A stretch of DNA of 64,000 nucleotides from Lachnospiraceae bacterium (GTDB lineage Bacteria > Bacillota > Clostridia > Lachnospirales > Lachnospiraceae), in the NCBI GenBank assembly GCA_017442865.1, contig JAFRXK010000074.1, positions 1 through 64,000 of the forward strand. The letters are read 5' to 3'. The notes below the pieces were generated by a model. It saw only the letters and a list, made by a program, of their open reading frames with translations, did no database searches and was not told the DNA's origin. Positions 1 to 64,000 of the stretch are shown one piece after another; positions within the stretch are counted from its first letter, which is position 1, and each line of letters starts with the position of its first letter. The position numbers were made by a program, and so were the translations under genes.

Positions 1-238
1 AACGGGCGCACTTCATTTCTACGGTGGAAAATAACTTTCAACGAAGGTGTAGCAAAAGTGTGTCAATGCCCTAAACGGGCGCACTTCATTTCTACGGCCT
101 AAACCCACTGATGTGGGCAAAAGATATCTGTGTCAATGCCCTAAACGGGCGCACTTCATTTCTACCGCTACTATGTTGAGAGGCCTAAACCCACTGATGT
201 GTGTGTCAATGCCCTAAACGGGCGCACTTCATTTCTAC
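1..238 (-). CRISPR. Leader-proximal end of a type III-D CRISPR array (3 full repeats, 1 partial)
   Basis: Full repeats lie at 59-95, 129-165 and 202-238, and a partial one at 1-22. The core is 36 bp, but the base before it (T on the plus strand) is the same in all three full copies, so a 37-bp unit fits better. Spacers are 23-58, 96-128 and 166-201. On the minus strand each repeat ends in ATTGACAC(A), close to the ATTGAAAC 5' handle common in type III crRNAs. The array is therefore transcribed leftward, in the same direction as the cas genes. The repeat holds a short hairpin (GCCC-loop-GGGC). The spacer at 166-201 is next to the leader and so is the newest. The array continues beyond the window. 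Confidence 0.97.
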
Positions 239-623
239 CCTGCCTCTCAGAGAGCCTTTATTTTAGCGGGTTTTTGGGCTCTTTTTTGCAGGTATTTGTC
301 TGAAAATTCTGAAAACGAGGTTTTTTATGGTCATTTTTTGTTTTTTAAATTTTCAGGGTAATATATGTAAAATACATCCTTTTATTGTATTACAGTTTAT
401 GCCCTATTTTGCTTAAATAGCCATACACTTTTCTAACCTTCGCTTTAATATTATACCACATCTTCTGGTTGCATACCAGTTTTATTATCAGTTATTACGA
501 TTTTTTATGACGATATTTTGTCATCATACTCTATATAAAGTCAGCCTTATCAGCTTATCATTATTTATAAAGTTTATAATACTTTACTACTTAATCATTC
601 CATTTTTTGTTTCGCTAATTATT
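239..623 (-). promoter_or_regulatory. CRISPR leader, AT-rich, no gene
   Basis: This 385-bp stretch separates the last cas-operon gene from the first repeat and contains no convincing ORF. It holds several inverted repeats: a 9-bp pair CTGAAAATT (300-308) with AATTTTCAG (348-356), a pair AGAGCC (251-256) with GGCTCT (277-282) followed on the plus strand by a T-run, and ATGAC/GTCAT around 508-525. Position and AT-richness fit a CRISPR leader with its promoter. That the inverted repeats serve adaptation or regulation is inference. Confidence 0.7.
450..479 (-). promoter_or_regulatory. Putative leader promoter: extended -10 with an inverted repeat over the -35 position
   Basis: On the minus strand the sequence TGGTATAAT (458-450) is an extended -10 element with a consensus TATAAT hexamer. 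At the -35 distance there is no TTGACA. Instead the perfect inverted repeat CTGGT-TGCAT-ACCAG occupies 465-479. Transcription would start near 443 and give about 200 nt of leader RNA before the first repeat. The palindrome could be an operator. Confidence 0.5.
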
Positions 624-1931
624 TTAAGTTGCACTGCCAAAATATAAATAATATAACTCCTCAATAAATTTTTCATACTTATTTCTTGCTCTTGATACTA
701 TAGTTTTGTTCTTGTTTAATATCTCCGCAATTATTTCATCACTAAACTTAAAATCCTTTTTTAGGAGATTATAATACATTGAATAAAAAATGTCTTTCTC
801 TAATAAATTATTATCTAGATTAGAAATTGCACGATTTACATAATCCAAATTAAAAATATTGTTACATAATTTTATTGCACTAGGTTGTAGCATAGTATAG
901 ACATCTCTATTTCCTGCCGGTTCCTTTTTATACCGAATGTAATATATCCCTCTATCCTCCTCATTCTTATATTTACTACCAAGATTTTTTTCAAATTTAT
1001 CAATTTTACTATTTGTTGCATTTACGGATTTAAGTTTTAGCAAAATCAATAAATCTTTTGTCAAAAAAAGCTGCAATATATTTCTATTTGGCTTACTTGA
1101 TGCTATTTTTACTTGTTCCCATTCTGTATCAAAATCATCTAAAAACTTATTAAAAAAACCGCTTACAACTTCTCCGTACGTTCTGTCGCCGTATGAATCA
1201 AATTGCTCATATACATCAAACTCATTTGAAATAATGTCACCCTGTGTAACATTTCCCTCTTCATTTATTGGCTTTGACAAACTACTGGTAAAATCAAGGC
1301 TCTCAACAATACAAATAGCTACCTCTATATCTCTTTTTGTAACACTAACAGAATCACTTTTTAGTGCTTCATCTATAGCATCTACAACGCTCTTATTATT
1401 TATATCCTTGCTTTTTTTTATTATTTTGACAAGTTTCATGATTTTAACCTTATTTTTTGAAGGTCTGTCAATACTGACTCCATTTTTGGCCATCTCGTTT
1501 TCAGCTGATGCTATATCCGCTTTCTGTCTATATTTAATACCGAAGTTTTGTAAAAACAAAACTTTTCTTCCTTTTGAATCTTCTCCAGTATACCCTTTTA
1601 TGGTTTCCATAAATGTTTCCATAAACACTAATGTATCAATAGTATTTTTTTTCTGTTTTTGAAAAGCAATATTTGAGTCATACTCCACATTTTTATTTTG
1701 TTCAGATAAATATGTTGTTAATTTGGTGTATTCTTTAGGACTGTACGCTTTAAAAAGGTCAACAACAAAACTATCATAACATTTGTTGCTTTTTATATAA
1801 CTATATCTTGCTTCTTTATCTTCCAAGGTCTTTTTCGGCATTAACTTAATCGTATTCAATACATCTTCATACTTCTCTTCAAAATCTTTACCTGCCTTTA
1901 ATCTCTCTTCTCTTTTATCTTCCTTTGTCAA
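624..1931 (-). CDS. CRISPR-linked divergent sigma-70-like protein
   Basis: This 435-residue protein is not a recognised Cas family. It starts at TTG with AAAGGAGG about 8 nt upstream, 31 nt after the CARF gene, so it is probably in the same operon. I see three sigma-like blocks. Residues about 98-150 resemble region 2 (METFMETIKGYTGEDS, then a long helix with LQNFGIKYRQK). Residues 154-235 resemble region 3: IDRPSKNKVKIMKLVKIIKK, then SSLSKPINEEGNVTQGDII, which recalls the 'SLDEPI.EDG.T.GD.I' stretch of sigma factors. Residues 395-425 form a helix-turn-helix like region 4 (FSDEIIAEILNKNKTIVSRA). The region between about 240 and 390 is unassigned. Last gene before the CRISPR leader. The sigma reading is inference from motifs; an unrelated helical DNA-binding protein is the main alternative. 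Confidence 0.5.
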   Translation of the reverse strand: MTKEDKREERLKAGKDFEEKYEDVLNTIKLMPKKTLEDKEARYSYIKSNKCYDSFVVDLFKAYSPKEYTKLTTYLSEQNKNVEYDSNIAFQKQKKNTIDTLVFMETFMETIKGYTGEDSKGRKVLFLQNFGIKYRQKADIASAENEMAKNGVSIDRPSKNKVKIMKLVKIIKKSKDINNKSVVDAIDEALKSDSVSVTKRDIEVAICIVESLDFTSSLSKPINEEGNVTQGDIISNEFDVYEQFDSYGDRTYGEVVSGFFNKFLDDFDTEWEQVKIASSKPNRNILQLFLTKDLLILLKLKSVNATNSKIDKFEKNLGSKYKNEEDRGIYYIRYKKEPAGNRDVYTMLQPSAIKLCNNIFNLDYVNRAISNLDNNLLEKDIFYSMYYNLLKKDFKFSDEIIAEILNKNKTIVSRARNKYEKFIEELYYLYFGSAT

Positions 1932-1962
1932 ATATATCGCCTCCTTTTAAGTAATTACAATT

Positions 1963-2574
1963 TTAAATATTAAATAATTCATTAATTGATTTTCTTATAT
2001 CTGATACATCAAGTCCCTTCAATACGTCTATTAGATCTGAAAGATTTTTAAATTCCGTTAAATCATAAATTTTTGCTTCTTCATATATTGGCTTACCATT
2101 TACTCTTGGTATTTCACCATAATATACTCCTTCAACTTCACTATCCTTTATTTTCTCAATAAAATTCATGGCATAAAGTAACATTGCAGACATTGGCTTT
2201 GTTCCAAACGTAATATCTGCGTATACTAGTGAATCATCAGGAATTTCATCAAGCAAATTCATAAGCAGATTAATTCCTATACTTTTACTCTGACTGCTTT
2301 CTATTATGAGCTCTTTTATATCCTTTTTGTTTACTCCAAGATTCTCAAGCTCCTGTACCAAAATTTCATAATTATCAGGTGTATCCTGATTATCCGTTCT
2401 CACCACAATAACTTTAACATCATCACCTTTACTATAGCTGTCTGCGATAACCGGAATTATTGGAAATGATGTTTTCCTATTGTTTAATAGTTCAAATCCT
2501 ACAGGATTATAAATAACTTTCAACAAATCATTCTTGCCTTGTAATGATACGGCACTTATATATGTTTTTACCAC
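1963..2574 (-). CDS. Stand-alone CARF-domain protein (TM1812/Csx1-like sensor without an effector domain)
   Basis: About 203 residues. The motif ADITFGTKPMSAMLLYAMNF followed by EGVYYGE matches the second half of TM1812-type CARF domains, which bind the cyclic oligoadenylates made by Cas10. No HEPN, nuclease or helix-turn-helix is visible; after the CARF fold only about 40 helical residues remain. A longer frame opens with an ATG at 2598, directly after the csx1 stop. However, that stretch itself contains AGGAGGA placed 8 nt before a GTG at 2574, so I take GTG as the true start. Known single-CARF proteins include ring nucleases that degrade the second messenger. Because a sigma-like gene lies directly downstream, a role as its ligand-controlled regulator is an alternative. 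Both roles are inference. Confidence 0.7.
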   Translation of the reverse strand: MVKTYISAVSLQGKNDLLKVIYNPVGFELLNNRKTSFPIIPVIADSYSKGDDVKVIVVRTDNQDTPDNYEILVQELENLGVNKKDIKELIIESSQSKSIGINLLMNLLDEIPDDSLVYADITFGTKPMSAMLLYAMNFIEKIKDSEVEGVYYGEIPRVNGKPIYEEAKIYDLTEFKNLSDLIDVLKGLDVSDIRKSINELFNI

Positions 2575-2598
2575 TGAACATTCCTCCTGTTTACACAT

Positions 2599-4623
2599 TT
2601 ATATTTTGATTGGTTTCAAATTCAATATTGCCATTGTTTTTTCTGTTTCAGTATATTTTGATTCGTCATATATAACTTCTAATTCTAATTTGCTTAACTG
2701 AACCACTGTTCCATCATCTGTAACTCTTTCAATATTCTCAATGCATTTATCCCTTAAAATCTCTGAATATTGTATGAGTTGGCTTAACTTCAGATTGTTC
2801 TCCATAATAACATGCACTCTATTTACAGTAAAATACTTCTTAATGTATTCTGACAAAAGAATAGCATTTGTAATAACATTATTTTTGCATTCATTTTTTA
2901 TTTTTTTGGCAAATTCATCAGGCAATAAATATACATCATAAGTCTTTTTACTTGATTTTGACTGCAAATAATTGCTCCTACATCTCTTAATATATATATC
3001 AGATGTATCATTTGACACAATAAATCTAATATCTTTATTCGACTTTACAATATCAGCCTGCTTGTCCGAAAAAGCATAAATATTATAAATTTCTTTTTTG
3101 GTATCAGAATTAATTTTATGTCTCAGATTACTTAAACAATTCATGAAATCATCAATATCTTTTTTGTTTTTATTCAACAACAAGGCATCCAAGCTTTCAT
3201 CTATTCTGTTAATATCAGCATATTTAGTATTATTATTCAAAGAAAAAACATGAGCAAACATATCTCTTATCTTTTTAACTCTTTCTCTTAAATATTCTAT
3301 TTCTAAAAGAAGTCTGGAATTCTCATCTGTACTGTTCACATCAATAAGCTTAAGCCTATCTAATGATGCTTTTCTATTGTTTTCATCACAACAGTTTTCC
3401 ATTGTACACTCGAGTCCTTTGTACTCTAAATACATAACTACTAAGTAACTGCGCAATGCCTCTAACGCAGTTGCTATAGCCTGGCCATATCGATTTTGCC
3501 GTATATACCAGTTTCCAAGAAGATACTGCATTTCAGCCATATTTTTCGGCGTCATATTATTGAATATTTTTATATTTGCTTCGTCAACACAATCAAGCAG
3601 ATTCTCTGAAAGCACTCTTTTAAGCATTGCTTCCAAATCAGCATATCCGCCTATGCTCTTTAATTTATCTTTTTCATTTAAATATACCATTAATGAACTT
3701 AACGACTTTACAATTCCATCAAAATCATTTATCTGCGTTGCCCAGTCAAACGAAGCTAATATCTGTTTAAGTGGATTTTCGTCTGACATTTGATTTAATA
3801 TAGAAACTGAATTACCAGTATTTTTAAATTCGCTTACACCATTCGTCAAATTCAAAACATTGATAAGCTCTTTCAAATCAACAACAGGCGCAACATCTTT
3901 ATTCTCACTGCAAACTTCTAGATTACCATAATATACATGCTCAATTGCTATATCATATTCAGTTGTGTTTTTAAGATAATTTAATACAATCAGATTATAC
4001 AAAGGCAATGAACGGAATGAATGTGTTATATCAAATGAAACTTCATAATGTATGCCTTTTTCAAACATACTTTCAATACCAGATATTATTTCGTAATTTT
4101 CAAGCAGTTGCTCTGAATCTATTCCATATCTCACGAGTATAACCCGAACATCTATACCGGGTTTTATACAATCAAACATTTTTGATTTTTCAAAGATATT
4201 TTGAATAGTTGAATTGCATTGCTTTAATTCTTCACCTGCAGTATCTCTGCCATATGTTGTTTCAATATCGTACAAGGTTTTATAATCTTTAAAATTATTA
4301 TAGTTTTCATTTGAAAAGAAGTTATAAAAACCTGACCATGAAGATTTTACTGTCCCAATTATAATGACCTTGTCAGGCATATTGTCCTTGATTAATGGAT
4401 AGGCAACAAATGCAACTCTTTCTGTTGTCTGATTATTTATGTTATATGCCGTTTCTCTATAATTGAAACTTTTATCATTATATGTATCAAGTATTCTTTG
4501 TTCTTTTTCTTGTAATGTCAAAGAATTTTTAGTTATATTATCACCAGATTTTAATTTATCTCTAAAATCTATATATGTTCCTGTTCCCAATGACAAAATC
4601 AATATTCTTTCACACCGACTCAT
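2599..4623 (-). CDS. csx1: CARF-HEPN ribonuclease, Csx1 type (TIGR02221/TM1812 family) with C-terminal extension
   Basis: 674 residues. The N-terminal CARF domain (about 1-250) has LILSLGTGTY near the start, VIIIGTVKSSW (86-96) and FDITHSFRSLP (197-207), the signature of this family. A helical HEPN domain follows, with the catalytic R-X4-H motif RDMFAH at 453-458. In this family the CARF domain senses cyclic oligoadenylate from Cas10 and switches on non-specific RNA cleavage by HEPN. Residues about 510-674 form an extra C-terminal region I do not recognise. The start ATG follows a GGAGA site. It is the main visible effector of the locus, translated right after the TIGR03986 RAMP gene. Confidence 0.85.
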   Translation of the reverse strand: MSRCERILILSLGTGTYIDFRDKLKSGDNITKNSLTLQEKEQRILDTYNDKSFNYRETAYNINNQTTERVAFVAYPLIKDNMPDKVIIIGTVKSSWSGFYNFFSNENYNNFKDYKTLYDIETTYGRDTAGEELKQCNSTIQNIFEKSKMFDCIKPGIDVRVILVRYGIDSEQLLENYEIISGIESMFEKGIHYEVSFDITHSFRSLPLYNLIVLNYLKNTTEYDIAIEHVYYGNLEVCSENKDVAPVVDLKELINVLNLTNGVSEFKNTGNSVSILNQMSDENPLKQILASFDWATQINDFDGIVKSLSSLMVYLNEKDKLKSIGGYADLEAMLKRVLSENLLDCVDEANIKIFNNMTPKNMAEMQYLLGNWYIRQNRYGQAIATALEALRSYLVVMYLEYKGLECTMENCCDENNRKASLDRLKLIDVNSTDENSRLLLEIEYLRERVKKIRDMFAHVFSLNNNTKYADINRIDESLDALLLNKNKKDIDDFMNCLSNLRHKINSDTKKEIYNIYAFSDKQADIVKSNKDIRFIVSNDTSDIYIKRCRSNYLQSKSSKKTYDVYLLPDEFAKKIKNECKNNVITNAILLSEYIKKYFTVNRVHVIMENNLKLSQLIQYSEILRDKCIENIERVTDDGTVVQLSKLELEVIYDESKYTETEKTMAILNLKPIKI

Positions 4624-4661
4624 TGTTTTTCTCCGTTCATCGCCTCAATATTAACCAGAAA

Positions 4662-6662
4662 TCATTCTTTGTTATTTTTTTTACTGATTATTTTTTTAAT
4701 ACTTGGTAATGCTTTTTTATGTTCATCCTTAACAGGTGATTTGCGCGCTCTAAAATCATCCAGTGTCATATATCTAATATCTTCATTATCAGGAATAGTT
4801 TTACTGTTCTTCATTTCAAAGAATTGCTTGATTTCATCTAACTCTTCAATTTTCCTGCCAGATAAATGTTTATTGATTGATTTTTTATAAGCATTAATTT
4901 TCGCATCAATATCTATATACTCAAACGGATCCAGATTGAATTCAGAATTATAAGCTTCTTTTTTATCAATCGATTTTGCATAATCTATAGCCAAAGATAT
5001 TTTTCCATATCCATACGGCTTCGCTTTTCCAACATTCATCCATGAATCATCGCTTAACTTTATGCTCCACAACAATAAACCAAGCTCATCCTCAGAAAGA
5101 TTCTGAAAACGCACTTTACCCTTAAATACAGTTCCTTCATCCAAAGGAGTAAATGACGTCGCAACATTTTCTTGCTTATCTGTAACTTCACCAGGAATAA
5201 TTGTATTGTGAAGCCAATATTGTTTTACTCCTCTAAGTTTAAAACCATCTGTATTATATGTCACCGCTTTATTTGGGTCATTCTGAATTAAATAATCAAG
5301 ATAACTTGTTGGCTTTGGCTCAGATAAAATCATGGATTCCTCTTTATCATATTTATTAACATTTACTTCAACAGCATCCGAAAATGAAATTCTTGATTTA
5401 TAGCTTCCAGACTCATTGCTGTAGCCAAACATTGCTTTGCTATAATCAATGATTCCCGGCTTATGACTTGCATTCAAACCGACTTTTATTGTATTATCAT
5501 AAAACAGTCTTAATCTTGGAGTAAAACCGAAATATAATCTGTCAAGTTCAATGTAAAAAACCGGTTTTGTTTCACCTCTTTCAGGCAAATCGAAAAATTC
5601 TCTTCCGCCAAATTGTTTTAGAGTATTGCTTCTCTTTTCAATATCCGTTTTGAACGCTGCCACATCTTTATCAGGAATTTCTATCCTTTCTTTCTCCTTG
5701 TTAATTTTCGGAATGATGTATACAGCTTTTTTATCGTTCATTTTTCCGGAGCTTATAACCCATCCATCTTTAGAATATCTACCTTTGACGCCAACTGCTG
5801 TTACATTTTTTAAGTTAGAAATTTCATAGCTAATTTCTTTATAATAAGGTTTGTAAGACTCGTTCGGAACGCCCTTATACACAGTCTTTCCCTTACTATC
5901 CTGACCTTTTTTAAATTCTTTTGCCTCATGCTGTAGAATATTATGGTTTTTACTAACAAAGAAATCATATTTAAATGGCTTGTTATGAAGAAATTCGTCT
6001 ATAATTTTTCTTTCACTTATAACATAATAATTCATTTCTCCGTACTCTGAATTAATAACATCCACATCTGTCTTATATATTACATATTTTCCATCTTCGT
6101 TCTTAATATATCCGGCTTTAACATGTTTTAATGCATTGATTTCTTTCTTATTCTTATTTGGATTTGGAGCTCCAAGTATTTCATTATATCTTCCTCTCTC
6201 CACGCCATTTGCAACATTTCTATACATCAATGCGTAGTCACCAATATCATCAAAAATGCTTGACAATCCTAATATCTGAACATTATTCCTTATAAGGCCT
6301 CTCATTGTGCTTCCCGGAATTGCATATTTTCCATATGCATTTTTACAAAACTGCTTATTACCATCATCAACTATAATTGGTCCTTTAGCAGTAATCGTAT
6401 ATGAGATTTCTCCGGTAAATAACTCATCTGATGAATCATTTCGTGCAACCAACTTATCTTTTGGATATTTAAACACCTTATCTGTGAATGAAATAAAGTT
6501 ATATGGTGCTCCAACATATTTTGATGACTCACTATTGTTATTATTACCACCATTATTACTTTTGATATTTTTTTTATTATTTGAATAACTATCTTTGAAT
6601 TTCTTCTCTTTAAAACCTCCACCCATCATCATATTTGACAGATTACTTATATCTATTCCCAT
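4662..6662 (-). CDS. Type III-D RAMP protein, TIGR03986 family
   Basis: 666 residues. The N-terminal 45 residues are a low-complexity Asn/Lys linker. APYNFISFTDKVF (about 52-64) is the characteristic opening of TIGR03986 proteins. IPGSTMRGLIRN is a RAMP helix motif, and GKAKPYGYGKI near residue 560 is a glycine-rich RAMP loop. The protein is probably a Cas7-group backbone subunit with large insertions that helps hold crRNA in the effector complex. The ribosome binding site AGGAGG precedes the ATG. It lies 5 bp after the Csx19-like gene. The family assignment is confident; its exact position in the complex is not shown by the sequence. Confidence 0.8.
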   Translation of the reverse strand: MGIDISNLSNMMMGGGFKEKKFKDSYSNNKKNIKSNNGGNNNNSESSKYVGAPYNFISFTDKVFKYPKDKLVARNDSSDELFTGEISYTITAKGPIIVDDGNKQFCKNAYGKYAIPGSTMRGLIRNNVQILGLSSIFDDIGDYALMYRNVANGVERGRYNEILGAPNPNKNKKEINALKHVKAGYIKNEDGKYVIYKTDVDVINSEYGEMNYYVISERKIIDEFLHNKPFKYDFFVSKNHNILQHEAKEFKKGQDSKGKTVYKGVPNESYKPYYKEISYEISNLKNVTAVGVKGRYSKDGWVISSGKMNDKKAVYIIPKINKEKERIEIPDKDVAAFKTDIEKRSNTLKQFGGREFFDLPERGETKPVFYIELDRLYFGFTPRLRLFYDNTIKVGLNASHKPGIIDYSKAMFGYSNESGSYKSRISFSDAVEVNVNKYDKEESMILSEPKPTSYLDYLIQNDPNKAVTYNTDGFKLRGVKQYWLHNTIIPGEVTDKQENVATSFTPLDEGTVFKGKVRFQNLSEDELGLLLWSIKLSDDSWMNVGKAKPYGYGKISLAIDYAKSIDKKEAYNSEFNLDPFEYIDIDAKINAYKKSINKHLSGRKIEELDEIKQFFEMKNSKTIPDNEDIRYMTLDDFRARKSPVKDEHKKALPSIKKIISKKNNKE

Positions 6663-6667
6663 AACAC

Positions 6668-7039
6668 TTACCTCCTATTTTCTACACCTCTTAGTCTTGT
6701 AAGTTTAACTTTGACTTGTCCATCCTCATCATATTCAAGATATTCCTGAACAATTAGGTATTTATCTCCTTTGTTTAATTCATATTTCTTTATAACAATA
6801 TTCTCTTCAATATCATCATCTTCAACATCTATTGCCTGCAATACTCCATCTATTGTGAATACATGCCGTTCTTTGTTTTGTGAAAAAAAACGAGCCTCAT
6901 AACATTCATCCCAATTTATATCTGTTAATTCGCAAACCTTCAACAAACGTATTTCACTTAACAGATAGATTAATGCATATTCATATTCATCAATATTAGC
7001 AAAAAGCCCTGCTGTATCGCTTATTTTTTTATATTTCAT
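6668..7039 (-). CDS. Small type III-D associated protein, Csx19-like
   Basis: 123 residues, overlapping the preceding RAMP gene by 4 nt (ATGA), so the two are translationally coupled. The pattern ECYEARFFSQNKERHVF resembles the 'EaRLFg...E...' stretch of Csx19 (TIGR03984), a protein found specifically with Csx10 in type III-D loci. The rest is acidic and beta-rich with no catalytic motif that I can see. Position between two RAMP genes fits Csx19. The sequence match is short, so another small subunit of the effector complex remains possible. Confidence 0.5.
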   Translation of the reverse strand: MKYKKISDTAGLFANIDEYEYALIYLLSEIRLLKVCELTDINWDECYEARFFSQNKERHVFTIDGVLQAIDVEDDDIEENIVIKKYELNKGDKYLIVQEYLEYDEDGQVKVKLTRLRGVENRR

Positions 7040-8427
7040 TGTTTTGTCCCCCTTATTACCGAATCAATACAATGTGATATTATTTTGTCTTTATCTTCAA
7101 TCTTGCCGCTGCTAAAGTCTATTGTTGCAATGCCCTGTGATTTTTTTATCTCCATCTTATCAACAATTACAAAGCCCTTTCCAACATTATATCCTCCACC
7201 TAAGTTCATTGTTCCTATAGCCAGATCCCTCAATGCCATTAGTAATAATCCACATGTTCTTTCCGGAGCATTATAATTCAGAACAGTGATGTGCAGCCTC
7301 ACATCTCCAAACACATTTTTCTCCGTAAACAAACTTCCATTAATTACACCACCGGTAAACTTATCAATATGTATTCTATGCGACAATCTTATCTCATCAT
7401 TTTCTTTTTTATTACCTACTATGGTATCATAGAATCGTATATTGCCTAAATTACCTTTAGCATCCTTACTAGATTTTACGCCAAATGTTTTACCAATAAT
7501 GTCTTCAGCCTTAACACCTTTACTTTCTAAATATGAAGCTATATTCTGCATCTGATTTCTTATAGCTCCTTTAAATGAGCTTCCCGGTATAATATAGTCA
7601 TCATTTGCATTTTTTATATTCTCACAATCCGGAGCCTTCTTACCGCTTTCATTTGATGCTGATGAAATACCTTTTACAAGCAAATCCCCTTCTGTATGTC
7701 CTTCAACAATTATGTCATAGGCATTATATGTATTAGAACACTCCAAGATATCTTTTTCAATATATTCATCAATCTCATCTTCTTTAAACCACATTTTTCT
7801 GTCTTCATCTTTATTCATGTCAAAAATTTTACAACGCAGCTTTTCAATTTTAATGTAACCACAGCCATTGCTCTTTTGACCCCCAAACTGCACTTGACCG
7901 GCATTTACAGCTGGAAAAACTGTTTCAAATTCATCTATATAATCTATCTTGTCACCTTTTTTATTTGTATAAATATATATAGGGAAATTGAACTTTGAGC
8001 CTACGCCAATGTATTCCATATTAAATTTATGTCCTGCGTTTTTATCTGTTCCCTTTACTATGCTTTCTGCGCAAGAACCCGTTTTAGGATTAATACTTAC
8101 TCGCGGACGCAACTCCAATTTTAACGATTCATCCTTCACAAAAATTCCATCGCCAAACTTAATTCTGCTGCAATAATCTGATGAATTTTCATTTTCTGCA
8201 AACTCGCTTTTTCCAAAAAGATCATCATAACTATCTATATAATTGTTTTTATAATACTGACCAAATAATCCAGCAATGCTAGTAGCCTGAATAAACGGCA
8301 TATTATCTACAGGATGAACTAATACATTTTCTTTATCTCCTAGTCCACTTCCCACATGCATTGGTTCTTTACATACAGCAGTAACTAAATACTTTACAAT
8401 AGTGTTGTATTGAATATTAGCAGACAT
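7036..8427 (-). CDS. Double-Cas7 RAMP protein (Csm3-like, type III-D)
   Basis: 463 residues carrying two RAMP units. The first has MHVGSGLGDKE and SIAGLFGQYY near the N-terminus and QFGGQKSNGCGYI about residue 185. The second has IPGSSFKGAIRNQM, then RIHIDKFTGGVINGSLFTE, then NLGGGYNVGKGFV. The last three motifs follow the order of Csm3/Cmr4 proteins: crRNA-binding helix, thumb with an aspartate, glycine-rich loop. Backbone Cas7 subunits of type III complexes cleave target RNA with a conserved aspartate, but the active residue cannot be fixed here without an alignment. The ATG directly follows the csx10 stop (TAAATG) with GGAGG just upstream. Confidence 0.8.
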   Translation of the reverse strand: MSANIQYNTIVKYLVTAVCKEPMHVGSGLGDKENVLVHPVDNMPFIQATSIAGLFGQYYKNNYIDSYDDLFGKSEFAENENSSDYCSRIKFGDGIFVKDESLKLELRPRVSINPKTGSCAESIVKGTDKNAGHKFNMEYIGVGSKFNFPIYIYTNKKGDKIDYIDEFETVFPAVNAGQVQFGGQKSNGCGYIKIEKLRCKIFDMNKDEDRKMWFKEDEIDEYIEKDILECSNTYNAYDIIVEGHTEGDLLVKGISSASNESGKKAPDCENIKNANDDYIIPGSSFKGAIRNQMQNIASYLESKGVKAEDIIGKTFGVKSSKDAKGNLGNIRFYDTIVGNKKENDEIRLSHRIHIDKFTGGVINGSLFTEKNVFGDVRLHITVLNYNAPERTCGLLLMALRDLAIGTMNLGGGYNVGKGFVIVDKMEIKKSQGIATIDFSSGKIEDKDKIISHCIDSVIRGTKQ

Positions 8428-9978
8428 TTAATTACCTCCTTCCTTATTATCAAAACGAATAAGATTTATCAAAAAATCAAGTTTAATTCTATCAACTGCA
8501 TCATCATCTAAAATATTATTTCTATCAATGTTCATTATCTTTTCTCGAATAATTTTTCTATCGGCATCAATAATATCTATTAAATCACTATTAATTATTT
8601 TTCTAATAAAACTAAATGCCTTTTTAATACTTCTTCTTTTTTTCTGAACATTGCTTGAATCTTCTTTGTCTTCTGTGTGATTCATATATGCATTAATTAA
8701 TTCAAATGCTCTTTTAGGATTATATTTATTTGCTACCGCTATCGCTTCAATATTTCCAAGCTGGCTATTGCTTGCATCTCCCTTAGCGAATGAATTTGTT
8801 ACAATATACACTTGTGCAACCTTTTCTATTAGTCTTCTATAGTAAGATTGCGCAATAATATTAATTGTTGCCATATCGTCATCACTTTCTTTAAATTCTG
8901 ATATAGAATATTTCTTGCAATCTCCCGGACATTTGTATTTTATATCACCATAATGATTGATAAAAACGACTCTACCAAAACCTTCATTCTTACGTTCACC
9001 TATACCATTATTGACTATTTTTAAGATATTTTCATATTTAAATTCTCCATCAAATGTTAAGTGAAAAACGCTTCCCTGTTCAAACATCAGCATTGAAGGA
9101 ATTTTAGTCTTCCAAGTACGGTTATAGCCTTTTACATCAACAGTCGATGTTGAACAATATTTAATATCCAGATTATCAACTTCCATCTGTTTTTCAAGCT
9201 CATGAACATCTATACCACATAATTCACCTAATTCATTTCTCATAACGGTATTAGAAAGCAGCATCATATAACATTCTTTATTTACATTTTCAGCAGGAAG
9301 ATATTGTTCATATGGGATACTATTAACATAATCACATGAAACGACTTCACATTTTCCAAAACCGGCAGAGCGTGCATTTCCAATCGTCACTATATCCTTC
9401 AATGTTTTTTTTATCTCATCTTTAAGCTCTATATTTTCACTTTCAATAGCTATATATCCTGTAAATAAGTGATTTTCTTGTATGTATTCATTTCTAAATA
9501 CGTTTTGTTTTTCACTCTTATCAATATTAATTTTTATTTTCATATCTGAATTAATATCAACATTATAATAATAAATACAATCGTCATTTTCAAAATAGCA
9601 ATATCTACCTAATGCTGCCCTTTTATATCCTTCAGAGAAATCTCCTGCCACCACAACATTTTGAATTTCTTTTTTTCCTTTCTCAATTCTCTTATCTTCA
9701 TAAAAACCCTTTGGTGAAGGCATCAACACATGTTTTCCACCTTCATTTTCAATTGTCAGATATGCATTTAAGAATTTGATTTTGTTGGAAAACAGCTCTT
9801 TTTTATTATCCTCAAACAGCTTTTTGTTAATATTGGCTAATTGACTAATAACATAACCTCTTATGGTACTTCCAGGGATATAGCGTAATGTAATCGTCTG
9901 TCCACTTTGACTTGTGCTATCGTCTGCAATTCTAAGCGGCTCTATATTTCTTATTTCATATTTTAAATATTTTATCAT
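8428..9978 (-). CDS. csx10: Csx10, Cas5-group RAMP of type III-D
   Basis: 516 residues. RYIPGSTIRGYVISQLA near residue 32, GNARSAGFGKCEV near 200 and GIGERKNEGFGRVVF near 330 are the spaced RAMP motifs of Csx10, the protein that defines type III-D. Csx10 takes the Cas5 place and would cap the crRNA 5' handle next to Cas10. The last 150 or so residues are charged and helical (including NSQLGNIEAIAVANKY and a Lys/Arg-rich stretch). Since no separate cas11 gene is present, this tail may supply the small-subunit function; that is inference. The ATG follows GGAGGTATAAGAGTA, and the gene starts 5 nt after the Csm3-like stop. Confidence 0.85.
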   Translation of the reverse strand: MIKYLKYEIRNIEPLRIADDSTSQSGQTITLRYIPGSTIRGYVISQLANINKKLFEDNKKELFSNKIKFLNAYLTIENEGGKHVLMPSPKGFYEDKRIEKGKKEIQNVVVAGDFSEGYKRAALGRYCYFENDDCIYYYNVDINSDMKIKINIDKSEKQNVFRNEYIQENHLFTGYIAIESENIELKDEIKKTLKDIVTIGNARSAGFGKCEVVSCDYVNSIPYEQYLPAENVNKECYMMLLSNTVMRNELGELCGIDVHELEKQMEVDNLDIKYCSTSTVDVKGYNRTWKTKIPSMLMFEQGSVFHLTFDGEFKYENILKIVNNGIGERKNEGFGRVVFINHYGDIKYKCPGDCKKYSISEFKESDDDMATINIIAQSYYRRLIEKVAQVYIVTNSFAKGDASNSQLGNIEAIAVANKYNPKRAFELINAYMNHTEDKEDSSNVQKKRRSIKKAFSFIRKIINSDLIDIIDADRKIIREKIMNIDRNNILDDDAVDRIKLDFLINLIRFDNKEGGN

Positions 9979-9983
9979 TACTC

Positions 9984-10553
9984 TTATACCTCCTTAACTT
10001 CACTAATTTTTACTTTACCAAAACCTCTATTACGCATCGTTCCTATCCATTTTATTAGTAACATCACATCTTTAATCAGTTCCTTATCTTTTTCATCGCA
10101 TTTTATTTCACTAAAAAAAACAAGTCCTTTATTAACACATCTGCAATATCTTAATGAACCTTTTTTAGTCATGCCATCTTCATCTATTTTTGTAAACGTT
10201 CTAATATTGGTTAGCGAATTCGTTATTTCACTAGGATCATCCTGTATTTCTTCCATAACAACTTTCTTTACGTAATCTGTTAATTGAAAATCTGAAAATA
10301 CGAGTTTACCTGATTCATCTGTACTACTTTCACCTTTTTCGCCTAATAATCTTTTGACTTCAGCATCAATATTATCAATTCCCTTCCATGTTAAATATCT
10401 GGTTAGTTCTTCACGAAAAATTCCTTTGAATGTTCCCCCCTTATAATATGGGAATCCATATTTATCACAAAGGACCGATATATCTTCTCCTCCAGGTATA
10501 CTTGTTCCATTTCCAAATACTACATCAGATAATAATTCCATCTTAATCTTCAA
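9984..10553 (-). CDS. Csm3-like Cas7 RAMP subunit
   Basis: 189 residues. The N-terminus has FGNGTSIPGGEDISVLCDKY, then YYKGGTFKGIFREELTRYL, and the C-terminus has WIGTMRNRGFGKVKI. These are a Cas7 core beta strand, the crRNA-contacting helix and the glycine-rich loop. At this length it is a single compact Cas7 domain without large insertions. I use the TTG start at 10553, which is preceded by a GGGGGG purine run; an ATG four codons later is the alternative. It sits between cas10 and csx10, as in other type III-D operons. Confidence 0.8.
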   Translation of the reverse strand: MKIKMELLSDVVFGNGTSIPGGEDISVLCDKYGFPYYKGGTFKGIFREELTRYLTWKGIDNIDAEVKRLLGEKGESSTDESGKLVFSDFQLTDYVKKVVMEEIQDDPSEITNSLTNIRTFTKIDEDGMTKKGSLRYCRCVNKGLVFFSEIKCDEKDKELIKDVMLLIKWIGTMRNRGFGKVKISEVKEV

Positions 10554-10566
10554 AATAAATCCCCCC

Positions 10567-12117
10567 TTAGTAATCTAATTTTATGAAAGTATCACTTAAT
10601 TCAATTGCATCAAATAATACAGATCTTTTTATCTTATCACTAGTTTCAACAAACACTTTTCTATCCAGTCCTTTTCCGCTTCCAATTTTATCAGTATCAA
10701 CATCAACAAATATTCCCTGATAACTATCAAGCGTTACATCCTCTATTTTATTAAACACAAGAAAATGTTTTGCTGCATCTTCTCCTTCTTTCAAAATACC
10801 CCTCAACGATTTAAGTTTTCCTCTAGCATAATCCATATCTTCATCAATAAAACCGGAAATTAATTTTCTAAACTTTTCGTATTGACGTATTTTTTCTTTG
10901 GTCATGATTTCATCAGCAGAACTAACAATATATGGTCTCATCTCCAGTCTGTTTCCATCTTTTGTTGTGTAGTTTAAACGAATTTCCTCTAACGTATCCT
11001 TTATTTCGCCATACTCTATATGCCAGTCAATAGCTGATATATCGCTTCCTGAACCATCTTTACTTAACTCTGCTCCGAATCTCTTTGCGTTTGAACACAA
11101 GCTTTCTGCAAGCTCATACGCCTTGTAAAACGGGTATTTTTGATGCACAATAGCGACACCTGCACATGCAGCATAACCTTTACCATCAACGCTATTTTTC
11201 ACCTCTGCTTTGCTCAATTCTTTAATAAAAATCGCAGCACACTCAACTCCGATTCTTCCTTCCGTAACAAAACAAATATCATCACCCTCTGTTATTATTC
11301 TACGTATTGGCAAAAATCCTTTGTCTAATTCAAGGTCTTTCAAATTACCTTCTTCAATATTCTTTACAACACTGCACACAGTATTAAAATATGCCTGTTT
11401 AAAGGCCTCATCAATAGACTGGCTGAATTCTTTAATTTTACATTTGAATTCTGGCCATTTCATATTGCGCAGTGTTTCATCATAAAGATTTTCAACTCTC
11501 TTACCCATTGCGTTTCCGTCAATATGAACAACTGCAATAAAATTAGATTCATTTTTACTTCCACCCAAATTTTTTAATTCATATACATTTTTATAGTTTT
11601 GAGGTGTTAGATTGTTTTCAATTTAATGCATATAATTATTAAAACAATCATCTTTTTCATCATTCTGTTTCATAACAGGCTTTAGTGTTTCACTATTAAT
11701 CTTTTCTACGCCAAAGCTTCCCTGATGAAATGCAGCTTTTCTTTTTGCTTTTTTATCTTCAAGTTTTTTTGTTAATTCTTTTAAGTTTTCCCCAGGTGTC
11801 ATTGTATCTTTATATTCTATTGATGTTGCAAAAACAAGTATATCTGTATGTTTTTTATAAATCTCGGATGTAATTATCTTTATAAAACTATACGATTTAT
11901 CCTTATCTTCAAACTCTAATACAACATGTCCACCGCCAGAATATACTAGGTTGTCTTTCTCTGAAAAAATGCTCTCATCATTTATCGTTTTCTCAAAAAA
12001 CTTTGGACTCATAATCCATGCAATTAAGCAAGAATTATCTACATTATCCTTAAGCTTTTTACTCTTAAAGATAAAAGCCTGCTTCTGCGAAACCTCTAAA
12101 ATAGTCAATACACTCAT
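10567..12117 (-). pseudogene. cas10: cas10 interrupted by one in-frame TAA stop (or read through)
   Basis: Two open frames, 164 and 333 residues, are in the same reading frame and are separated by a TAA at 11623-11625 plus 18 sense codons. Read together they give a compact Cas10 of about 516 codons. The N-terminal half has TILEVSQKQAFIF and VYSGGGHVVLEF (58-69), the first palm domain. The C-terminal half has VVHIDGNAMGKR and ITEGDDICFV, the second palm domain with metal-binding Asp and the catalytic DD pair (EGDD in place of GGDD). No N-terminal HD nuclease is present. The first half has a good site (AGGAGG, ATG); the second half has only a TTG without one. CAA to TAA is the simplest origin. 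Sequencing error, a recent mutation or stop readthrough cannot be told apart here. Confidence 0.8.
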
Positions 12118-12151
12118 ACTACGTCCTCCTATGCATTTTATATTAATATAA

Positions 12152-13081
12152 TTATTTTATCATCGTATATCTTCCAAACCCAAAACTTGTATTCTTACCG
12201 ATATGTATCAATTCTCCTGCCAATAAAAGCATATATATATATTCGTCTATATTATCAAACTCTACAATACCCTTGAGTCCTGTCAAATATATTCCTCCAT
12301 TATGTGTAGATGAGTACCTTCTTACCGATATTGTATTTGAGTTCTGATTTTTAATCTGTGGAATGTTTTTTAATGGTTCTTTCCTTTTAATATCAATCCC
12401 CTCAAAACAATCTAACATATATATTCTTCTTTCGATTGCTGCGAATATAGCTTCAGAACTAAATCTTTCTATTAACTTTCCATCATATTTTATTGTTGCT
12501 GGTGCGTTCCACAACATCATATTTGATATTTCATCATTTTTCATTCGATTTTCAACATATTCAAAAACTGTTCCTACTTCATACCTTGATTTATAAATTT
12601 GTCCATCTTCCATAAGTGTTTCTCGTTTTGTATTTGTTACCCTTATAATCAAAAATCTAGAATGATTCTTTCCCAAGCCTGACTGCCCTAGCATAAATAA
12701 AGCTTGCATTATCTGATTTAGATAAACTATTGTTTTTCCAAAAATAATAATATTAAATTTCAAAATATCTCCACACGCAAATTTTTCTCTAAAGTCCTCA
12801 CATTCAAGAACATATCCTATGCTCTCACCAGTTGTAACAAACTTGGGTTTAATCTTAAATTGCGAATACATTATTCTTCTTACAATACATTCATTATCAA
12901 AATCACAATGCTCACAGTCTCTATCCATTATACAATTAGCCTGCAACAACATTTCTCCCATCCCACCACGTAAAGCAGAGGTCTTGTTTTTCGGCATAAT
13001 TGTATCTTCTAGAAATTTAATCTCAAAGTGTAATTTAACATAACGAATATTTAATGCATCCTTTATCCATTCATTACTCAT
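12152..13081 (-). CDS. cas6: Cas6-family pre-crRNA endoribonuclease
   Basis: 309 residues. Four cysteines at about 50, 56, 59 and 65 (C-X5-C-X2-C-X5-C, within CIMDRDCEHCDFDNEC) and the glycine-rich endings SGLGKNHSRF and GKNTSFGFGRY match the PF10040 Cas6 family. Cas6 cuts the repeat in the precursor RNA and leaves the 8-nt 5' handle used by type III complexes. A catalytic histidine cannot be picked with certainty. The ATG follows AGGGAG, and the gene sits between the MYG1-like gene (27 nt away) and cas10 (34 nt away), so all three are probably co-transcribed. Confidence 0.85.
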   Translation of the reverse strand: MSNEWIKDALNIRYVKLHFEIKFLEDTIMPKNKTSALRGGMGEMLLQANCIMDRDCEHCDFDNECIVRRIMYSQFKIKPKFVTTGESIGYVLECEDFREKFACGDILKFNIIIFGKTIVYLNQIMQALFMLGQSGLGKNHSRFLIIRVTNTKRETLMEDGQIYKSRYEVGTVFEYVENRMKNDEISNMMLWNAPATIKYDGKLIERFSSEAIFAAIERRIYMLDCFEGIDIKRKEPLKNIPQIKNQNSNTISVRRYSSTHNGGIYLTGLKGIVEFDNIDEYIYMLLLAGELIHIGKNTSFGFGRYTMIK

Positions 13082-13108
13082 TTTAAATATCTCCCTAACC
13101 TAAGATTG

Positions 13109-13930
13109 TCATTTTAACGCCATATATGCTAATCTAATTGCATCATTTAACTCTCCTACAGCACATAAATGACCTGATTTATGGCAAAATTGAAATGTTT
13201 TAATCGACGTTAATGAAAATAATGTGTCAACATCTGCGCCTCTCCACTCTTTTGGAAATGCTTTTTTAGGAATCATTGAATTTTCTTCAGTCGGAACTGC
13301 TTGAACTATATAACCACCTCGTACAGAAGGAAAAACAACGTACAAAATTTTTGTTCCCTTTACTGCATCTTTCCAAGGAATCATTTCTTTCATTACAAGT
13401 ATATTGTCACTATTTTGTTCAATCATTTTTGTTACTATATCATATGCTTTATGTCTCGAATTAATTGATTCGAAATGTCTCTCTAAAATTCCTTTCGCAA
13501 AATCAACAGCATTCGAAAAAAGCAAATCTGAATTTTGTTCTTTCATATCCCAACGAGGATTCATATCAGAAATGCAAGTTGACATTGTATTCTTTTCACC
13601 TGTATTATCAGTCAAATCTATTATCTGAACAAATTCTTGATCAAACTCTTTAGCATCATCAATGCTTAATATTTCAGTTCCAAATTCTTCCCATAATAGT
13701 CCAAATGATGCGTATGGCACACCATTATCTCTTACCTTATTATTCTGCATATGATGATCATACTTTCCCATTCCAATATCAAATACAATTCCATCATATT
13801 CTTTTGGTGCAATCATTCCTCTTTCTATTATTATGTCGGGATACAATATTTTCAAAAGAGCAGCTCCAAATACATCATCTGCATGAAATATACCACCATG
13901 CGTAAATGCTTTTCTAGGTTTTATATTCAT
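13109..13930 (-). CDS. MYG1 family (DHH-like) hydrolase at the head of the cas operon
   Basis: 273 residues. THGGIFHADDVFGAALL (10-26) and DIGMGKYDHHMQ (51-62) are the two metal-binding motifs of the MYG1 (UPF0160) family, which is related to DHH phosphoesterases. GVPYASFGLLWEEFG and the C-terminal FPSVRGGYIVQAVP also fit. Eukaryotic MYG1 is a 3'-5' RNA exonuclease; bacterial members are little studied. It is the first gene of the type III operon, with AGAGGA before its ATG and only 27 nt to cas6. A job in degrading RNA or cyclic oligoadenylate is plausible from fold and context but is inference. A housekeeping gene caught beside the locus is the alternative. Confidence 0.8.
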   Translation of the reverse strand: MNIKPRKAFTHGGIFHADDVFGAALLKILYPDIIIERGMIAPKEYDGIVFDIGMGKYDHHMQNNKVRDNGVPYASFGLLWEEFGTEILSIDDAKEFDQEFVQIIDLTDNTGEKNTMSTCISDMNPRWDMKEQNSDLLFSNAVDFAKGILERHFESINSRHKAYDIVTKMIEQNSDNILVMKEMIPWKDAVKGTKILYVVFPSVRGGYIVQAVPTEENSMIPKKAFPKEWRGADVDTLFSLTSIKTFQFCHKSGHLCAVGELNDAIRLAYMALK

Positions 13931-14168
13931 ATTGATTCCTCTTCTATCTGATAAATTTCTTATTAATATTTGTCTGTAAAAAATTAATTAATATGTTTTT
14001 GTTTAATAGTATTCATAATTGTCTTCTATTCAATTATTCATTGATTTATTCACAATATTTTTTGATTTGAATTCTTTTCTTTTTTATTTTACAATATTTA
14101 TTTCCATTTTTCAAGAATATTCTATTGTTTTTGCGCAATTTTTTGCCATTTTGTTTATTTCTAATCTC

Positions 14169-14197
14169 ATTATATAAATATTTATACGCAATTTAAA
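14169..14197 (-). promoter_or_regulatory. Possible promoter of the CRISPR-Cas operon
   Basis: On the minus strand TTTAAA (14197-14192) and TATAAT (14174-14169) are separated by 17 bp, about 240 bp upstream of the first gene of the operon. The remaining sequence to 13931 is very AT-rich and contains weaker alternatives, so the assignment is tentative. Confidence 0.35.
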
Positions 14198-14223
14198 ATT
14201 CTGTGCATCAACTCCAGTCACAC

Positions 14224-14302
14224 AAAAAAGCCTCACAAACTGCTCCGACATACTCCCTAGTCTATAAAACAGGTGCCGCATCTTTCCACAGTCTGTGAGG
14301 CT
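14224..14302 (-). terminator. Rho-independent terminator downstream of polC
   Basis: 14-nt arms at 14229-14242 and 14289-14302 are complementary with one position that becomes a G-U pair in minus-strand RNA. They are followed by a T-run (six T on the minus strand). The hairpin closes the polC transcript and separates it from the CRISPR-Cas operon. The rest of 13931-14444 holds no gene. Confidence 0.8.
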
Positions 14303-14444
14303 ATATTATTTTTTACTTCATATACAGGCATAAAATCCTGCAAGAATCATTCTTTATTTTTTTACATTTGTATTATTTATCGCTTTTTTAAGCCATTCCT
14401 GTTACACACTCAAAAAGCCAAAATCAAATATCAATCCTCCCCCT

Positions 14445-17400
14445 CTACTCCACACTCAAAAAGTCCAAATCAAACAGCGACATCTGGTTTGACTGTGGCA
14501 AATCGCCGAGCAGTCCCAAGTCGCTCATAAGGTCTGCGGTGGACTTTCCAACCTTGGTTCTTTGCATGAAGTCCTCGACGGAGAGGTATTTGCCGCCTGA
14601 GGCGGCCTGCTCCACGCCCTCGGCGTTCTTGATGCCCATGCCGTCTATTGAGACGAGAGAAGGCATTATCTTGCCGTCGATTATCTGGAAACGGTCTGCC
14701 TTTGCCCGGTAGATGTCGATTGGGAGGAATTCAAAGCCTCTGGCGTACATTTCCTGAACGATACGCATGTCCTTAAGCTCGTCCTGCTCCTTGTTTGACA
14801 GGGTGTCCTTGCGGCGCTTGTAGTCTGCGATGTAGTATTCCAGCTTGTCGCGTCCGCGGCACATCAGCTCGTAGGAAAAGCCGGTCGCCCTGATGCTGAA
14901 ATACGCCGTGTAATAGGCGAGTGGGTAGAACACCTTACAGTAGGCGATTCGCCACGCCATCATTACGTATGCGGCGGCGTGCGCCTTCGGGAACATATAT
15001 TTAATCTTGTTGCAGGAGTCAATGTACCACTGCGGAACGTCGTGGTTTGCCATCTCCTCCTCCCACTCCGGGCGCAGGCCCTTGCCCTTACGCACCTTCT
15101 CCATGATATCAAAGGATAAGCCTTTGTCCATGCCCTTGCTGATAAGGTAGAGCATAATGTCATCACGGGTGCATATTGCGGTCTGAATCGTGGCAACGCC
15201 ATCCATGATAAGATCCTTTGCATTGCCCAGCCATACGTCGGTTCCGTGCGAAAGTCCGGCTATTCTGACAAGGTCAGAGAAGCACTGAGGCTTCGCGTCA
15301 ATTAACATCTGCATGGCAAAATCGGTACCGAACTCAGGTATTCCGAGCGCGCCGAGCTTGCAGCCTCCGATGTCCTCCGGCGTGATTCCAAGGGCAGAGG
15401 TGTCCTTAAACAGGCTCATTACCTCCTTGTTGTCAAACGGTATGGCACGCATATTGATGCCTGTAAGCTCCTCAAGTCTCTTTATCATGGTTGGATCATC
15501 ATGGCCGAGAATATCAAGCTTTAACAGGTTGTGGTCTATCTTGTGGTAATCAAAATGCGTGGTGATAATCGGGCTGCTTACGTCATTTGCCGGATGCTGG
15601 ATCGGGGTAAATGAGTAAATCTTCTCGCCGTGAGGAAGTACGACTATGCCGCCCGGATGCTGTCCGGTGGTTCGTCTGACTCCGACGCAGCCCTCGACGA
15701 TTCGGTTTATCTCGCAGGCGCGCTTTCTGATGCCGCGCTCCTCGTAATAATTTTTTATAAAGCCGTAGGCGGTCTTGTCGGCAAGCGTACCTATGGTGCC
15801 AGCCTTAAATGTGTGTCCCTTGCCGAATATTACTTCAGTGTACGCGTGCGCCTTTGCCTGATATTCGCCGGAGAAGTTAAGGTCGATATCCGGCTCCTTA
15901 TTTCCCTTAAATCCAAGGAATGTCTCAAACGGTATGTCAAAGCCGTCCTTTTTAAGCTTTGCGCCGCACACCGGGCAGATCTTGTCAGGCATATCGCAGC
16001 CCGCGCCGCCTGCGTATTTCTTAACATCCTCCGAGTCAAAATCGTAGTAGTGGCACTCGCTGCAGTAGTAATGAGGACTCAATGGATTCACCTCGGTTAT
16101 TCCGGACATTGTGGCAACAAAGGATGAGCCTACCGAGCCTCTGGATCCTACCAGATAGCCGTCCTCCATAGACTTGCTTACAAGCTTCTGCGCGATTATG
16201 TACATAACCGCAAAACCGTTGCTTATGATTGAATTTAACTCTCTCTCAAGTCTTGCCGTTACTACCTCAGGCAGCTCCTCGCCGTATATTTCATGCGCTC
16301 TTTTGTAGCACATATCCCTTAAATCCTTATCAGAGTTTTCAATGACAGGCGGACATTTGTCCGGGCGCACAGGCGCCACGCGGTCGCACATGTCGGCAAT
16401 AAGGTTTGAATTTGTGATTACTATTTCCTTCGCCTTTTCCCTGCCCAGATATTCAAATTCCTCAAGCATTTCCTCTGTAGTGTGCAGGTAAAGCGGCGGC
16501 TGCTCGTCCGCATCCTTAAAGCCCTTGCCCGCCATGATAATTCTTCTGTACACCTCATCCTCAGGGTCAAGGAAATGCACGTCGCAGGTGGCAACAACAG
16601 GCTTTTTGAACTGCTCGCCAAGCTCCACTACCCTTCTGTTTAAATTCTGCAAATCCTCTATCGAATTGTAGACGTATCTGTCACTGTTAATCATAAATTG
16701 GTTGTTGCCGACAGGCTGCACCTCAAGATAATCGTAAAAGCGTACTATTCGCGATATATCGGCGTCAGATGCCTCCCTTATAATCGCCTGGAACAGCTCT
16801 CCCGCCTCGCAGGCAGAGCCTATAATAAGTCCGTCGCGGTATTTCTGCAGCACGCTCTTAGGTATTCTCGGCACCTTAGCAAAATACTCCATATGCGACT
16901 TTGACACCAGATTATAAAGGTTCACCCTGCCCATCTCATTCTTTGCAAGAATAATGATGTGATATGTAGGCATCTTTTTTATTGCCTCGCTGTCAGTATC
17001 ACTGAGTGAATTGACCTCGTCAAGATTTGTTATCTTCATCTTATCGAGCTTTTCGAGCAGCTTTGTAAAAATGTGCGCCGTTGCCTCAGCGTCGTGCACC
17101 GCCCTGTGGTGGTTCTCAAGAGATACCCCCAGCGCCTTTGCAACAACATCAAGCTTGTACTTATTTAATTCTGGAAGCAGCACTCTTGAAAGCGCAACGG
17201 TATCGACATACGATGGCTCAAAATCAATGCCCATAGCCTTCGCATTATGCTCTATAAAGCCCATATCAAAGTCCGCATTGTGGGCAACCATAACTGAATC
17301 CTTAGAAAACTCCAGAAATTCAGGCAGTATCGTCTCTATCGGAGGAGCGTCGATAACCATTGAGTCATTGATTCCGGTCAGCTTCTCAATGTTGTACGGT

Positions 17401-18893
17401 ATAGGCTCGTTCGGATTTACGAAAACAGAATATCTGTCCACGATTTTTCCTTCCTCAACCTTCACCGCGCCAATTTCTATAATTTTATTCTTTACGGAGC
17501 TAAGTCCTGTAGTCTCAATATCAAACACCACGTATCTGGATTTGAGCGACTGTCCTGCGCTCCTTGTGACGATATCCTTCAAATCGTCCACCAGATATCC
17601 TTCGACTCCGTAAATCATTTTGAAATCATCATTTTTATCTAATGCATGCGCTGCGTCAGGGAATGCCTGCACACAGCCGTGGTCTGTCACCGCAATGCTT
17701 GTATGTCCCCACGCCTTTGCACGCTTTATAATGTCCTTAATATCAGTGACGCCGTCCATATCGCTCATCTTTGTATGACAGTGCAGCTCGACTCTCTTCT
17801 CAATGCTGTTATCCATTCGCTTTGTTGTAAAATCAGCCGCCCTTCTGATGCCTCTAATGGACGAAATGGTAAGCTCGCCGTCAAATCTGTCAATTGTCGT
17901 CAAGCCCTTGAGCTTGATAAATGTACCCGGCTTTACAGCCTCATTTGCCGCATCTACATCCTCAGGATTGACAAACATTTTCACAACTATTGTGTCGGTA
18001 AAGTCCGTCACACTGAAAATAAATATTGAAGAGCCGCTTTTAATCACTCTGGTCTCAAGGCTGATAACCTTTCCGCAGACAATTACCTCTCCCATCTCAC
18101 CTGTTATCTGCTCAATCTTTGTTATATCATCATCCTCAAAATCATTTCCGAAAAGGACATCATCATGCTTTGTAAACTTACGCTTTATCCTGCCGTCCCA
18201 CGCCTTGCCGTTATCGCCTGCCTGAAATGCTGCCGCCTTGCCGTTTCCGGCTCCGGCCGCCTTGGCTTTTTTGCTTTTAAGCGATAAATCACCTGCCACA
18301 TCAGACTCAGGCTTACTTATTGCGCTTGCCGACACCACATCCGCCGCCTGCCTTGAAATCAACATCTCGCTTTCGGCAATATATGAATGTCCGCGACCCT
18401 TAAAGGTATATCGGACCTCAGTATTCAATCCGCATCTATCATTTAAAATTTTATCGAAATATTCTTTTATCTCCTCTGCCCTGCTTTTGGATACAATATC
18501 TTCCTCAAGTCTGAACGTAACTATTCCGTCCGAAAACTCCACATCCGCCTTACTGAAAATATTATAAACCACAAGGCTATAGGTCTTAAGCTCCAGCTCA
18601 ATACTGTCAGAATAGTTTTCAAATATAAGCCTCGGCGTATAAAGCTCCGAAAGCTTAAACCGCTCAATTATCCTAATCTGCGTTTTTCTGTCCGGGAAGA
18701 ACTGCTTTTTAATATTTGCCTCAAGCCTGTAAATTAATCTTTTCGGAACCAGCCTTTCACAAATTATATAAATACGAATAGAGCTTCTATCCCTTGATGA
18801 TACCACCTTATCGACGGCAACATGGTCTAAAAGCTCTCTTAAATCATCATCTGCGTTAAATGCGGGAAGCACCTCCCAGAAACTCTTTAACAT
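14445..18893 (-). CDS. polC: DNA polymerase III alpha subunit, PolC type
   Basis: About 1482 residues, the replicative polymerase of low-GC Gram-positive bacteria. In order: an N-terminal domain, an OB-fold region (EVIVCGKVISLETRV), a PHP domain (ELHCHTKMSDMDG), a proofreading 3'-5' exonuclease inserted in it (VVFDIETTGLS, later VAHNADFDMGF), a zinc-binding cysteine cluster (CSECHYYDF ... CPVCGAKL), the palm with catalytic aspartates (KEPDIDLNFSGEYQ), and the helix-hairpin-helix C-terminus. The frame is open to 18962, but the first 23 codons lack a ribosome binding site. The methionine at 18893 (MLKSFWEVLPAF) matches the usual PolC start in this group, so I use it. Order with ispG and rseP is typical of Clostridia. 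Confidence 0.97.
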   Translation of the reverse strand: MLKSFWEVLPAFNADDDLRELLDHVAVDKVVSSRDRSSIRIYIICERLVPKRLIYRLEANIKKQFFPDRKTQIRIIERFKLSELYTPRLIFENYSDSIELELKTYSLVVYNIFSKADVEFSDGIVTFRLEEDIVSKSRAEEIKEYFDKILNDRCGLNTEVRYTFKGRGHSYIAESEMLISRQAADVVSASAISKPESDVAGDLSLKSKKAKAAGAGNGKAAAFQAGDNGKAWDGRIKRKFTKHDDVLFGNDFEDDDITKIEQITGEMGEVIVCGKVISLETRVIKSGSSIFIFSVTDFTDTIVVKMFVNPEDVDAANEAVKPGTFIKLKGLTTIDRFDGELTISSIRGIRRAADFTTKRMDNSIEKRVELHCHTKMSDMDGVTDIKDIIKRAKAWGHTSIAVTDHGCVQAFPDAAHALDKNDDFKMIYGVEGYLVDDLKDIVTRSAGQSLKSRYVVFDIETTGLSSVKNKIIEIGAVKVEEGKIVDRYSVFVNPNEPIPYNIEKLTGINDSMVIDAPPIETILPEFLEFSKDSVMVAHNADFDMGFIEHNAKAMGIDFEPSYVDTVALSRVLLPELNKYKLDVVAKALGVSLENHHRAVHDAEATAHIFTKLLEKLDKMKITNLDEVNSLSDTDSEAIKKMPTYHIIILAKNEMGRVNLYNLVSKSHMEYFAKVPRIPKSVLQKYRDGLIIGSACEAGELFQAIIREASDADISRIVRFYDYLEVQPVGNNQFMINSDRYVYNSIEDLQNLNRRVVELGEQFKKPVVATCDVHFLDPEDEVYRRIIMAGKGFKDADEQPPLYLHTTEEMLEEFEYLGREKAKEIVITNSNLIADMCDRVAPVRPDKCPPVIENSDKDLRDMCYKRAHEIYGEELPEVVTARLERELNSIISNGFAVMYIIAQKLVSKSMEDGYLVGSRGSVGSSFVATMSGITEVNPLSPHYYCSECHYYDFDSEDVKKYAGGAGCDMPDKICPVCGAKLKKDGFDIPFETFLGFKGNKEPDIDLNFSGEYQAKAHAYTEVIFGKGHTFKAGTIGTLADKTAYGFIKNYYEERGIRKRACEINRIVEGCVGVRRTTGQHPGGIVVLPHGEKIYSFTPIQHPANDVSSPIITTHFDYHKIDHNLLKLDILGHDDPTMIKRLEELTGINMRAIPFDNKEVMSLFKDTSALGITPEDIGGCKLGALGIPEFGTDFAMQMLIDAKPQCFSDLVRIAGLSHGTDVWLGNAKDLIMDGVATIQTAICTRDDIMLYLISKGMDKGLSFDIMEKVRKGKGLRPEWEEEMANHDVPQWYIDSCNKIKYMFPKAHAAAYVMMAWRIAYCKVFYPLAYYTAYFSIRATGFSYELMCRGRDKLEYYIADYKRRKDTLSNKEQDELKDMRIVQEMYARGFEFLPIDIYRAKADRFQIIDGKIMPSLVSIDGMGIKNAEGVEQAASGGKYLSVEDFMQRTKVGKSTADLMSDLGLLGDLPQSNQMSLFDLDFLSVE

Positions 18894-19022
18894 TTTAACC
18901 GCACTCCCAACTGCTTCTTCTCGTTGCAGGGCTAATTTTATAATCCACGCCCTTCTATTCATGTTTTCAGACTCATATCTCTATAATATGAGCCTGATTT
19001 GTTTTCTATTGTAAGCCTTAGA

Positions 19023-19128
19023 GCCTTACTTCTTCCGGTTGTCAGGCTCATACTACTCCCGCTGACAGCGTAAGCGTTCCTTCTGTATAGTCAGCAGCCT
19101 TACTTCTTCCAATTGTCAAGCTCGTACT
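19023..19128. repeat. Duplicated 3' end of ispG
   Basis: A segment of about 31 bp at 19023-19053 is a near copy of 19097-19127, which includes the last codons and stop of ispG. The copies are 74 bp apart. The upstream copy would still encode a tail like that of IspG (Tyr-Glu-Pro-Asp-Asn-Arg-Lys-Lys). It looks like a local duplication after the gene. Confidence 0.6.
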
Positions 19129-20155
19129 TTAATACAGCGAGCAGCTCGCTTTCAGGAACCTTCTTAACGATTTCTCCCTTTCTGATAAGCAGCCCTTCGC
19201 CGTCTCCGCCGGCAATGCCGATGTCAGCCTCTTTTGCCTCGCCCGGACCGTTTACCACGCAGCCCATAACAGCCACCTTAATATCAAGGTCGTAGCCCGA
19301 AACCATAGTCTCAACCTCATTTGCAAGCTTTATAAGGTCAATCTTAGTTCTTCCGCAGGTCGGACATGATACAACCTCTATGCCGCCCTTCCTAAGACCA
19401 AGTGTCTTCAAAATAAGCTTTGCGGACTTTATCTCCTCTACAGGGTCGCCCGTAAGAGATACCCTTATTGTATCTCCAATACCCTTACTGAGTATAATGC
19501 CTAAGCCGACAGCTGACTTAATATTTCCCGAAAACAATGTGCCCGATTCCGTTATGCCGACATGCAGCGGATATGGCGTCTTGTCAGCGATAAGCTCATG
19601 CGCCCTCGCACACATCAAAACGTCCGACGACTTAATACTGATAACAATATCATTAAAGTCCATATTCTCAAGCATTTTCACCTTACCGAGCGCACTTTCA
19701 ACAATACCCTCTGCGGTCACGCCTCCGTACCTGCTTACAAGCTCCTTTTCCAGAGAACCGCTGTTTACGCCCACGCGGATAGGCACGCCATACTCCTTCG
19801 CTTTCTCAACAACCGCCCTCACTCTGTCCTCCGAACCTATGTTGCCCGGATTAATTCTAATCTTATCCGCGCCATTTTCAATAGCCGCAATCGCCATCCT
19901 GTAATCAAAATGTATATCCGCAACCAAAGGAATATGAATCTGCGCCTTAATCTTTTTTATCGCCTGAGCCGCCTCCGGAGTCGGCACAGTACACCTGATA
20001 ATCTCACAGCCCGCCTCTTCAAGTCTGAGAATCTGGGCAACCGTTGCTTCTACATCTTCAGTTTTAGTATTAGTCATAGACTGAATCAGAATATCATTAC
20101 CTCCGCCTATAACCCTGTCCCCAATGCGTATCACCTTCGTATTATCCCTGTACAT
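19100..20155 (-). CDS. ispG: 4-hydroxy-3-methylbut-2-en-1-yl diphosphate synthase
   Basis: 351 residues. This iron-sulfur enzyme makes HMBPP in the methylerythritol phosphate pathway. The N-terminal TIM-barrel shows [27 protein letters not shown] and [12 protein letters not shown]. The C-terminal iron-sulfur domain has [10 protein letters not shown] and [17 protein letters not shown], which supply the three cluster cysteines. The length is normal for the short bacterial form. It lies between polC and rseP and shares the block with dxr, which catalyses an earlier step in the same pathway. Confidence 0.97.
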
Positions 20156-20191
20156 ACCTTTCCTCCGTCAAAATCCTTCCCAAATAACATT

Positions 20192-20802
20192 CACAATTGA
20201 ATGAATATTTTTATCCTTTACAGAAAACCTGCCACCGGCAGCTTTTCTGCACGCTATGGCGACCAAGCGCCCACCGGCATTTATGCCTGAATCACCAAAA
20301 ACCATTGTTTGCAATGATTAAAAGATTCTTGTATTCATTATCATCTTTTTAATTGCTTATGTAATGATTTTAAACAACTTTCGCAATTGAATGAATATTT
20401 TTATCCTGAGCAAGCGCCTTGAAGGCGGCAGCGCCGCCTGAAGCGTTGCTTGCGGTGATAAAATTTCCTTGTAATCATTATCATAGTAATAATTGCTTAT
20501 GTAATGATTTTAAATCACTTTCGCAATTGAATGAATATTTTTATCCTTTACAGAAAACCTGCCACCGGCAGCTTTTCTGCACGCTATGGCAACCAAGCAC
20601 CCCACCGGCATTTATCTCTATACCAGCAAAACCACTGTTTGCTCTGATTAATAGATTCTTATATTCCTTATCATCTTTTTAATTGCTTATGTAATTTTTT
20701 TTAAATCACTTTCGCAATTGAATGAATATTTTTATCCTAAGCAAGCGCCTTGAAGGCATTTATGCCTGAACGAAGCTTGCGTTGATAAAATATTCATTCA
20801 AT
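20192..20802. repeat. Tandem palindromic repeat cluster between rseP and ispG
   Basis: The 670-bp gap between the two genes contains no convincing gene. A block beginning CAATTGAATGAATATTTTTA occurs at about 20192, 20383, 20522 and 20712. Copies 1 and 3 continue with one palindromic body (CAGAAAACCTGCC / GGCAGCTTTTCTG), copies 2 and 4 with another (AGCAAGCGCCTTGAAGGC). The whole is thus a 330-bp unit repeated twice. The last copy ends in the reverse complement of the opening block (about 20783-20802), giving a foldback element of about 90 bp. This resembles REP/MITE-like intergenic elements. Confidence 0.85.
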
Positions 20803-20826
20803 TTTATAAAAGTAACTTCAAAAACA

Positions 20827-22110
20827 TTACCTCAGCAATTTAAAAATATCGTTAAACATTACAAGAATCATCAGCGCAAACAATATGATGAATCCTATTC
20901 CATTCACCATACCTTCTTTTTCCCTGTCAAGCGGTTTTCTTCTGATAATCTCGAATAATGTCAGCATTATTCTTCCGCCGTCGAGTGCCGGTATCGGAAG
21001 CAGGTTCATGACGCCAAGGTTTGCGCTTAACAGCACCACAAGATTGAGCAGATTCATGATTACATAGATTGCTCCGTCCTGGCTGCTCTGTTCAACCACA
21101 TCACCGACGATTGACACCATGCCTACAGGTCCTGCAACATCAGATACATTTGCCCTGCCTGTAATCAGCATTTTTATCGAATAAATAACATTTGAAATTG
21201 AAAAGCGCACCTCAGATAATGCATTTCTTAATGTTGAAAACAGCCCTGCCTTCTCTCTTGCATATGATGCAATAAATCCAAGGGTTTTATCCTTGATAAG
21301 AGCAGGCGTTACCGTGACAGCCACCTGCTCACCGTCTCGTTTTACTACGAAATCCACGGCTGCGCTTCCGATTTCATTATCTCTGAAGTAGTTATAAACC
21401 TCTGTGCCAGAGGATACATCTGTACCGTTGATTGACACGATAATATCGCCGGCCTTCAAGCCTGCACTTTCTGCAGGCGTTCCCGGATATACCTCTGTAA
21501 GCGCCGGTGCATCGCCCTGATTCATATACGAAATACCCATCTGGTATCTTTCATATTCAGTGTTATAAACCGCCGTCTGTCTTTTGCCGTCTCTTTCAAA
21601 TACGATTTCGACCTCATCCGGCAGTTCATTTACAACCTCGTACAGCGAAATATCCTTGCCGAGCACCATTTTCTTACCGTTAATTGATTTTATCAAGTCG
21701 CCTTCCTGTATACCTGCTTCGGCTGCACCGTAACCCTCGTATACATAATTTACCTTCGGTGGGTTAATACCCATAAATGCAATAATTATTGCAGCAACCA
21801 CGAATGCCAGCAGGAAATTGAAGAACGGTCCCGCAAATACTACCGCAAGCCTTGCCCACGGAGACTTGTTGTTAAATGCATTTTCTGCGTCATTGTCCTC
21901 GTCCTCGCCGACCATTGCGCAGGAGCCGCCAAACGGTATAAGCTTTAATGAATACTTCGTACCATTCTTATCAAAGCTGAACAGTCTCGGACCCATGCCG
22001 ATTGAAAATTCTATAACTCCGATTCCGCATTTTTTAGCTACAATAAAATGTCCAAATTCATGTACAGTTACAAGTACGCCAAGTATAAGAAGCGTGTAAA
22101 TAATACTCAT
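20827..22110 (-). CDS. rseP: RIP zinc metalloprotease RseP (site-2 protease)
   Basis: About 427 residues. The intramembrane protease motif TVHEFGHFIVAKK lies in the first membrane segment. Two PDZ-like segments follow (AEAGIQEGDLIKSINGKKM and AESAGLKAGDIIVSINGTDV). NLLPIPALDGGRI near the C-terminus carries the second zinc-site aspartate. The family cuts membrane-bound anti-sigma factors and signal-peptide remnants. The frame extends upstream to 22146, but that part runs through a palindromic GC-rich repeat; the ATG at 22110 has GGAG 6 nt before it and is the likely start. It lies between dxr and ispG, the usual order. Confidence 0.95.
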   Translation of the reverse strand: MSIIYTLLILGVLVTVHEFGHFIVAKKCGIGVIEFSIGMGPRLFSFDKNGTKYSLKLIPFGGSCAMVGEDEDNDAENAFNNKSPWARLAVVFAGPFFNFLLAFVVAAIIIAFMGINPPKVNYVYEGYGAAEAGIQEGDLIKSINGKKMVLGKDISLYEVVNELPDEVEIVFERDGKRQTAVYNTEYERYQMGISYMNQGDAPALTEVYPGTPAESAGLKAGDIIVSINGTDVSSGTEVYNYFRDNEIGSAAVDFVVKRDGEQVAVTVTPALIKDKTLGFIASYAREKAGLFSTLRNALSEVRFSISNVIYSIKMLITGRANVSDVAGPVGMVSIVGDVVEQSSQDGAIYVIMNLLNLVVLLSANLGVMNLLPIPALDGGRIMLTLFEIIRRKPLDREKEGMVNGIGFIILFALMILVMFNDIFKLLR

Positions 22111-22179
22111 TCTAATCTCCATTCCGCCGCCTTTGGCAGGCGGCATAAATAGCTATGAAGGTCACACCCTCATACTATT

Positions 22180-23319
22180 TTACCTGTTTTCTAAAAATTC
22201 ATATGTTGAAGCCTCTGTCATAAGAATCTCTTCAACATTTGGCGAAGCAATCAGCTTATGATTTGCCATTGCCTCTTCTATAAGCGCAGCAATATCCAGA
22301 TATCCAATCTTCCTGTCAAGGAATTTTGCTACCGCCCATTCATTTGCCGCATTGAAGACTGTCGGCAGTGAGCCGCCCGTCCTTCCGGCTTCATACGCGA
22401 GCCTTAATGCCGGGAAGTTGACCATATCAGGTGCTTCAAAGGTTATGCTCTTTAATGCGAAGAAATCAAGCCTGTCATCCGGCAGATGCCTTCTTTCCGG
22501 ATAATACAGAGCATACTGTATAGGTATCTTCATGTCCGGCGTGCCAAGCTGCGCAATGACTGCGCCATCAGTAAACTGCACCATAGAATGTATAATGCTC
22601 TGAGGCTGCACCACTACCTGCACCTTATCTACATCAACGTCAAAAAGCCATTTTGCCTCAATTACCTCAAGTCCCTTGTTTGCCATAGTGGAAGAATCAA
22701 TTGTTATCTTCCTGCCCATAGCCCAGTTCGGGTGCTTTAATGCATCCTCAACCTTAATTTCCTTCATCTGCTCAACGGTACGTCCCCTGAACGGACCTCC
22801 CGAAGCAGTAAGAAGAATCTTTTCTATCTCATTACCATGCTCACCGTTTAACGATTGGAAAATGGCACTGTGTTCGCTGTCAACCGGCAGTATCTTCACG
22901 CCGCATTTTTTCGCCAGCGGCATAATAATATGTCCTGCCGTAACAAGGGTCTCCTTGTTTGCAAGGGCAATGTCCTTGCCTGCCTCCATCGCTGCTATTG
23001 TAGGTCTTATTCCTATCATGCCGACAATGGCTGTCACGACTATATCAGCGTCCGGAATCGTCGCAGCCTCAATAAGTCCGTCCATGCCCGATACTATCCT
23101 GACCGGCATATCCGAAACCAGAACCTTAAGCTCCTTTGCCTTATCGTCGTCCCAGACCGCCACAACCTCAGGCGAAAACTCTCTTATCTGCTCCTCAAGC
23201 TTCTTTATGCTGCTTCCGGCAGCTAAAGCGCTGACCTTGATATCATTATTGTTTCTTACAACCTCAAGGGTCTGTGTGCCTATCGAGCCTGTCGAGCCTA
23301 AAATGGATATTCTCTTCAT
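22180..23319 (-). CDS. dxr: 1-deoxy-D-xylulose 5-phosphate reductoisomerase
   Basis: About 379 residues. The enzyme converts DXP to MEP with NADPH, the first committed step of the MEP isoprenoid pathway. ISILGSTGSIGTQTLEVV is the NADPH-binding start. NKETLVTAG, PVDSEHSAIFQSL and LTASGGPFRGR are the substrate and metal-binding motifs, and HPNWAMGRKITIDSSTM and NAANEWAVAKFL also fit. I take the ATG at 23319 (MKRISILG), which has GGAG 7 nt upstream, rather than the first ATG four codons earlier. Its neighbours rseP and cdsA are in the usual order. Confidence 0.97.
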   Translation of the reverse strand: MKRISILGSTGSIGTQTLEVVRNNNDIKVSALAAGSSIKKLEEQIREFSPEVVAVWDDDKAKELKVLVSDMPVRIVSGMDGLIEAATIPDADIVVTAIVGMIGIRPTIAAMEAGKDIALANKETLVTAGHIIMPLAKKCGVKILPVDSEHSAIFQSLNGEHGNEIEKILLTASGGPFRGRTVEQMKEIKVEDALKHPNWAMGRKITIDSSTMANKGLEVIEAKWLFDVDVDKVQVVVQPQSIIHSMVQFTDGAVIAQLGTPDMKIPIQYALYYPERRHLPDDRLDFFALKSITFEAPDMVNFPALRLAYEAGRTGGSLPTVFNAANEWAVAKFLDRKIGYLDIAALIEEAMANHKLIASPNVEEILMTEASTYEFLENR

Positions 23320-23325
23320 TATAAA

Positions 23326-23459
23326 CTCCATCCTGCCGCCTTCGGCGGCACAAAATCATGTACCTTACTTTATCATTTTCATCTGTGTCGCCTTTGTCGG
23401 CACAATACACATTCTCTGCATAAGTCTCCATCCTGCCGCCTTCGGCGGCACAAAATCAT
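23326..23459. repeat. Exact 34-bp palindromic direct repeat, two copies
   Basis: The sequence at 23326-23359 recurs exactly at 23426-23459, and each copy contains the hairpin TGCCGCCTTCGGCGGCA. A degenerate third hairpin lies between them (about 23385-23404). A related hairpin is in the leader of rseP at about 22120-22145. These are intergenic repeats of unknown role placed at gene junctions of the dxr-cdsA region. Confidence 0.8.
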
Positions 23460-23460
23460 T

Positions 23461-24312
23461 CTACAGATGCAGGTTAAAAAGCTTAAATACGTCTAATCCG
23501 TTCATTAAAAACAGTATAGTATAAAATATTCCCGGTGCAACAAATATAACACTGTCAAATCTGTCGAGTATGCCGCCGTGTCCCGGTATAAGCTTTCCGT
23601 AATCCTTGATATCATTGTTACGCTTTATCGCTGATGCAGCAAGGTCGCCTATCATTGAAATAAGCGAGCCTACCACGCAGATAACTGCGCAGCCAAGCAC
23701 AGGGTTCGGAAGCACCTGCGTAAGGTGTGACTTGAATACAAGTGCAAATATAACGCCTAAAAGCGCCGAACCGACAACTCCGCCGACAGCACCCTCAATT
23801 GACTTTTTCGGGCTAAGTTTTGGCGACATCTTGTGCTTTCCAATAAGCACTCCCACTGCATAGGCGCAGGTATCGCAGCCCCATGAAGCTAAGAACACCA
23901 GCCACACAAGAAAACCGTTATCAAGCATTCTTATCCTGAAAATATAGGAAAGCATGACGCTTACATATATAAGTCCGAAGAATACCATCGTCACCTGCTT
24001 TGAATTAAGCTTCGGAAATGTCACAACATAAATAATCATAAGCAGCATAAGATATGCCACAAAAAACGCCGCCGGTATCACGTCTGCCCTGCTGTCCCTT
24101 GCAAAATACACAATTACATAATAGGCAATCGTAAATATATACGAAACCAGTCCAAGCGCATTTTTTTCGCAGCCCACGATTTTGTTTAACTCATATACTC
24201 CTATAAGAGATACTGCAGCAAGTCCGCACAAAAGCACGGTGCCGCCGAAGTACAACAGCAGTCCCAATATAATAATCAGCGCTATTCCACTGATAAGTCT
24301 TGTCTTAAACAT
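23461..24312 (-). CDS. cdsA: Phosphatidate cytidylyltransferase
   Basis: 283 residues with several hydrophobic membrane segments. The enzyme makes CDP-diacylglycerol from phosphatidic acid and CTP in the membrane, the branch point for phospholipid synthesis. The signature near the C-terminus is intact: SPKKSIEGAVGGVVG, then SMIGDLAASAIKRNNDIKDY and GHGGILDRFDSVIF. The start ATG directly follows the uppS stop (TAAATG) with GGAGGAG overlapping the end of uppS, so the two genes are translationally coupled. Confidence 0.95.
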   Translation of the reverse strand: MFKTRLISGIALIIILGLLLYFGGTVLLCGLAAVSLIGVYELNKIVGCEKNALGLVSYIFTIAYYVIVYFARDSRADVIPAAFFVAYLMLLMIIYVVTFPKLNSKQVTMVFFGLIYVSVMLSYIFRIRMLDNGFLVWLVFLASWGCDTCAYAVGVLIGKHKMSPKLSPKKSIEGAVGGVVGSALLGVIFALVFKSHLTQVLPNPVLGCAVICVVGSLISMIGDLAASAIKRNNDIKDYGKLIPGHGGILDRFDSVIFVAPGIFYTILFLMNGLDVFKLFNLHL

Positions 24313-25035
24313 TTATTTAACTCCTCCGAATCTTCTGTCTCTTTTGTTGTACTGCTGAATCGCCTTTATAAGCTCATCCTTATTAAAATCAGGCCAGAGC
24401 ACCTCCGGGAAATAAAACTCGCTATATGCAAGCTGCCATAAGAGGAAGTTTGAAAGTCTCTGCTCTCCGCTTGTCCTGATAAGAAGGTCAGGGTCAGGTA
24501 TGCCCGCAGTATCAAGATATGATGAAATCATATCCTCGCTCAACTCGTCTATCTCAAATTTTCCTGCCTTGTAATCCTCAAGAAGCTTTTTTGTACCTCT
24601 GACTATCTCATCACGGCTGCCGTAATTCGCTGCCATAATAAATGTCATGCCGGTATTGTCCTTTGTCGAATCTATCAATCTTTCAATAGACTCGATAATA
24701 TCCTTTGCAAATCTGCTCTTATCGCCAATCATAAGCACACGTATATTGTTCGCTGTGGCAACCTTTAAAAGCTTCTTGCCATAGTATCTGAACAGATTCA
24801 TAAGTGCAGTTACCTCATCCTCTGAACGTTTCCAGTTCTCAGTTGAAAAAGCATACACGCTGAAATAACCAACGCCCATTCTGGCAGCGTCCTCAAGTAT
24901 CTGCTCCAGTGCCTTACAGCCCTCTATATGTCCTGACTTCCTCGGAAGTCCTCTTTTCTTCGCCCATCTTCCGTTGCCATCCAGAATAACCGATATATGC
25001 CTCGGAATCACAAGGCCATTAAGTCTTTCGTCCAT
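24313..25035 (-). CDS. uppS: Undecaprenyl diphosphate synthase (isoprenyl transferase)
   Basis: 240 residues. It builds the C55 lipid carrier for peptidoglycan synthesis from farnesyl and isopentenyl diphosphate, linking the MEP genes nearby to cell wall assembly. ISVILDGNGRWAKKRGLPR holds the catalytic aspartate and the phosphate-binding residues. SVYAFSTENWKRS and the C-terminal LLIRTSGEQRLSNFLLWQ and YSEFYFPEVLWPDF are the other family motifs. The length is normal. It is followed at once by cdsA. Confidence 0.96.
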   Translation of the reverse strand: MDERLNGLVIPRHISVILDGNGRWAKKRGLPRKSGHIEGCKALEQILEDAARMGVGYFSVYAFSTENWKRSEDEVTALMNLFRYYGKKLLKVATANNIRVLMIGDKSRFAKDIIESIERLIDSTKDNTGMTFIMAANYGSRDEIVRGTKKLLEDYKAGKFEIDELSEDMISSYLDTAGIPDPDLLIRTSGEQRLSNFLLWQLAYSEFYFPEVLWPDFNKDELIKAIQQYNKRDRRFGGVK

Positions 25036-25241
25036 AATGCCTCCTGAAAAATATATACTAAGGCTGTTGCAACTGATATAATCTCGTAAATATCTATATT
25101 ACAACAGCCATCTGATTATGTTTTAATTATAACTACAAGTAAATCATTCCGGTTTCTTAAACAACATTAACTGCCGCCTGCAGCTTTATGGCTGCTTAGG
25201 CATTTCACTGTCATCTGCAGCTTAAGCGCTGTGTCAGGCAA

Positions 25242-25796
25242 TTAAACAGTAAGTATATCTGCTGATTTCTTCTCAACTTCCTTGTCAATCATTGCAATAT
25301 ACTTGTCTGTGAGCTTCTGGATATCCTCTTCTGCCTCATCAAGCTCATCCTCTGTGATATCGCCGTTCTTGTTCATCTTCTTAAATGCTTCGTTTGCATC
25401 TCTTCTGATGTTACGGATGGCAACCTTTGCATTGTCACCCTTCTTCTTAACTTCCTTTGACAATTCCTTTCTTCTGTCCTCTGTCATCTCAGGGAAGATA
25501 AGTCTGATAACAGAGCCGTCATTGTTCGGATTGATTCCAAGCTCTGATGTAAGTATCGCCTTCTCAATAGGCTTGATAAGCGACTTATCCCAAGGCTGGA
25601 TCATAAGTATTCTCGGCTCCGGCACGCTTAAATTGCCTACCTGCTGGATAGGAGTCGGCACTCCGTAATAATCAACCTTGATTTTGTCCAATACATGCGG
25701 ATTTGCACGTCCTGCACGGATTGTAACAAAATCGCTCTTTAATACGTTAACCGTCTTCTCCATCTTCTCTTCATACAATAATAATTCTTCTTCCAT
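25242..25796 (-). CDS. frr: Ribosome recycling factor
   Basis: 184 residues, the usual length. The factor splits post-termination ribosomes together with EF-G. The three-helix-bundle region has LKSDFVTIRAGRANPHVLDKI and VDYYGVPTPIQQVGNLSVPE, and the C-terminus has RRDANEAFKKMNKNGDITED. A GGAGGGAATT site precedes the ATG. It follows pyrH, as in most bacteria. The 205-bp gap toward uppS holds a loose inverted repeat (GGCTGTTG/CAACAGCC, about 25063-25111) and GC-rich palindromic fragments. Confidence 0.96.
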   Translation of the reverse strand: MEEELLLYEEKMEKTVNVLKSDFVTIRAGRANPHVLDKIKVDYYGVPTPIQQVGNLSVPEPRILMIQPWDKSLIKPIEKAILTSELGINPNNDGSVIRLIFPEMTEDRRKELSKEVKKKGDNAKVAIRNIRRDANEAFKKMNKNGDITEDELDEAEEDIQKLTDKYIAMIDKEVEKKSADILTV

Positions 25797-25927
25797 ATAA
25801 TTCCCTCCATCTGTACTTGTTTTATTGCCACGCAGTAAATGCTGCTCCTGTTATAATGCTTTTAGTAATTACTGCCTACCTCTATACAAAAGCCTTCGCT
25901 CCCATATCAATAATTTTCCTGCTTATA

Positions 25928-26620
25928 CTATACAGTAACCCTTGTTCCCGTAATGATACCCTTCATTGCATTTGCAATTGAGTTCTCCTCGTCAAGTCCG
26001 AACACTGCCATCGGAAGCCTGTTCTCCATGCACATAATTGAAGCGGTAAGGTCTACCACCGCAAGCTTCTTGTCGATAACCTCCTGAATACTTACCTCAT
26101 CATATTTCTTCGCATTCGGATTAACCTTCGGGTCGCTGTCATATACTCCGTCGATTGATTTTGCAAGAAGTATAATGTCTGCATCCATCTCAATTGCCCT
26201 GAGCACAATACCTGTGTCTGTTGAGAAATAAGGATGTCCTGTACCGCCTGCAAAAAATACTACCTTGCCGGTTGCGAAGCACTCATTTGCCGCGTCCTTT
26301 GAAAAAAGCTTCGTCATGGTACCGCATGCAAAAGGTGTGAATATCTCTGTCTTCATGCCCGCAGAGCGGAACATCTCCGATACATATATGCAATTCATAA
26401 TCGTTGCAAGCATACCAATCTGGTCTGCCTTTGTCCTGTCGATATCATTGCTTGAGCGGCCTCTCCAGTAGTTGCCGCCGCCGATAACAATACCAACCTC
26501 GGTGCCCTCGTCAACAGATATCTTTACCTGTCTTGCAACCTCCTTAACAATAGCCTCGTCATAGCCTGACTTATCCTTTTTTGCAAGTGCCTCACCACTT
26601 AATTTAAGCAAAACTCTCAT
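25928..26620 (-). CDS. pyrH: UMP kinase
   Basis: About 230 residues. It phosphorylates UMP to UDP. RVLLKLSGEALAKKDKSGYD is the phosphate-binding start, VIGGGNYWRGRSSNDIDR the UMP-binding loop, and DADIILLAKSIDGVYDSDP the nucleotide-binding region near the end. The open frame reaches 26707, but the extra 29 residues do not resemble UMP kinases. The ATG at 26620 has GAGAGG 7 nt upstream and is the likely start. The rpsB-tsf pair that often precedes pyrH is absent; a MATE exporter gene is there instead. Confidence 0.96.
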   Translation of the reverse strand: MRVLLKLSGEALAKKDKSGYDEAIVKEVARQVKISVDEGTEVGIVIGGGNYWRGRSSNDIDRTKADQIGMLATIMNCIYVSEMFRSAGMKTEIFTPFACGTMTKLFSKDAANECFATGKVVFFAGGTGHPYFSTDTGIVLRAIEMDADIILLAKSIDGVYDSDPKVNPNAKKYDEVSIQEVIDKKLAVVDLTASIMCMENRLPMAVFGLDEENSIANAMKGIITGTRVTV

Positions 26621-26752
26621 TCTCATACCTCTCTGATATAACGTTGTCCGTATATCCGGACTCCGTACATAATTAATACAAATACTCTTTGTATAATCAT
26701 ACCACATTTTTTGAAAAATTCAATGGTGATTGTCTAATCCCGCATCATTTCA

Positions 26753-28114
26753 TTATGCACTTATCATCTGCTCCCTCTTCATTTCATTCAGGACGCTTAT
26801 TGCTAACGGCAGCGTAAGCAAAAATGAACACAAATCTGAAAGCATCTGGCACATTTCCACTCCCTGCAGCCCCAGTATTCTTGGAAGAATGAGTATAAGC
26901 GGAATAAAAAACAAGCCCTGTCTCGCCGCGGCAACAATCGACGCCCTTACCGCCTTGCCTATCGCCTGCATCATCATATTGCCCATAACTATCACGGAGC
27001 TTAAAGGAAATAATACAAGCTGATAGCGAAGCGCCTTTGTGGCAACATCTATTACCGCATCATCCTTTCTGAAAATGGCGGCAAGCTGCGGAGCAAATAT
27101 CCACATAACAGTTGACACGATTACCAGAAAGGCCGCGCTGTATTTTACGCAGAATTTAAAGCCCTCCTGCACTCTGGAATAAAGCTTTGCGCCGTAATTG
27201 AAGCCGCAGACCGGCTGGAAGCCCTGTCCGAAGCCTATGAGTGCGGAGTTTGCAAACATAACTATTCTTGTGACTATTGACATTCCGGCTATCGCAGCGT
27301 CTCCGTATGCGCCCGCCGCATGATTTAAAAGCATGGTTGCGATGCTTGCAAGTCCCTGACGGCACAGTGACGGAAATCCGCCCTTTAATATTTCGGCAAA
27401 ATAGTACCACGAAATCTTTATTCTTGAAAATTTAAAGCCTATGCCCCTGCTTAAACGGCTGCAGATTATAAGCATAAACAGTGAAACCATCTGGCTTATC
27501 GAGGTTGCAAGCGCCGCGCCCTCTACGCCCATTCCCAGCGCAAATATAAATATCGGGTCGAGAGCAATATTAAGCAGTGCGCCCGAAACCACGCCAATCA
27601 TTCCATAAGAGGCGCTTCCCTGAAATCTCAGGTGATTATTTAATGTGAAAGCACCTGTCATAAATGGCGCACCTATAAGCAGCAGTCTTAAAAACTTAAC
27701 CGCATATGGCAGAATTGTCTCTGTCGAGCCAAGCAGATATGCGAGAGGCTCAACAAAAATAATACCGACTATCATTATCACAATTCCACACACTATAGCA
27801 AAGAAAAAGCCTGTAGAAGCCATATTTGCAGCATCCTCAACCTCTCCGTTGCCAAGCCTTCTTGCGATATAATTTCCGGAGCCGTGACCGAACAGAAAGC
27901 CTATAGCCTGAATTATTGCCATCAGTGAAAATGCTATTCCGACTGCAGCCGTCGATTGTGTATCAATCTTACCCACAAAAAACGTGTCAACCATGTTATA
28001 AAATGCCGACACAAGCATGCTTATTATCGTAGGCACTGCCAGCGTGGTGATAAGCCTTGGCACAGGTGTCTGCGTCATATATATTCTCTTTTCTTCCTGA
28101 TTCATTGCTTTCAT
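26753..28114 (-). CDS. MATE family efflux transporter
   Basis: About 453 residues and roughly twelve hydrophobic segments. The N-terminus MTQTPVPRLITTLAVPTIISMLVSAFYNMVDTFFVG, GIAFSLMAIIQAIGFLFGHG and, midway, NHLRFQGSASYGM are typical of MATE exporters of the DinF/NorM-like type in Clostridia. The family moves drugs or metabolites out of the cell using a cation gradient; the substrate cannot be read from sequence. The ATG at 28114 (MKAMNQEEK) is preferred over the TTG at 28132 because it has a GGAG site upstream. It probably forms a separate unit from pyrH. Confidence 0.9.
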   Translation of the reverse strand: MKAMNQEEKRIYMTQTPVPRLITTLAVPTIISMLVSAFYNMVDTFFVGKIDTQSTAAVGIAFSLMAIIQAIGFLFGHGSGNYIARRLGNGEVEDAANMASTGFFFAIVCGIVIMIVGIIFVEPLAYLLGSTETILPYAVKFLRLLLIGAPFMTGAFTLNNHLRFQGSASYGMIGVVSGALLNIALDPIFIFALGMGVEGAALATSISQMVSLFMLIICSRLSRGIGFKFSRIKISWYYFAEILKGGFPSLCRQGLASIATMLLNHAAGAYGDAAIAGMSIVTRIVMFANSALIGFGQGFQPVCGFNYGAKLYSRVQEGFKFCVKYSAAFLVIVSTVMWIFAPQLAAIFRKDDAVIDVATKALRYQLVLFPLSSVIVMGNMMMQAIGKAVRASIVAAARQGLFFIPLILILPRILGLQGVEMCQMLSDLCSFLLTLPLAISVLNEMKREQMISA

Positions 28115-28150
28115 ATTTCTGCTGCTCCACAATTAATATATATTTTATGT

Positions 28151-28190
28151 TTAACACGGGCTGCGTACCTAAAGTACGCAGCCCCGGTTA
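28151..28190 (-). terminator. Strong hairpin downstream of the GH87-like gene
   Basis: GGGCTGCGTAC (28158-28168) and GTACGCAGCCC (28174-28184) form an 11-bp stem with a 5-nt loop. Flanking TTAAC/GGTTAA extends the pairing imperfectly. It lies just after the stop of the minus-strand gene at 28204. There is no strong T-run. Confidence 0.65.
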
Positions 28191-28203
28191 ATTATGCTGT
28201 CAA

Positions 28204-31200
28204 TTAATAATGCCTTCTTTTTGTAAATAATGTTGTAAATACCACTACCGCCGAAAGCAGACAGAGAAGAATTGCCACCGTTACAGGTGCCGCATCTCCT
28301 GTCGAAGGTGTAACAGGTGCTGCTGATGAAGATTCCGGCACTGTCTGTGGTGCAGTTGCCCCCTCTGTAGCACCTTCCGTTGAAACTTCTGTCTGTGTCT
28401 CTCCTTCACTTTCCGCCTCAGGCTCGCTCGGTGCCTCTGTCTCAGGCTCGCTCGGTGCCTCTGTCTCTGGCTCGCTCGGTGCCTCTGTCTCAGGCTCGCT
28501 CGGTGCTTCTGTTTCAGGCTCGCTCGGTGCTTCTGTTTCAGGCTCTGTCGGTGCTTCTGTCTCCGGCTCTGTCGGTGCCTCTGTCTCAGGCTCTGTTGGT
28601 GCTTCTGTCTCCGGCTCTGTCGGTGCCTCTGTTTCAGGTTCTGTCGGTGCTTCTGTTTCCGGCTCTGTTGGTGCTTCTGTCTCAGGTTCCGTCGGTGCCT
28701 CTGTCTCTGGCTCTGTCGGCGCTTCTGTCTCCGGCTCTGTTGGTGCCTCTGTCTCAGGCTCTGTCGGTGCCTCTGTTTCAGGCTCTGTCGGTGCCTCTGT
28801 TTCCGGCTCTGTTGGTGCCTCTGTCTCAGGCTCTGTCGGTGCCTCTGTTTCCGGCTCTGTCGGAGCTTCTGTTTCAGGCTCCGTTGGTTCCTCTGTTTCC
28901 GGCTCTGTCGGTGCTTCTGTTTCAGGCTCTGATGACTCTTCCTCAAACGGAATCTCATTATCGCCTGTTGACTCCTGTGTAGGTTCCTCTGTTTCCGGCT
29001 CATCCGGTATTACAAGCTTTGGTGCAAGCTTAAGAGTTCCTATCGGCGCTTTGTAAGGATAATCCGAACCAAGATCCGTCTCACCCTTTACTGCTGCCGC
29101 ATTACGGTTTCTAAAGAATATGCCCGGATATTTAATGTTGGCATATTTTATATTATTCATTGACTGCAAAACAGTTGTATTATCAAATTTCACAAGTGCT
29201 CCGGTATTTGTTCTTACTGTTGTAGTACCGTCAAGTCCTGTGCCGTATCCCTGCAGATTATTAAATACAACGTCCGAAGGGTTTCCTGAAATTCTTACTG
29301 CATCATGCTGTGAATCATAAATATATGTGTTATTAAACTCAAGATTTCTTACATCACCCATGATGTCCACAGCGCCAAGGTCGCTGGAATATGCATCCGA
29401 GGATGTACCGCTGCCCTTGATAATATGATTTTCAAATACTATGCCATTATCATTATTTAAAAATTTATATCCCTCAAATACGGTATTTGCATGAATACCT
29501 GCAGACATAAATGTATCTGCAATGTAATTGTTGTAAATCTTGTGGTCATTTCCGCCGTATACGGCAATACCGCCGGCACGCCAGTTAAACTCAATGGTGT
29601 TGTAGCAGAAGGTGTTATCATTCTCATCCTTGCAGCCGCTGCCCTTGCTGTCATACATTGCAAGTCCGTCATCGCCATTGTTTCTTACATCACAATTGTA
29701 AACCACGCTGTGGCTTGTTCCCTGGCTGAAGTTTACGCCGTCAGCAAGATTATTTCTGATACGGCAGTTTACAATCTTTAAGCCGTCAGAATAATCAAAT
29801 GGTGAGCTGTAATCTGCAATCCAGAAGCCGCACTCAAAATGGTCCTCCCAGATATCATGTATGTATGAAGCTCCTGCCCAGTTATCCATGAAGCACTTGT
29901 AAACGGCTGCTTCATTGTATCTTGAGCGCAGATTTGAATTCAGGTACATGTTGCAGAACTCAACATTGCTTACATTGCCCGAGATACCACCCATTGATTT
30001 TGCCGAGTTTGTAAACTGGATATTTGTATACCAGATGCCTGCTCCCGTTATCTTCATGTCAGAAGCTGAAAGTCTCCACATTCTGCCGATATTAAATGTT
30101 CCCGCAGGAATATATACGTCCTTACCGTCAGCCTGTGCCTTCGCAACACATGAATTGATAGCCGGAAGGTCGTTCTTTCCATCGTTAGGAATTGCGCCGA
30201 AATCAGTAATGTCATAAGCATTTTCAGGCTTTGCAATAGGTGCTCCAACCTTCTCAAGCTCAAGGAAATCCACGCCGTATTCAAGTCCGTTTGCACCCGT
30301 GCTCATTATCTTAAGCTTATCGCCGTATGCAAGCGGCGTATCAAGCAGGAAATGCACTTCATCAAAGGCGAAGCACGCAGTTGAATTACTGCCTGCCTTG
30401 TCTGCAAGCGCCTTATTCGTAAAGTATTGCCACATATAATATGAGGTTAAATCTACAGTCTTAACCTTTGTATCATTCACATATACATCAAGCGAGCCCT
30501 TAAGACCCATGCCGTCCGCTGAATCAGGCATTGTAAATCTCATGGTAACGCCATTTGCATCTTCAACTACAGTCCACTCAGCGTATGAGCCTGCCTGTGG
30601 AAGTCTTATATATGACTGATTTGACGCCTGTGAGGCAATATTGTTCTTCGCAAAATTTGCCGAAGAAGCAATAACTGCTCCACCGCCAAGGTCGGCTATA
30701 TCCGACTCATATCTTATATAAGGCATCGTTGCACCGATACTGCTTAAATCACTGTCCGGTCCCGGAATGTTTATACTCTCAGCAACGCCTCCGGTAGGAA
30801 CATAAACAGACTCTTCAGAAACATAAGCCTTTCCTATAAAATTAAAGCTCTGCTGCTTGCTTCCAAACACAACATCCGCACCTGAAATTGAAACATATCC
30901 ATTGTTACCCTTCCAGACATTCTTTATTGTTGTGCTTGAATTTACATCAGCTACCCACTTGCTGCTTTCCCATGCGTCATAATTCTCAGCCGAAAGCTCA
31001 ACAATTCCCGATGTATTCTTCTGATTCTCAAGGCACATATATGTTGTGTCTGCCTTGTTCTGTATCCAGTAAGTATTATTGCCCTTGCTTAACAATGTCC
31101 AGTAAAACGCCTTGTTGCTTTCATCAAGGCTTCCTGCCATCGTCTTTCCGCCTGCGGCATAAAGATACTTATCTGAGTCTGCCGCCTTTATCAGATATGA

Positions 31201-31308
31201 GCCCGCTGCCTTAGCCTTCTTTGGCTCACCAACTACAAAAGCTGCCGCTACCATTGTAAGTATCAGTACATAAATCAGTACCTTCTTGAATTTCTTCACC
31301 TTTATCAC
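28204..31308 (-). CDS. Cell-wall-anchored GH87-like alpha-1,3-glucanase with a long acidic repeat stalk
   Basis: 1034 residues. A signal peptide (about 1-35) is followed by a beta-trefoil-like domain (36-160), then a beta-sandwich typical of the start of GH87 enzymes (about 180-352), and a right-handed beta-helix (from DITDFGAIPNDGKND at about 366). ADGVNF (Asp523) and NNGDDGL (Asp546, Asp547) reproduce the D-X22-DD spacing of the catalytic triad of GH87. After that come about 22 copies of an 8-residue repeat (EAPTEPET, later EAPSEPET). The C-terminus PSTGD, a hydrophobic segment and KRRHY form a sortase-like sorting signal. The GTG start has AAAGG upstream. The likely substrate is alpha-1,3-glucan of fungal or streptococcal origin; the family call is from motifs only. 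Confidence 0.75.
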   Translation of the reverse strand: MIKVKKFKKVLIYVLILTMVAAAFVVGEPKKAKAAGSYLIKAADSDKYLYAAGGKTMAGSLDESNKAFYWTLLSKGNNTYWIQNKADTTYMCLENQKNTSGIVELSAENYDAWESSKWVADVNSSTTIKNVWKGNNGYVSISGADVVFGSKQQSFNFIGKAYVSEESVYVPTGGVAESINIPGPDSDLSSIGATMPYIRYESDIADLGGGAVIASSANFAKNNIASQASNQSYIRLPQAGSYAEWTVVEDANGVTMRFTMPDSADGMGLKGSLDVYVNDTKVKTVDLTSYYMWQYFTNKALADKAGSNSTACFAFDEVHFLLDTPLAYGDKLKIMSTGANGLEYGVDFLELEKVGAPIAKPENAYDITDFGAIPNDGKNDLPAINSCVAKAQADGKDVYIPAGTFNIGRMWRLSASDMKITGAGIWYTNIQFTNSAKSMGGISGNVSNVEFCNMYLNSNLRSRYNEAAVYKCFMDNWAGASYIHDIWEDHFECGFWIADYSSPFDYSDGLKIVNCRIRNNLADGVNFSQGTSHSVVYNCDVRNNGDDGLAMYDSKGSGCKDENDNTFCYNTIEFNWRAGGIAVYGGNDHKIYNNYIADTFMSAGIHANTVFEGYKFLNNDNGIVFENHIIKGSGTSSDAYSSDLGAVDIMGDVRNLEFNNTYIYDSQHDAVRISGNPSDVVFNNLQGYGTGLDGTTTVRTNTGALVKFDNTTVLQSMNNIKYANIKYPGIFFRNRNAAAVKGETDLGSDYPYKAPIGTLKLAPKLVIPDEPETEEPTQESTGDNEIPFEEESSEPETEAPTEPETEEPTEPETEAPTEPETEAPTEPETEAPTEPETEAPTEPETEAPTEPETEAPTEPETEAPTEPETEAPTEPETEAPTEPETEAPTEPETEAPTEPETEAPTEPETEAPTEPETEAPTEPETEAPSEPETEAPSEPETEAPSEPETEAPSEPETEAPSEPEAESEGETQTEVSTEGATEGATAPQTVPESSSAAPVTPSTGDAAPVTVAILLCLLSAVVVFTTLFTKRRHY
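28413..28935 (-). repeat. 24-bp tandem repeats encoding the Glu/Pro/Thr stalk
   Basis: About 22 copies of a 24-bp unit encode Glu-Ala-Pro-Thr(Ser)-Glu-Pro-Glu-Thr. Copies differ mainly at third codon positions, and the five distal copies have Ser for Thr. Such arrays vary in length between strains. They also create long spurious open frames on other frames. Confidence 0.9.
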
Positions 31309-31356
31309 CCATAATCCTTTATCAAATTTCAGTTTAAAAAAACTGATGTCCTATTT

Positions 31357-31386
31357 ATATTAATTTAACATACGTATTCTTGTCAA
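31357..31386 (-). promoter_or_regulatory. Promoter of the GH87-like gene
   Basis: On the minus strand a consensus -35 TTGACA (31386-31381) is separated by 18 bp from TAATAT (31362-31357). Transcription would start about 40 bp upstream of the GTG. A small hairpin (CAGTTT/AAACTG, 31331-31346) lies in the 5' untranslated region. Confidence 0.5.
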
Positions 31387-31520
31387 ATGAATTATGATAA
31401 TAAATTATAAAATATACGTAAAAGGAGCCTCTGTCATATAATACAAAGCCCCCTTTTATTAATTATATATTTTATGTGGTTTTTATTTTCTCCGTGCATT
31501 TTTAAACCATCTGTGTGACC

Positions 31521-31566
31521 CGCGGGCGGCAGCCTTTCCCCGTTCATTTTACGGCTGCCGCCCGCG
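31521..31566. terminator. GC-rich 14-bp hairpin between the two glucanase genes
   Basis: Perfect 14-bp arms lie at 31521-31534 and 31553-31566 with an 18-nt loop. On the plus strand the stem is followed by CTTTT; on the minus strand there is no T-run. It probably ends or stabilises the transcript of the upstream minus-strand gene. The rest of 31309-31663 holds the promoter at 31357-31386 and AT-rich sequence. Confidence 0.6.
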
Positions 31567-31663
31567 CTTTTCTCCGCCTGCTACAGCGAATACTTTATCA
31601 CTTTATATCCTGCTTTAACAGCTTAAGCATCAGTATGTAAATAATTTTTGCCGTCCGTATTAT

Positions 31664-34393
31664 TTACCTGAATGTGTAAGCATTGCTAAAGTTGATATTG
31701 TAAATATCTCCGTTGCCGTTTGCCCATACTCTGTAATCGCCTGTGGAGCTTGAAAGTACATTGATATTGTTAAGGGTAATGTCGTGGATAGTTCCTCTTG
31801 CATAATTGTGTGTCCAGCCGTAATATGCTCCAGGAATTGTTCCTGCTGTTACATTCGTGAAATCAAGCCATAAGTACCAGCCGTCACCCTGTCCTACATT
31901 ACAATCCTCAATAGTGATGTTACTCCATGTGATATGGTGAATATTTGCATTGTCACCGTTATGGATGCTTATCGGTGCCTTGTGCAGTGCGTGGAATACG
32001 GTCACATTGTTAAATGTTACATTGTAGATTGCCGGGTTGGCAGGTGAACCTGCATATCCAGCATTAGTCTCAAAGCCGATTTCCATTGACTGTGCAAGGT
32101 CTGTCCAAAGTCTTGTATTCTCAACATATATATCATGTGTATTGTTGCTTGAGTAATTCTTAAGTACAATACCGTCATCCCATGTACGGATGAAGCTGTC
32201 ATTTACATATACATGGTCTGATGACTGGATTGAAACGCCGTCGCCGTTCGGTCTTGCAGATACAATCTTAATGTTGTCAAGATGTACATCCGAGCTGTTG
32301 TAAATCTGATAGTTCCAGCAGCTTGAGTTAAGAACCGAAACGCCGCTTACATGAACGTTATTTGCAAACTCGATTGACATCGGATACTGTCCGTTTGAGC
32401 CGTGCCATGTATCCATGTTGCTCTGGTCGATAATACCACGTCCGCATACATTACTGTTGCTTGCACAGAATACTCTTCCGTAGATAGCGCCGCCGCCTTC
32501 GATGTAAAGCGTCTGTCCGCCGCCTACATTGATATTGCCGTAATAAGCCTGACCCCTCGAAATCTTAATTACGTTGCCTGTAGGTGCGTTCTCAATCGGA
32601 CTTGCAAAAATAAGTGTTGCATCTGTAAGGTTATTGTTAAGCTCTACTGAATACTGTCCTGCATTTCTTATCGTAAATGAAATGTATGATGTATTGCCGT
32701 TGTGTGTAATATTAGGTGTAACGCCGCTGCCTACAGGTCTTATTGTTGCGCTGTTTACATAATAGTTAACTGTCATAACCACATTAGCTGTGCCATTAAA
32801 GTCAAACATACCAACCTCTGCTGTTGAAAGTGCAGGATAATATGAATCAACCCATGTATGTGTATTATTAACTGTTGTATCAAATACGCCAACTGCTACT
32901 CCGTTTGCAGTCATTGAAACGCTTGATGATGTCTGCTTTCCTGCCGGTACAGGATAACCTACCACAGTACCGCTTCCCGTGTTTCCGCCTGTATTTCCGC
33001 CGTTTCCTGATGAAGGATTAGTAACATTTACAGTACCTGTGCCTGTATTGTTATTTTCATTGCCCTCGTTGATTCTGTTTACATCATCAACCCATGCATG
33101 GATTGTATGTGTTCCGTATGCTGCTGTCCACTTGCTTCCGTTTGTACCGCCGTTTGCGGTTACTGTAATAGTCTGTCCCGGAGCTAATGACGCTGTGTCT
33201 GAATCTGACCATGTATATGTTCCTGCATTAAGTGAATCAACACTGAAACGAACGCCTATGATAACGCCTGCAGGTGTTGAGGCTGTTCCGTTATTCTTAA
33301 CCTTTGCCTTGAATGTAACCTGGTCTCCTGTCTTGACATCACTCTTATCACAAAATACTTCTGTAACTACAAGGTCAGGGTTGCCATACTCAGTCTGCGG
33401 TGCCTGTGTCTGCGGCTGCGGTGCCTGTGTCTGCGGCTGCTGACTCTGTGATGCATTTGTCTTTACAACAATTGCTGAAATATTCTCGCCCTGATTGTTG
33501 TGTACAAACTTAATTGTATTGTTGCCCGAATTTAAGTTTGCATTAAATGTATATCTTCCTGAATAGTTGCCCCAGCCGCCTGTATATGACAGGTTTGCCG
33601 TAGTAACATAATTATTGTTTACATATACCGAAAGCTTTGGACTTCCGTCATTTGATGCATAATTAATTGTTATCTCTGCGTTGCCGCCATTGCCGCCGTT
33701 TACATTATAAAACTCTGCATATGCTCCGTCGATATGAAGATTTTCTATGCCGCTTCCGCCCTTTGTAGCTCCGCCGCCAACATTTGTATTGTTGTTAAAG
33801 TTGTAGGTGGTTGTCTGCTGTGTGTTTGCCGGCTGTGTCTGCGGTGCCTGTGTCTGCGGCTGCGTCTGTGGTGCCTGTGTCTGTGGCTGTGTCTGCTGTT
33901 CCGTTACATTTTCAAGCACCCACTTAGCACTGCTCCACGCAGTGTAAATGCCGCCTATCTGTGCATTGCCATTAAGGTTCTCAACATGAATGTACTGTGA
34001 ACTCTGCCAGTAATTTCTTATTCTCACTTCACCGTTGCCTGCATCAGGCTTTCTCCATCTTGCACTATGCCAGTCCATATTAATGGATCCGCACTGTACA
34101 TAACCTCTTTGATTCTCAATGTGCATATAGTCTCCGGTCTGACGATTACGAATCCTGTATACGTCACCTGAAACACTTACAAACTCCCAATGTGAAGCGG
34201 TATTATTCGATGCAGGATTGCCATACACCACCTTATCTCCGCTCTGGTAGAGATATGTATTCTGCCATACGTTTCTTATCCTCACATAAGATGCCGCTTT
34301 AGCCCTTGAAGCTCCAATGGCAGGCAACAATGAAATTACCATTGCCATAACAATAAATACTGCTAAACATTTTCTAAAATTTGTTCTCTTCAT
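31664..34393 (-). CDS. Secreted multidomain beta-helix glycoside hydrolase, GH49/GH28-like
   Basis: About 909 residues. A signal peptide ends near SRAKA. Then come a beta-trefoil-like lectin domain with repeated 'VRIRNVWQ'/'YRIRNRQ'/'VRIRNYWQ' units, a Gln/Thr/Pro linker, a CBM35/6-like module, a CARDB domain (NPDLVVTEVFCDKSDVKTGD), a beta-sandwich, and a C-terminal beta-helix. In the helix, NGDGVSIQSSDHVYVNDSF and TWDDGIVLKNYS give an Asp-X20-Asp-Asp pattern like GH28, while the preceding sandwich and LWTDLAQSMEIGFET recall GH49 dextranases. No cell-wall anchor is present. The ATG at 34393 has AAAGGACGG upstream, so the longer frame to 34426 is not needed. Pairing with the GH87-like gene suggests an alpha-glucan substrate, which is inference. 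Confidence 0.65.
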   Translation of the reverse strand: MKRTNFRKCLAVFIVMAMVISLLPAIGASRAKAASYVRIRNVWQNTYLYQSGDKVVYGNPASNNTASHWEFVSVSGDVYRIRNRQTGDYMHIENQRGYVQCGSINMDWHSARWRKPDAGNGEVRIRNYWQSSQYIHVENLNGNAQIGGIYTAWSSAKWVLENVTEQQTQPQTQAPQTQPQTQAPQTQPANTQQTTTYNFNNNTNVGGGATKGGSGIENLHIDGAYAEFYNVNGGNGGNAEITINYASNDGSPKLSVYVNNNYVTTANLSYTGGWGNYSGRYTFNANLNSGNNTIKFVHNNQGENISAIVVKTNASQSQQPQTQAPQPQTQAPQTEYGNPDLVVTEVFCDKSDVKTGDQVTFKAKVKNNGTASTPAGVIIGVRFSVDSLNAGTYTWSDSDTASLAPGQTITVTANGGTNGSKWTAAYGTHTIHAWVDDVNRINEGNENNNTGTGTVNVTNPSSGNGGNTGGNTGSGTVVGYPVPAGKQTSSSVSMTANGVAVGVFDTTVNNTHTWVDSYYPALSTAEVGMFDFNGTANVVMTVNYYVNSATIRPVGSGVTPNITHNGNTSYISFTIRNAGQYSVELNNNLTDATLIFASPIENAPTGNVIKISRGQAYYGNINVGGGQTLYIEGGGAIYGRVFCASNSNVCGRGIIDQSNMDTWHGSNGQYPMSIEFANNVHVSGVSVLNSSCWNYQIYNSSDVHLDNIKIVSARPNGDGVSIQSSDHVYVNDSFIRTWDDGIVLKNYSSNNTHDIYVENTRLWTDLAQSMEIGFETNAGYAGSPANPAIYNVTFNNVTVFHALHKAPISIHNGDNANIHHITWSNITIEDCNVGQGDGWYLWLDFTNVTAGTIPGAYYGWTHNYARGTIHDITLNNINVLSSSTGDYRVWANGNGDIYNINFSNAYTFR

Positions 34394-34467
34394 AACGTTC
34401 CGTCCTTTCTGAATGAAGAAAAACAACTGCTTCGCCCCCTACGAATCGTTGATTTCTTATGTAATAT

Positions 34468-34496
34468 ACAATATCATCATTTTTAATATTTTTCAA
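34468..34496 (-). promoter_or_regulatory. Promoter of the GH49/GH28-like gene
   Basis: TTGAAA (34496-34491) and TATTGT (34473-34468) on the minus strand are separated by 17 bp and lie about 75 bp before the start codon. The remainder of 34394-34834 is AT-rich and otherwise contains only the terminator at 34741-34803. Confidence 0.45.
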
Positions 34497-34740
34497 CACG
34501 TGATTTTGTTGAATTTTCCTTGTACTATATCGATTAAGTTAATGGTTAATTATCACTTTGTACATATAAATTCAATTTTACTTAATTTTTTCGTACTTTT
34601 TCACTATAAATGCTCAAAAAAAATGTCTATTTTTCTAAAAACGTTTTTATTGTAATTATGCATAGTAAAATAACCACTTAACCCTGCTTTTTAGTAGCAA
34701 TTCACGTAAAATAAATTTATTAATTTGCAGTTTTCTTTTC

Positions 34741-34803
34741 AAAAAAGCATAAAAATACAAGCATACGAGGTTATACCCGAACCGCCTGTATTTTTATGCT
34801 TTT
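34741..34803 (-). terminator. Rho-independent terminator after the dehydratase-like gene
   Basis: A 17-bp perfect stem (34743-34759 with 34787-34803) is followed on the minus strand by a six-T run. It ends the transcript of the gene at 34835-36034. Confidence 0.85.
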
Positions 34804-34834
34804 ATGCTTTTTCAAAAGAACCGCCGGTAATGAT

Positions 34835-36034
34835 TTATGAATCAACCAGCATCTTTATTCTGTTATATACGTTCAACTCTGAACCGCTTGAATCCATATC
34901 CACGCTTACTATCTGTCCCTGCGGCAGCTTTCTGTTGATAGAAGGATATAGCCCCCTGCCGCAAATCTGGTTAGGCATACACCCGAACGGCTGCATAGCA
35001 ATGACCTTTGGGCAGTCATGCAGGCAGTGACCTACTGCTTCGGCACCAATCAGCCAGCCGTCACCGACCCTGCTGTTAAAGCTGACATACCCTGCCGCTT
35101 CTTTTTTCAAAACATTAAACTTTTCGAGCGTATAAAAGCCATATTTTTTCATGACCGCTATCATGTTTTTCTGCAAATGGCCGATAAAGCTTTTTGCAAT
35201 TGTATAGAGCAGCTTCATAAAAAGCCCCGACTCAGAAAGATGTGAATCAATATAGTACATCACATACCATGACAAACCGTTTGTGTGGCTTTCACAGCCT
35301 TCTGCTTCAAGCTTCTTTATCACATTCCAGTTGCCTATGTGGCAGTATTTTATGTAAAGCTCACCTACTATGCCGACGCGCTGCTTTACTTCTCCGGTCT
35401 TCTCCACCTCGCTAAAATCCTTTGCAATCAGTTCAAAATTCTTCTTCATATGATGAAGCGTCAAATGCTTACCGGTTTTCAAATCCTCCGACAGTCTCTC
35501 AATCCACCTCTGCCGGCAGGCATCAGCCGCACCCGGTTCTCTCTCATAAGGACGCACCTGATTTACCAGAAGCATCAGAATATCGCCATAGAAAAGTCCG
35601 AACAACGCCCTTAAAACCATCCCCGGCTCCAATTTCATCTGTGCATCCTTTTCAATGCCCTTTACATTCAGCGTAAGCACCTTGACCTCTGAAAAGCCCG
35701 CATTTTCCACAGCCCTTCTAAGCGCCCATGAATAGCTTGAGCCTCTGCACGCATCTCCGGCGGTAGGCATAAGAAGTCTCGTCCGCTTCAAATCATACTT
35801 ACCGCTTTTGAGTGCATTAACCATCTGCCCGACATTTAAAATAGCCGGATAGCACATGTCATTGTTTACATAGTGAAGTCCCGTATCGGTAATATTCTCT
35901 TCATTTTCAAGAATCACGGGCCTGTAATTTTTAGAATAAAATGCGTACTTTAACAGTGGAAAATGCGCATCAAGCATAGAAGGAACCAGCAGTATGTATT
36001 TTTCTTTGTCTGTAGCTTCGTCAATTTTGTACAT
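34835..36034 (-). CDS. 2-hydroxyacyl-CoA dehydratase-like / activase-related iron-sulfur protein
   Basis: 399 residues. NNDMCYPAILNVGQMVNAL, LMPTAGDACRGSSYSWALRRA and HCLHDCPKVIAMQPFGCMPNQICGRG contain spaced cysteines like those in the second half of the large acyl-CoA dehydratase activase-related proteins of Clostridia, and in HgdB-type subunits. The usual N-terminal ATPase (BadF/HgdC) part is missing and is not adjacent, so this is a stand-alone second half, which occurs in this group. The real substrate is unknown; such proteins are often annotated only by similarity. It has its own terminator. Confidence 0.65.
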   Translation of the reverse strand: MYKIDEATDKEKYILLVPSMLDAHFPLLKYAFYSKNYRPVILENEENITDTGLHYVNNDMCYPAILNVGQMVNALKSGKYDLKRTRLLMPTAGDACRGSSYSWALRRAVENAGFSEVKVLTLNVKGIEKDAQMKLEPGMVLRALFGLFYGDILMLLVNQVRPYEREPGAADACRQRWIERLSEDLKTGKHLTLHHMKKNFELIAKDFSEVEKTGEVKQRVGIVGELYIKYCHIGNWNVIKKLEAEGCESHTNGLSWYVMYYIDSHLSESGLFMKLLYTIAKSFIGHLQKNMIAVMKKYGFYTLEKFNVLKKEAAGYVSFNSRVGDGWLIGAEAVGHCLHDCPKVIAMQPFGCMPNQICGRGLYPSINRKLPQGQIVSVDMDSSGSELNVYNRIKMLVDS

Positions 36035-36068
36035 AAATGTTTTCCCCCTTGCTCTATAAGTATGCTTT

Positions 36069-36422
36069 TTATTTAAAATACTCTTCTTTCCCTTTATCCG
36101 AAACCATTACTATTTTTATCTTCCAACCTGCCTTTAGCTGTGCTTTTACAAATGCTATAGACTTCTCAACCATTCGTCTTCCTATTCCCTTTCCCTGATA
36201 TTCGGGCAGCACCATAACATCAGCCAAATAAGCTATGTAACCTCTGTCCCATATAATTCTGGCACTGCCAACAATTTTATTATCCTCATAACAGCCTATA
36301 ACATATGCCGAATTATCAAGCCCCTGCTGTGCCTGTTCTCCGCATATCTTTTCCCAGCCAACAGCTTCTCTTAATAAATTATAATCCTCTACACTTATAA
36401 ACTCTTTATAGACAATGTTCAA
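36069..36422 (-). CDS. GNAT family acetyltransferase, C-terminally shortened
   Basis: About 118 residues from a TTG at 36422. NIVYKEFISVEDYNLLREAVGW is a typical opening of small Firmicute GNATs, and DVMVLPEYQGKGIGRRMVEK is the acetyl-CoA-binding motif A. The protein stops right after SDKGKEEYFK, where relatives continue with about 20 more residues ending the fold (KKFGF-type). It may therefore be non-functional or altered. The frame open to 36500 overlaps the XRE regulator gene, so the upstream part is unlikely to be used. Confidence 0.6.
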   Translation of the reverse strand: MNIVYKEFISVEDYNLLREAVGWEKICGEQAQQGLDNSAYVIGCYEDNKIVGSARIIWDRGYIAYLADVMVLPEYQGKGIGRRMVEKSIAFVKAQLKAGWKIKIVMVSDKGKEEYFK

Positions 36423-36441
36423 CGCAAAATCATCTTTTAAC

Positions 36442-36648
36442 TTAAAAATAAAACAACTCTTCAAACTTCTTATCCAACGCAATACACAGTAACAATGCAA
36501 GCTTTGCCGTAGGATTAAACTGCCCTGTCTCTATAGAACTTATAGTATTCCTTGACACGCCGACCATTTCAGCAAGTGCCGATTGTGAAAGCTTCTTTTC
36601 ACTGCGGACTTCCTTCACATTATTCTTAAGTACTAATTTTTCTTCCAT
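36442..36648 (-). CDS. Small XRE-family helix-turn-helix regulator
   Basis: 68 residues, nearly all one HTH domain: VRSEKKLSQSALAEMVGVSRNTISSIETGQFNPTAKLALLLCIALDKKFEELF. This short type commonly pairs with a small membrane protein gene, as here (36651-36956), with a 2-nt gap. It probably autoregulates the pair by binding upstream of 36956. Its targets cannot be read from the sequence. Confidence 0.85.
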   Translation of the reverse strand: MEEKLVLKNNVKEVRSEKKLSQSALAEMVGVSRNTISSIETGQFNPTAKLALLLCIALDKKFEELFYF

Positions 36649-36650
36649 AC

Positions 36651-36956
36651 TTAGTACCCTCTAAAAAAATTCACGGTGGCTATTACTGCTGGGACAAACA
36701 TACATATGCCCAGAATTAAATCAGACATCTCCTTGCCCTTAATGAACTTATATGTATACGCTGCACACGCCGATATACATGCAACGGCCCACAAATCCGA
36801 CACAGGTAAATCCCTCATTGCACGAATGAAGCAGAAAAATGCTGCTGACAGAGCCATAGCTGCGTAAGACCACTTCATAGCCTTATCTTGTATCTGCGCC
36901 TTCATCTCATCATTGCCCTCTTTCCGGGCTCTTTTCAAAATTTCATTCTTATCCAT
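36651..36956 (-). CDS. Small membrane protein, DUF6442-like
   Basis: 101 residues. A charged N-terminal helix (MDKNEILKRARKEGNDEMKAQIQDKA) is followed by three hydrophobic segments and a short C-terminal end. The layout and sequence fit the DUF6442 proteins that stand next to small XRE regulators in Firmicutes. The function is unknown. It lies 2 nt upstream of the XRE gene in the same transcript. Confidence 0.6.
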   Translation of the reverse strand: MDKNEILKRARKEGNDEMKAQIQDKAMKWSYAAMALSAAFFCFIRAMRDLPVSDLWAVACISACAAYTYKFIKGKEMSDLILGICMFVPAVIATVNFFRGY

Positions 36957-37055
36957 GATATAACCTCTTTGCCAAGTTTTATTTGCAAAGATAATATATC
37001 ATCGCCAAGTATACTTGTCAACATTTTTGCAAAGTTTTATTGTCAAAAATATCAT

Positions 37056-38105
37056 TTATTTTATCCCAACCATTTTTCTGACAAACGGTATAAGCTTAAT
37101 CAAATGATATGCCAATAATGTTAATACGAAGCTTCCAATACAAATAAAAAATACCTGTAAAATAAAATCATCAAAAGTACATACAACATAATACGCTAAT
37201 GCCACCAAAATAGACTGATGCAAAATGTAGATCGGATAAGATGCACGATTAAAATAGTCTGTAAAGCTTGTCCTCTTGTTAAAATATTTCTTTCCTGTAA
37301 CGAGCAATACTAAAATTGAGAGCCACCCCACAAAATTAATCCACAAATCACCATAGTACGAAAAGGTATAATACAAAACAACAAGTGCTATAGTCGCAAC
37401 AGTCCACAAAACCAACAGCCATTTTATATTTCTTTCAATGGTCTTAAAAACAGTATCATTACTTAAGACATAATATCCCATCAAATATAGTGCCAAATCC
37501 TTTCCTATACTGAATCCACCGATATTACCCAGATAATACATTAGCCATATAGGTATAAAAAGGAGCAGTACACCCCAAGCAGATATCGTTTCTATCTTCT
37601 TTGCAACTTTCTGGTAAGAAATAAATTTAAATAGCGCTAAAGAAATCATAGAAATAATAAACAAGAACAAAATAAACCATAGCTGTCCCGGTGTAAATGC
37701 GCCATCATAACCGCTAAAATCTGTTAAATGCGTAAAAAAGTATTTCCAGTTTGCAAGCAGACCTTCCTGATAGTCATAATAAAACTTCCTGGCAAACAGG
37801 GTTTGAAATGGCACAAGAAACACCATACCGCAAATAAAAGGAATTAACAGTTTATTAACTCGTTGAACAACATATTCTTTATTTGACCGTTTTTCTAATG
37901 AATATCTTGTACTCATTCCCGCAATTACAAATAATATAGGCATAAACCACGGATTCACAAGTACTATTAATGTACTCAAAAGCTTATTTTCACCCAGCCA
38001 TATATAAAACTTTGAGCCAAAATCATTCCAAATCATAAATGTATGTACCGGAAACAATAATAAAATACTTAAGTTACGCAAATTATCAATATAATGTTTT
38101 CGCAT
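37056..38105 (-). CDS. Membrane acyltransferase, acyltransferase-3 family
   Basis: 349 residues with about ten hydrophobic segments. RKHYIDNLRNLSILLLFPVHTFMIW has the histidine found at the start of acyltransferase-3 proteins, and RASYPIYILHQSILVALAYYVV is the conserved late segment. These enzymes add acyl groups to polysaccharides, lipids or antibiotics at the membrane; the acceptor here is unknown. The ATG lies 18 bp after the end of the upstream gene, so the two may be co-transcribed. Confidence 0.8.
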   Translation of the reverse strand: MRKHYIDNLRNLSILLLFPVHTFMIWNDFGSKFYIWLGENKLLSTLIVLVNPWFMPILFVIAGMSTRYSLEKRSNKEYVVQRVNKLLIPFICGMVFLVPFQTLFARKFYYDYQEGLLANWKYFFTHLTDFSGYDGAFTPGQLWFILFLFIISMISLALFKFISYQKVAKKIETISAWGVLLLFIPIWLMYYLGNIGGFSIGKDLALYLMGYYVLSNDTVFKTIERNIKWLLVLWTVATIALVVLYYTFSYYGDLWINFVGWLSILVLLVTGKKYFNKRTSFTDYFNRASYPIYILHQSILVALAYYVVCTFDDFILQVFFICIGSFVLTLLAYHLIKLIPFVRKMVGIK

Positions 38106-38123
38106 GCATTTTTACCTTTCAAA

Positions 38124-38870
38124 TCATATTTCTTTAAATCCGCTTCTACTCCACAGCCAAAGTGGTGTATGAATATCGATAGGCTTATATTTTGTATTGT
38201 CAAACAGCTCCTGCCATCTGTCTATAACTATCTGCTGAACATTTGAGGAAGCAAACTCTTCGTCTGTAATAAGTCCCAGCCTATGTGTTGACTTGCACAC
38301 ATGAGTATCAGGGGCTACGGTTAAGTGCTCAACATTTTTATATTCTCTGTCTGTATACTGGTAAATCACATACATCCAATAGTTGCAGATTTTTGTTCCG
38401 GATAAATAAGGGAACTTCTTCTTGTTTGTCTTCTGAATATAATCCCTGATTTTATCAACATCATTATCCATTGAATCAAATAGTCTTCGTATATCTCCGT
38501 CATACAATTCTACAAATGTATTGCATAGTGACAGCCATATCTCAGTTTGTTTTTGTCTCTGCAATGCAACTTTATATTTTGTAAGTGCATATTGAACTTC
38601 TTCAAATGTCTTTTTCAAACAAACTTCAGGCTCAAATACAAATCTGGTGCTCTCATCCTCATAGGTTCTGTTGGCGCTTTGCCACAAGGCGTAAGAATTT
38701 CTTTGGTAATTCAGTGCCATGGGCAAAGTAAAATACAAATAATTTTCTTTAGAAGATTTCTCAAAATGAGGGTTTGCATCTTCCGGCATAACCTCACCGC
38801 CAAGCTCGCCATTCTTCCACATCTTATATAAAGCATCTGCTTTCTTAAAAATTTCGTCTCTATTATTCAT
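38124..38870 (-). CDS. HhH-GPD (DNA glycosylase)-like protein
   Basis: About 248 residues, not a named family I recognise. The C-terminal half has FPYLSGTKICNYWMYVIYQY and then TVAPDTHVCKSTHRLGLI, which resembles the 'VDTHV.R...RLGL' motif of endonuclease III-type DNA glycosylases, where this Asp is catalytic. The N-terminal half (ENYLYFTLPMALNYQRNSYALWQSA) is family-specific. A base-excision repair or base-sensing role is inference from that single motif. The start is uncertain: ATG 38894 or ATG 38870; I chose the latter because it begins the conserved part. Base composition is AT-rich, like its neighbours. Confidence 0.45.
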   Translation of the reverse strand: MNNRDEIFKKADALYKMWKNGELGGEVMPEDANPHFEKSSKENYLYFTLPMALNYQRNSYALWQSANRTYEDESTRFVFEPEVCLKKTFEEVQYALTKYKVALQRQKQTEIWLSLCNTFVELYDGDIRRLFDSMDNDVDKIRDYIQKTNKKKFPYLSGTKICNYWMYVIYQYTDREYKNVEHLTVAPDTHVCKSTHRLGLITDEEFASSNVQQIVIDRWQELFDNTKYKPIDIHTPLWLWSRSGFKEI

Positions 38871-38926
38871 ATTTACAACTATTAATCCTCTCATCAGGTC
38901 GAATGCATATAAATATAATTTCTTCT

Positions 38927-39805
38927 CTATTCTTCAGTGCTTATTACAAGTTCGCTCTTTACTCCATTAAGTTCAATATAATTATCGGCATCATCTGTTG
39001 AAAAATCCTCTACGCCTTTACCGTTTCGCTCATAGGAAAGTCTTGTTCCAATGCCTTTTCTTGCGGCGCTGAACCTGTAATCTTCAGGCACTATGATTCT
39101 TGATGTTGATGAAAGCTGGTTTATCTCTATAGCTCCTTCGTAGGATTTTACGGTAACAAGCATATCTATGTTGCAGTTAAGCTCCAGCTCTCCCTTGCTC
39201 TCAGAAATCAGAACCTCATCAGTCTTTCCGTCAAACTCAATATCCTCACATTGAATGCCCGACACCTCAAATTTTCTTGTATTTACCTTGACTTCTACCT
39301 TCCACATATATTTTTGTGGAATAACAATAACAACAAAAAGTGCATCCTTTGCAATTGCTTCTGTCATATCACCAAATCTCTTCATCTCCACATCAATGCG
39401 ATTTTTTATATCATCAATCTTCACCTTGAAATCGCTTTGAAGGGTGCTTATTGTATTGGACAGCAGACGAACGATAATCTTTTCGCCGTCATAAGCAGTA
39501 AGCTTCACCTTATTTGCACCGCCCAGCTTGATATCATAGCTTTTCACCGCATCAATATCATATTCGGTAACGCTCTCAAACAAATAATCCTTTGAAATCT
39601 TTTCCGCCTTCTCACCCGACAGCAAATCATCTAACGATACACCGAACAATTCCGATATTGCAATCATATTTTCAATATCCGGCGTTCCGCTTCCTGTCTC
39701 CCACTTTGTAATTGCCTGTCTTGAAACCATAAGCTTCTCCGCCAGCTTTTCCTGAGACAATCCTGCCTGCTTTCTATATCCCTTTAACTTTTCCGCAAAT
39801 GTCAT
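38927..39805 (-). CDS. XRE-family regulator with C-terminal DUF4097-like beta domain
   Basis: About 292 residues. The HTH domain is at the start (MTFAEKLKGYRKQAGLSQEKLAEKLMVSRQAITKWETGSGTPDIENMIAISELFGVSLDDLL). It is followed by a repetitive beta-strand domain (VKLTAYDGEKIIVRL ... IEINQLSSTSRIIVPEDYRFSA) of the adhesin-like DUF4097 type. The ATG at 39805 has AAAGGAGG 9 nt upstream; the frame to 39883 is not used. It is divergent from tspO across a 190-bp gap, so it might regulate it. The ligand is unknown. Confidence 0.8.
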   Translation of the reverse strand: MTFAEKLKGYRKQAGLSQEKLAEKLMVSRQAITKWETGSGTPDIENMIAISELFGVSLDDLLSGEKAEKISKDYLFESVTEYDIDAVKSYDIKLGGANKVKLTAYDGEKIIVRLLSNTISTLQSDFKVKIDDIKNRIDVEMKRFGDMTEAIAKDALFVVIVIPQKYMWKVEVKVNTRKFEVSGIQCEDIEFDGKTDEVLISESKGELELNCNIDMLVTVKSYEGAIEINQLSSTSRIIVPEDYRFSAARKGIGTRLSYERNGKGVEDFSTDDADNYIELNGVKSELVISTEE

Positions 39806-39997
39806 ATCAATGACCTCCTTTTGATTTTTCTGGCTCAAGCATAGTAAAAAACAATATGCAAAACAAGAAACTTTCGTTTTCATTATATATGTTTTTGGCT
39901 ACTTTGCGTAGCAAAAGTTAAAAAACAACGCACAAATTGAATATAACTGAATAAAACCACAAATCCATTCATAAAAATATTTCAGGAGGTGAATTAT

Positions 39998-40459
39998 TTG
40001 AACGTTCAGCTTAAAAAACTTACTACCTGTATTGCCATACCGCTTGCAGTCGGTGCGCTCTCTGCACTTTTAACCCGTGGCAGCATGAAGGCTTTTGCCA
40101 CAATCAACCAACCGCCGCTGTCTCCTCCGGGATGGCTGTTTCCGGTGGTCTGGACTATCCTGTATGTCCTTATGGGTATTGCATCTTACCTGGTATTATC
40201 ATCACCCCAGCCAAACAGCAACGCTCTGACCGTGTATGCTATTCAGCTCTTTTTCAATTTTGCATGGTCTATTATATTTTTTAATATGAAGCAGTACCTG
40301 TTTGCGTTTATCTGGCTTGTTATTTTGTGGCTGTTAATTTTGAAAACGATTATTCTGTTCTACCAATCCTCAAAAGCTGCCGGATACCTGATGATTCCAT
40401 ATCTGCTTTGGGTTACCTTTGCAGGCTATTTAAACCTGGCAATCTACTTTTTAAACTGA
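39998..40459 (+). CDS. tspO: TspO/MBR family membrane protein
   Basis: About 153 residues and five hydrophobic segments. INQPPLSPPGWLFPVVWTILYVLMGIASYLV and LFFNFAWSIIFF are the TspO signature. Family members bind tetrapyrroles and related ligands. The TTG at 39998 is preferred: AGGAGG (984-989 of this kilobase) lies 8 nt upstream, whereas the GTG at 39989 overlaps that site. This is one of the very few plus-strand genes here and has its own bidirectional terminator. Confidence 0.9.
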   Translation: MNVQLKKLTTCIAIPLAVGALSALLTRGSMKAFATINQPPLSPPGWLFPVVWTILYVLMGIASYLVLSSPQPNSNALTVYAIQLFFNFAWSIIFFNMKQYLFAFIWLVILWLLILKTIILFYQSSKAAGYLMIPYLLWVTFAGYLNLAIYFLN

Positions 40460-40498
40460 TAAGTACATATGAAATATCTAATATAAAATCAATCTGAC

Positions 40499-40550
40499 AA
40501 AACAACCGTTGACGAGTCTCTCTGAATTTTCGAGTTTCAACGGTTGTTTT
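40499..40550. terminator. Bidirectional terminator between tspO and the convergent GNAT gene
   Basis: Arms at 40499-40512 and 40537-40550 form a 14-bp perfect stem (AAAACAACCGTTGA / TCAACGGTTGTTTT) with A- and T-runs on both sides. Confidence 0.9.
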
Positions 40551-41077
40551 TATTCTTCATTTATCTGTAAGGCATTCATCTTATCAACAAACTCCTTACT
40601 CTTAACCGTCATCTCTGCCCATGCCGGTCTGAAACCGCTCTTTATTGCATTCCTTGCCGACTTCAGATTGCACCACGCACAGCAATAGAAATGCACCTTA
40701 CCCCTGTTTAATATTTCGATTGCAAGTCTGCTTGTAATTGCGGATGCAATTCCCTTTCTTCTGTATTCCGGCAGTACATCCACGCCAATCTGCCACATTG
40801 AATCACAGTCTGCCGAACATCCTGCAAGTCCGACTAAGGTATCGCCATCATATGCACCCACCCATAATACATCCAGCTGCTTTCTATCTTCACAAAGTGC
40901 ATTTGACCATTTATCAACGTAAAGCTCTGCAAAATCTGCCTGCTTTAGCACCTTCAGTTCATAATCGCAGGAAAGCTCCTTAAGCGCATCTACATCAGGC
41001 AAAAAATCCTCTGCTGTACAATTTAAATCGATTGCCGACTGCGCCATCGCAATCTCTAAAATTCCTCTGTTGTTCAT
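40550..41077 (-). CDS. GNAT family acetyltransferase
   Basis: 175 residues. The acetyl-CoA motif is QIGVDVLPEYRRKGIASAITSRLAIEIL, followed by YCCAWCNLKSARNAIKSGFRPAWAEMTVK, a typical end for a group of larger GNATs. The N-terminus (NRGILEIAMAQSAIDLNCTAEDFL) also matches the start of those proteins, which are usually around 260 residues. The two parts seem joined with about 90 residues missing, so an internal deletion is likely. The substrate is unknown. The gene is convergent with tspO. Confidence 0.7.
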   Translation of the reverse strand: MNNRGILEIAMAQSAIDLNCTAEDFLPDVDALKELSCDYELKVLKQADFAELYVDKWSNALCEDRKQLDVLWVGAYDGDTLVGLAGCSADCDSMWQIGVDVLPEYRRKGIASAITSRLAIEILNRGKVHFYCCAWCNLKSARNAIKSGFRPAWAEMTVKSKEFVDKMNALQINEE

Positions 41078-41159
41078 AAATATTGCCCTCTTCTTTTAAG
41101 CAAAACTATACTGCAGATACACCGCAATACTTAAAGTTCAGCTCGTTGTGTGTCACATA

Positions 41160-41855
41160 TCAGTTTAATTCTAACATAGGATTGTTAAACATGGTATCAA
41201 TCAGTGAATGAAACATCTTTGTTTCAAATACCTCTGAAATTGTTGTTACACGTCCGCCTGCATCCTTTGATGAACCACCACACAGAAAAACCTTCTCATT
41301 CTCTGTATTATAATCAAGAATAACATATCTATCATGAAAAATGCCATTTGTTTTTCTTAACTGAATCTGTATATCAGAATGCTCTTTGCAAAAATCATCA
41401 AATATGCTCTTATGCAAACTGTTTCCAACATTATCACTAAAAAGAATAATTTTCACGCCAGGAATACTGCCAATCAACAGCTCAAATGTTTTTAATCCAA
41501 TATAGTTATCTATTATATAAATAGAATCTTTTGCCTGATTATATATATAAATCCCCTGTTCTGTAAATGCATATGGACAATATTTAATATTACTTCCTCT
41601 TCCTGCTCTGCTATTCAAGGTCAAAAAATTTGACCTTGAAAGTTCGTCCAACTCTTCTTTTGTTAATCTAAACATAAAATCCTCATCAAATTTCTCAATA
41701 TTATTTTTGACCTGCTGATTAAACGCTTTAGTTGTATATCCATAAATTTCTGCCAACTCGAAATCCAGCATAACCTTCTGTCCTCGGATTTCATATATCT
41801 TTTCTTTAAGCATCTCTTCAGAAATAATTATATCTTTTTCAATATCACTCATCAT
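41160..41855 (-). CDS. ORF6N-domain protein with a phospholipase-D-like C-terminal half
   Basis: 231 residues. The N-terminal part (EIRGQKVMLDFELAEIYGY then FNQQVKNNIEKFDEDFMFRL) is an ORF6N domain, common in phage antirepressor-like proteins. The C-terminal part has IFDDFCKEHSDIQIQLRKTN and FHDRYVILDYNTENEKVFLCGGSSKDAGGR, which resembles half of a phospholipase-D-like nuclease fold. The link YAFTEQGIYIYNQAKDS looks shorter than in relatives, so the middle may be deleted. It is divergent from an XRE regulator with overlapping promoters. A role in mobile-element control or defence is inference. Confidence 0.65.
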   Translation of the reverse strand: MMSDIEKDIIISEEMLKEKIYEIRGQKVMLDFELAEIYGYTTKAFNQQVKNNIEKFDEDFMFRLTKEELDELSRSNFLTLNSRAGRGSNIKYCPYAFTEQGIYIYNQAKDSIYIIDNYIGLKTFELLIGSIPGVKIILFSDNVGNSLHKSIFDDFCKEHSDIQIQLRKTNGIFHDRYVILDYNTENEKVFLCGGSSKDAGGRVTTISEVFETKMFHSLIDTMFNNPMLELN

Positions 41856-41905
41856 TGTTATCCTCTCACTATTTAAGTATATTTTATATACAATTAGTAT
41901 ATTTT

Positions 41906-41953
41906 ATTATACATAATATTTTACTTTAAATCAAGTAATACTTATTGTATAAT
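41906..41953. promoter_or_regulatory. Overlapping divergent promoters between the ORF6N gene and the XRE gene
   Basis: Minus strand: TTGATT (41934-41929), 17 bp, TATAAT (41911-41906). Plus strand: TTTAAA (41925-41930), 17 bp, TATAAT (41948-41953). The two -35 regions overlap, so one bound regulator, possibly the XRE protein, could control both genes. Confidence 0.55.
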
Positions 41954-41991
41954 AAAAATACTTTTAATAATATATGAAAGGATGCTTCATT

Positions 41992-42315
41992 ATGGATAAG
42001 GCAACAGAAAATTATAGTTCAAAAATAAAAGATTTACGTATTCAAATGGGACTTACGCAAAATGAAGTTGCTAAAGAACTAGAAGTAACTCCAGGTTACA
42101 TAAGCAACGTAGAAAATGGGCGAACAGCTATGTCCCTACGTATTTTAATCTACTATGCTAAACTTATGAACATTTCACTAGATTCATTAGTTGGGCAACT
42201 AGAACCATCATATGAATCTACCGCTACTTACAGAGAGCTTATGAACGAAATTTCTAAATTGAGCGACGATGATCAAAAAAAGCTACTAAAAACAATAAGG
42301 ATTTGGAGTAAATAA
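41992..42315 (+). CDS. XRE-family helix-turn-helix regulator
   Basis: About 107 residues. The HTH is KIKDLRIQMGLTQNEVAKELEVTPGYISNVENGRTAMSLRILIYYAKLMNISLDSLV, followed by a short tail ending in KLLKTIRIWSK. I use the ATG at 41992 (MDKATENYS), with AAAGG 10 nt upstream; the earlier ATG at 41974 is an alternative. The stop codon lies inside the loop of a strong terminator. It is divergent from the ORF6N gene and may repress it. Confidence 0.85.
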   Translation: MDKATENYSSKIKDLRIQMGLTQNEVAKELEVTPGYISNVENGRTAMSLRILIYYAKLMNISLDSLVGQLEPSYESTATYRELMNEISKLSDDDQKKLLKTIRIWSK

Positions 42316-42335
42316 CTCCAAATCCTTATTGTTTT
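42293..42335 (+). terminator. Rho-independent terminator overlapping the XRE stop codon
   Basis: A 17-bp perfect stem (42293-42309 with 42315-42331) closes a 5-nt loop. TTTT follows. The last codons of the XRE gene form the left arm. Confidence 0.9.
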
Positions 42336-42447
42336 ATCTCGTATCGTCATGATTGATTATTTATCTTCAACAACAATATATGTTCATCATAACCAACAAC
42401 AAGCACAAAATGCAAATAGTCTTTATCGGCATATGCTCTAATTAATT

Positions 42448-42749
42448 TTAAATATGCACTTCTTGTAACACAATTTCTACATATTCTTTTAATTTCAGCA
42501 TAATGGTCTGCCATTCATATTCCTGAACCGGGAATATGCTTTCCTGTTTGTTCCATTTTTCTTTAAAAGTATGCTTAGTTTAGCCGGTATAGGAGCGTAA
42601 TGCGATGAAACTATAAACACACAATTTGATTGTACGATTTTATCATATATTTCATTAAAGCACAAATCATTACAGCACCTTCTGCTATTAAAGCACTTGC
42701 CGCAACCAATGCATGGAGACAGCGAATACTCTCTTAATATCTTAAACCA
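42448..42749 (-). pseudogene. Remnant of a flavodoxin-family (NADPH-dependent FMN reductase-like) protein
   Basis: On the minus strand 42749 to about 42565 reads WFKILREYSLSPCIGCGKC, then FNEIYDKIVQSNCVFIVSSH and YAPIPAKLSILL. The cysteine cluster and the SPHYAPIPAK-like loop are typical of iron-sulfur flavodoxin-family reductases. Near 42560-42570, in an A-rich run, the frame shifts by one. It then continues KEKWNKQESIFPVQEYEW and ends EIVLQEVHI at a TAA (42448). The 5' part is missing: an in-frame TAG precedes the first tryptophan. The gene is thus truncated and frameshifted. It fills most of the 490-bp gap between the XRE terminator and the nitroreductase gene. Confidence 0.65.
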
Positions 42750-42802
42750 CTAAACTATTCTTATAAATTCTATAATATTTTTTCTTATCTCTCAACTAAA
42801 AT

Positions 42803-43618
42803 CTATAAAGCAATCGAGTAGGTAGCTATATACTCTGTATTTGCCGAATGTTCAATGTCCGGCTCCTTTAGCACGAAATCTGCCTTTATATTTTTTTGCT
42901 CCAAGCCGATGCTAAAATGACACATTGCAATACCCATATCAATCTTTTGCATATCCCAGCCCGATGCATTTACATAGCCTTTACTTTTCTTTTCATAAAA
43001 ATGCACGTCTTTTCCATCCACAACTATGCGCCACGGCTGTTTATTTACTGCCGACGGAGCCCATCTGACCATCTCAAAAGCCTCTGACAAATCGGACGCC
43101 TTGTCCATAGCCAGCGGTGTATCAAAATTATGTTCAAAAAACAGTTTTTCAGACGGCAGACGACTGTCACCTCCTGTTCCCTTGCGCATCATTGTTTCAC
43201 GCAGCGATTGTTTTTCTGCCTTATAGCCAAGCGGTGAAACACAAGGAAGCACTTCATCGTCTTTCAAATCCATAGCACGTTCAAAGGCATCTCTGTTCAT
43301 TGTGCCTCCAATCCAGACAGTTCCGATGCCAAGCGAATCGGCATAAAGCACCAGCTTTTCAAAGGAATATCCGAATGCCTCCTCCGCGTGAGGCAGCCTC
43401 TTTATTTTACCCGCAATATAGGTATCTGCGCCAACGATTACCGGACTGGACAATCCATGCTTATCGGCATTAAGAATTCGGTATTCAACAGGTATCCCAT
43501 AGGGGTTTTCGATTTCTGCTGCATAGCTCATAATACGTTCCTGCTCTTTTAAAGGAAAACCCTCTCCATTATAGGTACGAATACTTTTTCTGTGCCGAAT
43601 CAATTCCATAGCATCCAT
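42803..43618 (-). CDS. Nitroreductase family protein (TM1586-like)
   Basis: 271 residues. DAMELIRHRKSIRTYNGEGF is the FMN-binding start. A second unit (LSEAFEMVRWAPSAVNKQPWRIVVDG) and IDMGIAMCHFSIGLEQKNI complete the fold in the arrangement of the TM1586 group, which is a fused, two-repeat nitroreductase. Such flavoenzymes use NAD(P)H, and the substrate is unknown. The gene stands alone, with AT-rich flanks. Confidence 0.85.
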   Translation of the reverse strand: MDAMELIRHRKSIRTYNGEGFPLKEQERIMSYAAEIENPYGIPVEYRILNADKHGLSSPVIVGADTYIAGKIKRLPHAEEAFGYSFEKLVLYADSLGIGTVWIGGTMNRDAFERAMDLKDDEVLPCVSPLGYKAEKQSLRETMMRKGTGGDSRLPSEKLFFEHNFDTPLAMDKASDLSEAFEMVRWAPSAVNKQPWRIVVDGKDVHFYEKKSKGYVNASGWDMQKIDMGIAMCHFSIGLEQKNIKADFVLKEPDIEHSANTEYIATYSIAL

Positions 43619-43767
43619 AAGCTCATTCTCCCTTCTTTCACATTATTAATATTTCTTAATCGCCTTTGTTAAATATATCTTTCGTTCTTAAATATATAAT
43701 CATATAAAACATTTTAACATCTGAACCTTTTTATGCCAATATGTTTTAGCAAACTTTGATGATATAA

Positions 43768-44514
43768 TCATCCGAATGCAACGTCTAAGACCATCATCAG
43801 TAAAAAGCCTGATATTACGCCTATTGTACCCGTTTTTGAATTGTCACCCATGTGTATTTCCGGCATCAGCTCTTCAAAAACAACAAATATCATGCAGCCT
43901 GCGGCAAATGACAAAAGCCCTGGCATTATAAGTCTTGCCCTTCCTGCCAGAAGGCAGACAGCAATACCGAACACAGGCTCGACACTTCCCGACATACATC
44001 CCAGTAAAAAGCTTTTACATGTGCTTATTCCTTCCTGCTTTAGCGGCATTGAAACCGCCAGACCCTCTGGGAAGTTCTGTATCGCTATACCTATTGCCAG
44101 CGACACCGCGCCGGCAAAAAGTGCAGGCTCATCCACATTTAGCCACGCTGATGCAAATGCTATGCCTATCGCCATGCCCTCAGGTATGTTGTGAATGGTA
44201 ACTGAGGTTACAAGCATCAGATTTTTCTTTTTTATTTTAAAGCATCTGAAAAATATTTCATCAAGCACAATCATTAAAATAACGCCGGTGACAAAGCCCG
44301 CCGCCACAGGGATAACATTATCCGCCTGTTCTATTGCAGGCATAAGCAGCGACCAGATTGACGCCGCAAGCATTATTCCGGCGGCCACGCCCATAAAAAT
44401 GCTTTTCAATCTGCCACTCATTTTATTTTTCACCAAAAAAACGCAGCCCGCTCCTGCTGCGGTCATTAAAAATGCAAAGCCGGTTCCCAAAAAGGTTGAA
44501 AACAAAACATTCAT
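43768..44514 (-). CDS. ZIP family metal transporter
   Basis: About 248 residues with eight hydrophobic segments. VTIHNIPEGMAIGIAFASAW and AIGIAIQNFPEGLAVSMPLK are the two metal-binding helices (HNIPEG, QNFPEG) of ZIP transporters, which import zinc or other divalent metals. The ATG at 44514 has GGAGGAATTCAC upstream; the frame to 44529 includes that site and is not used. There is no visible metal-response element. Confidence 0.9.
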   Translation of the reverse strand: MNVLFSTFLGTGFAFLMTAAGAGCVFLVKNKMSGRLKSIFMGVAAGIMLAASIWSLLMPAIEQADNVIPVAAGFVTGVILMIVLDEIFFRCFKIKKKNLMLVTSVTIHNIPEGMAIGIAFASAWLNVDEPALFAGAVSLAIGIAIQNFPEGLAVSMPLKQEGISTCKSFLLGCMSGSVEPVFGIAVCLLAGRARLIMPGLLSFAAGCMIFVVFEELMPEIHMGDNSKTGTIGVISGFLLMMVLDVAFG

Positions 44515-44583
44515 TGTGAATTCCTCCACTATAATATATGTTTTTCAACCCTTCAGGTTACTATTTATTCAGGCATAATTATT

Positions 44584-47406
44584 CTATAAATCTGTCCGGT
44601 GGGAATTCATAAGTCCGTATTTCACCTTTATTCTGTCGAGCTTTTCAAGCATAGGCTTTGAAGCAATCCACAAAAACACCACTGTCGCCGCCGCCTGAAC
44701 CAAATCATACGGAAAGCCCGTGATATATGCCGTAATAATCATTTCCTTTGTAACATGCGGCTCCCACATGATAATTGAGCCCGGGTTCATTATGCCTCCG
44801 TATACAAACACTGCCGAAAATGCCCCGAATATGCACAGCGATATTCTGTCTCTTTTAAGGAAACCCTTTCTGAAAAGCACTCCTGCCAAAAGGCCTATCA
44901 GACCCATAACAAACATCTGCCAGGGTGTCCATGGTCCCTGTCCCATCATAATGTCTGACACGAGCATTGATACAGCTCCTACCAAAAAGCCGGTTTCTCC
45001 TCCCAGCGCAACACCCGAAATAATTACAAGCGCAATCACAGGTTTAAACGCCGGCAACATGAAAAATGCGCTGCGTCCTGCCACGGCAAGTGCGCACAGC
45101 ACAGAGGTAATTACGAGCTCCCTTGCCTGCGGCTTTCTTCCCTCAAAAACCGACACAAACGGAATCAGCGCCTCTAATATCACCAGCAGGGAAATAAAAT
45201 AATACTTCCTGTCATTTAAAAGCCACACTCCGAGGAAAATGGTAAGCGGAATGGCAATAATGCTCACAAACAATGCTATAAGCGTTCGCTTTGAAAGCTT
45301 CCTCCTGTCGCTGCTAACCCGTGCTTCCCCGATTGAATTTCCTGATTTATGGCTGAACATCGCCATCGATAGTATCAGTGTCACAAGAAATCCCACATAA
45401 GAAAAGCTCATATAATTATAAAAAGACGCACCCATATCACTTATAAGCTCTGACAAATCGGTTCGCCTAATAATATTTATGAAAAAGGCAAGCGCCGCCG
45501 CACCTGAAAATGCACCAATTATCTTTCTCCATGCCGGAAGCATATCAGCCTTATTTTCACCGGCATTACCCTCATATATATAATCCGCCTTTTCCTTCCA
45601 TTCAGTAAGCGTCCTCTCACCCTCACGCCCCGGCGCGCCGCCTTCTGCTTGACCGCTGTCTTTGCCTGTGCCCGGCGCGCCGCCTTCTGCTTGACTGCTG
45701 TCTTTGCCTGTGCCCGGCGCGCCGCCTTCTGCATCATCCTCATAAACGTCCACTCCGCACGCCCATATAATATCCTCCGCGGTAACTGCATCGGGAAGTA
45801 TATTTGCTGCCATGCGGTTTGCAGCCGTAGTATAAAAGCTGTTGCCCTTAAAGAACTCGTCTGTATCCTCCTCGGCAGCTATATTTCCATCAAAGAACAA
45901 GCCGCATCTGTCGGCGTGTTCAGCACAAAACTCAATATCATGGCTTACCATTATGACAGTTACGCCACTATTCAAAAGACGTTTAAGTATTTCGGCAAGC
46001 TCCTTCTTAAATCCTGCGTCAAGTCCCTTTGTAGGCTCGTCCAACAGCAAAAGCCTTGGCGACATAATAAGCACCTTTGCCAGTGCCACACGCTGCTGCT
46101 CACCACCCGATAAATCGTACGGATGTCTGTCAAGCAAATCATCTATCCTGCACTCGTATACAGTCTTCACAAGTCTTTCACGCTGCTCATCTTCAGTCAG
46201 GCTGCTGCCCTTAAAAATCTCAAGCAAATCCTCCCTCACAGTTTTCTTCACAAACAGTGCCCTTGGATTTTGCGGAAGCATGCCTAAAATGCTATTATAC
46301 AAGTCCCTTCTACCTGAAACATTAATGCCATTTATAAATATTTTTCCTCTATACGCCCTGTTTGCGCCCGCAATTACTGAAAGCAGCGTACTCTTGCCTG
46401 TTCCGTTTCCGCCCAGAATCGCAAGGAACTCTCCCGGATATGCCTTAAATGACACCCCCTTTAAGACATCCCCGCCATCCTTTTCATAGCGAAACCATAC
46501 CTCGTCAAGCTTTATTGAAGGCTCCTCTTTACTGTAATCCTTCTTTGCTTTTTCTTTTATCGGACGCAGCTTATGCTCCCTGCGAAACTTATCCAGCCAT
46601 ACTACCCCGTCACGCACGCTTAACGGACACTCCAGATTGTTCGGCACCCTTGCATACACACGCATCGGAGCAGGCATTGCAAGAAACATCTGATGTCCTG
46701 CCTGCTTTAAATACTCCCCCGCCTTTCCGGGTGCGGCATCACATATTATTCTGCCCTTATCCATAATAACTGCTCTTGAGCAGATAGGAAATACCTCCTC
46801 AAGCCTGTGCTCGGTCATAATAACCGTCGTCCCCAGCTCCCTGTTTATCTTTGCGACAACCTCTATAAAGTCCGACGCGGCTATAGGGTCAAGCTGGCTT
46901 GCCGGCTCGTCCAGTATAAGCACCGACGGATGCATCACCATAATTGACGCAAGATTAATAAGCTGCTTTTGTCCGCCGGAAAGCTCGTTAACACTTCTGT
47001 AGAACAAATCCTGAATACCAAAAAAAGAGGCCATCTCTGCCACGCGCCTTCTGATTACCTGCGTGTCAAATCCAAGCCCCTCCAGACCGAAGGCAAGCTC
47101 ATGCCATACCTTATCGGTAACTATCTGATTTTCCGGAGACTGAAGCACAAAACCGATTTTTGACGACTGCGTTCTTAAATCAACATTTTCAAGATGCTCC
47201 CCCTCAAAAATAATTTCACCGCTTCTTTCGCCAAACGGTGCAAGCACACTTTTTAGCTGTCTAAGCAGTGTGGTCTTGCCACAGCCCGACGGTCCGCACA
47301 ATACAATAAAATCGCCCTGGTTTATTGTAAGATTAATACCATCAATAGCAGGCGTTTTGCATTCCGGATATTTAAATGTCAGATTTCTGATTGCAAAATT
47401 CTCCAT
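44584..47406 (-). CDS. Fused ECF transporter EcfA-EcfA'-S protein (predicted corrinoid importer)
   Basis: About 940 residues from the ATG at 47406 (MENFAIRNLTFKYPE; AGGAAAG upstream). It contains two ABC ATPase domains. The first has GPSGCGKTT, NELSGGQKQ and LILDEPASQLDP; the second has GGNGTGKST, LSGGEQQR and LLLDEPTKGLDAG. A linker with three copies of a 14-residue Gly/Ala/Pro-rich repeat follows. The last third is a multi-pass membrane domain of the S-component type (AVAGRSAFFMLPAFKPVIALVIISG). The gene overlaps ecfT by 28 nt, so A, A', T and S are all supplied by two genes. The upstream cobalamin riboswitch makes cobalamin or a related corrinoid the likely cargo. Confidence 0.85.
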   Translation of the reverse strand: MENFAIRNLTFKYPECKTPAIDGINLTINQGDFIVLCGPSGCGKTTLLRQLKSVLAPFGERSGEIIFEGEHLENVDLRTQSSKIGFVLQSPENQIVTDKVWHELAFGLEGLGFDTQVIRRRVAEMASFFGIQDLFYRSVNELSGGQKQLINLASIMVMHPSVLILDEPASQLDPIAASDFIEVVAKINRELGTTVIMTEHRLEEVFPICSRAVIMDKGRIICDAAPGKAGEYLKQAGHQMFLAMPAPMRVYARVPNNLECPLSVRDGVVWLDKFRREHKLRPIKEKAKKDYSKEEPSIKLDEVWFRYEKDGGDVLKGVSFKAYPGEFLAILGGNGTGKSTLLSVIAGANRAYRGKIFINGINVSGRRDLYNSILGMLPQNPRALFVKKTVREDLLEIFKGSSLTEDEQRERLVKTVYECRIDDLLDRHPYDLSGGEQQRVALAKVLIMSPRLLLLDEPTKGLDAGFKKELAEILKRLLNSGVTVIMVSHDIEFCAEHADRCGLFFDGNIAAEEDTDEFFKGNSFYTTAANRMAANILPDAVTAEDIIWACGVDVYEDDAEGGAPGTGKDSSQAEGGAPGTGKDSGQAEGGAPGREGERTLTEWKEKADYIYEGNAGENKADMLPAWRKIIGAFSGAAALAFFINIIRRTDLSELISDMGASFYNYMSFSYVGFLVTLILSMAMFSHKSGNSIGEARVSSDRRKLSKRTLIALFVSIIAIPLTIFLGVWLLNDRKYYFISLLVILEALIPFVSVFEGRKPQARELVITSVLCALAVAGRSAFFMLPAFKPVIALVIISGVALGGETGFLVGAVSMLVSDIMMGQGPWTPWQMFVMGLIGLLAGVLFRKGFLKRDRISLCIFGAFSAVFVYGGIMNPGSIIMWEPHVTKEMIITAYITGFPYDLVQAAATVVFLWIASKPMLEKLDRIKVKYGLMNSHRTDL

Positions 47407-48269
47407 CGTCTTTCCTCGTACAAATCTATTCCAACAGGCGTCATACACAGCATAAAATAAACAATAAATATGCTCCATGTATACCAGCCTGTAACATTCC
47501 CTTTTATAATCGGATAGTACTGCCAGTAGATTTTACCCCTGACCGCCCCTATAATTATATAAATTCCACAGGCACAAATCCACGCAAGCAGGCATGCATC
47601 CCGCTTATCAAAGCGGTATATTGAAAATGCGGTTCTTCCCTTCAGTCCGTAGCCTCTGCTTCTCATACTGTCAGCCGTATCAATTGCATTTTCAAGCGAC
47701 CACGTAACCAGAATTGATAATATCGCAATTCCGTTTTTTGCCCTTGTTATAACATTTCCGCTCGAAACATCCCTGCCTATGCATTTCTGCGCATTTGTAA
47801 TTACCTTCAGCTGTGCCTTAAGCCTCGGCACAAACCTCAGTGCCATCGAAAGTATAAGCGACAGCGCCGGAATCGCTCTTCCGAAAAGGTACACAAACTT
47901 ATCCGAGGTCACAACCCTGTTAAAGCAGTGAAACCATCCTAAAAATCCCGCAAACATAATTCCCATGCCTATACCGTAAATTATTGACTCATAGGTAAGC
48001 GGGTTGCCGTTTGGGAAATAAGCGAGTATTGTCATTCCCGGATGACTGAACAGAGGATTAAAAACCGAAGCAAATAATACCACCGGCAGCAAAAATGTAA
48101 GCATATACTTTAATCCATCCGCAGCGTTCAGGCATAAAGAATAGGCGAATGATGTGAGGAATGCTATTGCAAGGCACACAGGATTCGTAAACGCCATCGA
48201 AAAGCCGAATATGAATGCAAAGAAAATAAAATTAATTAACGGGTGGTACCCAGAAAACACATCCCTCAC
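47379..48269 (-). CDS. ecfT: ECF transporter transmembrane component EcfT
   Basis: 296 residues with several membrane segments. SLENAIDTADSMRSRGYGLKGRT holds the charged coupling motif (Ser-Arg-Gly) by which EcfT contacts the two ATPases. ALRFVPRLKAQLKVITNAQKC also fits the family. The start is GTG at 48269 with GGAGG 10 nt upstream. Its 3' end overlaps the EcfA-EcfA'-S gene by 28 nt. It belongs to the cobalamin-riboswitch operon. Confidence 0.9.
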   Translation of the reverse strand: MRDVFSGYHPLINFIFFAFIFGFSMAFTNPVCLAIAFLTSFAYSLCLNAADGLKYMLTFLLPVVLFASVFNPLFSHPGMTILAYFPNGNPLTYESIIYGIGMGIMFAGFLGWFHCFNRVVTSDKFVYLFGRAIPALSLILSMALRFVPRLKAQLKVITNAQKCIGRDVSSGNVITRAKNGIAILSILVTWSLENAIDTADSMRSRGYGLKGRTAFSIYRFDKRDACLLAWICACGIYIIIGAVRGKIYWQYYPIIKGNVTGWYTWSIFIVYFMLCMTPVGIDLYEERRWRILQSEI

Positions 48270-48381
48270 CTTTCATCCGCCTCCTTTTTAATTAAATATA
48301 AGCCGGCTTCTATCATGAAGCCTTTAACATGTGTAAGAAAGCCTCTGCCACAAAGCTTTTATATGTATCAGAAAAACTCAA

Positions 48382-49392
48382 TTATGAACCTACCGAATAT
48401 CCTCCGCCTACATCATTGCCTAAATTGCAGGTGTAAACGAATTTTATAACATCTTTATCCTTGACAGTATAATTTGACGAGCCATAATTAATAAACACGT
48501 CATTAACCGAATACATCCAGCCCGAAAGCTCACCGCAGTCAAACTCATATATATTATATATTCCCTCGATATATACGCTTCCGTACAGCGGCACATACGT
48601 GCTTTCCATATGTATTCTGTTATCCTTTGTCGTTCTTAAAAGCACATCATACACGCTTTCGCCTTCGGTAAATTCAACCGTCACCGGTCTTAATATCCAG
48701 CCGTCAGCAGGAATTATATCTCTTTTACTCTTATCAAGCCTGTCCATGTTGTTAAGTATCGTTGAACAGGATATTGATATGGTGCAGGTTGTACGTTTTG
48801 GTGTCTCCACAGGCTTTGTACCCTCTGCAGGCTTTGTACCCTCTGCAGGCGGTGCCTGTGTAGGCTTTGGCGCCTGCGTAGGCTGCACCGTTTCCGCCGG
48901 CTTTGTCGCCTGCGTTGGCTTAAGCGTTTCCGCCGGTTTTGGCGCCTGCGAAGGCTTAAGCGTTTCCGCCGGCTTTGTCGTCTGCGCAGGCTTTACGCTC
49001 TGGCTTGTATTTTCACTCTGCGCATCCCCTTCGCTCTTGGTCGTCTCTTCGCCTGCAGACTGATTCCCTGCTTCCCCGGACATTTCGGTTTCAGGCTGCT
49101 TTTCATCATCCGGTGAGTCATCTGCGCCATCCTGCTCCGGGTGAGTGTATGCCTCTGAGTCCTTATCTGTCGCGGCATCAGACGCACTTCCTGAACTGTC
49201 ACGATAATAATCCTCAATACCATCCTTGGTAAGGCTCTCCTGAAGGCTATGGTATTCTGTGCTTTTCGAAATATTAAAACCTCTTGAATCGCCGGAATTT
49301 CCGCCGTACCAGAACGCAAATACTAAAATTGATACAACCGCAAGAATACCAAGGGCTTTTTTCCAATACTTGTTTACAAATTTCATAATCAT
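48382..49392 (-). CDS. Membrane-anchored DUF4430 (transcobalamin C-like) protein
   Basis: 336 residues. An N-terminal membrane anchor (ALGILAVVSILVFAFWYGG) is followed by an acidic region, then a Pro/Thr/Lys-rich stalk with repeated KPAETLKPTQA-like units. The C-terminal domain is of the DUF4430 type (ESVYDVLLRTTKDNRIHM, CGELSGWMYSVNDVFINYG, DKDVIKFVYTC). This domain is shared with the cobalamin-binding beta domain of human intrinsic factor and transcobalamin. The start overlaps the stop of the upstream gene (TAATG). With the ECF genes downstream, it probably hands a corrinoid to the transporter; that is inference. Confidence 0.75.
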   Translation of the reverse strand: MIMKFVNKYWKKALGILAVVSILVFAFWYGGNSGDSRGFNISKSTEYHSLQESLTKDGIEDYYRDSSGSASDAATDKDSEAYTHPEQDGADDSPDDEKQPETEMSGEAGNQSAGEETTKSEGDAQSENTSQSVKPAQTTKPAETLKPSQAPKPAETLKPTQATKPAETVQPTQAPKPTQAPPAEGTKPAEGTKPVETPKRTTCTISISCSTILNNMDRLDKSKRDIIPADGWILRPVTVEFTEGESVYDVLLRTTKDNRIHMESTYVPLYGSVYIEGIYNIYEFDCGELSGWMYSVNDVFINYGSSNYTVKDKDVIKFVYTCNLGNDVGGGYSVGS

Positions 49393-51386
49393 TAATTTTT
49401 ATTTACTCTTCTTTTTTCATTAAGCAATACTAATGCTGTGCTGCCTGCAAGCATCATAAGAATCATATATACTGCTGTGCTGCTTGAATCTCCTGTATTA
49501 ACATCGCCGCCTGACTGTGAAGGTGCCGCAGCCTCAGTTGTACCGTCTGTTGCCGCTTCAGTCTGCTTTTCTGTAGGCTGTTCTCCACTCTCAGTCGTAT
49601 TCTCTGTGCTCTCTGCGGTCTGCTCTCCACCTTCGCTTGATTCTTCCTGATTAACTCTGTAGAGCACACCACTGTCACTCATATCATAAAGCCTGTTTTT
49701 ATTATTTACAAGTCTGAAATATGAATCCAGTGCATAAGCAGCCTGCTCTGTTGCCATCTGGTCTGCTTCACCATCCAAAGCATGTCTGAATGCGCCTGTA
49801 GAGGCATCAAAAAATGATAACAATGCATCCAGAACAGAATTGCCATTCTTTACAAATCTGCTGTCAGTATCAGGGTTTATTCCAAGTGCACAAAGAGCGC
49901 ATACTATCTGTGAGCAATTCTCTGAGCTTGAGGTTCCCCAGCTTGTATATCCTCCGTCACCATCCTGTGTATCTGATAAAACAATGAGCGCCTTATCTAC
50001 GGCAGCCTTAACTACTGCATCAGTATTATAATATGGTGCAAGCGCCTGTATAACCATGGCAGTAACATCAGGCTCGGCTACGGAACCATACAATGTCCAG
50101 CCTCCGTTTTCAAGCTCATTTGCAAGAATATAGCTTAAAAGTCCTTCTCTTGTCGTCTGACGCTCGCTGTCTGAATTCTGTGGAATGTCATAGTTATTTG
50201 TATCAAAAGCAATCAGTGCATAAATAACGCCGCTTAAGCCCTGCTTTTCAACAAAATCAGCGTCTCCCAATGGCTCAAGCAGGTTGTAGCCCGCAACATT
50301 CTCAGGGTCTGCGCCTATTGATGTAAGTGCAATTACCGCTCTTGAATTTTCCGTGCCCCTTGAATTATGAAGCTTTGACGAGCCCTTTTCCTCAACAGTC
50401 TTCACTGCATTTTCATAGTAAACCGTGTACCAGTCCTCATCTGCCACATCGCCGCGCGCAAGGTCTAATACCGCCCAGTCTCCGCCCGCATAGCTTATAA
50501 CAGGCTCTTTTACCGCGCTTTTGATATACGCAAGCACCGCTGTTCTTATATCCTCGCTCTGGTCAGATAATGTGTTTTCGTATGGCGGCAAATCCTCGCC
50601 GGTCTCTTCTTCGCTTTCTGTTTCAGTTTCCGGCTCGCTGCTCTCCTCCTCAGCATTAAATGCATCAAGCGCATTTGATATTTCTTCCTCAGATGCATCC
50701 CAGTCCTTCAGTACATTTATTGCATTAACATATACCTCATCACTCTTATCACCATTATAATCTGCGGCTACCTTAATAAGCTCGTCCTTATTTGGAAATG
50801 CTATAAGCGGGTCGCTTCCCCATGAAGGGTCCCATGTGTTTGTGTCCTGTCCGTAGCCATATACTGAAAACTGAAGGCGCACAACATCACCGTCTGTATA
50901 CGCATAAGTGCTGTCATTGTATTTATAGCTTCCTGCGCCTGCCCACAGGCCATTGTCATTTAATGATGTTATCCAGCCTGCCATGCCAAAATAATCATAG
51001 CTTGAAAGAGTATTTTCTACACTTCTGCCCGTTATCTTGTCAACTCCTCCGGCTGCATTTACAATCTCCGCCGGAATATCATTTACAGTCCAACCCTCAG
51101 GCTCTCCTCCGTCAACAACGCCCTCAAGATAATAGTAAGCCATATCGCCATCATATGTACTCATATCACCGAGCACTCTTTCCGTAATATCGGCAAGAGT
51201 GTCCTCCTCATAAAAGCCAGCCTTAACAGGCTCAATAACAAAGCCCTGTCCCAGGGTAATTCTCTCAACGGTAAAATATACATAACCGTCAAAATCATCC
51301 GCCTTTGCGGTTGATGCCTCCCTCGGCAGTGCAACGCTTAAAACCATAAGCATTGCAAGGAATAATGCAAGTATTCTCTGTTTCAT
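49392..51386 (-). CDS. Intrinsic factor-like surface protein: DUF4430 plus alpha-alpha barrel, sortase-type anchor
   Basis: About 664 residues. After a signal peptide (MKQRILALFLAMLMVLSVALP) there is a DUF4430 domain (ADITERVLGDM, FGMAGWITSLNDNGLWAGAG), an acidic linker, and a prenyltransferase/squalene-oxidase-like alpha-alpha barrel. The barrel repeats include LENGGWTLYGSVAEPDVTAM and DGDGGYTSWGTSSSENCSQI. A Thr/Glu-rich stalk then leads to NTGD, a hydrophobic segment and KRR, a sortase-like signal. Human intrinsic factor and transcobalamin have the same two domains in the opposite order. The ATG at 51386 has AAGGAGGAG upstream. Cobalamin capture at the cell surface is inferred from domains and riboswitch. 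Confidence 0.8.
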   Translation of the reverse strand: MKQRILALFLAMLMVLSVALPREASTAKADDFDGYVYFTVERITLGQGFVIEPVKAGFYEEDTLADITERVLGDMSTYDGDMAYYYLEGVVDGGEPEGWTVNDIPAEIVNAAGGVDKITGRSVENTLSSYDYFGMAGWITSLNDNGLWAGAGSYKYNDSTYAYTDGDVVRLQFSVYGYGQDTNTWDPSWGSDPLIAFPNKDELIKVAADYNGDKSDEVYVNAINVLKDWDASEEEISNALDAFNAEEESSEPETETESEEETGEDLPPYENTLSDQSEDIRTAVLAYIKSAVKEPVISYAGGDWAVLDLARGDVADEDWYTVYYENAVKTVEEKGSSKLHNSRGTENSRAVIALTSIGADPENVAGYNLLEPLGDADFVEKQGLSGVIYALIAFDTNNYDIPQNSDSERQTTREGLLSYILANELENGGWTLYGSVAEPDVTAMVIQALAPYYNTDAVVKAAVDKALIVLSDTQDGDGGYTSWGTSSSENCSQIVCALCALGINPDTDSRFVKNGNSVLDALLSFFDASTGAFRHALDGEADQMATEQAAYALDSYFRLVNNKNRLYDMSDSGVLYRVNQEESSEGGEQTAESTENTTESGEQPTEKQTEAATDGTTEAAAPSQSGGDVNTGDSSSTAVYMILMMLAGSTALVLLNEKRRVNKN

Positions 51387-51474
51387 TCTGAGCTCCTCCT
51401 TAATGTACAAAAGCTCTTATCCGAGCTTCTGTTTTTATATTTATATAAATGGTATTACCCATTATATATCATTT

Positions 51475-51819
51475 TTATGTTTCACCACTTGTTTTTGCTT
51501 CCGGCGCTCCCTGTTCATTTTTTAACCGGCGCATTCTTTTCTTTGCCTTTGCACGCTTCTGTCTGCTTTTTTCGGCAGCGTCTAAATTCTTTGCCGGCGC
51601 TTTAAGACCTGCAGCCTCCAATGCCCTCGGCCACGGTCCAAGCTTAGCCTTAATAAAGCTTACCTCCTCCGGTTTGAAATCACTCCTTACCGGATTTCTC
51701 CCCAGCGTCTCGTGCTTTTCCTTAAGCATGCATATTGCCCTTACTTTCTTCTCATCCTGTTCCATATTGCTTATGTCAGCGGTTATGGCAGTGCTTAATC
51801 TCTTCTCTTCATGTTTCAT
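51475..51819 (-). CDS. Small basic protein with an HNH-associated repeat
   Basis: About 114 residues from the ATG at 51819 (MKHEEKRLS), with AAGGA 8 nt upstream. The open frame to 51885 runs through the riboswitch terminator and is unlikely to be used. RAICMLKEKHETLGRNPVRSDF and then KLGPWPRALEAAGLK match the repeat associated with homing (HNH) endonucleases, a putative DNA-binding unit. The C-terminus is a Lys/Arg-rich tail. There is no HNH nuclease domain. It is the first gene after the cobalamin riboswitch, 64 nt or so before the intrinsic factor-like gene. Its role there is unclear. Confidence 0.6.
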   Translation of the reverse strand: MKHEEKRLSTAITADISNMEQDEKKVRAICMLKEKHETLGRNPVRSDFKPEEVSFIKAKLGPWPRALEAAGLKAPAKNLDAAEKSRQKRAKAKKRMRRLKNEQGAPEAKTSGET

Positions 51820-51853
51820 ATTATTTATCCTTAACAGATTGCCTTTCTGCATT

Positions 51854-51883
51854 AAAAAAGTGCCTTCCATAAAAGGAAAGCAC
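51854..51883 (-). terminator. Terminator of the cobalamin riboswitch expression platform
   Basis: On the minus strand GTGCTTTCC and GGAAGGCAC form a 9-bp stem (one G-U pair) with a short loop, followed by six T (51859-51854). It lies about 170 nt downstream of the B12 box and before the first start codon, so it probably gives ligand-dependent termination. Confidence 0.75.
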
Positions 51884-52054
51884 AACTGATTTTATAATTA
51901 ATTCTACTTTAAACAAGGAAAATAATAAGCCCTGACCACGTGAAAACACATCCCTGAAAATCTTCACAATAAAGCACAAGACTTAAATACCCAAGCTTTG
52001 TACCAATAAAACCGGCTGCACTTCTTCCTCGTCCAAGTAATGATAACCATCAAA

Positions 52055-52240
52055 AATATGGCAGTATTCTGACTGATGCATAGGTTCTGTCAGATATAAA
52101 ATCAGATTGATAAACAGCCTGCCTACATCTTAACTTTAACCTGCAAACACAGTAATGACGGTTGTCCCGGATTCAAACCGGATTCCCTATTAATCTACTC
52201 AGCTAACAACTTTTCAAACCATATTTTCATATACCATATT
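52055..52240 (-). ncRNA. Cobalamin (B12) riboswitch
   Basis: On the minus strand the core AATAGGGAATCCGG ... TTGAATCCGGGACAAC ... GTCATTACTGT (about 52194-52150) matches the AGGGAA, GGTG-AATCC and CACTGT blocks of cobalamin riboswitches. The 3' B12 box is AGTCAGAATACTGCC (about 52074-52060; consensus AGYCAGGAGACCTGCC-like). CCATATT after the box can pair with AATATGG at the 5' side (about 52240-52234) to close the P1 stem. It precedes the operon of DUF4430 and ECF genes. Confidence 0.9.
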
Positions 52241-52363
52241 AAATTGTTCATCGTGGATATTCTAACACAGCCGCCATGACTGTGCAAGGATTTTTTGCTT
52301 GGTTCATTCTTGTGATTGCTCCAAGAAGCACTGATACCCATTACACATTTCAGGTAAATTAAA

Positions 52364-52497
52364 CTGCGCTGCCGGATTCATAAATTCGCCCGGTAAACGT
52401 CTGCGCTGCCGGATTCATAAATTCGCCCGGTAAACGTCTGCGCTGCCGGATTCATAACTTCTACCGGTAAACGTCTGCACTGCCGGATTCATAACTT
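52364..52497. repeat. 37-bp tandem repeats, 3.6 copies
   Basis: Units start at 52364, 52401, 52438 and 52475, each beginning CTGC(G/A)CTGCCGGATTCATAA. Copies 1 and 2 are identical; 3 and 4 diverge at the end. There are no spacers, so it is not CRISPR. It lies upstream of the cobalamin riboswitch and after the maltodextrin operon, in a stretch (52241-52649) without genes. Confidence 0.9.
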
Positions 52498-52550
52498 AAA
52501 GAATGGACAGTCCGCTTTACAGACTGCCCACTCTTATATCAGGGAGCTGC

Positions 52551-52608
52551 CTTATGCATAATGCATAAGACAGACATATTTATTTAAAAAAGCAAACGCC
52601 TTTTTAAA
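52551..52608 (-). terminator. Palindrome and probable terminator after the maltodextrin permease genes
   Basis: CTTATGCAT-A-ATGCATAAG (52551-52569) is a perfect palindrome. Next to the permease gene stop, AAAAAGGC-GTTT-GCTTTTTT (about 52605-52584 on the minus strand) forms a terminator-like hairpin with a T-run. A further hairpin lies at about 52505-52530. Confidence 0.55.
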
Positions 52609-52649
52609 CTTATTTACTATTGACATCAAATTGTTTTTGAAGTGCTTAT

Positions 52650-53912
52650 TTAACCCTTGACTGCTCCTGAAAGTCCCTCTACATAGTACTTCTGCAGCCA
52701 GATAAACAATGCTACTATAGGTATCGCAACCAGAACCGCACCTGCCGCAAACTGCGTATAGTAAGCATCTATTCTACGGAAGTCGGTCATCCAGTAAAGT
52801 CCAAGCGCTACCGTATACCATGTCTTGTTATCGCCCATAACCATACTTGGGAAGATATAGTCTGACCACGCTCCCAGGAATGAGGTCATGATTGTATAAA
52901 TAATAATCGGCTTTGACAAAGGAACAATTATTTTCGTGAATATCTGCCATCTGTTTGCTCCGTCGATAATCGCTGCCTCATCCAGTGACTTCGGAATCGT
53001 ATCAAAGAAGCCTTTGCAGATATAATATCCCATCGCCGCACCTGCTGCCGCAACCACGATAAGCGCTACCAGCGTCTGTGCGAGTCCGAGACCCTTTAAG
53101 ATGTTGTAAACCGCAACCATAGCCATGAAGCCAGGGAACATACCGATAATAAGCACAGCCTGCATGAACGCCTTTCTGCTTCTGAATCTTGTACGGCTTA
53201 ATGTATACGCTGTTGCAAGAATTATAAGTGTAGAAAGTATACAGGTACATACCGCAACCAAAAGAGTGTTAAGCCACCATCTGCCAAACGGCACTGAGCT
53301 GTCAGCAGAGAACAGCTTCTGATAATTGCCGAGCGTAAAGCCCTTTGGTAAGAAATAGCCAACATAATAACCCTGCTCAGCTCTAAGCGAGGTAAGCACA
53401 ATCCAAAGAATCGGGAAAAGCCAGATTATACTTAATATAACAAGCACAATATATCCCGGATTTATCTTTGCCACCTTCATAACAAGGAATAATGCCACAA
53501 ATGAAGCCGCTAAAGCGAGCCAGTAACCTACTCCAAAGTTCTTAACCATAAAGCTCTTTGACAAAATGCCTGATGAATCAAGCATTGACTTGCTGCCAAA
53601 TAAAAGCAGGAAATAGCTTGCCGCCTGAACGATTCCTATTACAACCCAGATTCTTGCAAGCGGAATATTCGGCTTTACTGCCATTATGATACCTGCCACC
53701 ACCATAAGCAGTGAAGCGGCAATTCCGATAAGCAGAACAATCGGCATAACACCTTTTCCTGAGGATAAAGTTTTTACCACTGCCAAAACACCTATCACTG
53801 TATCATTTCCATTAGCTACATACGGAAGGAACACCGAAATACCGCACAGTACTGAAGCAACAAGTCCGCCTAATAAATATTTTAAATTTAATCCGATGAT
53901 TGTTTTCTTCAT
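52650..53912 (-). CDS. Maltodextrin-type ABC transporter permease (MalG-like)
   Basis: 420 residues. An N-terminal extension with four hydrophobic segments precedes the standard permease (IVLVILSIIWLFPILWIVLTSLR). FFDTIPKSLDEAAIIDGANRWQIFTKIIVPLSKP is the EAA loop that docks the ATPase. The C-terminus ends in AGAVLVAIPIVALFIWLQKYYVEGLSGAVKG, typical of MalG proteins. The start overlaps the stop of the MalF-like gene (TAATG), so the two are coupled. No ATPase gene is nearby; a shared MsmX-type ATPase elsewhere is likely. Confidence 0.9.
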   Translation of the reverse strand: MKKTIIGLNLKYLLGGLVASVLCGISVFLPYVANGNDTVIGVLAVVKTLSSGKGVMPIVLLIGIAASLLMVVAGIIMAVKPNIPLARIWVVIGIVQAASYFLLLFGSKSMLDSSGILSKSFMVKNFGVGYWLALAASFVALFLVMKVAKINPGYIVLVILSIIWLFPILWIVLTSLRAEQGYYVGYFLPKGFTLGNYQKLFSADSSVPFGRWWLNTLLVAVCTCILSTLIILATAYTLSRTRFRSRKAFMQAVLIIGMFPGFMAMVAVYNILKGLGLAQTLVALIVVAAAGAAMGYYICKGFFDTIPKSLDEAAIIDGANRWQIFTKIIVPLSKPIIIYTIMTSFLGAWSDYIFPSMVMGDNKTWYTVALGLYWMTDFRRIDAYYTQFAAGAVLVAIPIVALFIWLQKYYVEGLSGAVKG

Positions 53913-55294
53913 TATTGGAATCCCTCCTCATTCTTTAATGCATTTGAACGTCTGTATGTAATCAAAGAGAATGTTGCTGAAATAACGAATATGACAAGAC
54001 CGATTGTTGCCGCAAGGTTGAAGTCATTGCTGTTCTTTGTCAGCTTATACAGCCATGTTACAAGCAGGTCTGTCTTTCCGGCACCCTTATAATATTCAAG
54101 AGTTAATGGTCCGCCTCCTGTGAGGAAGTAAATAGGACCAAAGTTATTAATATTGCTTATAAAGTTTGTAATAAGGTACGGCGTTGTTATAAACAGCATA
54201 TATGGGAATGTAATCTTTCTGAAGGTAACAAATGCATTTGCGCCGTCAATCTTTGCACTCTCATATAATTCCGCAGGAATATTCATAAGAATACCTGTAA
54301 CCATTAACATTGTAACCGGAATACCGATCCACATATTAACGATTATAACCGTACATCTTGCCCACATAGGATTTGACAGGAATGGAAGTGCCTCTGTGGT
54401 AAAGCCCCAGTTCTGAAGCAATACATTGATAATACCGTTCTTTCCTACCATCGTGGAAACAACCAGAAGTGAAATAAATCCCGGTATAGCCATTGTTATA
54501 ACAAAAATCGTTCTCCACATCTTCTTTAATGCTATTCCCTTGGAATTGATAAGCATTGCTAAAAAGATTCCGCAGAAATAACATGAAAATGTAGCAACAA
54601 CGCCCCAGATAAGTGTCCAGCCGAGCACCGGCCAGAATGTGCTGGAAAGCTTATCCGTCGAAGACATAAGATTTTTAAAATTCTCAAGACCAACCCATGT
54701 GAAAAGATTTCCCGGAGGCTGGTGGTTGGCATCGTAGTTTGTAAATGCCATAAGTATCATGTATATAAGCGGTGTAACCGTAAATACCAAAATACCGAGT
54801 ATAGGTATTGCAAGGAAAAGCTTATGAATATTTTCATTGGCAAGACTCTTAACATCCTCGGCAAATGTAGGAACCTTTTTGCCTCTGCCCTTTAATATTC
54901 TGGCTTCCTCTCCTGCTGCAACAGATGCATACCATAATGCTATAAATAAAACCGTGACTACAATCGCAACAACTCCGTAAAGCAGGATAAGCATTGAGTT
55001 ATCGCCCTGTGACATCTCATAGATTCCGATTTCCTCATTATAAACGAGGCCCTGCTGCTGCGTACCGAGCGTCGTAAGCTTTGCAATGCTTGAAGCTCCT
55101 GTACGAATCATATAAACAATATATGCAATTTCGATAAGCAGGAAAAGCACGCCCTTTACAGCCTGCCCTCTCACTATATTGCCGAGGCCCATTATAAAGC
55201 ATGAAAGCTTACTGAAAATATCTCCGTATTTCCATGCCGATACAGGACCCGGTTTCTGAAACAAGTAATCCTTTTTCTGTTCTTTTGAACTCAT
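53912..55294 (-). CDS. Maltodextrin-type ABC transporter permease (MalF-like)
   Basis: About 460 residues from the ATG at 55294 (GGGAGG 7 nt upstream). The N-terminal part has extra membrane segments and a periplasmic-type insert (LGTQQQGLVYNEEIGIYEMS) as in MalF of Firmicutes. The permease core carries NIPAELYESAKIDGANAFVTFRKITFPYM, the EAA loop. It lies after the binding-protein gene and shares a stop/start overlap with the MalG-like gene. The importer probably takes up the products of the amylase encoded in the same cluster. Confidence 0.9.
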   Translation of the reverse strand: MSSKEQKKDYLFQKPGPVSAWKYGDIFSKLSCFIMGLGNIVRGQAVKGVLFLLIEIAYIVYMIRTGASSIAKLTTLGTQQQGLVYNEEIGIYEMSQGDNSMLILLYGVVAIVVTVLFIALWYASVAAGEEARILKGRGKKVPTFAEDVKSLANENIHKLFLAIPILGILVFTVTPLIYMILMAFTNYDANHQPPGNLFTWVGLENFKNLMSSTDKLSSTFWPVLGWTLIWGVVATFSCYFCGIFLAMLINSKGIALKKMWRTIFVITMAIPGFISLLVVSTMVGKNGIINVLLQNWGFTTEALPFLSNPMWARCTVIIVNMWIGIPVTMLMVTGILMNIPAELYESAKIDGANAFVTFRKITFPYMLFITTPYLITNFISNINNFGPIYFLTGGGPLTLEYYKGAGKTDLLVTWLYKLTKNSNDFNLAATIGLVIFVISATFSLITYRRSNALKNEEGFQ

Positions 55295-55404
55295 CCTGAT
55301 ACCTCCCTGATATGTCTGGCAAAAGCCGCTAATACACTCTCCGGCAAACACACAGGCTTAACCGCCGCGTGGTTTTCTGCCGGCAAAAGCATATCTTTTA
55401 AAAC

Positions 55405-55445
55405 AGGACCGCTTCTAATAGACGGATCTACATAGAAACGGTCCT
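55405..55445 (-). other. Intercistronic stem-loop between the binding-protein and permease genes
   Basis: AGGACCG/CGGTCCT (55405-55411, 55439-55445) with inner TTCTA/TAGAA forms a 12-bp bulged stem. Such hairpins usually protect or limit the transcript between a highly expressed binding protein and its permeases. Nearby, ATTAATC/GATTAAT (55465-55471, 55486-55492) is a further inverted repeat resembling the operators of this cluster. Confidence 0.55.
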
Positions 55446-55513
55446 CTTAAGTTTAAGCTATGAAATTAATCGATATTGAATTATTGATTAATCTTTAAAA
55501 TTCATGTCTCAAA

Positions 55514-56764
55514 TTATTCAACAAGCTTTGATGTAACGCTGTCTACTAATGAATCAAGCATTGACTGAAGATTAGCCTCTGTAACGTCACCGTTGATAAC
55601 TGCATCACCGAATGCCTTTACAGGATCCCAGTACTGTCCAATCTGTGAAATTGAAGGCTGTGGTGTAGCAAATTCTGTCTGAGCGATAAGAGCTGCTGCA
55701 GCAACGTTCTTTGCAATCTCTTCATTGTCCTGTAATGAGAGGCATGTAGGAGTTTCGCTGCACTCTGTGTAACGTGTTAACTGGTTAGCTTCGTTATCAA
55801 ACCACTCACATAACTGCTGTGCTGCTAAAGGAGCCTTTGTGCTTGCCTTTACAACATGGCACTTGTAATCTGCGAAGTTGCTAAGCTGTACTTTCATGCC
55901 ATCAAGTATAATAGTTGGTAATGCGCAAGCACCTAAATCATCGCCGAGAGCGTCATGTAATTCAGGATATGACCATGTACCTGAGCAAAGAGCGCCTAAC
56001 TTGCCATCCTTGAAAAGAGCACCTGCAATACCGTCTAAGTCCTCAACATACTTAGGATTCTTTGCAAGGTCTAAAACGTACTTACCAGCCTTAAGACCGT
56101 TTGCATCGTTCCATGTGCAGTTTGTAGGGTCTGTTCCGTCAGCGCCGAATAATGTACAGCCTGCTGCATAGAAGAATGACTCAATATACCATGAGTTAGA
56201 TATTGTACATGAGAAGTTTGAAATACCATCTCCAAGATCCTTAGCCATCATTGACTCTAATGACTTAACATCATTCTCATCAAATAACTTCTTGTTGTAG
56301 TACATAAAGAATGAGTTTGGTGATGATGGAACTGCGTAAAGCTTGCCATCTCTTGTACAAGCCTCTAAAGCACCCTCACCATAAAGCTTCTTAACATTGT
56401 CAATATCATATGCTATAGGAAGAATCAAACCTGCTTCAACTACCTGTGATAATGAGCCTGATGGAACAATCATAACATCTGCTGCAAGATCAGGGTCTGT
56501 TGTAAGTAAGTTAACTGACTCGTCTATACCAACGATTGAAACATCAAATGTACACTTGTACTCCGGATGAGCCTTTGCAAAGTCATCACACATCTTCTTT
56601 GTAATCTCAACCTCTTCTTCAGGAACCCATACCTTAAGGGCTACGTCCTGAACCTCAGCACTCTTTGTGCCTTCATTGCTTCCGCCCTTTGAACCACAGC
56701 CAACAAGCATTGCAGCTGTCATAACTGTTGCCATTGCGATTGCTAAAACCTTTTTTAACTTCAT
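55514..56764 (-). CDS. Maltodextrin-binding lipoprotein of an ABC importer
   Basis: About 416 residues. The signal peptide ends in a lipobox (AMLVGC), so the protein is lipid-anchored outside the membrane. The mature part is of the extracellular solute-binding family 1 (VWVPEEEVEITKKMCDDFAKAHP, VPSSPNSFFMYYNKKLFDEND, GKLGALCSGTWSYPEL, ATPQPSISQIGQYWDP). The ATG at 56764 has GGAGGAAAATGTT upstream. Its own promoter and operators are just upstream. Sugar specificity is inferred from the amylases in the cluster. Confidence 0.9.
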   Translation of the reverse strand: MKLKKVLAIAMATVMTAAMLVGCGSKGGSNEGTKSAEVQDVALKVWVPEEEVEITKKMCDDFAKAHPEYKCTFDVSIVGIDESVNLLTTDPDLAADVMIVPSGSLSQVVEAGLILPIAYDIDNVKKLYGEGALEACTRDGKLYAVPSSPNSFFMYYNKKLFDENDVKSLESMMAKDLGDGISNFSCTISNSWYIESFFYAAGCTLFGADGTDPTNCTWNDANGLKAGKYVLDLAKNPKYVEDLDGIAGALFKDGKLGALCSGTWSYPELHDALGDDLGACALPTIILDGMKVQLSNFADYKCHVVKASTKAPLAAQQLCEWFDNEANQLTRYTECSETPTCLSLQDNEEIAKNVAAAALIAQTEFATPQPSISQIGQYWDPVKAFGDAVINGDVTEANLQSMLDSLVDSVTSKLVE

Positions 56765-56833
56765 AACATTTTCCTCCATTTTAATAATAATATTATTATA
56801 TTTCAGCTTACGCTGAATTTATTTCTCTGCAAT

Positions 56834-56897
56834 CAATTAACGAATTGGTTAATCGATTAACTAACTTAACTGTACAATAGTTTTTTTCAGTTGTCAA
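56834..56897 (-). promoter_or_regulatory. Promoter of the importer operon with two LacI-type operators
   Basis: Minus strand: TTGACA (56897-56892), 17 bp, TACAGT (56874-56869). The perfect palindrome TTAATCGATTAA (56849-56860) starts at about +2. A second inverted repeat CAATT-AACG-AATTG (56834-56847) lies just downstream. The arrangement fits repression by the LacI-family protein encoded at 59110-60126. Confidence 0.7.
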
Positions 56898-56991
56898 TAG
56901 TTTTTTTTAAATTTGTACAAGTTTTTTTTATTCACGCTTTGTTTTTTAATAAAAGTGCCTACATTTTACCATAAAGTAAAATTGTTATTAG

Positions 56992-57045
56992 TTAAAAAAA
57001 CTCTTCACGAAACTTAATTACAGTTATATTTGTGAAGAGTTTAAC
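56992..57045 (-). terminator. Rho-independent terminator after the neopullulanase-type gene
   Basis: An 11-bp stem (56998-57008 with 57032-57042) is followed by a T-run of seven on the minus strand. It separates the GH13 gene from the importer operon. The rest of the 56765-57070 gap holds the promoter and operators described separately. Confidence 0.85.
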
Positions 57046-57070
57046 TAAATTTATATATATAATTATTGCG

Positions 57071-58969
57071 TTAACGTAATTTTAACAGATACGCACAATG
57101 TGCCTTTACGTTAACCTTAATCGTTCTGTTATCCTTCTTTTCATATTCAAACGCTCTGCCGGATATCTCTTCAAAGCCTGCGTCTGCAGCTGCGCCTATT
57201 ATACCTACCGGAAGCTCAATCTCCTTATCCGACGGATTCGCAGATACAACTGATATATACGCCTCATTTCCGTAAAATCTTGCAAGTGACAGTATGTAAT
57301 CCTTTGCATATAAGAACTTCATACCGCCCTTTGACAACGCCATACTTTCAGTTTTAAGATGTGCAAGCTTACTATACAAATGATACGCCTCGCACTCCTC
57401 TATATTTTTGCCCCACGGCATAGGGAACCTGCAGCCCTCATTATTCTCCGTCCAGCCGTCAATCTCCGCCTCATCACCATAATATACAGAAGGCGCGCCG
57501 ACAAGCATAAACTGAAGCATTACAGCACCCCTGTATTCCTCTGAATTAACAGCAGCATTGTTATGCAGCCTCGGCACATCATGACTGTCTATAAGATTAA
57601 ACTGATTTTCCCACATGACATAAGGCAGCTTGGAAAGGTGCTCCGTTACCCTGCCCACAAAATCCTCGGCAGTCATTTTGTATTTAACATCTCTTAAAAA
57701 CTCATTTCTTGCATTGAACAGATCAGGCTCGCCAAGAAATTGTCTTATAACCCTGCCGCAGCCATAATAATTCATAGGGGAATCCCACTCCTGCCCCTGC
57801 ATATATCCGGCGCAGTCGCCCCAGTCCTCTGCAAGAATATAAGCCTGCGGGTTTTCCTCGCGGATGCTCTTTCTTATCTGCGGCCAAAGCTCATGCGCAA
57901 GCTGAACCTCGTTGTTTCTTGCAAATACATCCGCAACATCAAATCTCCAGCCGTCAATATTGTACGGCTGCTTAAGCCATTTTTTCAGAACCGATTCCTG
58001 ACTTCGGTATATTATATCCCTTAAGGCTTCAGACGTATAATTCAATGTCGGAAGGTCTGCAATATTAAACCATCCGTGGTACCTGTTGCTGCCCTCTTCA
58101 AAGAAATAATAGCCTCTTTCCTTAGAATCCGGGTTGTTGTATGCCCCTTCCGATTTATCAAAATACAGGCCGTCCCGGTTGAACCACCTGTGGGCAGTGC
58201 CGGTATGATTTATTGAAATATCCAGAATAAGCTTCATGTCATTTTCATGCAGCTCCTTCGACAGCAAAGCCAGCGCTTCATCACCGCCGAAATGCTCATC
58301 CACATGGAAATAATCTATGCAGTCATATTTGTGTACCGACGGTGCCCTGAAAATAGGATTTAAATATAATGCAGTAACGCCCAGTTTCTTTAAATATGGT
58401 ATCTTTTTGCGTATACCCTCTAAGTCTCCGCCAAAGAAATCCATGCAAAAGCCCTGCTCGTATTGCAGCGGTCTGTCCTCCCAGTTCATGTGAATGGTTT
58501 CATGCCCGTTCAGGCTGTATTCACCGTTCTGCACATCATTTGCAGTATCTCCGTTACAGAACCTCTCAGGGAATATCTGATAGAAAACCGAGCCCTTCAC
58601 CCACTTTGGCTGCCTGTAATCCGCCAAAAGCACAAAATCATATGTATGGTCAGGGATATATGTAGTAATCCCATTCTGAGTATAATAATATATTATGTCC
58701 TCGCAAACCAGATAGAACTGGTACTGCATCCTGTTCTCCGTAATCTTAAGCTCTGCCGCATAATATACAAGTCCGTTTTCCTTTTTTTCCTCCTGCATAT
58801 GAATCAGCAGTTCTGCACCATTCGGAATTGAGCGAAGCAGCACATGCTTAACCGGCGCATCATCATACATTCTTATACTTATCTTTACTTTCTCAAACAG
58901 CTCAGGCTCCGGATTGCTTACAAAAGCGTCCGTTCCATCACTGTATACACTCTCAAGCCACTGCTCCAT
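57071..58969 (-). CDS. GH13 alpha-glycosidase (neopullulanase/maltogenic amylase type), cytoplasmic
   Basis: About 632 residues without a signal peptide. An N-terminal beta-sandwich (about 1-125, CBM34-like) precedes the barrel beginning WVKGSVFYQIFPERFCNGD. Catalytic motifs are NIDGWRFDVADVF (nucleophile Asp), AYILAEDWGDC (acid Glu) and NLIDSHDVPRLH (stabilising Asp). The enzyme should split imported maltodextrins in the cytoplasm. The ATG at 58969 has GGAG 6 nt upstream. It lies after the LacI gene and is probably co-transcribed with it and the amylase. Confidence 0.92.
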   Translation of the reverse strand: MEQWLESVYSDGTDAFVSNPEPELFEKVKISIRMYDDAPVKHVLLRSIPNGAELLIHMQEEKKENGLVYYAAELKITENRMQYQFYLVCEDIIYYYTQNGITTYIPDHTYDFVLLADYRQPKWVKGSVFYQIFPERFCNGDTANDVQNGEYSLNGHETIHMNWEDRPLQYEQGFCMDFFGGDLEGIRKKIPYLKKLGVTALYLNPIFRAPSVHKYDCIDYFHVDEHFGGDEALALLSKELHENDMKLILDISINHTGTAHRWFNRDGLYFDKSEGAYNNPDSKERGYYFFEEGSNRYHGWFNIADLPTLNYTSEALRDIIYRSQESVLKKWLKQPYNIDGWRFDVADVFARNNEVQLAHELWPQIRKSIREENPQAYILAEDWGDCAGYMQGQEWDSPMNYYGCGRVIRQFLGEPDLFNARNEFLRDVKYKMTAEDFVGRVTEHLSKLPYVMWENQFNLIDSHDVPRLHNNAAVNSEEYRGAVMLQFMLVGAPSVYYGDEAEIDGWTENNEGCRFPMPWGKNIEECEAYHLYSKLAHLKTESMALSKGGMKFLYAKDYILSLARFYGNEAYISVVSANPSDKEIELPVGIIGAAADAGFEEISGRAFEYEKKDNRTIKVNVKAHCAYLLKLR

Positions 58970-59109
58970 AATATTCTCCATTTCTTAATCTTGCGGCAAA
59001 ATCACAGCCGCAGTCCCTTCACCGGCGAACCGCCTGCCGGTCTCTATAAGCTTAATTTCCGTACAAGTGCCTTACAGACTGTCCTTTGATGCCATGCATA
59101 TAAATATCT

Positions 59110-60126
59110 TTAGTTTCTGAACAGCTGCTTGACAGACTGTCTTTCAACTATCTCAACATCAACATTATAATTTGCAGTTGTTCTCTTCTTCTCACGAATC
59201 GCGTCAAACAGCAAATCACCGACCAGCTGCACTTTTCGCTCAATATTCTGCGAAACCGTTGTAAGCTGAGGATTCGAGTAGCGGCACTCCGGAAGATTAT
59301 CAAAGCCTACAACCGAAATATCATCCGGCACATTGAGTCCGCTAAGTCTTAATCCGTCCATCACGCCAAAAGCAAGTATGTCTGACATACACGCTGCCGC
59401 CGTAAAGCCGCTGCTTGAAAACGCGAGCTTCTTTCCGACCTCTACTCCCTGTTCATAGGTCGTCTCTGCCTTAAAATAATTCTCTGCCTTTATATCAATG
59501 CCCCGCTCCTTAAATGCATTGCAAAAGCCCTTATATCTCTCCATAATAACGCCGTAGTTTTCAATGCTAGGACCTACAAAGGCAACCTGGCTGTGTCCCT
59601 TGCCAAGCAGATATCTTGCAGCAAGATAGCCGCCCTTGTAATCGTCTATTCCAACATTTGCAATATTAAGGTCCTCCGCATAGGTATCAACGTAAACAGC
59701 CGGAATCTTTAACTCCTTCTCTATCTCCTCTACTTCATCACGAAATGTTCCAAGGAAAATTATACCGTCGGCATTCCATGTCGAGAAGAACGGAAGCGCG
59801 TCAATACTGTGCCGCACGCTGCGCATCATAAGGTAATACCCCTGTGTTCTGATATATTGTTCAAGCAGCGCAAGCACCTGTGTATTGTACGGGCTTGCTG
59901 AAAATGCATCCTTCTCAGCAACGTATGGAATCACAACACCTATAATCTTACTTTCCTTTGATACAAGACTCCTCGCCGCCGCATTTGGCTTATAATTGTT
60001 CTCATCAATGATTTTTTGAATTCTCTGAACAGTCTCCTTTGACACCTTATTATAATTCCCGTTTATAACATTTGAAACCGTCACAGAGCTTACTCCTGCA
60101 ATTTCAGCGATATCCTTTAATGTCAT
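59110..60126 (-). CDS. LacI-family transcriptional regulator (MalR-like)
   Basis: About 338 residues. The N-terminal helix-turn-helix MTLKDIAEIAGVSSVTVSNVINGNYNKVSKETVQRI is followed by a periplasmic-binding-protein-like sugar-sensing domain (IIGVVIPYVAEKDAF, GSGKGHSQVAFVGPS-type stretch, DISVVGFDNLPECRYSNPQLTTV). The ATG at 60126 has GGGAG 8 nt upstream; the frame to 60174 is not needed. By position it regulates the maltodextrin genes through the palindromic sites at 56834-56860 and 61724-61737. The effector is probably a maltodextrin. Confidence 0.92.
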   Translation of the reverse strand: MTLKDIAEIAGVSSVTVSNVINGNYNKVSKETVQRIQKIIDENNYKPNAAARSLVSKESKIIGVVIPYVAEKDAFSASPYNTQVLALLEQYIRTQGYYLMMRSVRHSIDALPFFSTWNADGIIFLGTFRDEVEEIEKELKIPAVYVDTYAEDLNIANVGIDDYKGGYLAARYLLGKGHSQVAFVGPSIENYGVIMERYKGFCNAFKERGIDIKAENYFKAETTYEQGVEVGKKLAFSSSGFTAAACMSDILAFGVMDGLRLSGLNVPDDISVVGFDNLPECRYSNPQLTTVSQNIERKVQLVGDLLFDAIREKKRTTANYNVDVEIVERQSVKQLFRN

Positions 60127-60203
60127 ACACTCAACTCCCATCATACATAATAATCCGCTGCAGTAATGCATCACAGCAGTAATGGCAATGCAGATAACTC
60201 ACA

Positions 60204-61595
60204 TTAATCCTTAATTATCACATAACCCCACGGTTTAAGCGTCAGATTATCAGGATTCTTAACATATTCATCTATCGGACAATCTTCTGTAAAGCTCTCG
60301 CCCTCAGCACCGTTTATTAACACCGTATCGTTATCATCGGCTATTCCCGAAACCGAAATGCTTTTTTCTCTCTTGCTCATATTGAAAATGCACTTGATTT
60401 TATTGTCTTCCCTTGTTCTGCTAAACGCCAGCACATTTCTCTCGCCCGTATCGTAATATTCAATATCTCCGCCATACGCTCCTGCATATAAAGCCTGGTT
60501 ATCGCTTCTTATCTGTGCTAGCTCCTTCAAAAGCTCACGATATGACACATCCGAGCTGCTCCAGTCTATAGTATCCTTCTCCATAAATGCAATCGCATGG
60601 TCAAGTCCTATCTCGTCGCCCGAATAAATAAGCGGCATTCCCGGCATTGTATAAATAAGCGTAAAGAATTCAGGCAGTGCCTCTCCTCCAAAGCCCTCCA
60701 TAATCGTATGCTCATAAGAATTCTTATCATGATTATCAAGGAAATTGAGCTTAAATGTTCCTTCAGGATAATCCTCCGGTATATAATACTTGACATACTG
60801 CGCATTCTTCGAGTCACGCGCAAGCGCAAGCAGCAGCTCGTACAGCCCCCAGTTGTAATTCATATCAAATGCATACTCCAGATATTCTTTTTTCTTATCT
60901 TCCTCCGCAAGCATGAATACCGGCTTAACCTTTTCAAGCTCTTTTCTTGCGTCCTCCCAGAAATCAACCGGCACGCCGTCAGCATAATCGCAGCGGAAGC
61001 CGTCAATATCAAATTCCTTCACCCAGTATTTCATGCACTTAATCATCTCTTTACGCATGTCACTGCTGTCATAATTCAAATCGGCAACATCCGGCCAGCC
61101 CATGCCCACAGGCGACACTATGTTTCCCTTGTCATCCTGCGTATACCAGTCTGGATGCTCCTTTATCCACGCACAGTCCCAGCCTGTATGATTCGCTACC
61201 CAGTCAAGCATAACCTTAAAGCCCATCTCATGAGCCTTGTCCACCAGCTTTTTAAAATCCTCCCTGCTTCCGAACTCAGGATTCACCTCGCAGTAATCAG
61301 TTATCGAATAATATGAGCCAAGCACTCCCGAACGCTTTGTCACCGAAATAGGGTGAATCGGCATAAACCACAACACGCTAACGCCCAGCTCCTTAATCTC
61401 CTCAAGATGCTCCGAAAAAGCATTAAACGTGCCCTCCTTCGTATACTGTCTTACATTCACCTCGTACATGGCGGAGGATTTCGTCCACTCAGGCACTGTC
61501 CTGACCTTTGAGGCGCTTTCTTCCTTCTTGCCGCAGCCCGCAGCACATGCTGCCAGGCATACTAAAACACACATCACCGCAATAAGCTTTTTCAT
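60204..61595 (-). CDS. Extracellular GH13 alpha-amylase lipoprotein
   Basis: 463 residues. The signal peptide ends with a lipobox (AACAAGC), so the enzyme is lipid-anchored outside the cell. The barrel shows AMYEVNVRQYTKEGTF, VMLDWVANHTGWD, DIDGFRCDYADGVP (nucleophile Asp), VFMLAEEDKKKEYL (acid Glu) and LNFLDNHDKNSYEH (stabilising Asp). It would trim starch or maltodextrins into pieces the importer can use. AAAGGA precedes the ATG. First gene of the amylase-LacI-neopullulanase transcript, with its own operator. Confidence 0.92.
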   Translation of the reverse strand: MKKLIAVMCVLVCLAACAAGCGKKEESASKVRTVPEWTKSSAMYEVNVRQYTKEGTFNAFSEHLEEIKELGVSVLWFMPIHPISVTKRSGVLGSYYSITDYCEVNPEFGSREDFKKLVDKAHEMGFKVMLDWVANHTGWDCAWIKEHPDWYTQDDKGNIVSPVGMGWPDVADLNYDSSDMRKEMIKCMKYWVKEFDIDGFRCDYADGVPVDFWEDARKELEKVKPVFMLAEEDKKKEYLEYAFDMNYNWGLYELLLALARDSKNAQYVKYYIPEDYPEGTFKLNFLDNHDKNSYEHTIMEGFGGEALPEFFTLIYTMPGMPLIYSGDEIGLDHAIAFMEKDTIDWSSSDVSYRELLKELAQIRSDNQALYAGAYGGDIEYYDTGERNVLAFSRTREDNKIKCIFNMSKREKSISVSGIADDNDTVLINGAEGESFTEDCPIDEYVKNPDNLTLKPWGYVIIKD

Positions 61596-61723
61596 GGTTA
61601 ATTATGTCCTTTCTGTTGTTTATACCGTGGTTAATAAAAGGTTAATAGTATTTTTTTGCGTATAAAAGCGTTAATTTCTGCCATTATCAAGCGTAATGTA
61701 ACGTTTTATATGCGAATATTTAA

Positions 61724-61773
61724 GTTTATCGTTTAACTATATCTAGATTATTACACATTTAAAGATTTGTCAA
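61724..61773 (-). promoter_or_regulatory. Promoter and LacI-type operator of the amylase gene
   Basis: Minus strand: TTGACA (61773-61768), 17 bp, TAATCT (61750-61745). The quasi-palindrome GTTAAACGATAAAC (61737-61724) overlaps the expected start site, as in the importer operon. Confidence 0.55.
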
Positions 61774-61774
61774 G

Positions 61775-61817
61775 AAAAAGCTGTGCAAACATTTCTGTTT
61801 TGTTTGCACAGCTTTTT
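61775..61817. terminator. Bidirectional terminator
   Basis: AAAAAGCTGTGCAAAC (61775-61790) and its complement at 61802-61817 form a 16-bp perfect stem with T-runs on both strands. It closes the minus-strand remnant at 61840-62137 and insulates the amylase promoter. Confidence 0.9.
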
Positions 61818-61839
61818 TATATGTCATAAAACATATATT

Positions 61840-62137
61840 TTAACTCTTCCCATACTCATTTCTCTCTGCCACCATAGCATACTCAATCTTCTCGCCATAG
61901 CTGCCGGCAGCACTCTCATCAAATGTCATATCGCCGGTTATAAGCCCGTAATACTTATCAAAATACTCTTTAAGCTTATCGGCAGCATCCGTTTTCACCT
62001 TTTCCCTTGTGCCGCCGAATCTTGAGGCAGGCGGAAGTATCAGGTCAAAATCAGTACCGGTTGTCCTAAGCACACCATCTCTGAAGGCATTAAGCATAAA
62101 CCGCCTTGTTTCGTCCGGCTTTAGTCTGTGCTGTGTA
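61840..62137 (-). pseudogene. C-terminal remnant of a type I restriction HsdR-like subunit
   Basis: The frame is open from about 62137 (after an in-frame TAG) to 61840. It reads HRLKPDETRRFMLNAFRDGV, then TTGTDFDLILPPASRFGG and DAADKLKEYFDKYYGLI. The TGTD-X4-LPP-X-SRFGG pattern matches the C-terminal end of HsdR restriction subunits. The first methionine (62097) has no good ribosome binding site, and the motor and nuclease domains are absent. It is a decayed fragment ending at a terminator. Confidence 0.55.
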
Positions 62138-62453
62138 ATTAACTAACAGACCTATTGTTGAATTGTCTACTTCGCCTTAATCTGATATGTGCCATGCTAT
62201 TCGTCCTGTATCTGAAGGGTTAAATCTCTTCATTTATACTTTAAGTCACGATATAGCAAGAATCTCAAGAAATCATAAAATACAATTTAATTCTTCTATT
62301 TGTGAAACATTTTGTTTCGTAATTTCATTAAATCGCTTTCAAAATACGTATAAAATACGTTGTTATATTTTTATTTACATTTTTATTCTTTACTATTAAT
62401 TGTTATATTTAAATATCAATCAAGCTCATTTTTCAATATTATATCAATAAACA
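62138..62453. other. AT-rich intergenic stretch without a supported gene
   Basis: A 70-codon plus-strand frame (62187-62399) has no ribosome binding site and ends in low-complexity Ile/Tyr/Phe sequence, so I do not call it. Some of this DNA may be further debris of the restriction locus. I see nothing else. Confidence 0.5.
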
Positions 62454-63248
62454 TTACTCAGGAAAGACTGGAACCAGTTGATATATCGCTTTTCCAGAAC
62501 CATCTTCATTATCTTCATATAGTATTTTATTTATTTTAATATATATGTAATCAGATAATGTTTTACCTTGAATATCCTGGCAATTAACTTTTAAAAACAA
62601 TAATGGGTTGTTATTTCCATCCATATATCCTTGTTGAATTGCTTTTTCTATTAAACAAACATATTGTTGAGGAATATATAATGAATATGGATTATCATCT
62701 GTTTTCATATACATTAATGACGTCGGAATTTCCTTGTTAATTTGAACAAAACCATTGCCGTATGTAAACACATCACTTTGCTCTCCTATAATACAGAACT
62801 CGTCGTTTTTTTGATTGCATGACAACAAATAATCATTAAGGCGTTTTGTATTATTTTCATCCCACATAAACACTACATTTTTAGCAGTTCCATTTCCAAT
62901 ATTAACAACAGAATAGTTCACTGTAGATGAGTTTTTTATTGACACTGGTATACCATTTTCATCCCATTCAAATTGTATCTGTACTGTATTCATAACTATT
63001 GAAGGTCTATACATTGTATCTCGTTCAACCTTCATTTCATGTACGGTATAAAAGACACCAACCACTGAAAAAAAAGTAAGCAAAGCTATTATACTATTTA
63101 TTACATCAGCAATTTGAATTTTGTTTAATTGTTTATTTCCATTAATATTATTTGTTTGCTTTTGCTCATTTTGTCGCTGTGAATTTACTTCCTTAGTTTC
63201 TTTTTCCTTATTACCTTTTTTATTTTTGTCTCTTTTACTTTTGCTCAT
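62454..63248 (-). CDS. Unknown single-pass membrane protein
   Basis: About 264 residues. I do not recognise a family. A strongly charged N-terminus (MSKSKRDKNKKGNKEKETKE) leads to one hydrophobic segment (DVINSIIALLTFFSVVGVFYTV) and a beta-rich domain of about 190 residues (RPSIVMNTVQIQFEWDENGI, YSVVNIGNGTAKNVVFMWDE). That domain recalls proteins with a membrane anchor and an immunoglobulin-like exposed part. The ATG at 63248 has GGAGG 9 nt upstream. Strongly AT-rich, unlike the housekeeping block; probably accessory. Confidence 0.65.
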   Translation of the reverse strand: MSKSKRDKNKKGNKEKETKEVNSQRQNEQKQTNNINGNKQLNKIQIADVINSIIALLTFFSVVGVFYTVHEMKVERDTMYRPSIVMNTVQIQFEWDENGIPVSIKNSSTVNYSVVNIGNGTAKNVVFMWDENNTKRLNDYLLSCNQKNDEFCIIGEQSDVFTYGNGFVQINKEIPTSLMYMKTDDNPYSLYIPQQYVCLIEKAIQQGYMDGNNNPLLFLKVNCQDIQGKTLSDYIYIKINKILYEDNEDGSGKAIYQLVPVFPE

Positions 63249-63420
63249 TACACATAACCTCCATGACACAATCAATGTATTTCTTATTAATGTAATAAAA
63301 ACAATTCATCTATAGCTTCAATAGCACAATACAAAATTTAAATATCGCTATACAAAAATTTATCCCTAAATAAAGCTATACAAACGCTTTCTATATTTAC
63401 AAATAATATCCAAGATAAAA

Positions 63421-63999
63421 TCATGCCAACACCTCCACATACTTCATAACCTCATCACGAACACCAAGCTTTTGCGCGTATTCAATCAGTCTTGACAAAT
63501 TCTTCTCCATATGCGACATATATTCTTTAATTGCCGTTTGAAAAAGCTGCACATCATATTTCTTCCTGTCCTTAATTAAATCGCAGATACATCTCTCCAT
63601 ATCGTATACATGCACCATGTTTCCGCTGCTTGAAGGGCGTTCGCAAATGCCAAGCTCATAAATATGCTCCCGCGCATAATGCACTTCTTTTGATTGCACC
63701 TTGATATGCGATGCATTATAACCTGTCGGAACCGTAAAACAAATCTTAGAATATTCTCTGTCCGTTAATCCGTGCAGATACAATGCAGTCTCGCCCGAGT
63801 ACACAATCAATCTGCTTCGCTTCTGCAAAATAAAAAGCTCATCCGGCCACACATCCTCTAAAATGTATATGCCATGCGCCGCCTTCTCCATCTTGTGCTC
63901 TCTTGCGTATTTTAAAATATATGGTTTTGTAAATCCTGCCTCAACAGCCTCCGCAGTAATCAAATAGCCATTCTCATCTTCAATAATTTTATCAAGCAA
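63421..63999 (-). CDS. AbiEi-family antitoxin-like protein, start at or beyond the window edge
   Basis: At least 192 residues. The N-terminal winged-helix part (IIEDENGYLITAEAVEAGFT, LKYAREHKMEKAAHGIYIL) and the following domain (SGETALYLHGLTDREYSKICFTVPTGYNASHI, VHVYDMERCICDLIKDR) match AbiEi antitoxins of type IV abortive-infection systems. The frame is open to the last bases, with only a TTG at 63999, so the true start may lie outside. The usual partner, the AbiEii nucleotidyltransferase toxin, should follow within a few bases. Here 63249-63420 is followed by the unknown membrane protein, so no toxin is visible. Confidence 0.75.
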   Translation of the reverse strand: MLDKIIEDENGYLITAEAVEAGFTKPYILKYAREHKMEKAAHGIYILEDVWPDELFILQKRSRLIVYSGETALYLHGLTDREYSKICFTVPTGYNASHIKVQSKEVHYAREHIYELGICERPSSSGNMVHVYDMERCICDLIKDRKKYDVQLFQTAIKEYMSHMEKNLSRLIEYAQKLGVRDEVMKYVEVLA

Positions 64000-64000
64000 A

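What the first reader, a model, noticed from the sequence alone, without database searches (positions are those of the whole stretch)
10567..12117. Cas10 gene split by a single in-frame TAA
The two halves are in the same frame, separated by TAA at 11623-11625 and 18 sense codons. Both palm domains look intact, including the catalytic DD pair. The downstream half has only a TTG with no ribosome binding site. Either signalling is dead in this strain (with csx1, CARF and sigma genes left as passengers), or the stop is read through, or it is an assembly error. A CAA to TAA change is the simplest origin.
Basis: seen in the sequence. Interest (0 to 1): 0.7.

Follow-up and report, generated by a model that had tools for sequence, protein, structure and literature searches.

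The report
Nonsense-broken cas10 in type III-D CRISPR
A gut-type bacterium's type III-D CRISPR immune locus has its alarm-signal gene (cas10) cut in two by one stop codon that no relative shares, most likely a recent inactivation of that one locus, while a second, intact CRISPR system in the same cell can still make the alarm signal.

Summary
On the minus strand, a type III-D cas10 frame (12117-10567) is interrupted by one in-frame TAA at 11625-11623. Codons 1-164 encode palm 1. The 351 codons after the stop encode palm 2 (EGDD) and the C-terminal helices, and they lack a credible start: no Shine-Dalgarno sequence, and the only nearby TTG is the codon of a conserved leucine. In relatives, 29 full-length cas10d genes are single open frames; two others carry frameshifts elsewhere. 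So this is not a conserved split or a conserved readthrough signal. Nearly all conserved residues, including the active site, are intact, so the lesion is young or is a base-call error; without reads the two cannot be separated. The claim that signalling is dead holds at most for this locus: the same genome has an apparently complete type III-A system with a full-length GGDD Cas10 and Csm6, plus type I-C genes. Best reading: a recent nonsense inactivation of the III-D complex, tolerated because other CRISPR systems remain; cas10 nonsense mutations are a documented escape route in Staphylococcus epidermidis. Mostly ordinary, but a natural test of whether CARF effectors of one type III locus can be driven by another.

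The parts
11626..12117 (-). cas10d 5' part: palm 1 domain, 164 aa, ATG start with strong Shine-Dalgarno
11623..11625 (-). in-frame TAA stop, codon 165 of the cas10d frame, just after the disordered palm1-palm2 linker, in a predicted helix (157-170)
10567..11622 (-). cas10d 3' part: palm 2 (HIDGN, EGDD) and C-terminal helical domain, 351 codons, no own start or Shine-Dalgarno
11566..11568 (-). TTG (proposed restart) = codon of conserved Leu184; homologues use mostly other Leu codons
12152..13081 (-). cas6, intact
9984..10553 (-). cas7/csm3-like (III-D), intact, strong Shine-Dalgarno before a TTG start
8428..9978 (-). csx10 / cas5 (III-D), intact
7036..8427 (-). cas7 (tandem RAMP), intact
6668..7039 (-). 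csx19, intact
4662..6662 (-). large cas7 (666 aa), intact
2599..4623 (-). csx1-type CARF-HEPN effector, 674 aa; HEPN motif RDMFAH present
1963..2598 (-). stand-alone CARF protein, 211 aa
624..1931 (-). 435-aa protein of unknown function, conserved neighbour of the CARF gene in other type III loci
1..240 (-). CRISPR array next to the operon (4 repeats here, running off the contig; the other end is on contig C1)

Best explanation
A recent nonsense mutation has inactivated the cas10 gene of an otherwise complete type III-D locus. Shown: the frame starting at 12117 meets an in-frame TAA after 164 codons; palm 2 with the EGDD cyclase site and the C-terminal helical domain lie beyond the stop and have no recognisable start of their own. 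Inferred: the product is a palm-1 stub that cannot make cyclic oligoadenylate and probably cannot complete the effector complex, so this locus no longer signals to its own Csx1 and CARF proteins. Inferred: the loss is tolerated because the cell has an intact type III-A system and type I-C genes, and the stranded CARF effectors are either passengers or are driven in trans by the III-A Cas10.
For: Single in-frame stop with both parts matching one Cas10d profile. All 29 full-length relatives are uninterrupted, and further genomes have no internal stop. No Shine-Dalgarno at any candidate restart, whereas the other genes from 13930 to 1931, except the CARF gene, have one. The proposed TTG is a conserved Leu codon inside a segment that aligns with helix L238-F245 of III-Dv Cas10, which moves on target binding. 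TAA is the commonest stop in the window (29 of 43) and TAAA its commonest context; no UUA-anticodon tRNA among those found. Conserved sites nearly untouched: 2 deviations at 102 columns, within the range of intact relatives, as expected for a young lesion. Backup: III-A Cas10 of 799 aa with HD and GGDD, Csm2-5, Csm6; I-C genes. Precedent: cas10 nonsense mutants recovered as escapers in S. epidermidis III-A (PMC3784566).
Against: No reads and no second strain were available, so the stop could be a base-call error or a minority allele. The stop lies near the one flexible joint of the protein (about 8% of stop-prone codons lie in the linker), as a tolerated split would. Nothing beyond the stop has decayed. 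No self-targeting spacer was found among the 8 spacers examined, so the simplest selective reason for loss is not seen.
Confidence: 0.6

Rival explanations
1. The TAA is a consensus or base-call error, or a minority allele, in a draft genome; the real cas10 is intact.
For: The genome is an 85-contig draft, the III-D array is broken across contig ends, and several tRNA species (e.g. Ala, Ile, Asn, Asp, Phe) did not appear. A second conserved gene, cvfB on contig C1, also has a single in-frame stop. No further lesion in 351 downstream codons.
Against: In about 461 kb only two single-stop splits were found, so the sequence is not generally error-ridden. The difference is of the substitution type and not in a homopolymer, unlike the indels common in poor assemblies.
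Confidence: 0.22
2. A working two-piece Cas10: palm 1 and palm 2 + C-terminus are made as separate chains (by restart near the stop) or partly joined by readthrough, and assemble in the complex.
For: The stop is just beyond the disordered palm1-palm2 linker (AF2 128-154 below pLDDT 50, stop at 165). Both halves retain conserved residues. A TTG lies 54 nt downstream, before palm-2 strand 1 (residue 193).
Against: No relative is split there. No Shine-Dalgarno at any candidate start. The TTG is a conserved Leu codon, and starting there would cut the segment equivalent to the activation helix. TAA/TAAA is the normal terminator context here. No suppressor tRNA found.
Confidence: 0.1
3. Extension of the best explanation, not exclusive with it: the CARF effectors of the broken III-D locus stay useful because cOA from the III-A Cas10 activates them in trans.
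For: Intact III-A Cas10 in the same genome. csx1, CARF and the 435-aa gene are open and full-length. Loci lacking effectors are enriched in genomes with several type III loci, which suggested inter-locus signalling (PMC11229360). III-G and III-H, which lost cyclase activity, also lost CARF genes (PMC12669027), whereas here they remain.
Against: The III-A locus has its own Csm6, whose family is commonly cA6-driven, while Csx1-type proteins commonly use cA4 (PMC12409355), so messengers may not match. Open genes are also expected if the loss is recent.
Confidence: 0.3

Closest known systems
Type III-D Cas10 (Cas10d); Synechocystis III-Dv complex, PDB 8s9t/8s9x
   Same: Read-through model superposes on 8s9t chain C (Foldseek E 1.3e-23, TM 0.77 by query); no HD domain; palm 2 with xGDD; neighbours csx10/cas5, csx19 and several cas7 genes.
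   Different: Frame interrupted by TAA at codon 165; motif EGDD; the first cas7 and the cas5 are separate genes here, not fused as in III-Dv.
cas10 nonsense escape mutants of Staphylococcus epidermidis III-A (PMC3784566)
   Same: A single in-frame stop in cas10 of an otherwise intact type III locus.
   Different: There selected in the laboratory against a targeted plasmid; here found in a draft genome, III-D, with a second intact type III locus and no identified selective target.
Subtypes III-C, III-G, III-H, III-I with inactive or lost Cas10 cyclase
   Same: Loss of cOA synthesis by the type III complex (PMC12669027).
   Different: Those are subtype-wide losses by active-site replacement or domain loss, in III-G and III-H with CARF genes lost too; here the active-site residues are intact beyond a stop and the CARF genes remain.

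Membership tests
CRISPR-Cas subtype III-D | Cas10 of the III-D clade without HD nuclease domain | tested here: met
   Both parts score best with PADLOC Cas10d; no HD hit; nearest solved structure is the III-D Cas10
CRISPR-Cas subtype III-D | csx10-type cas5, csx19 and multiple cas7 genes in the operon | tested here: met
   PADLOC Cas5_IIId 1.5e-46, Csx19 2.9e-16, Cas7_IIId 3.1e-60, 5.6e-65 and 2.5e-167
CRISPR-Cas subtype III-D | uninterrupted cas10 (needed for an active system, not for subtype assignment) | tested here: not met
   TAA at codon 165; activity itself not tested
Recent nonsense pseudogene | disruption absent from orthologues | tested here: met
   29 full-length relatives uninterrupted; no stop inside further hits
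Recent nonsense pseudogene | no translation restart for the distal part | tested here: met
   no SD at any candidate start, by sequence only
Recent nonsense pseudogene | stop present in the cell's DNA, not an assembly error | not testable with these tools
   no reads; only one genome in the genus
Programmed stop-codon readthrough | stop and context conserved in orthologues | tested here: not met
   no relative has a stop there
Programmed stop-codon readthrough | leaky stop context or suppressor tRNA | tested here: inconclusive
   TAA-A is the commonest terminator context in the window; no UUA-anticodon tRNA among those found, but the tRNA set is incomplete
Conserved two-gene Cas10 | homologues encoded as two proteins with own ribosome binding sites | tested here: not met

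The most novel reading that the evidence does not exclude
A natural two-polypeptide Cas10, with palm 1 and palm 2 + C-terminus made separately and meeting in the complex, so that cOA synthesis depends on low-level restart or readthrough and is thereby dampened.
Probability: 0.07. Interest if true: 0.65.

Novelty: new member of a known kind. Interest (0 to 1): 0.3.

Why it matters
If the stop is real, this strain is a natural cas10-null for one of two type III loci while the CARF effectors of the null locus are open and full-length. That makes the proposed inter-locus cOA signalling (PMC11229360) directly testable: the III-D effectors either are activated by the III-A Cas10 or are passengers. 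If it is a base-call error, the locus is an ordinary III-D system.

Tried and rejected
Conserved split gene: rejected, relatives are single frames. Frameshift instead of nonsense: rejected, one frame throughout. Two frameshifted relatives as evidence for recurrent cas10 loss: rejected. L033 (Eubacterium plexicaudatum) has shortened frames in several other cas genes too, which suggests an indel-prone assembly; L034 is a contig of about 2.4x coverage. Self-targeting as the reason for loss: no spacer of 8 matches the genome outside the array beyond chance; no match to the 20 nt shared by two spacers in viral contigs or to their 50-nt union in phages. A fold of the 435-aa protein gave low confidence (pLDDT 59) and no significant match. 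Literature searches for natural split or pseudogene cas10 in III-D gave nothing direct.

Full report
Observation. The gene is on the minus strand. Reading 12117 down to 10567 gives 164 codons, TAA (11625-11623), 351 codons and a stop, all in one frame. The first part matches positions 2-151 and the second positions 175-460 of the same 462-position PADLOC Cas10d profile, so this is one gene with one stop. The surrounding operon is type III-D: cas6, cas7/csm3-like, csx10/cas5, a tandem cas7, csx19, a large cas7, then csx1 (CARF-HEPN), a stand-alone CARF protein, a 435-aa protein and a CRISPR array at the contig edge.

Comparison with relatives. A scan of one genome per species gave 32 related loci, 35-55% identical. 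Of these, 29 contain cas10 as one open frame from palm 1 to the C-terminus, one is cut by its contig end (L029), and two have frameshifts at other places (L033, L034). L033 has shortened frames in several other cas genes and L034 comes from a contig of about 2.4x coverage, so both may be sequence errors. Searches of whole genomes of the family and order added further cas10d genes (some may be the same species again), none with an internal stop. The genus has no second genome.

Where the stop lies. It is in the joint between palm 1 and palm 2, at a column with no conserved residue. A structure prediction of the read-through frame (an arbitrary residue placed at the stop, for the fold only) is confident (pLDDT 87, pTM 0.88). 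It puts residues 128-154 in disorder and the stop, residue 165, in a helix of residues 157-170. The nearest solved structures are Cas10 of the Synechocystis III-Dv complex. About 8% of codons one step from a stop lie in this linker region, so the position is only mildly unusual.

Can the second part be made? The other genes from 13930 to 1931, except the CARF gene, have a Shine-Dalgarno sequence; no candidate start for the second part has a usable one. The TTG at 11568 encodes a leucine conserved in relatives, where the codon is mostly CTG or CTT. By alignment it lies within the segment matching helix L238-F245 of III-Dv Cas10, which is displaced when target RNA binds, so a protein starting there would lack part of it (inference). 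TAA ends 29 of 43 long frames in the window, most often followed by A. The tRNAs found include no UUA anticodon, although the set is incomplete. Restart and readthrough are therefore disfavoured, not excluded.

Age. At columns at least 90% conserved, the window protein deviates at 1 of 31 before and 1 of 71 after the stop, within the range of intact relatives (0-4 and 0-8). About 54 random substitutions (5% divergence) in the second part would be needed to expect another stop with 95% chance. The lesion is therefore young on that scale, or not real.

Error or real? Reads were not available. In about 461 kb of the same genome only one other single-stop split of a conserved gene was found, cvfB on contig C1, so the sequence is neither full of such stops nor free of them. 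Both a real mutation and a base-call error remain open; the real mutation is preferred because the sequence looks otherwise clean.

What the cell still has. The genome also carries a type III-A operon on contig C49: cas6, a 799-aa Cas10 with HD and GGDD, csm2-csm5 and an array whose repeat also occurs on contig C25, where cas1, cas2 and csm6 follow. Contig C24 carries type I-C genes (named from the translations). The claim that signalling is dead in the strain is therefore not supported; at most the III-D complex is. Whether the III-A Cas10 makes a messenger that the III-D Csx1 or CARF protein can use is unknown. Csm6 proteins studied are commonly cA6-dependent and Csx1-type proteins cA4-dependent (PMC12409355).

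Mechanism proposed. Shown: the frame and the stop. Inferred: a palm-1 stub without the cyclase site and without the C-terminal domain, which in III-Dv runs along the Cas7 filament (PMC11026444), so no cOA from this complex and probably no complete complex. Precedent: two independent cas10 nonsense mutants and several cas10 frameshifts among S. epidermidis cells that escaped their III-A system (PMC3784566). No self-targeting spacer was found that would explain selection for loss.

Verdict. Observation confirmed; interpretation partly supported. Most likely a recent nonsense inactivation of one of two type III loci (0.6), with a base-call error next (0.22) and a working split protein unlikely (0.1).

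Noticed in passing
window 624-2598; L008:618-2385; L024:2194-4552; L036:180-1466; L113:5310-7227: A stand-alone CARF gene directly followed by a 376-562 aa protein recurs in type III loci beside cas10 (in L036 the CARF gene is cut by the fragment's edge). The second protein has no significant match in Pfam, NCBIfam, PADLOC or PDB sequences; its weak Foldseek matches include sigma factors (best E 0.39, not significant). Possibly a cOA-controlled regulator pair.
   Followed up: partly
window 96-129 and 166-202: The two spacers nearest the operon in the III-D array share a 20-nt stretch (GGCCTAAACCCACTGATGTG) at overlapping ends, as if taken from the same protospacer region twice; no match in the own genome outside the array, IMG/VR (exact 20 nt) or the phage collection.
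   Followed up: yes
G000:C49 (L099), C25 (L100), C24 (L101): The same genome carries a type III-A system (Cas10 with HD and GGDD, csm2-5, csm6, cas1-cas2) and type I-C genes.
   Followed up: yes
L091:4190-5056 (G000:C1): A cvfB-like gene (S1 domains, CvfB winged helix) is also split by a single in-frame stop (TAG at 4532-4534).
   Followed up: partly
window 13109-13930; L009, L020, L021, L024, L033, L034, L113: A MYG1-exonuclease family gene (PF03690) sits near the III-D-type operon in the window and in seven related loci, which suggests a link between MYG1 and these type III loci.
   Followed up: partly
L113:7224-8723: A more distant Cas10 in a type III locus has AGDE in place of GGDD, beside a CARF + 427-aa pair of the same kind.
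   Followed up: no
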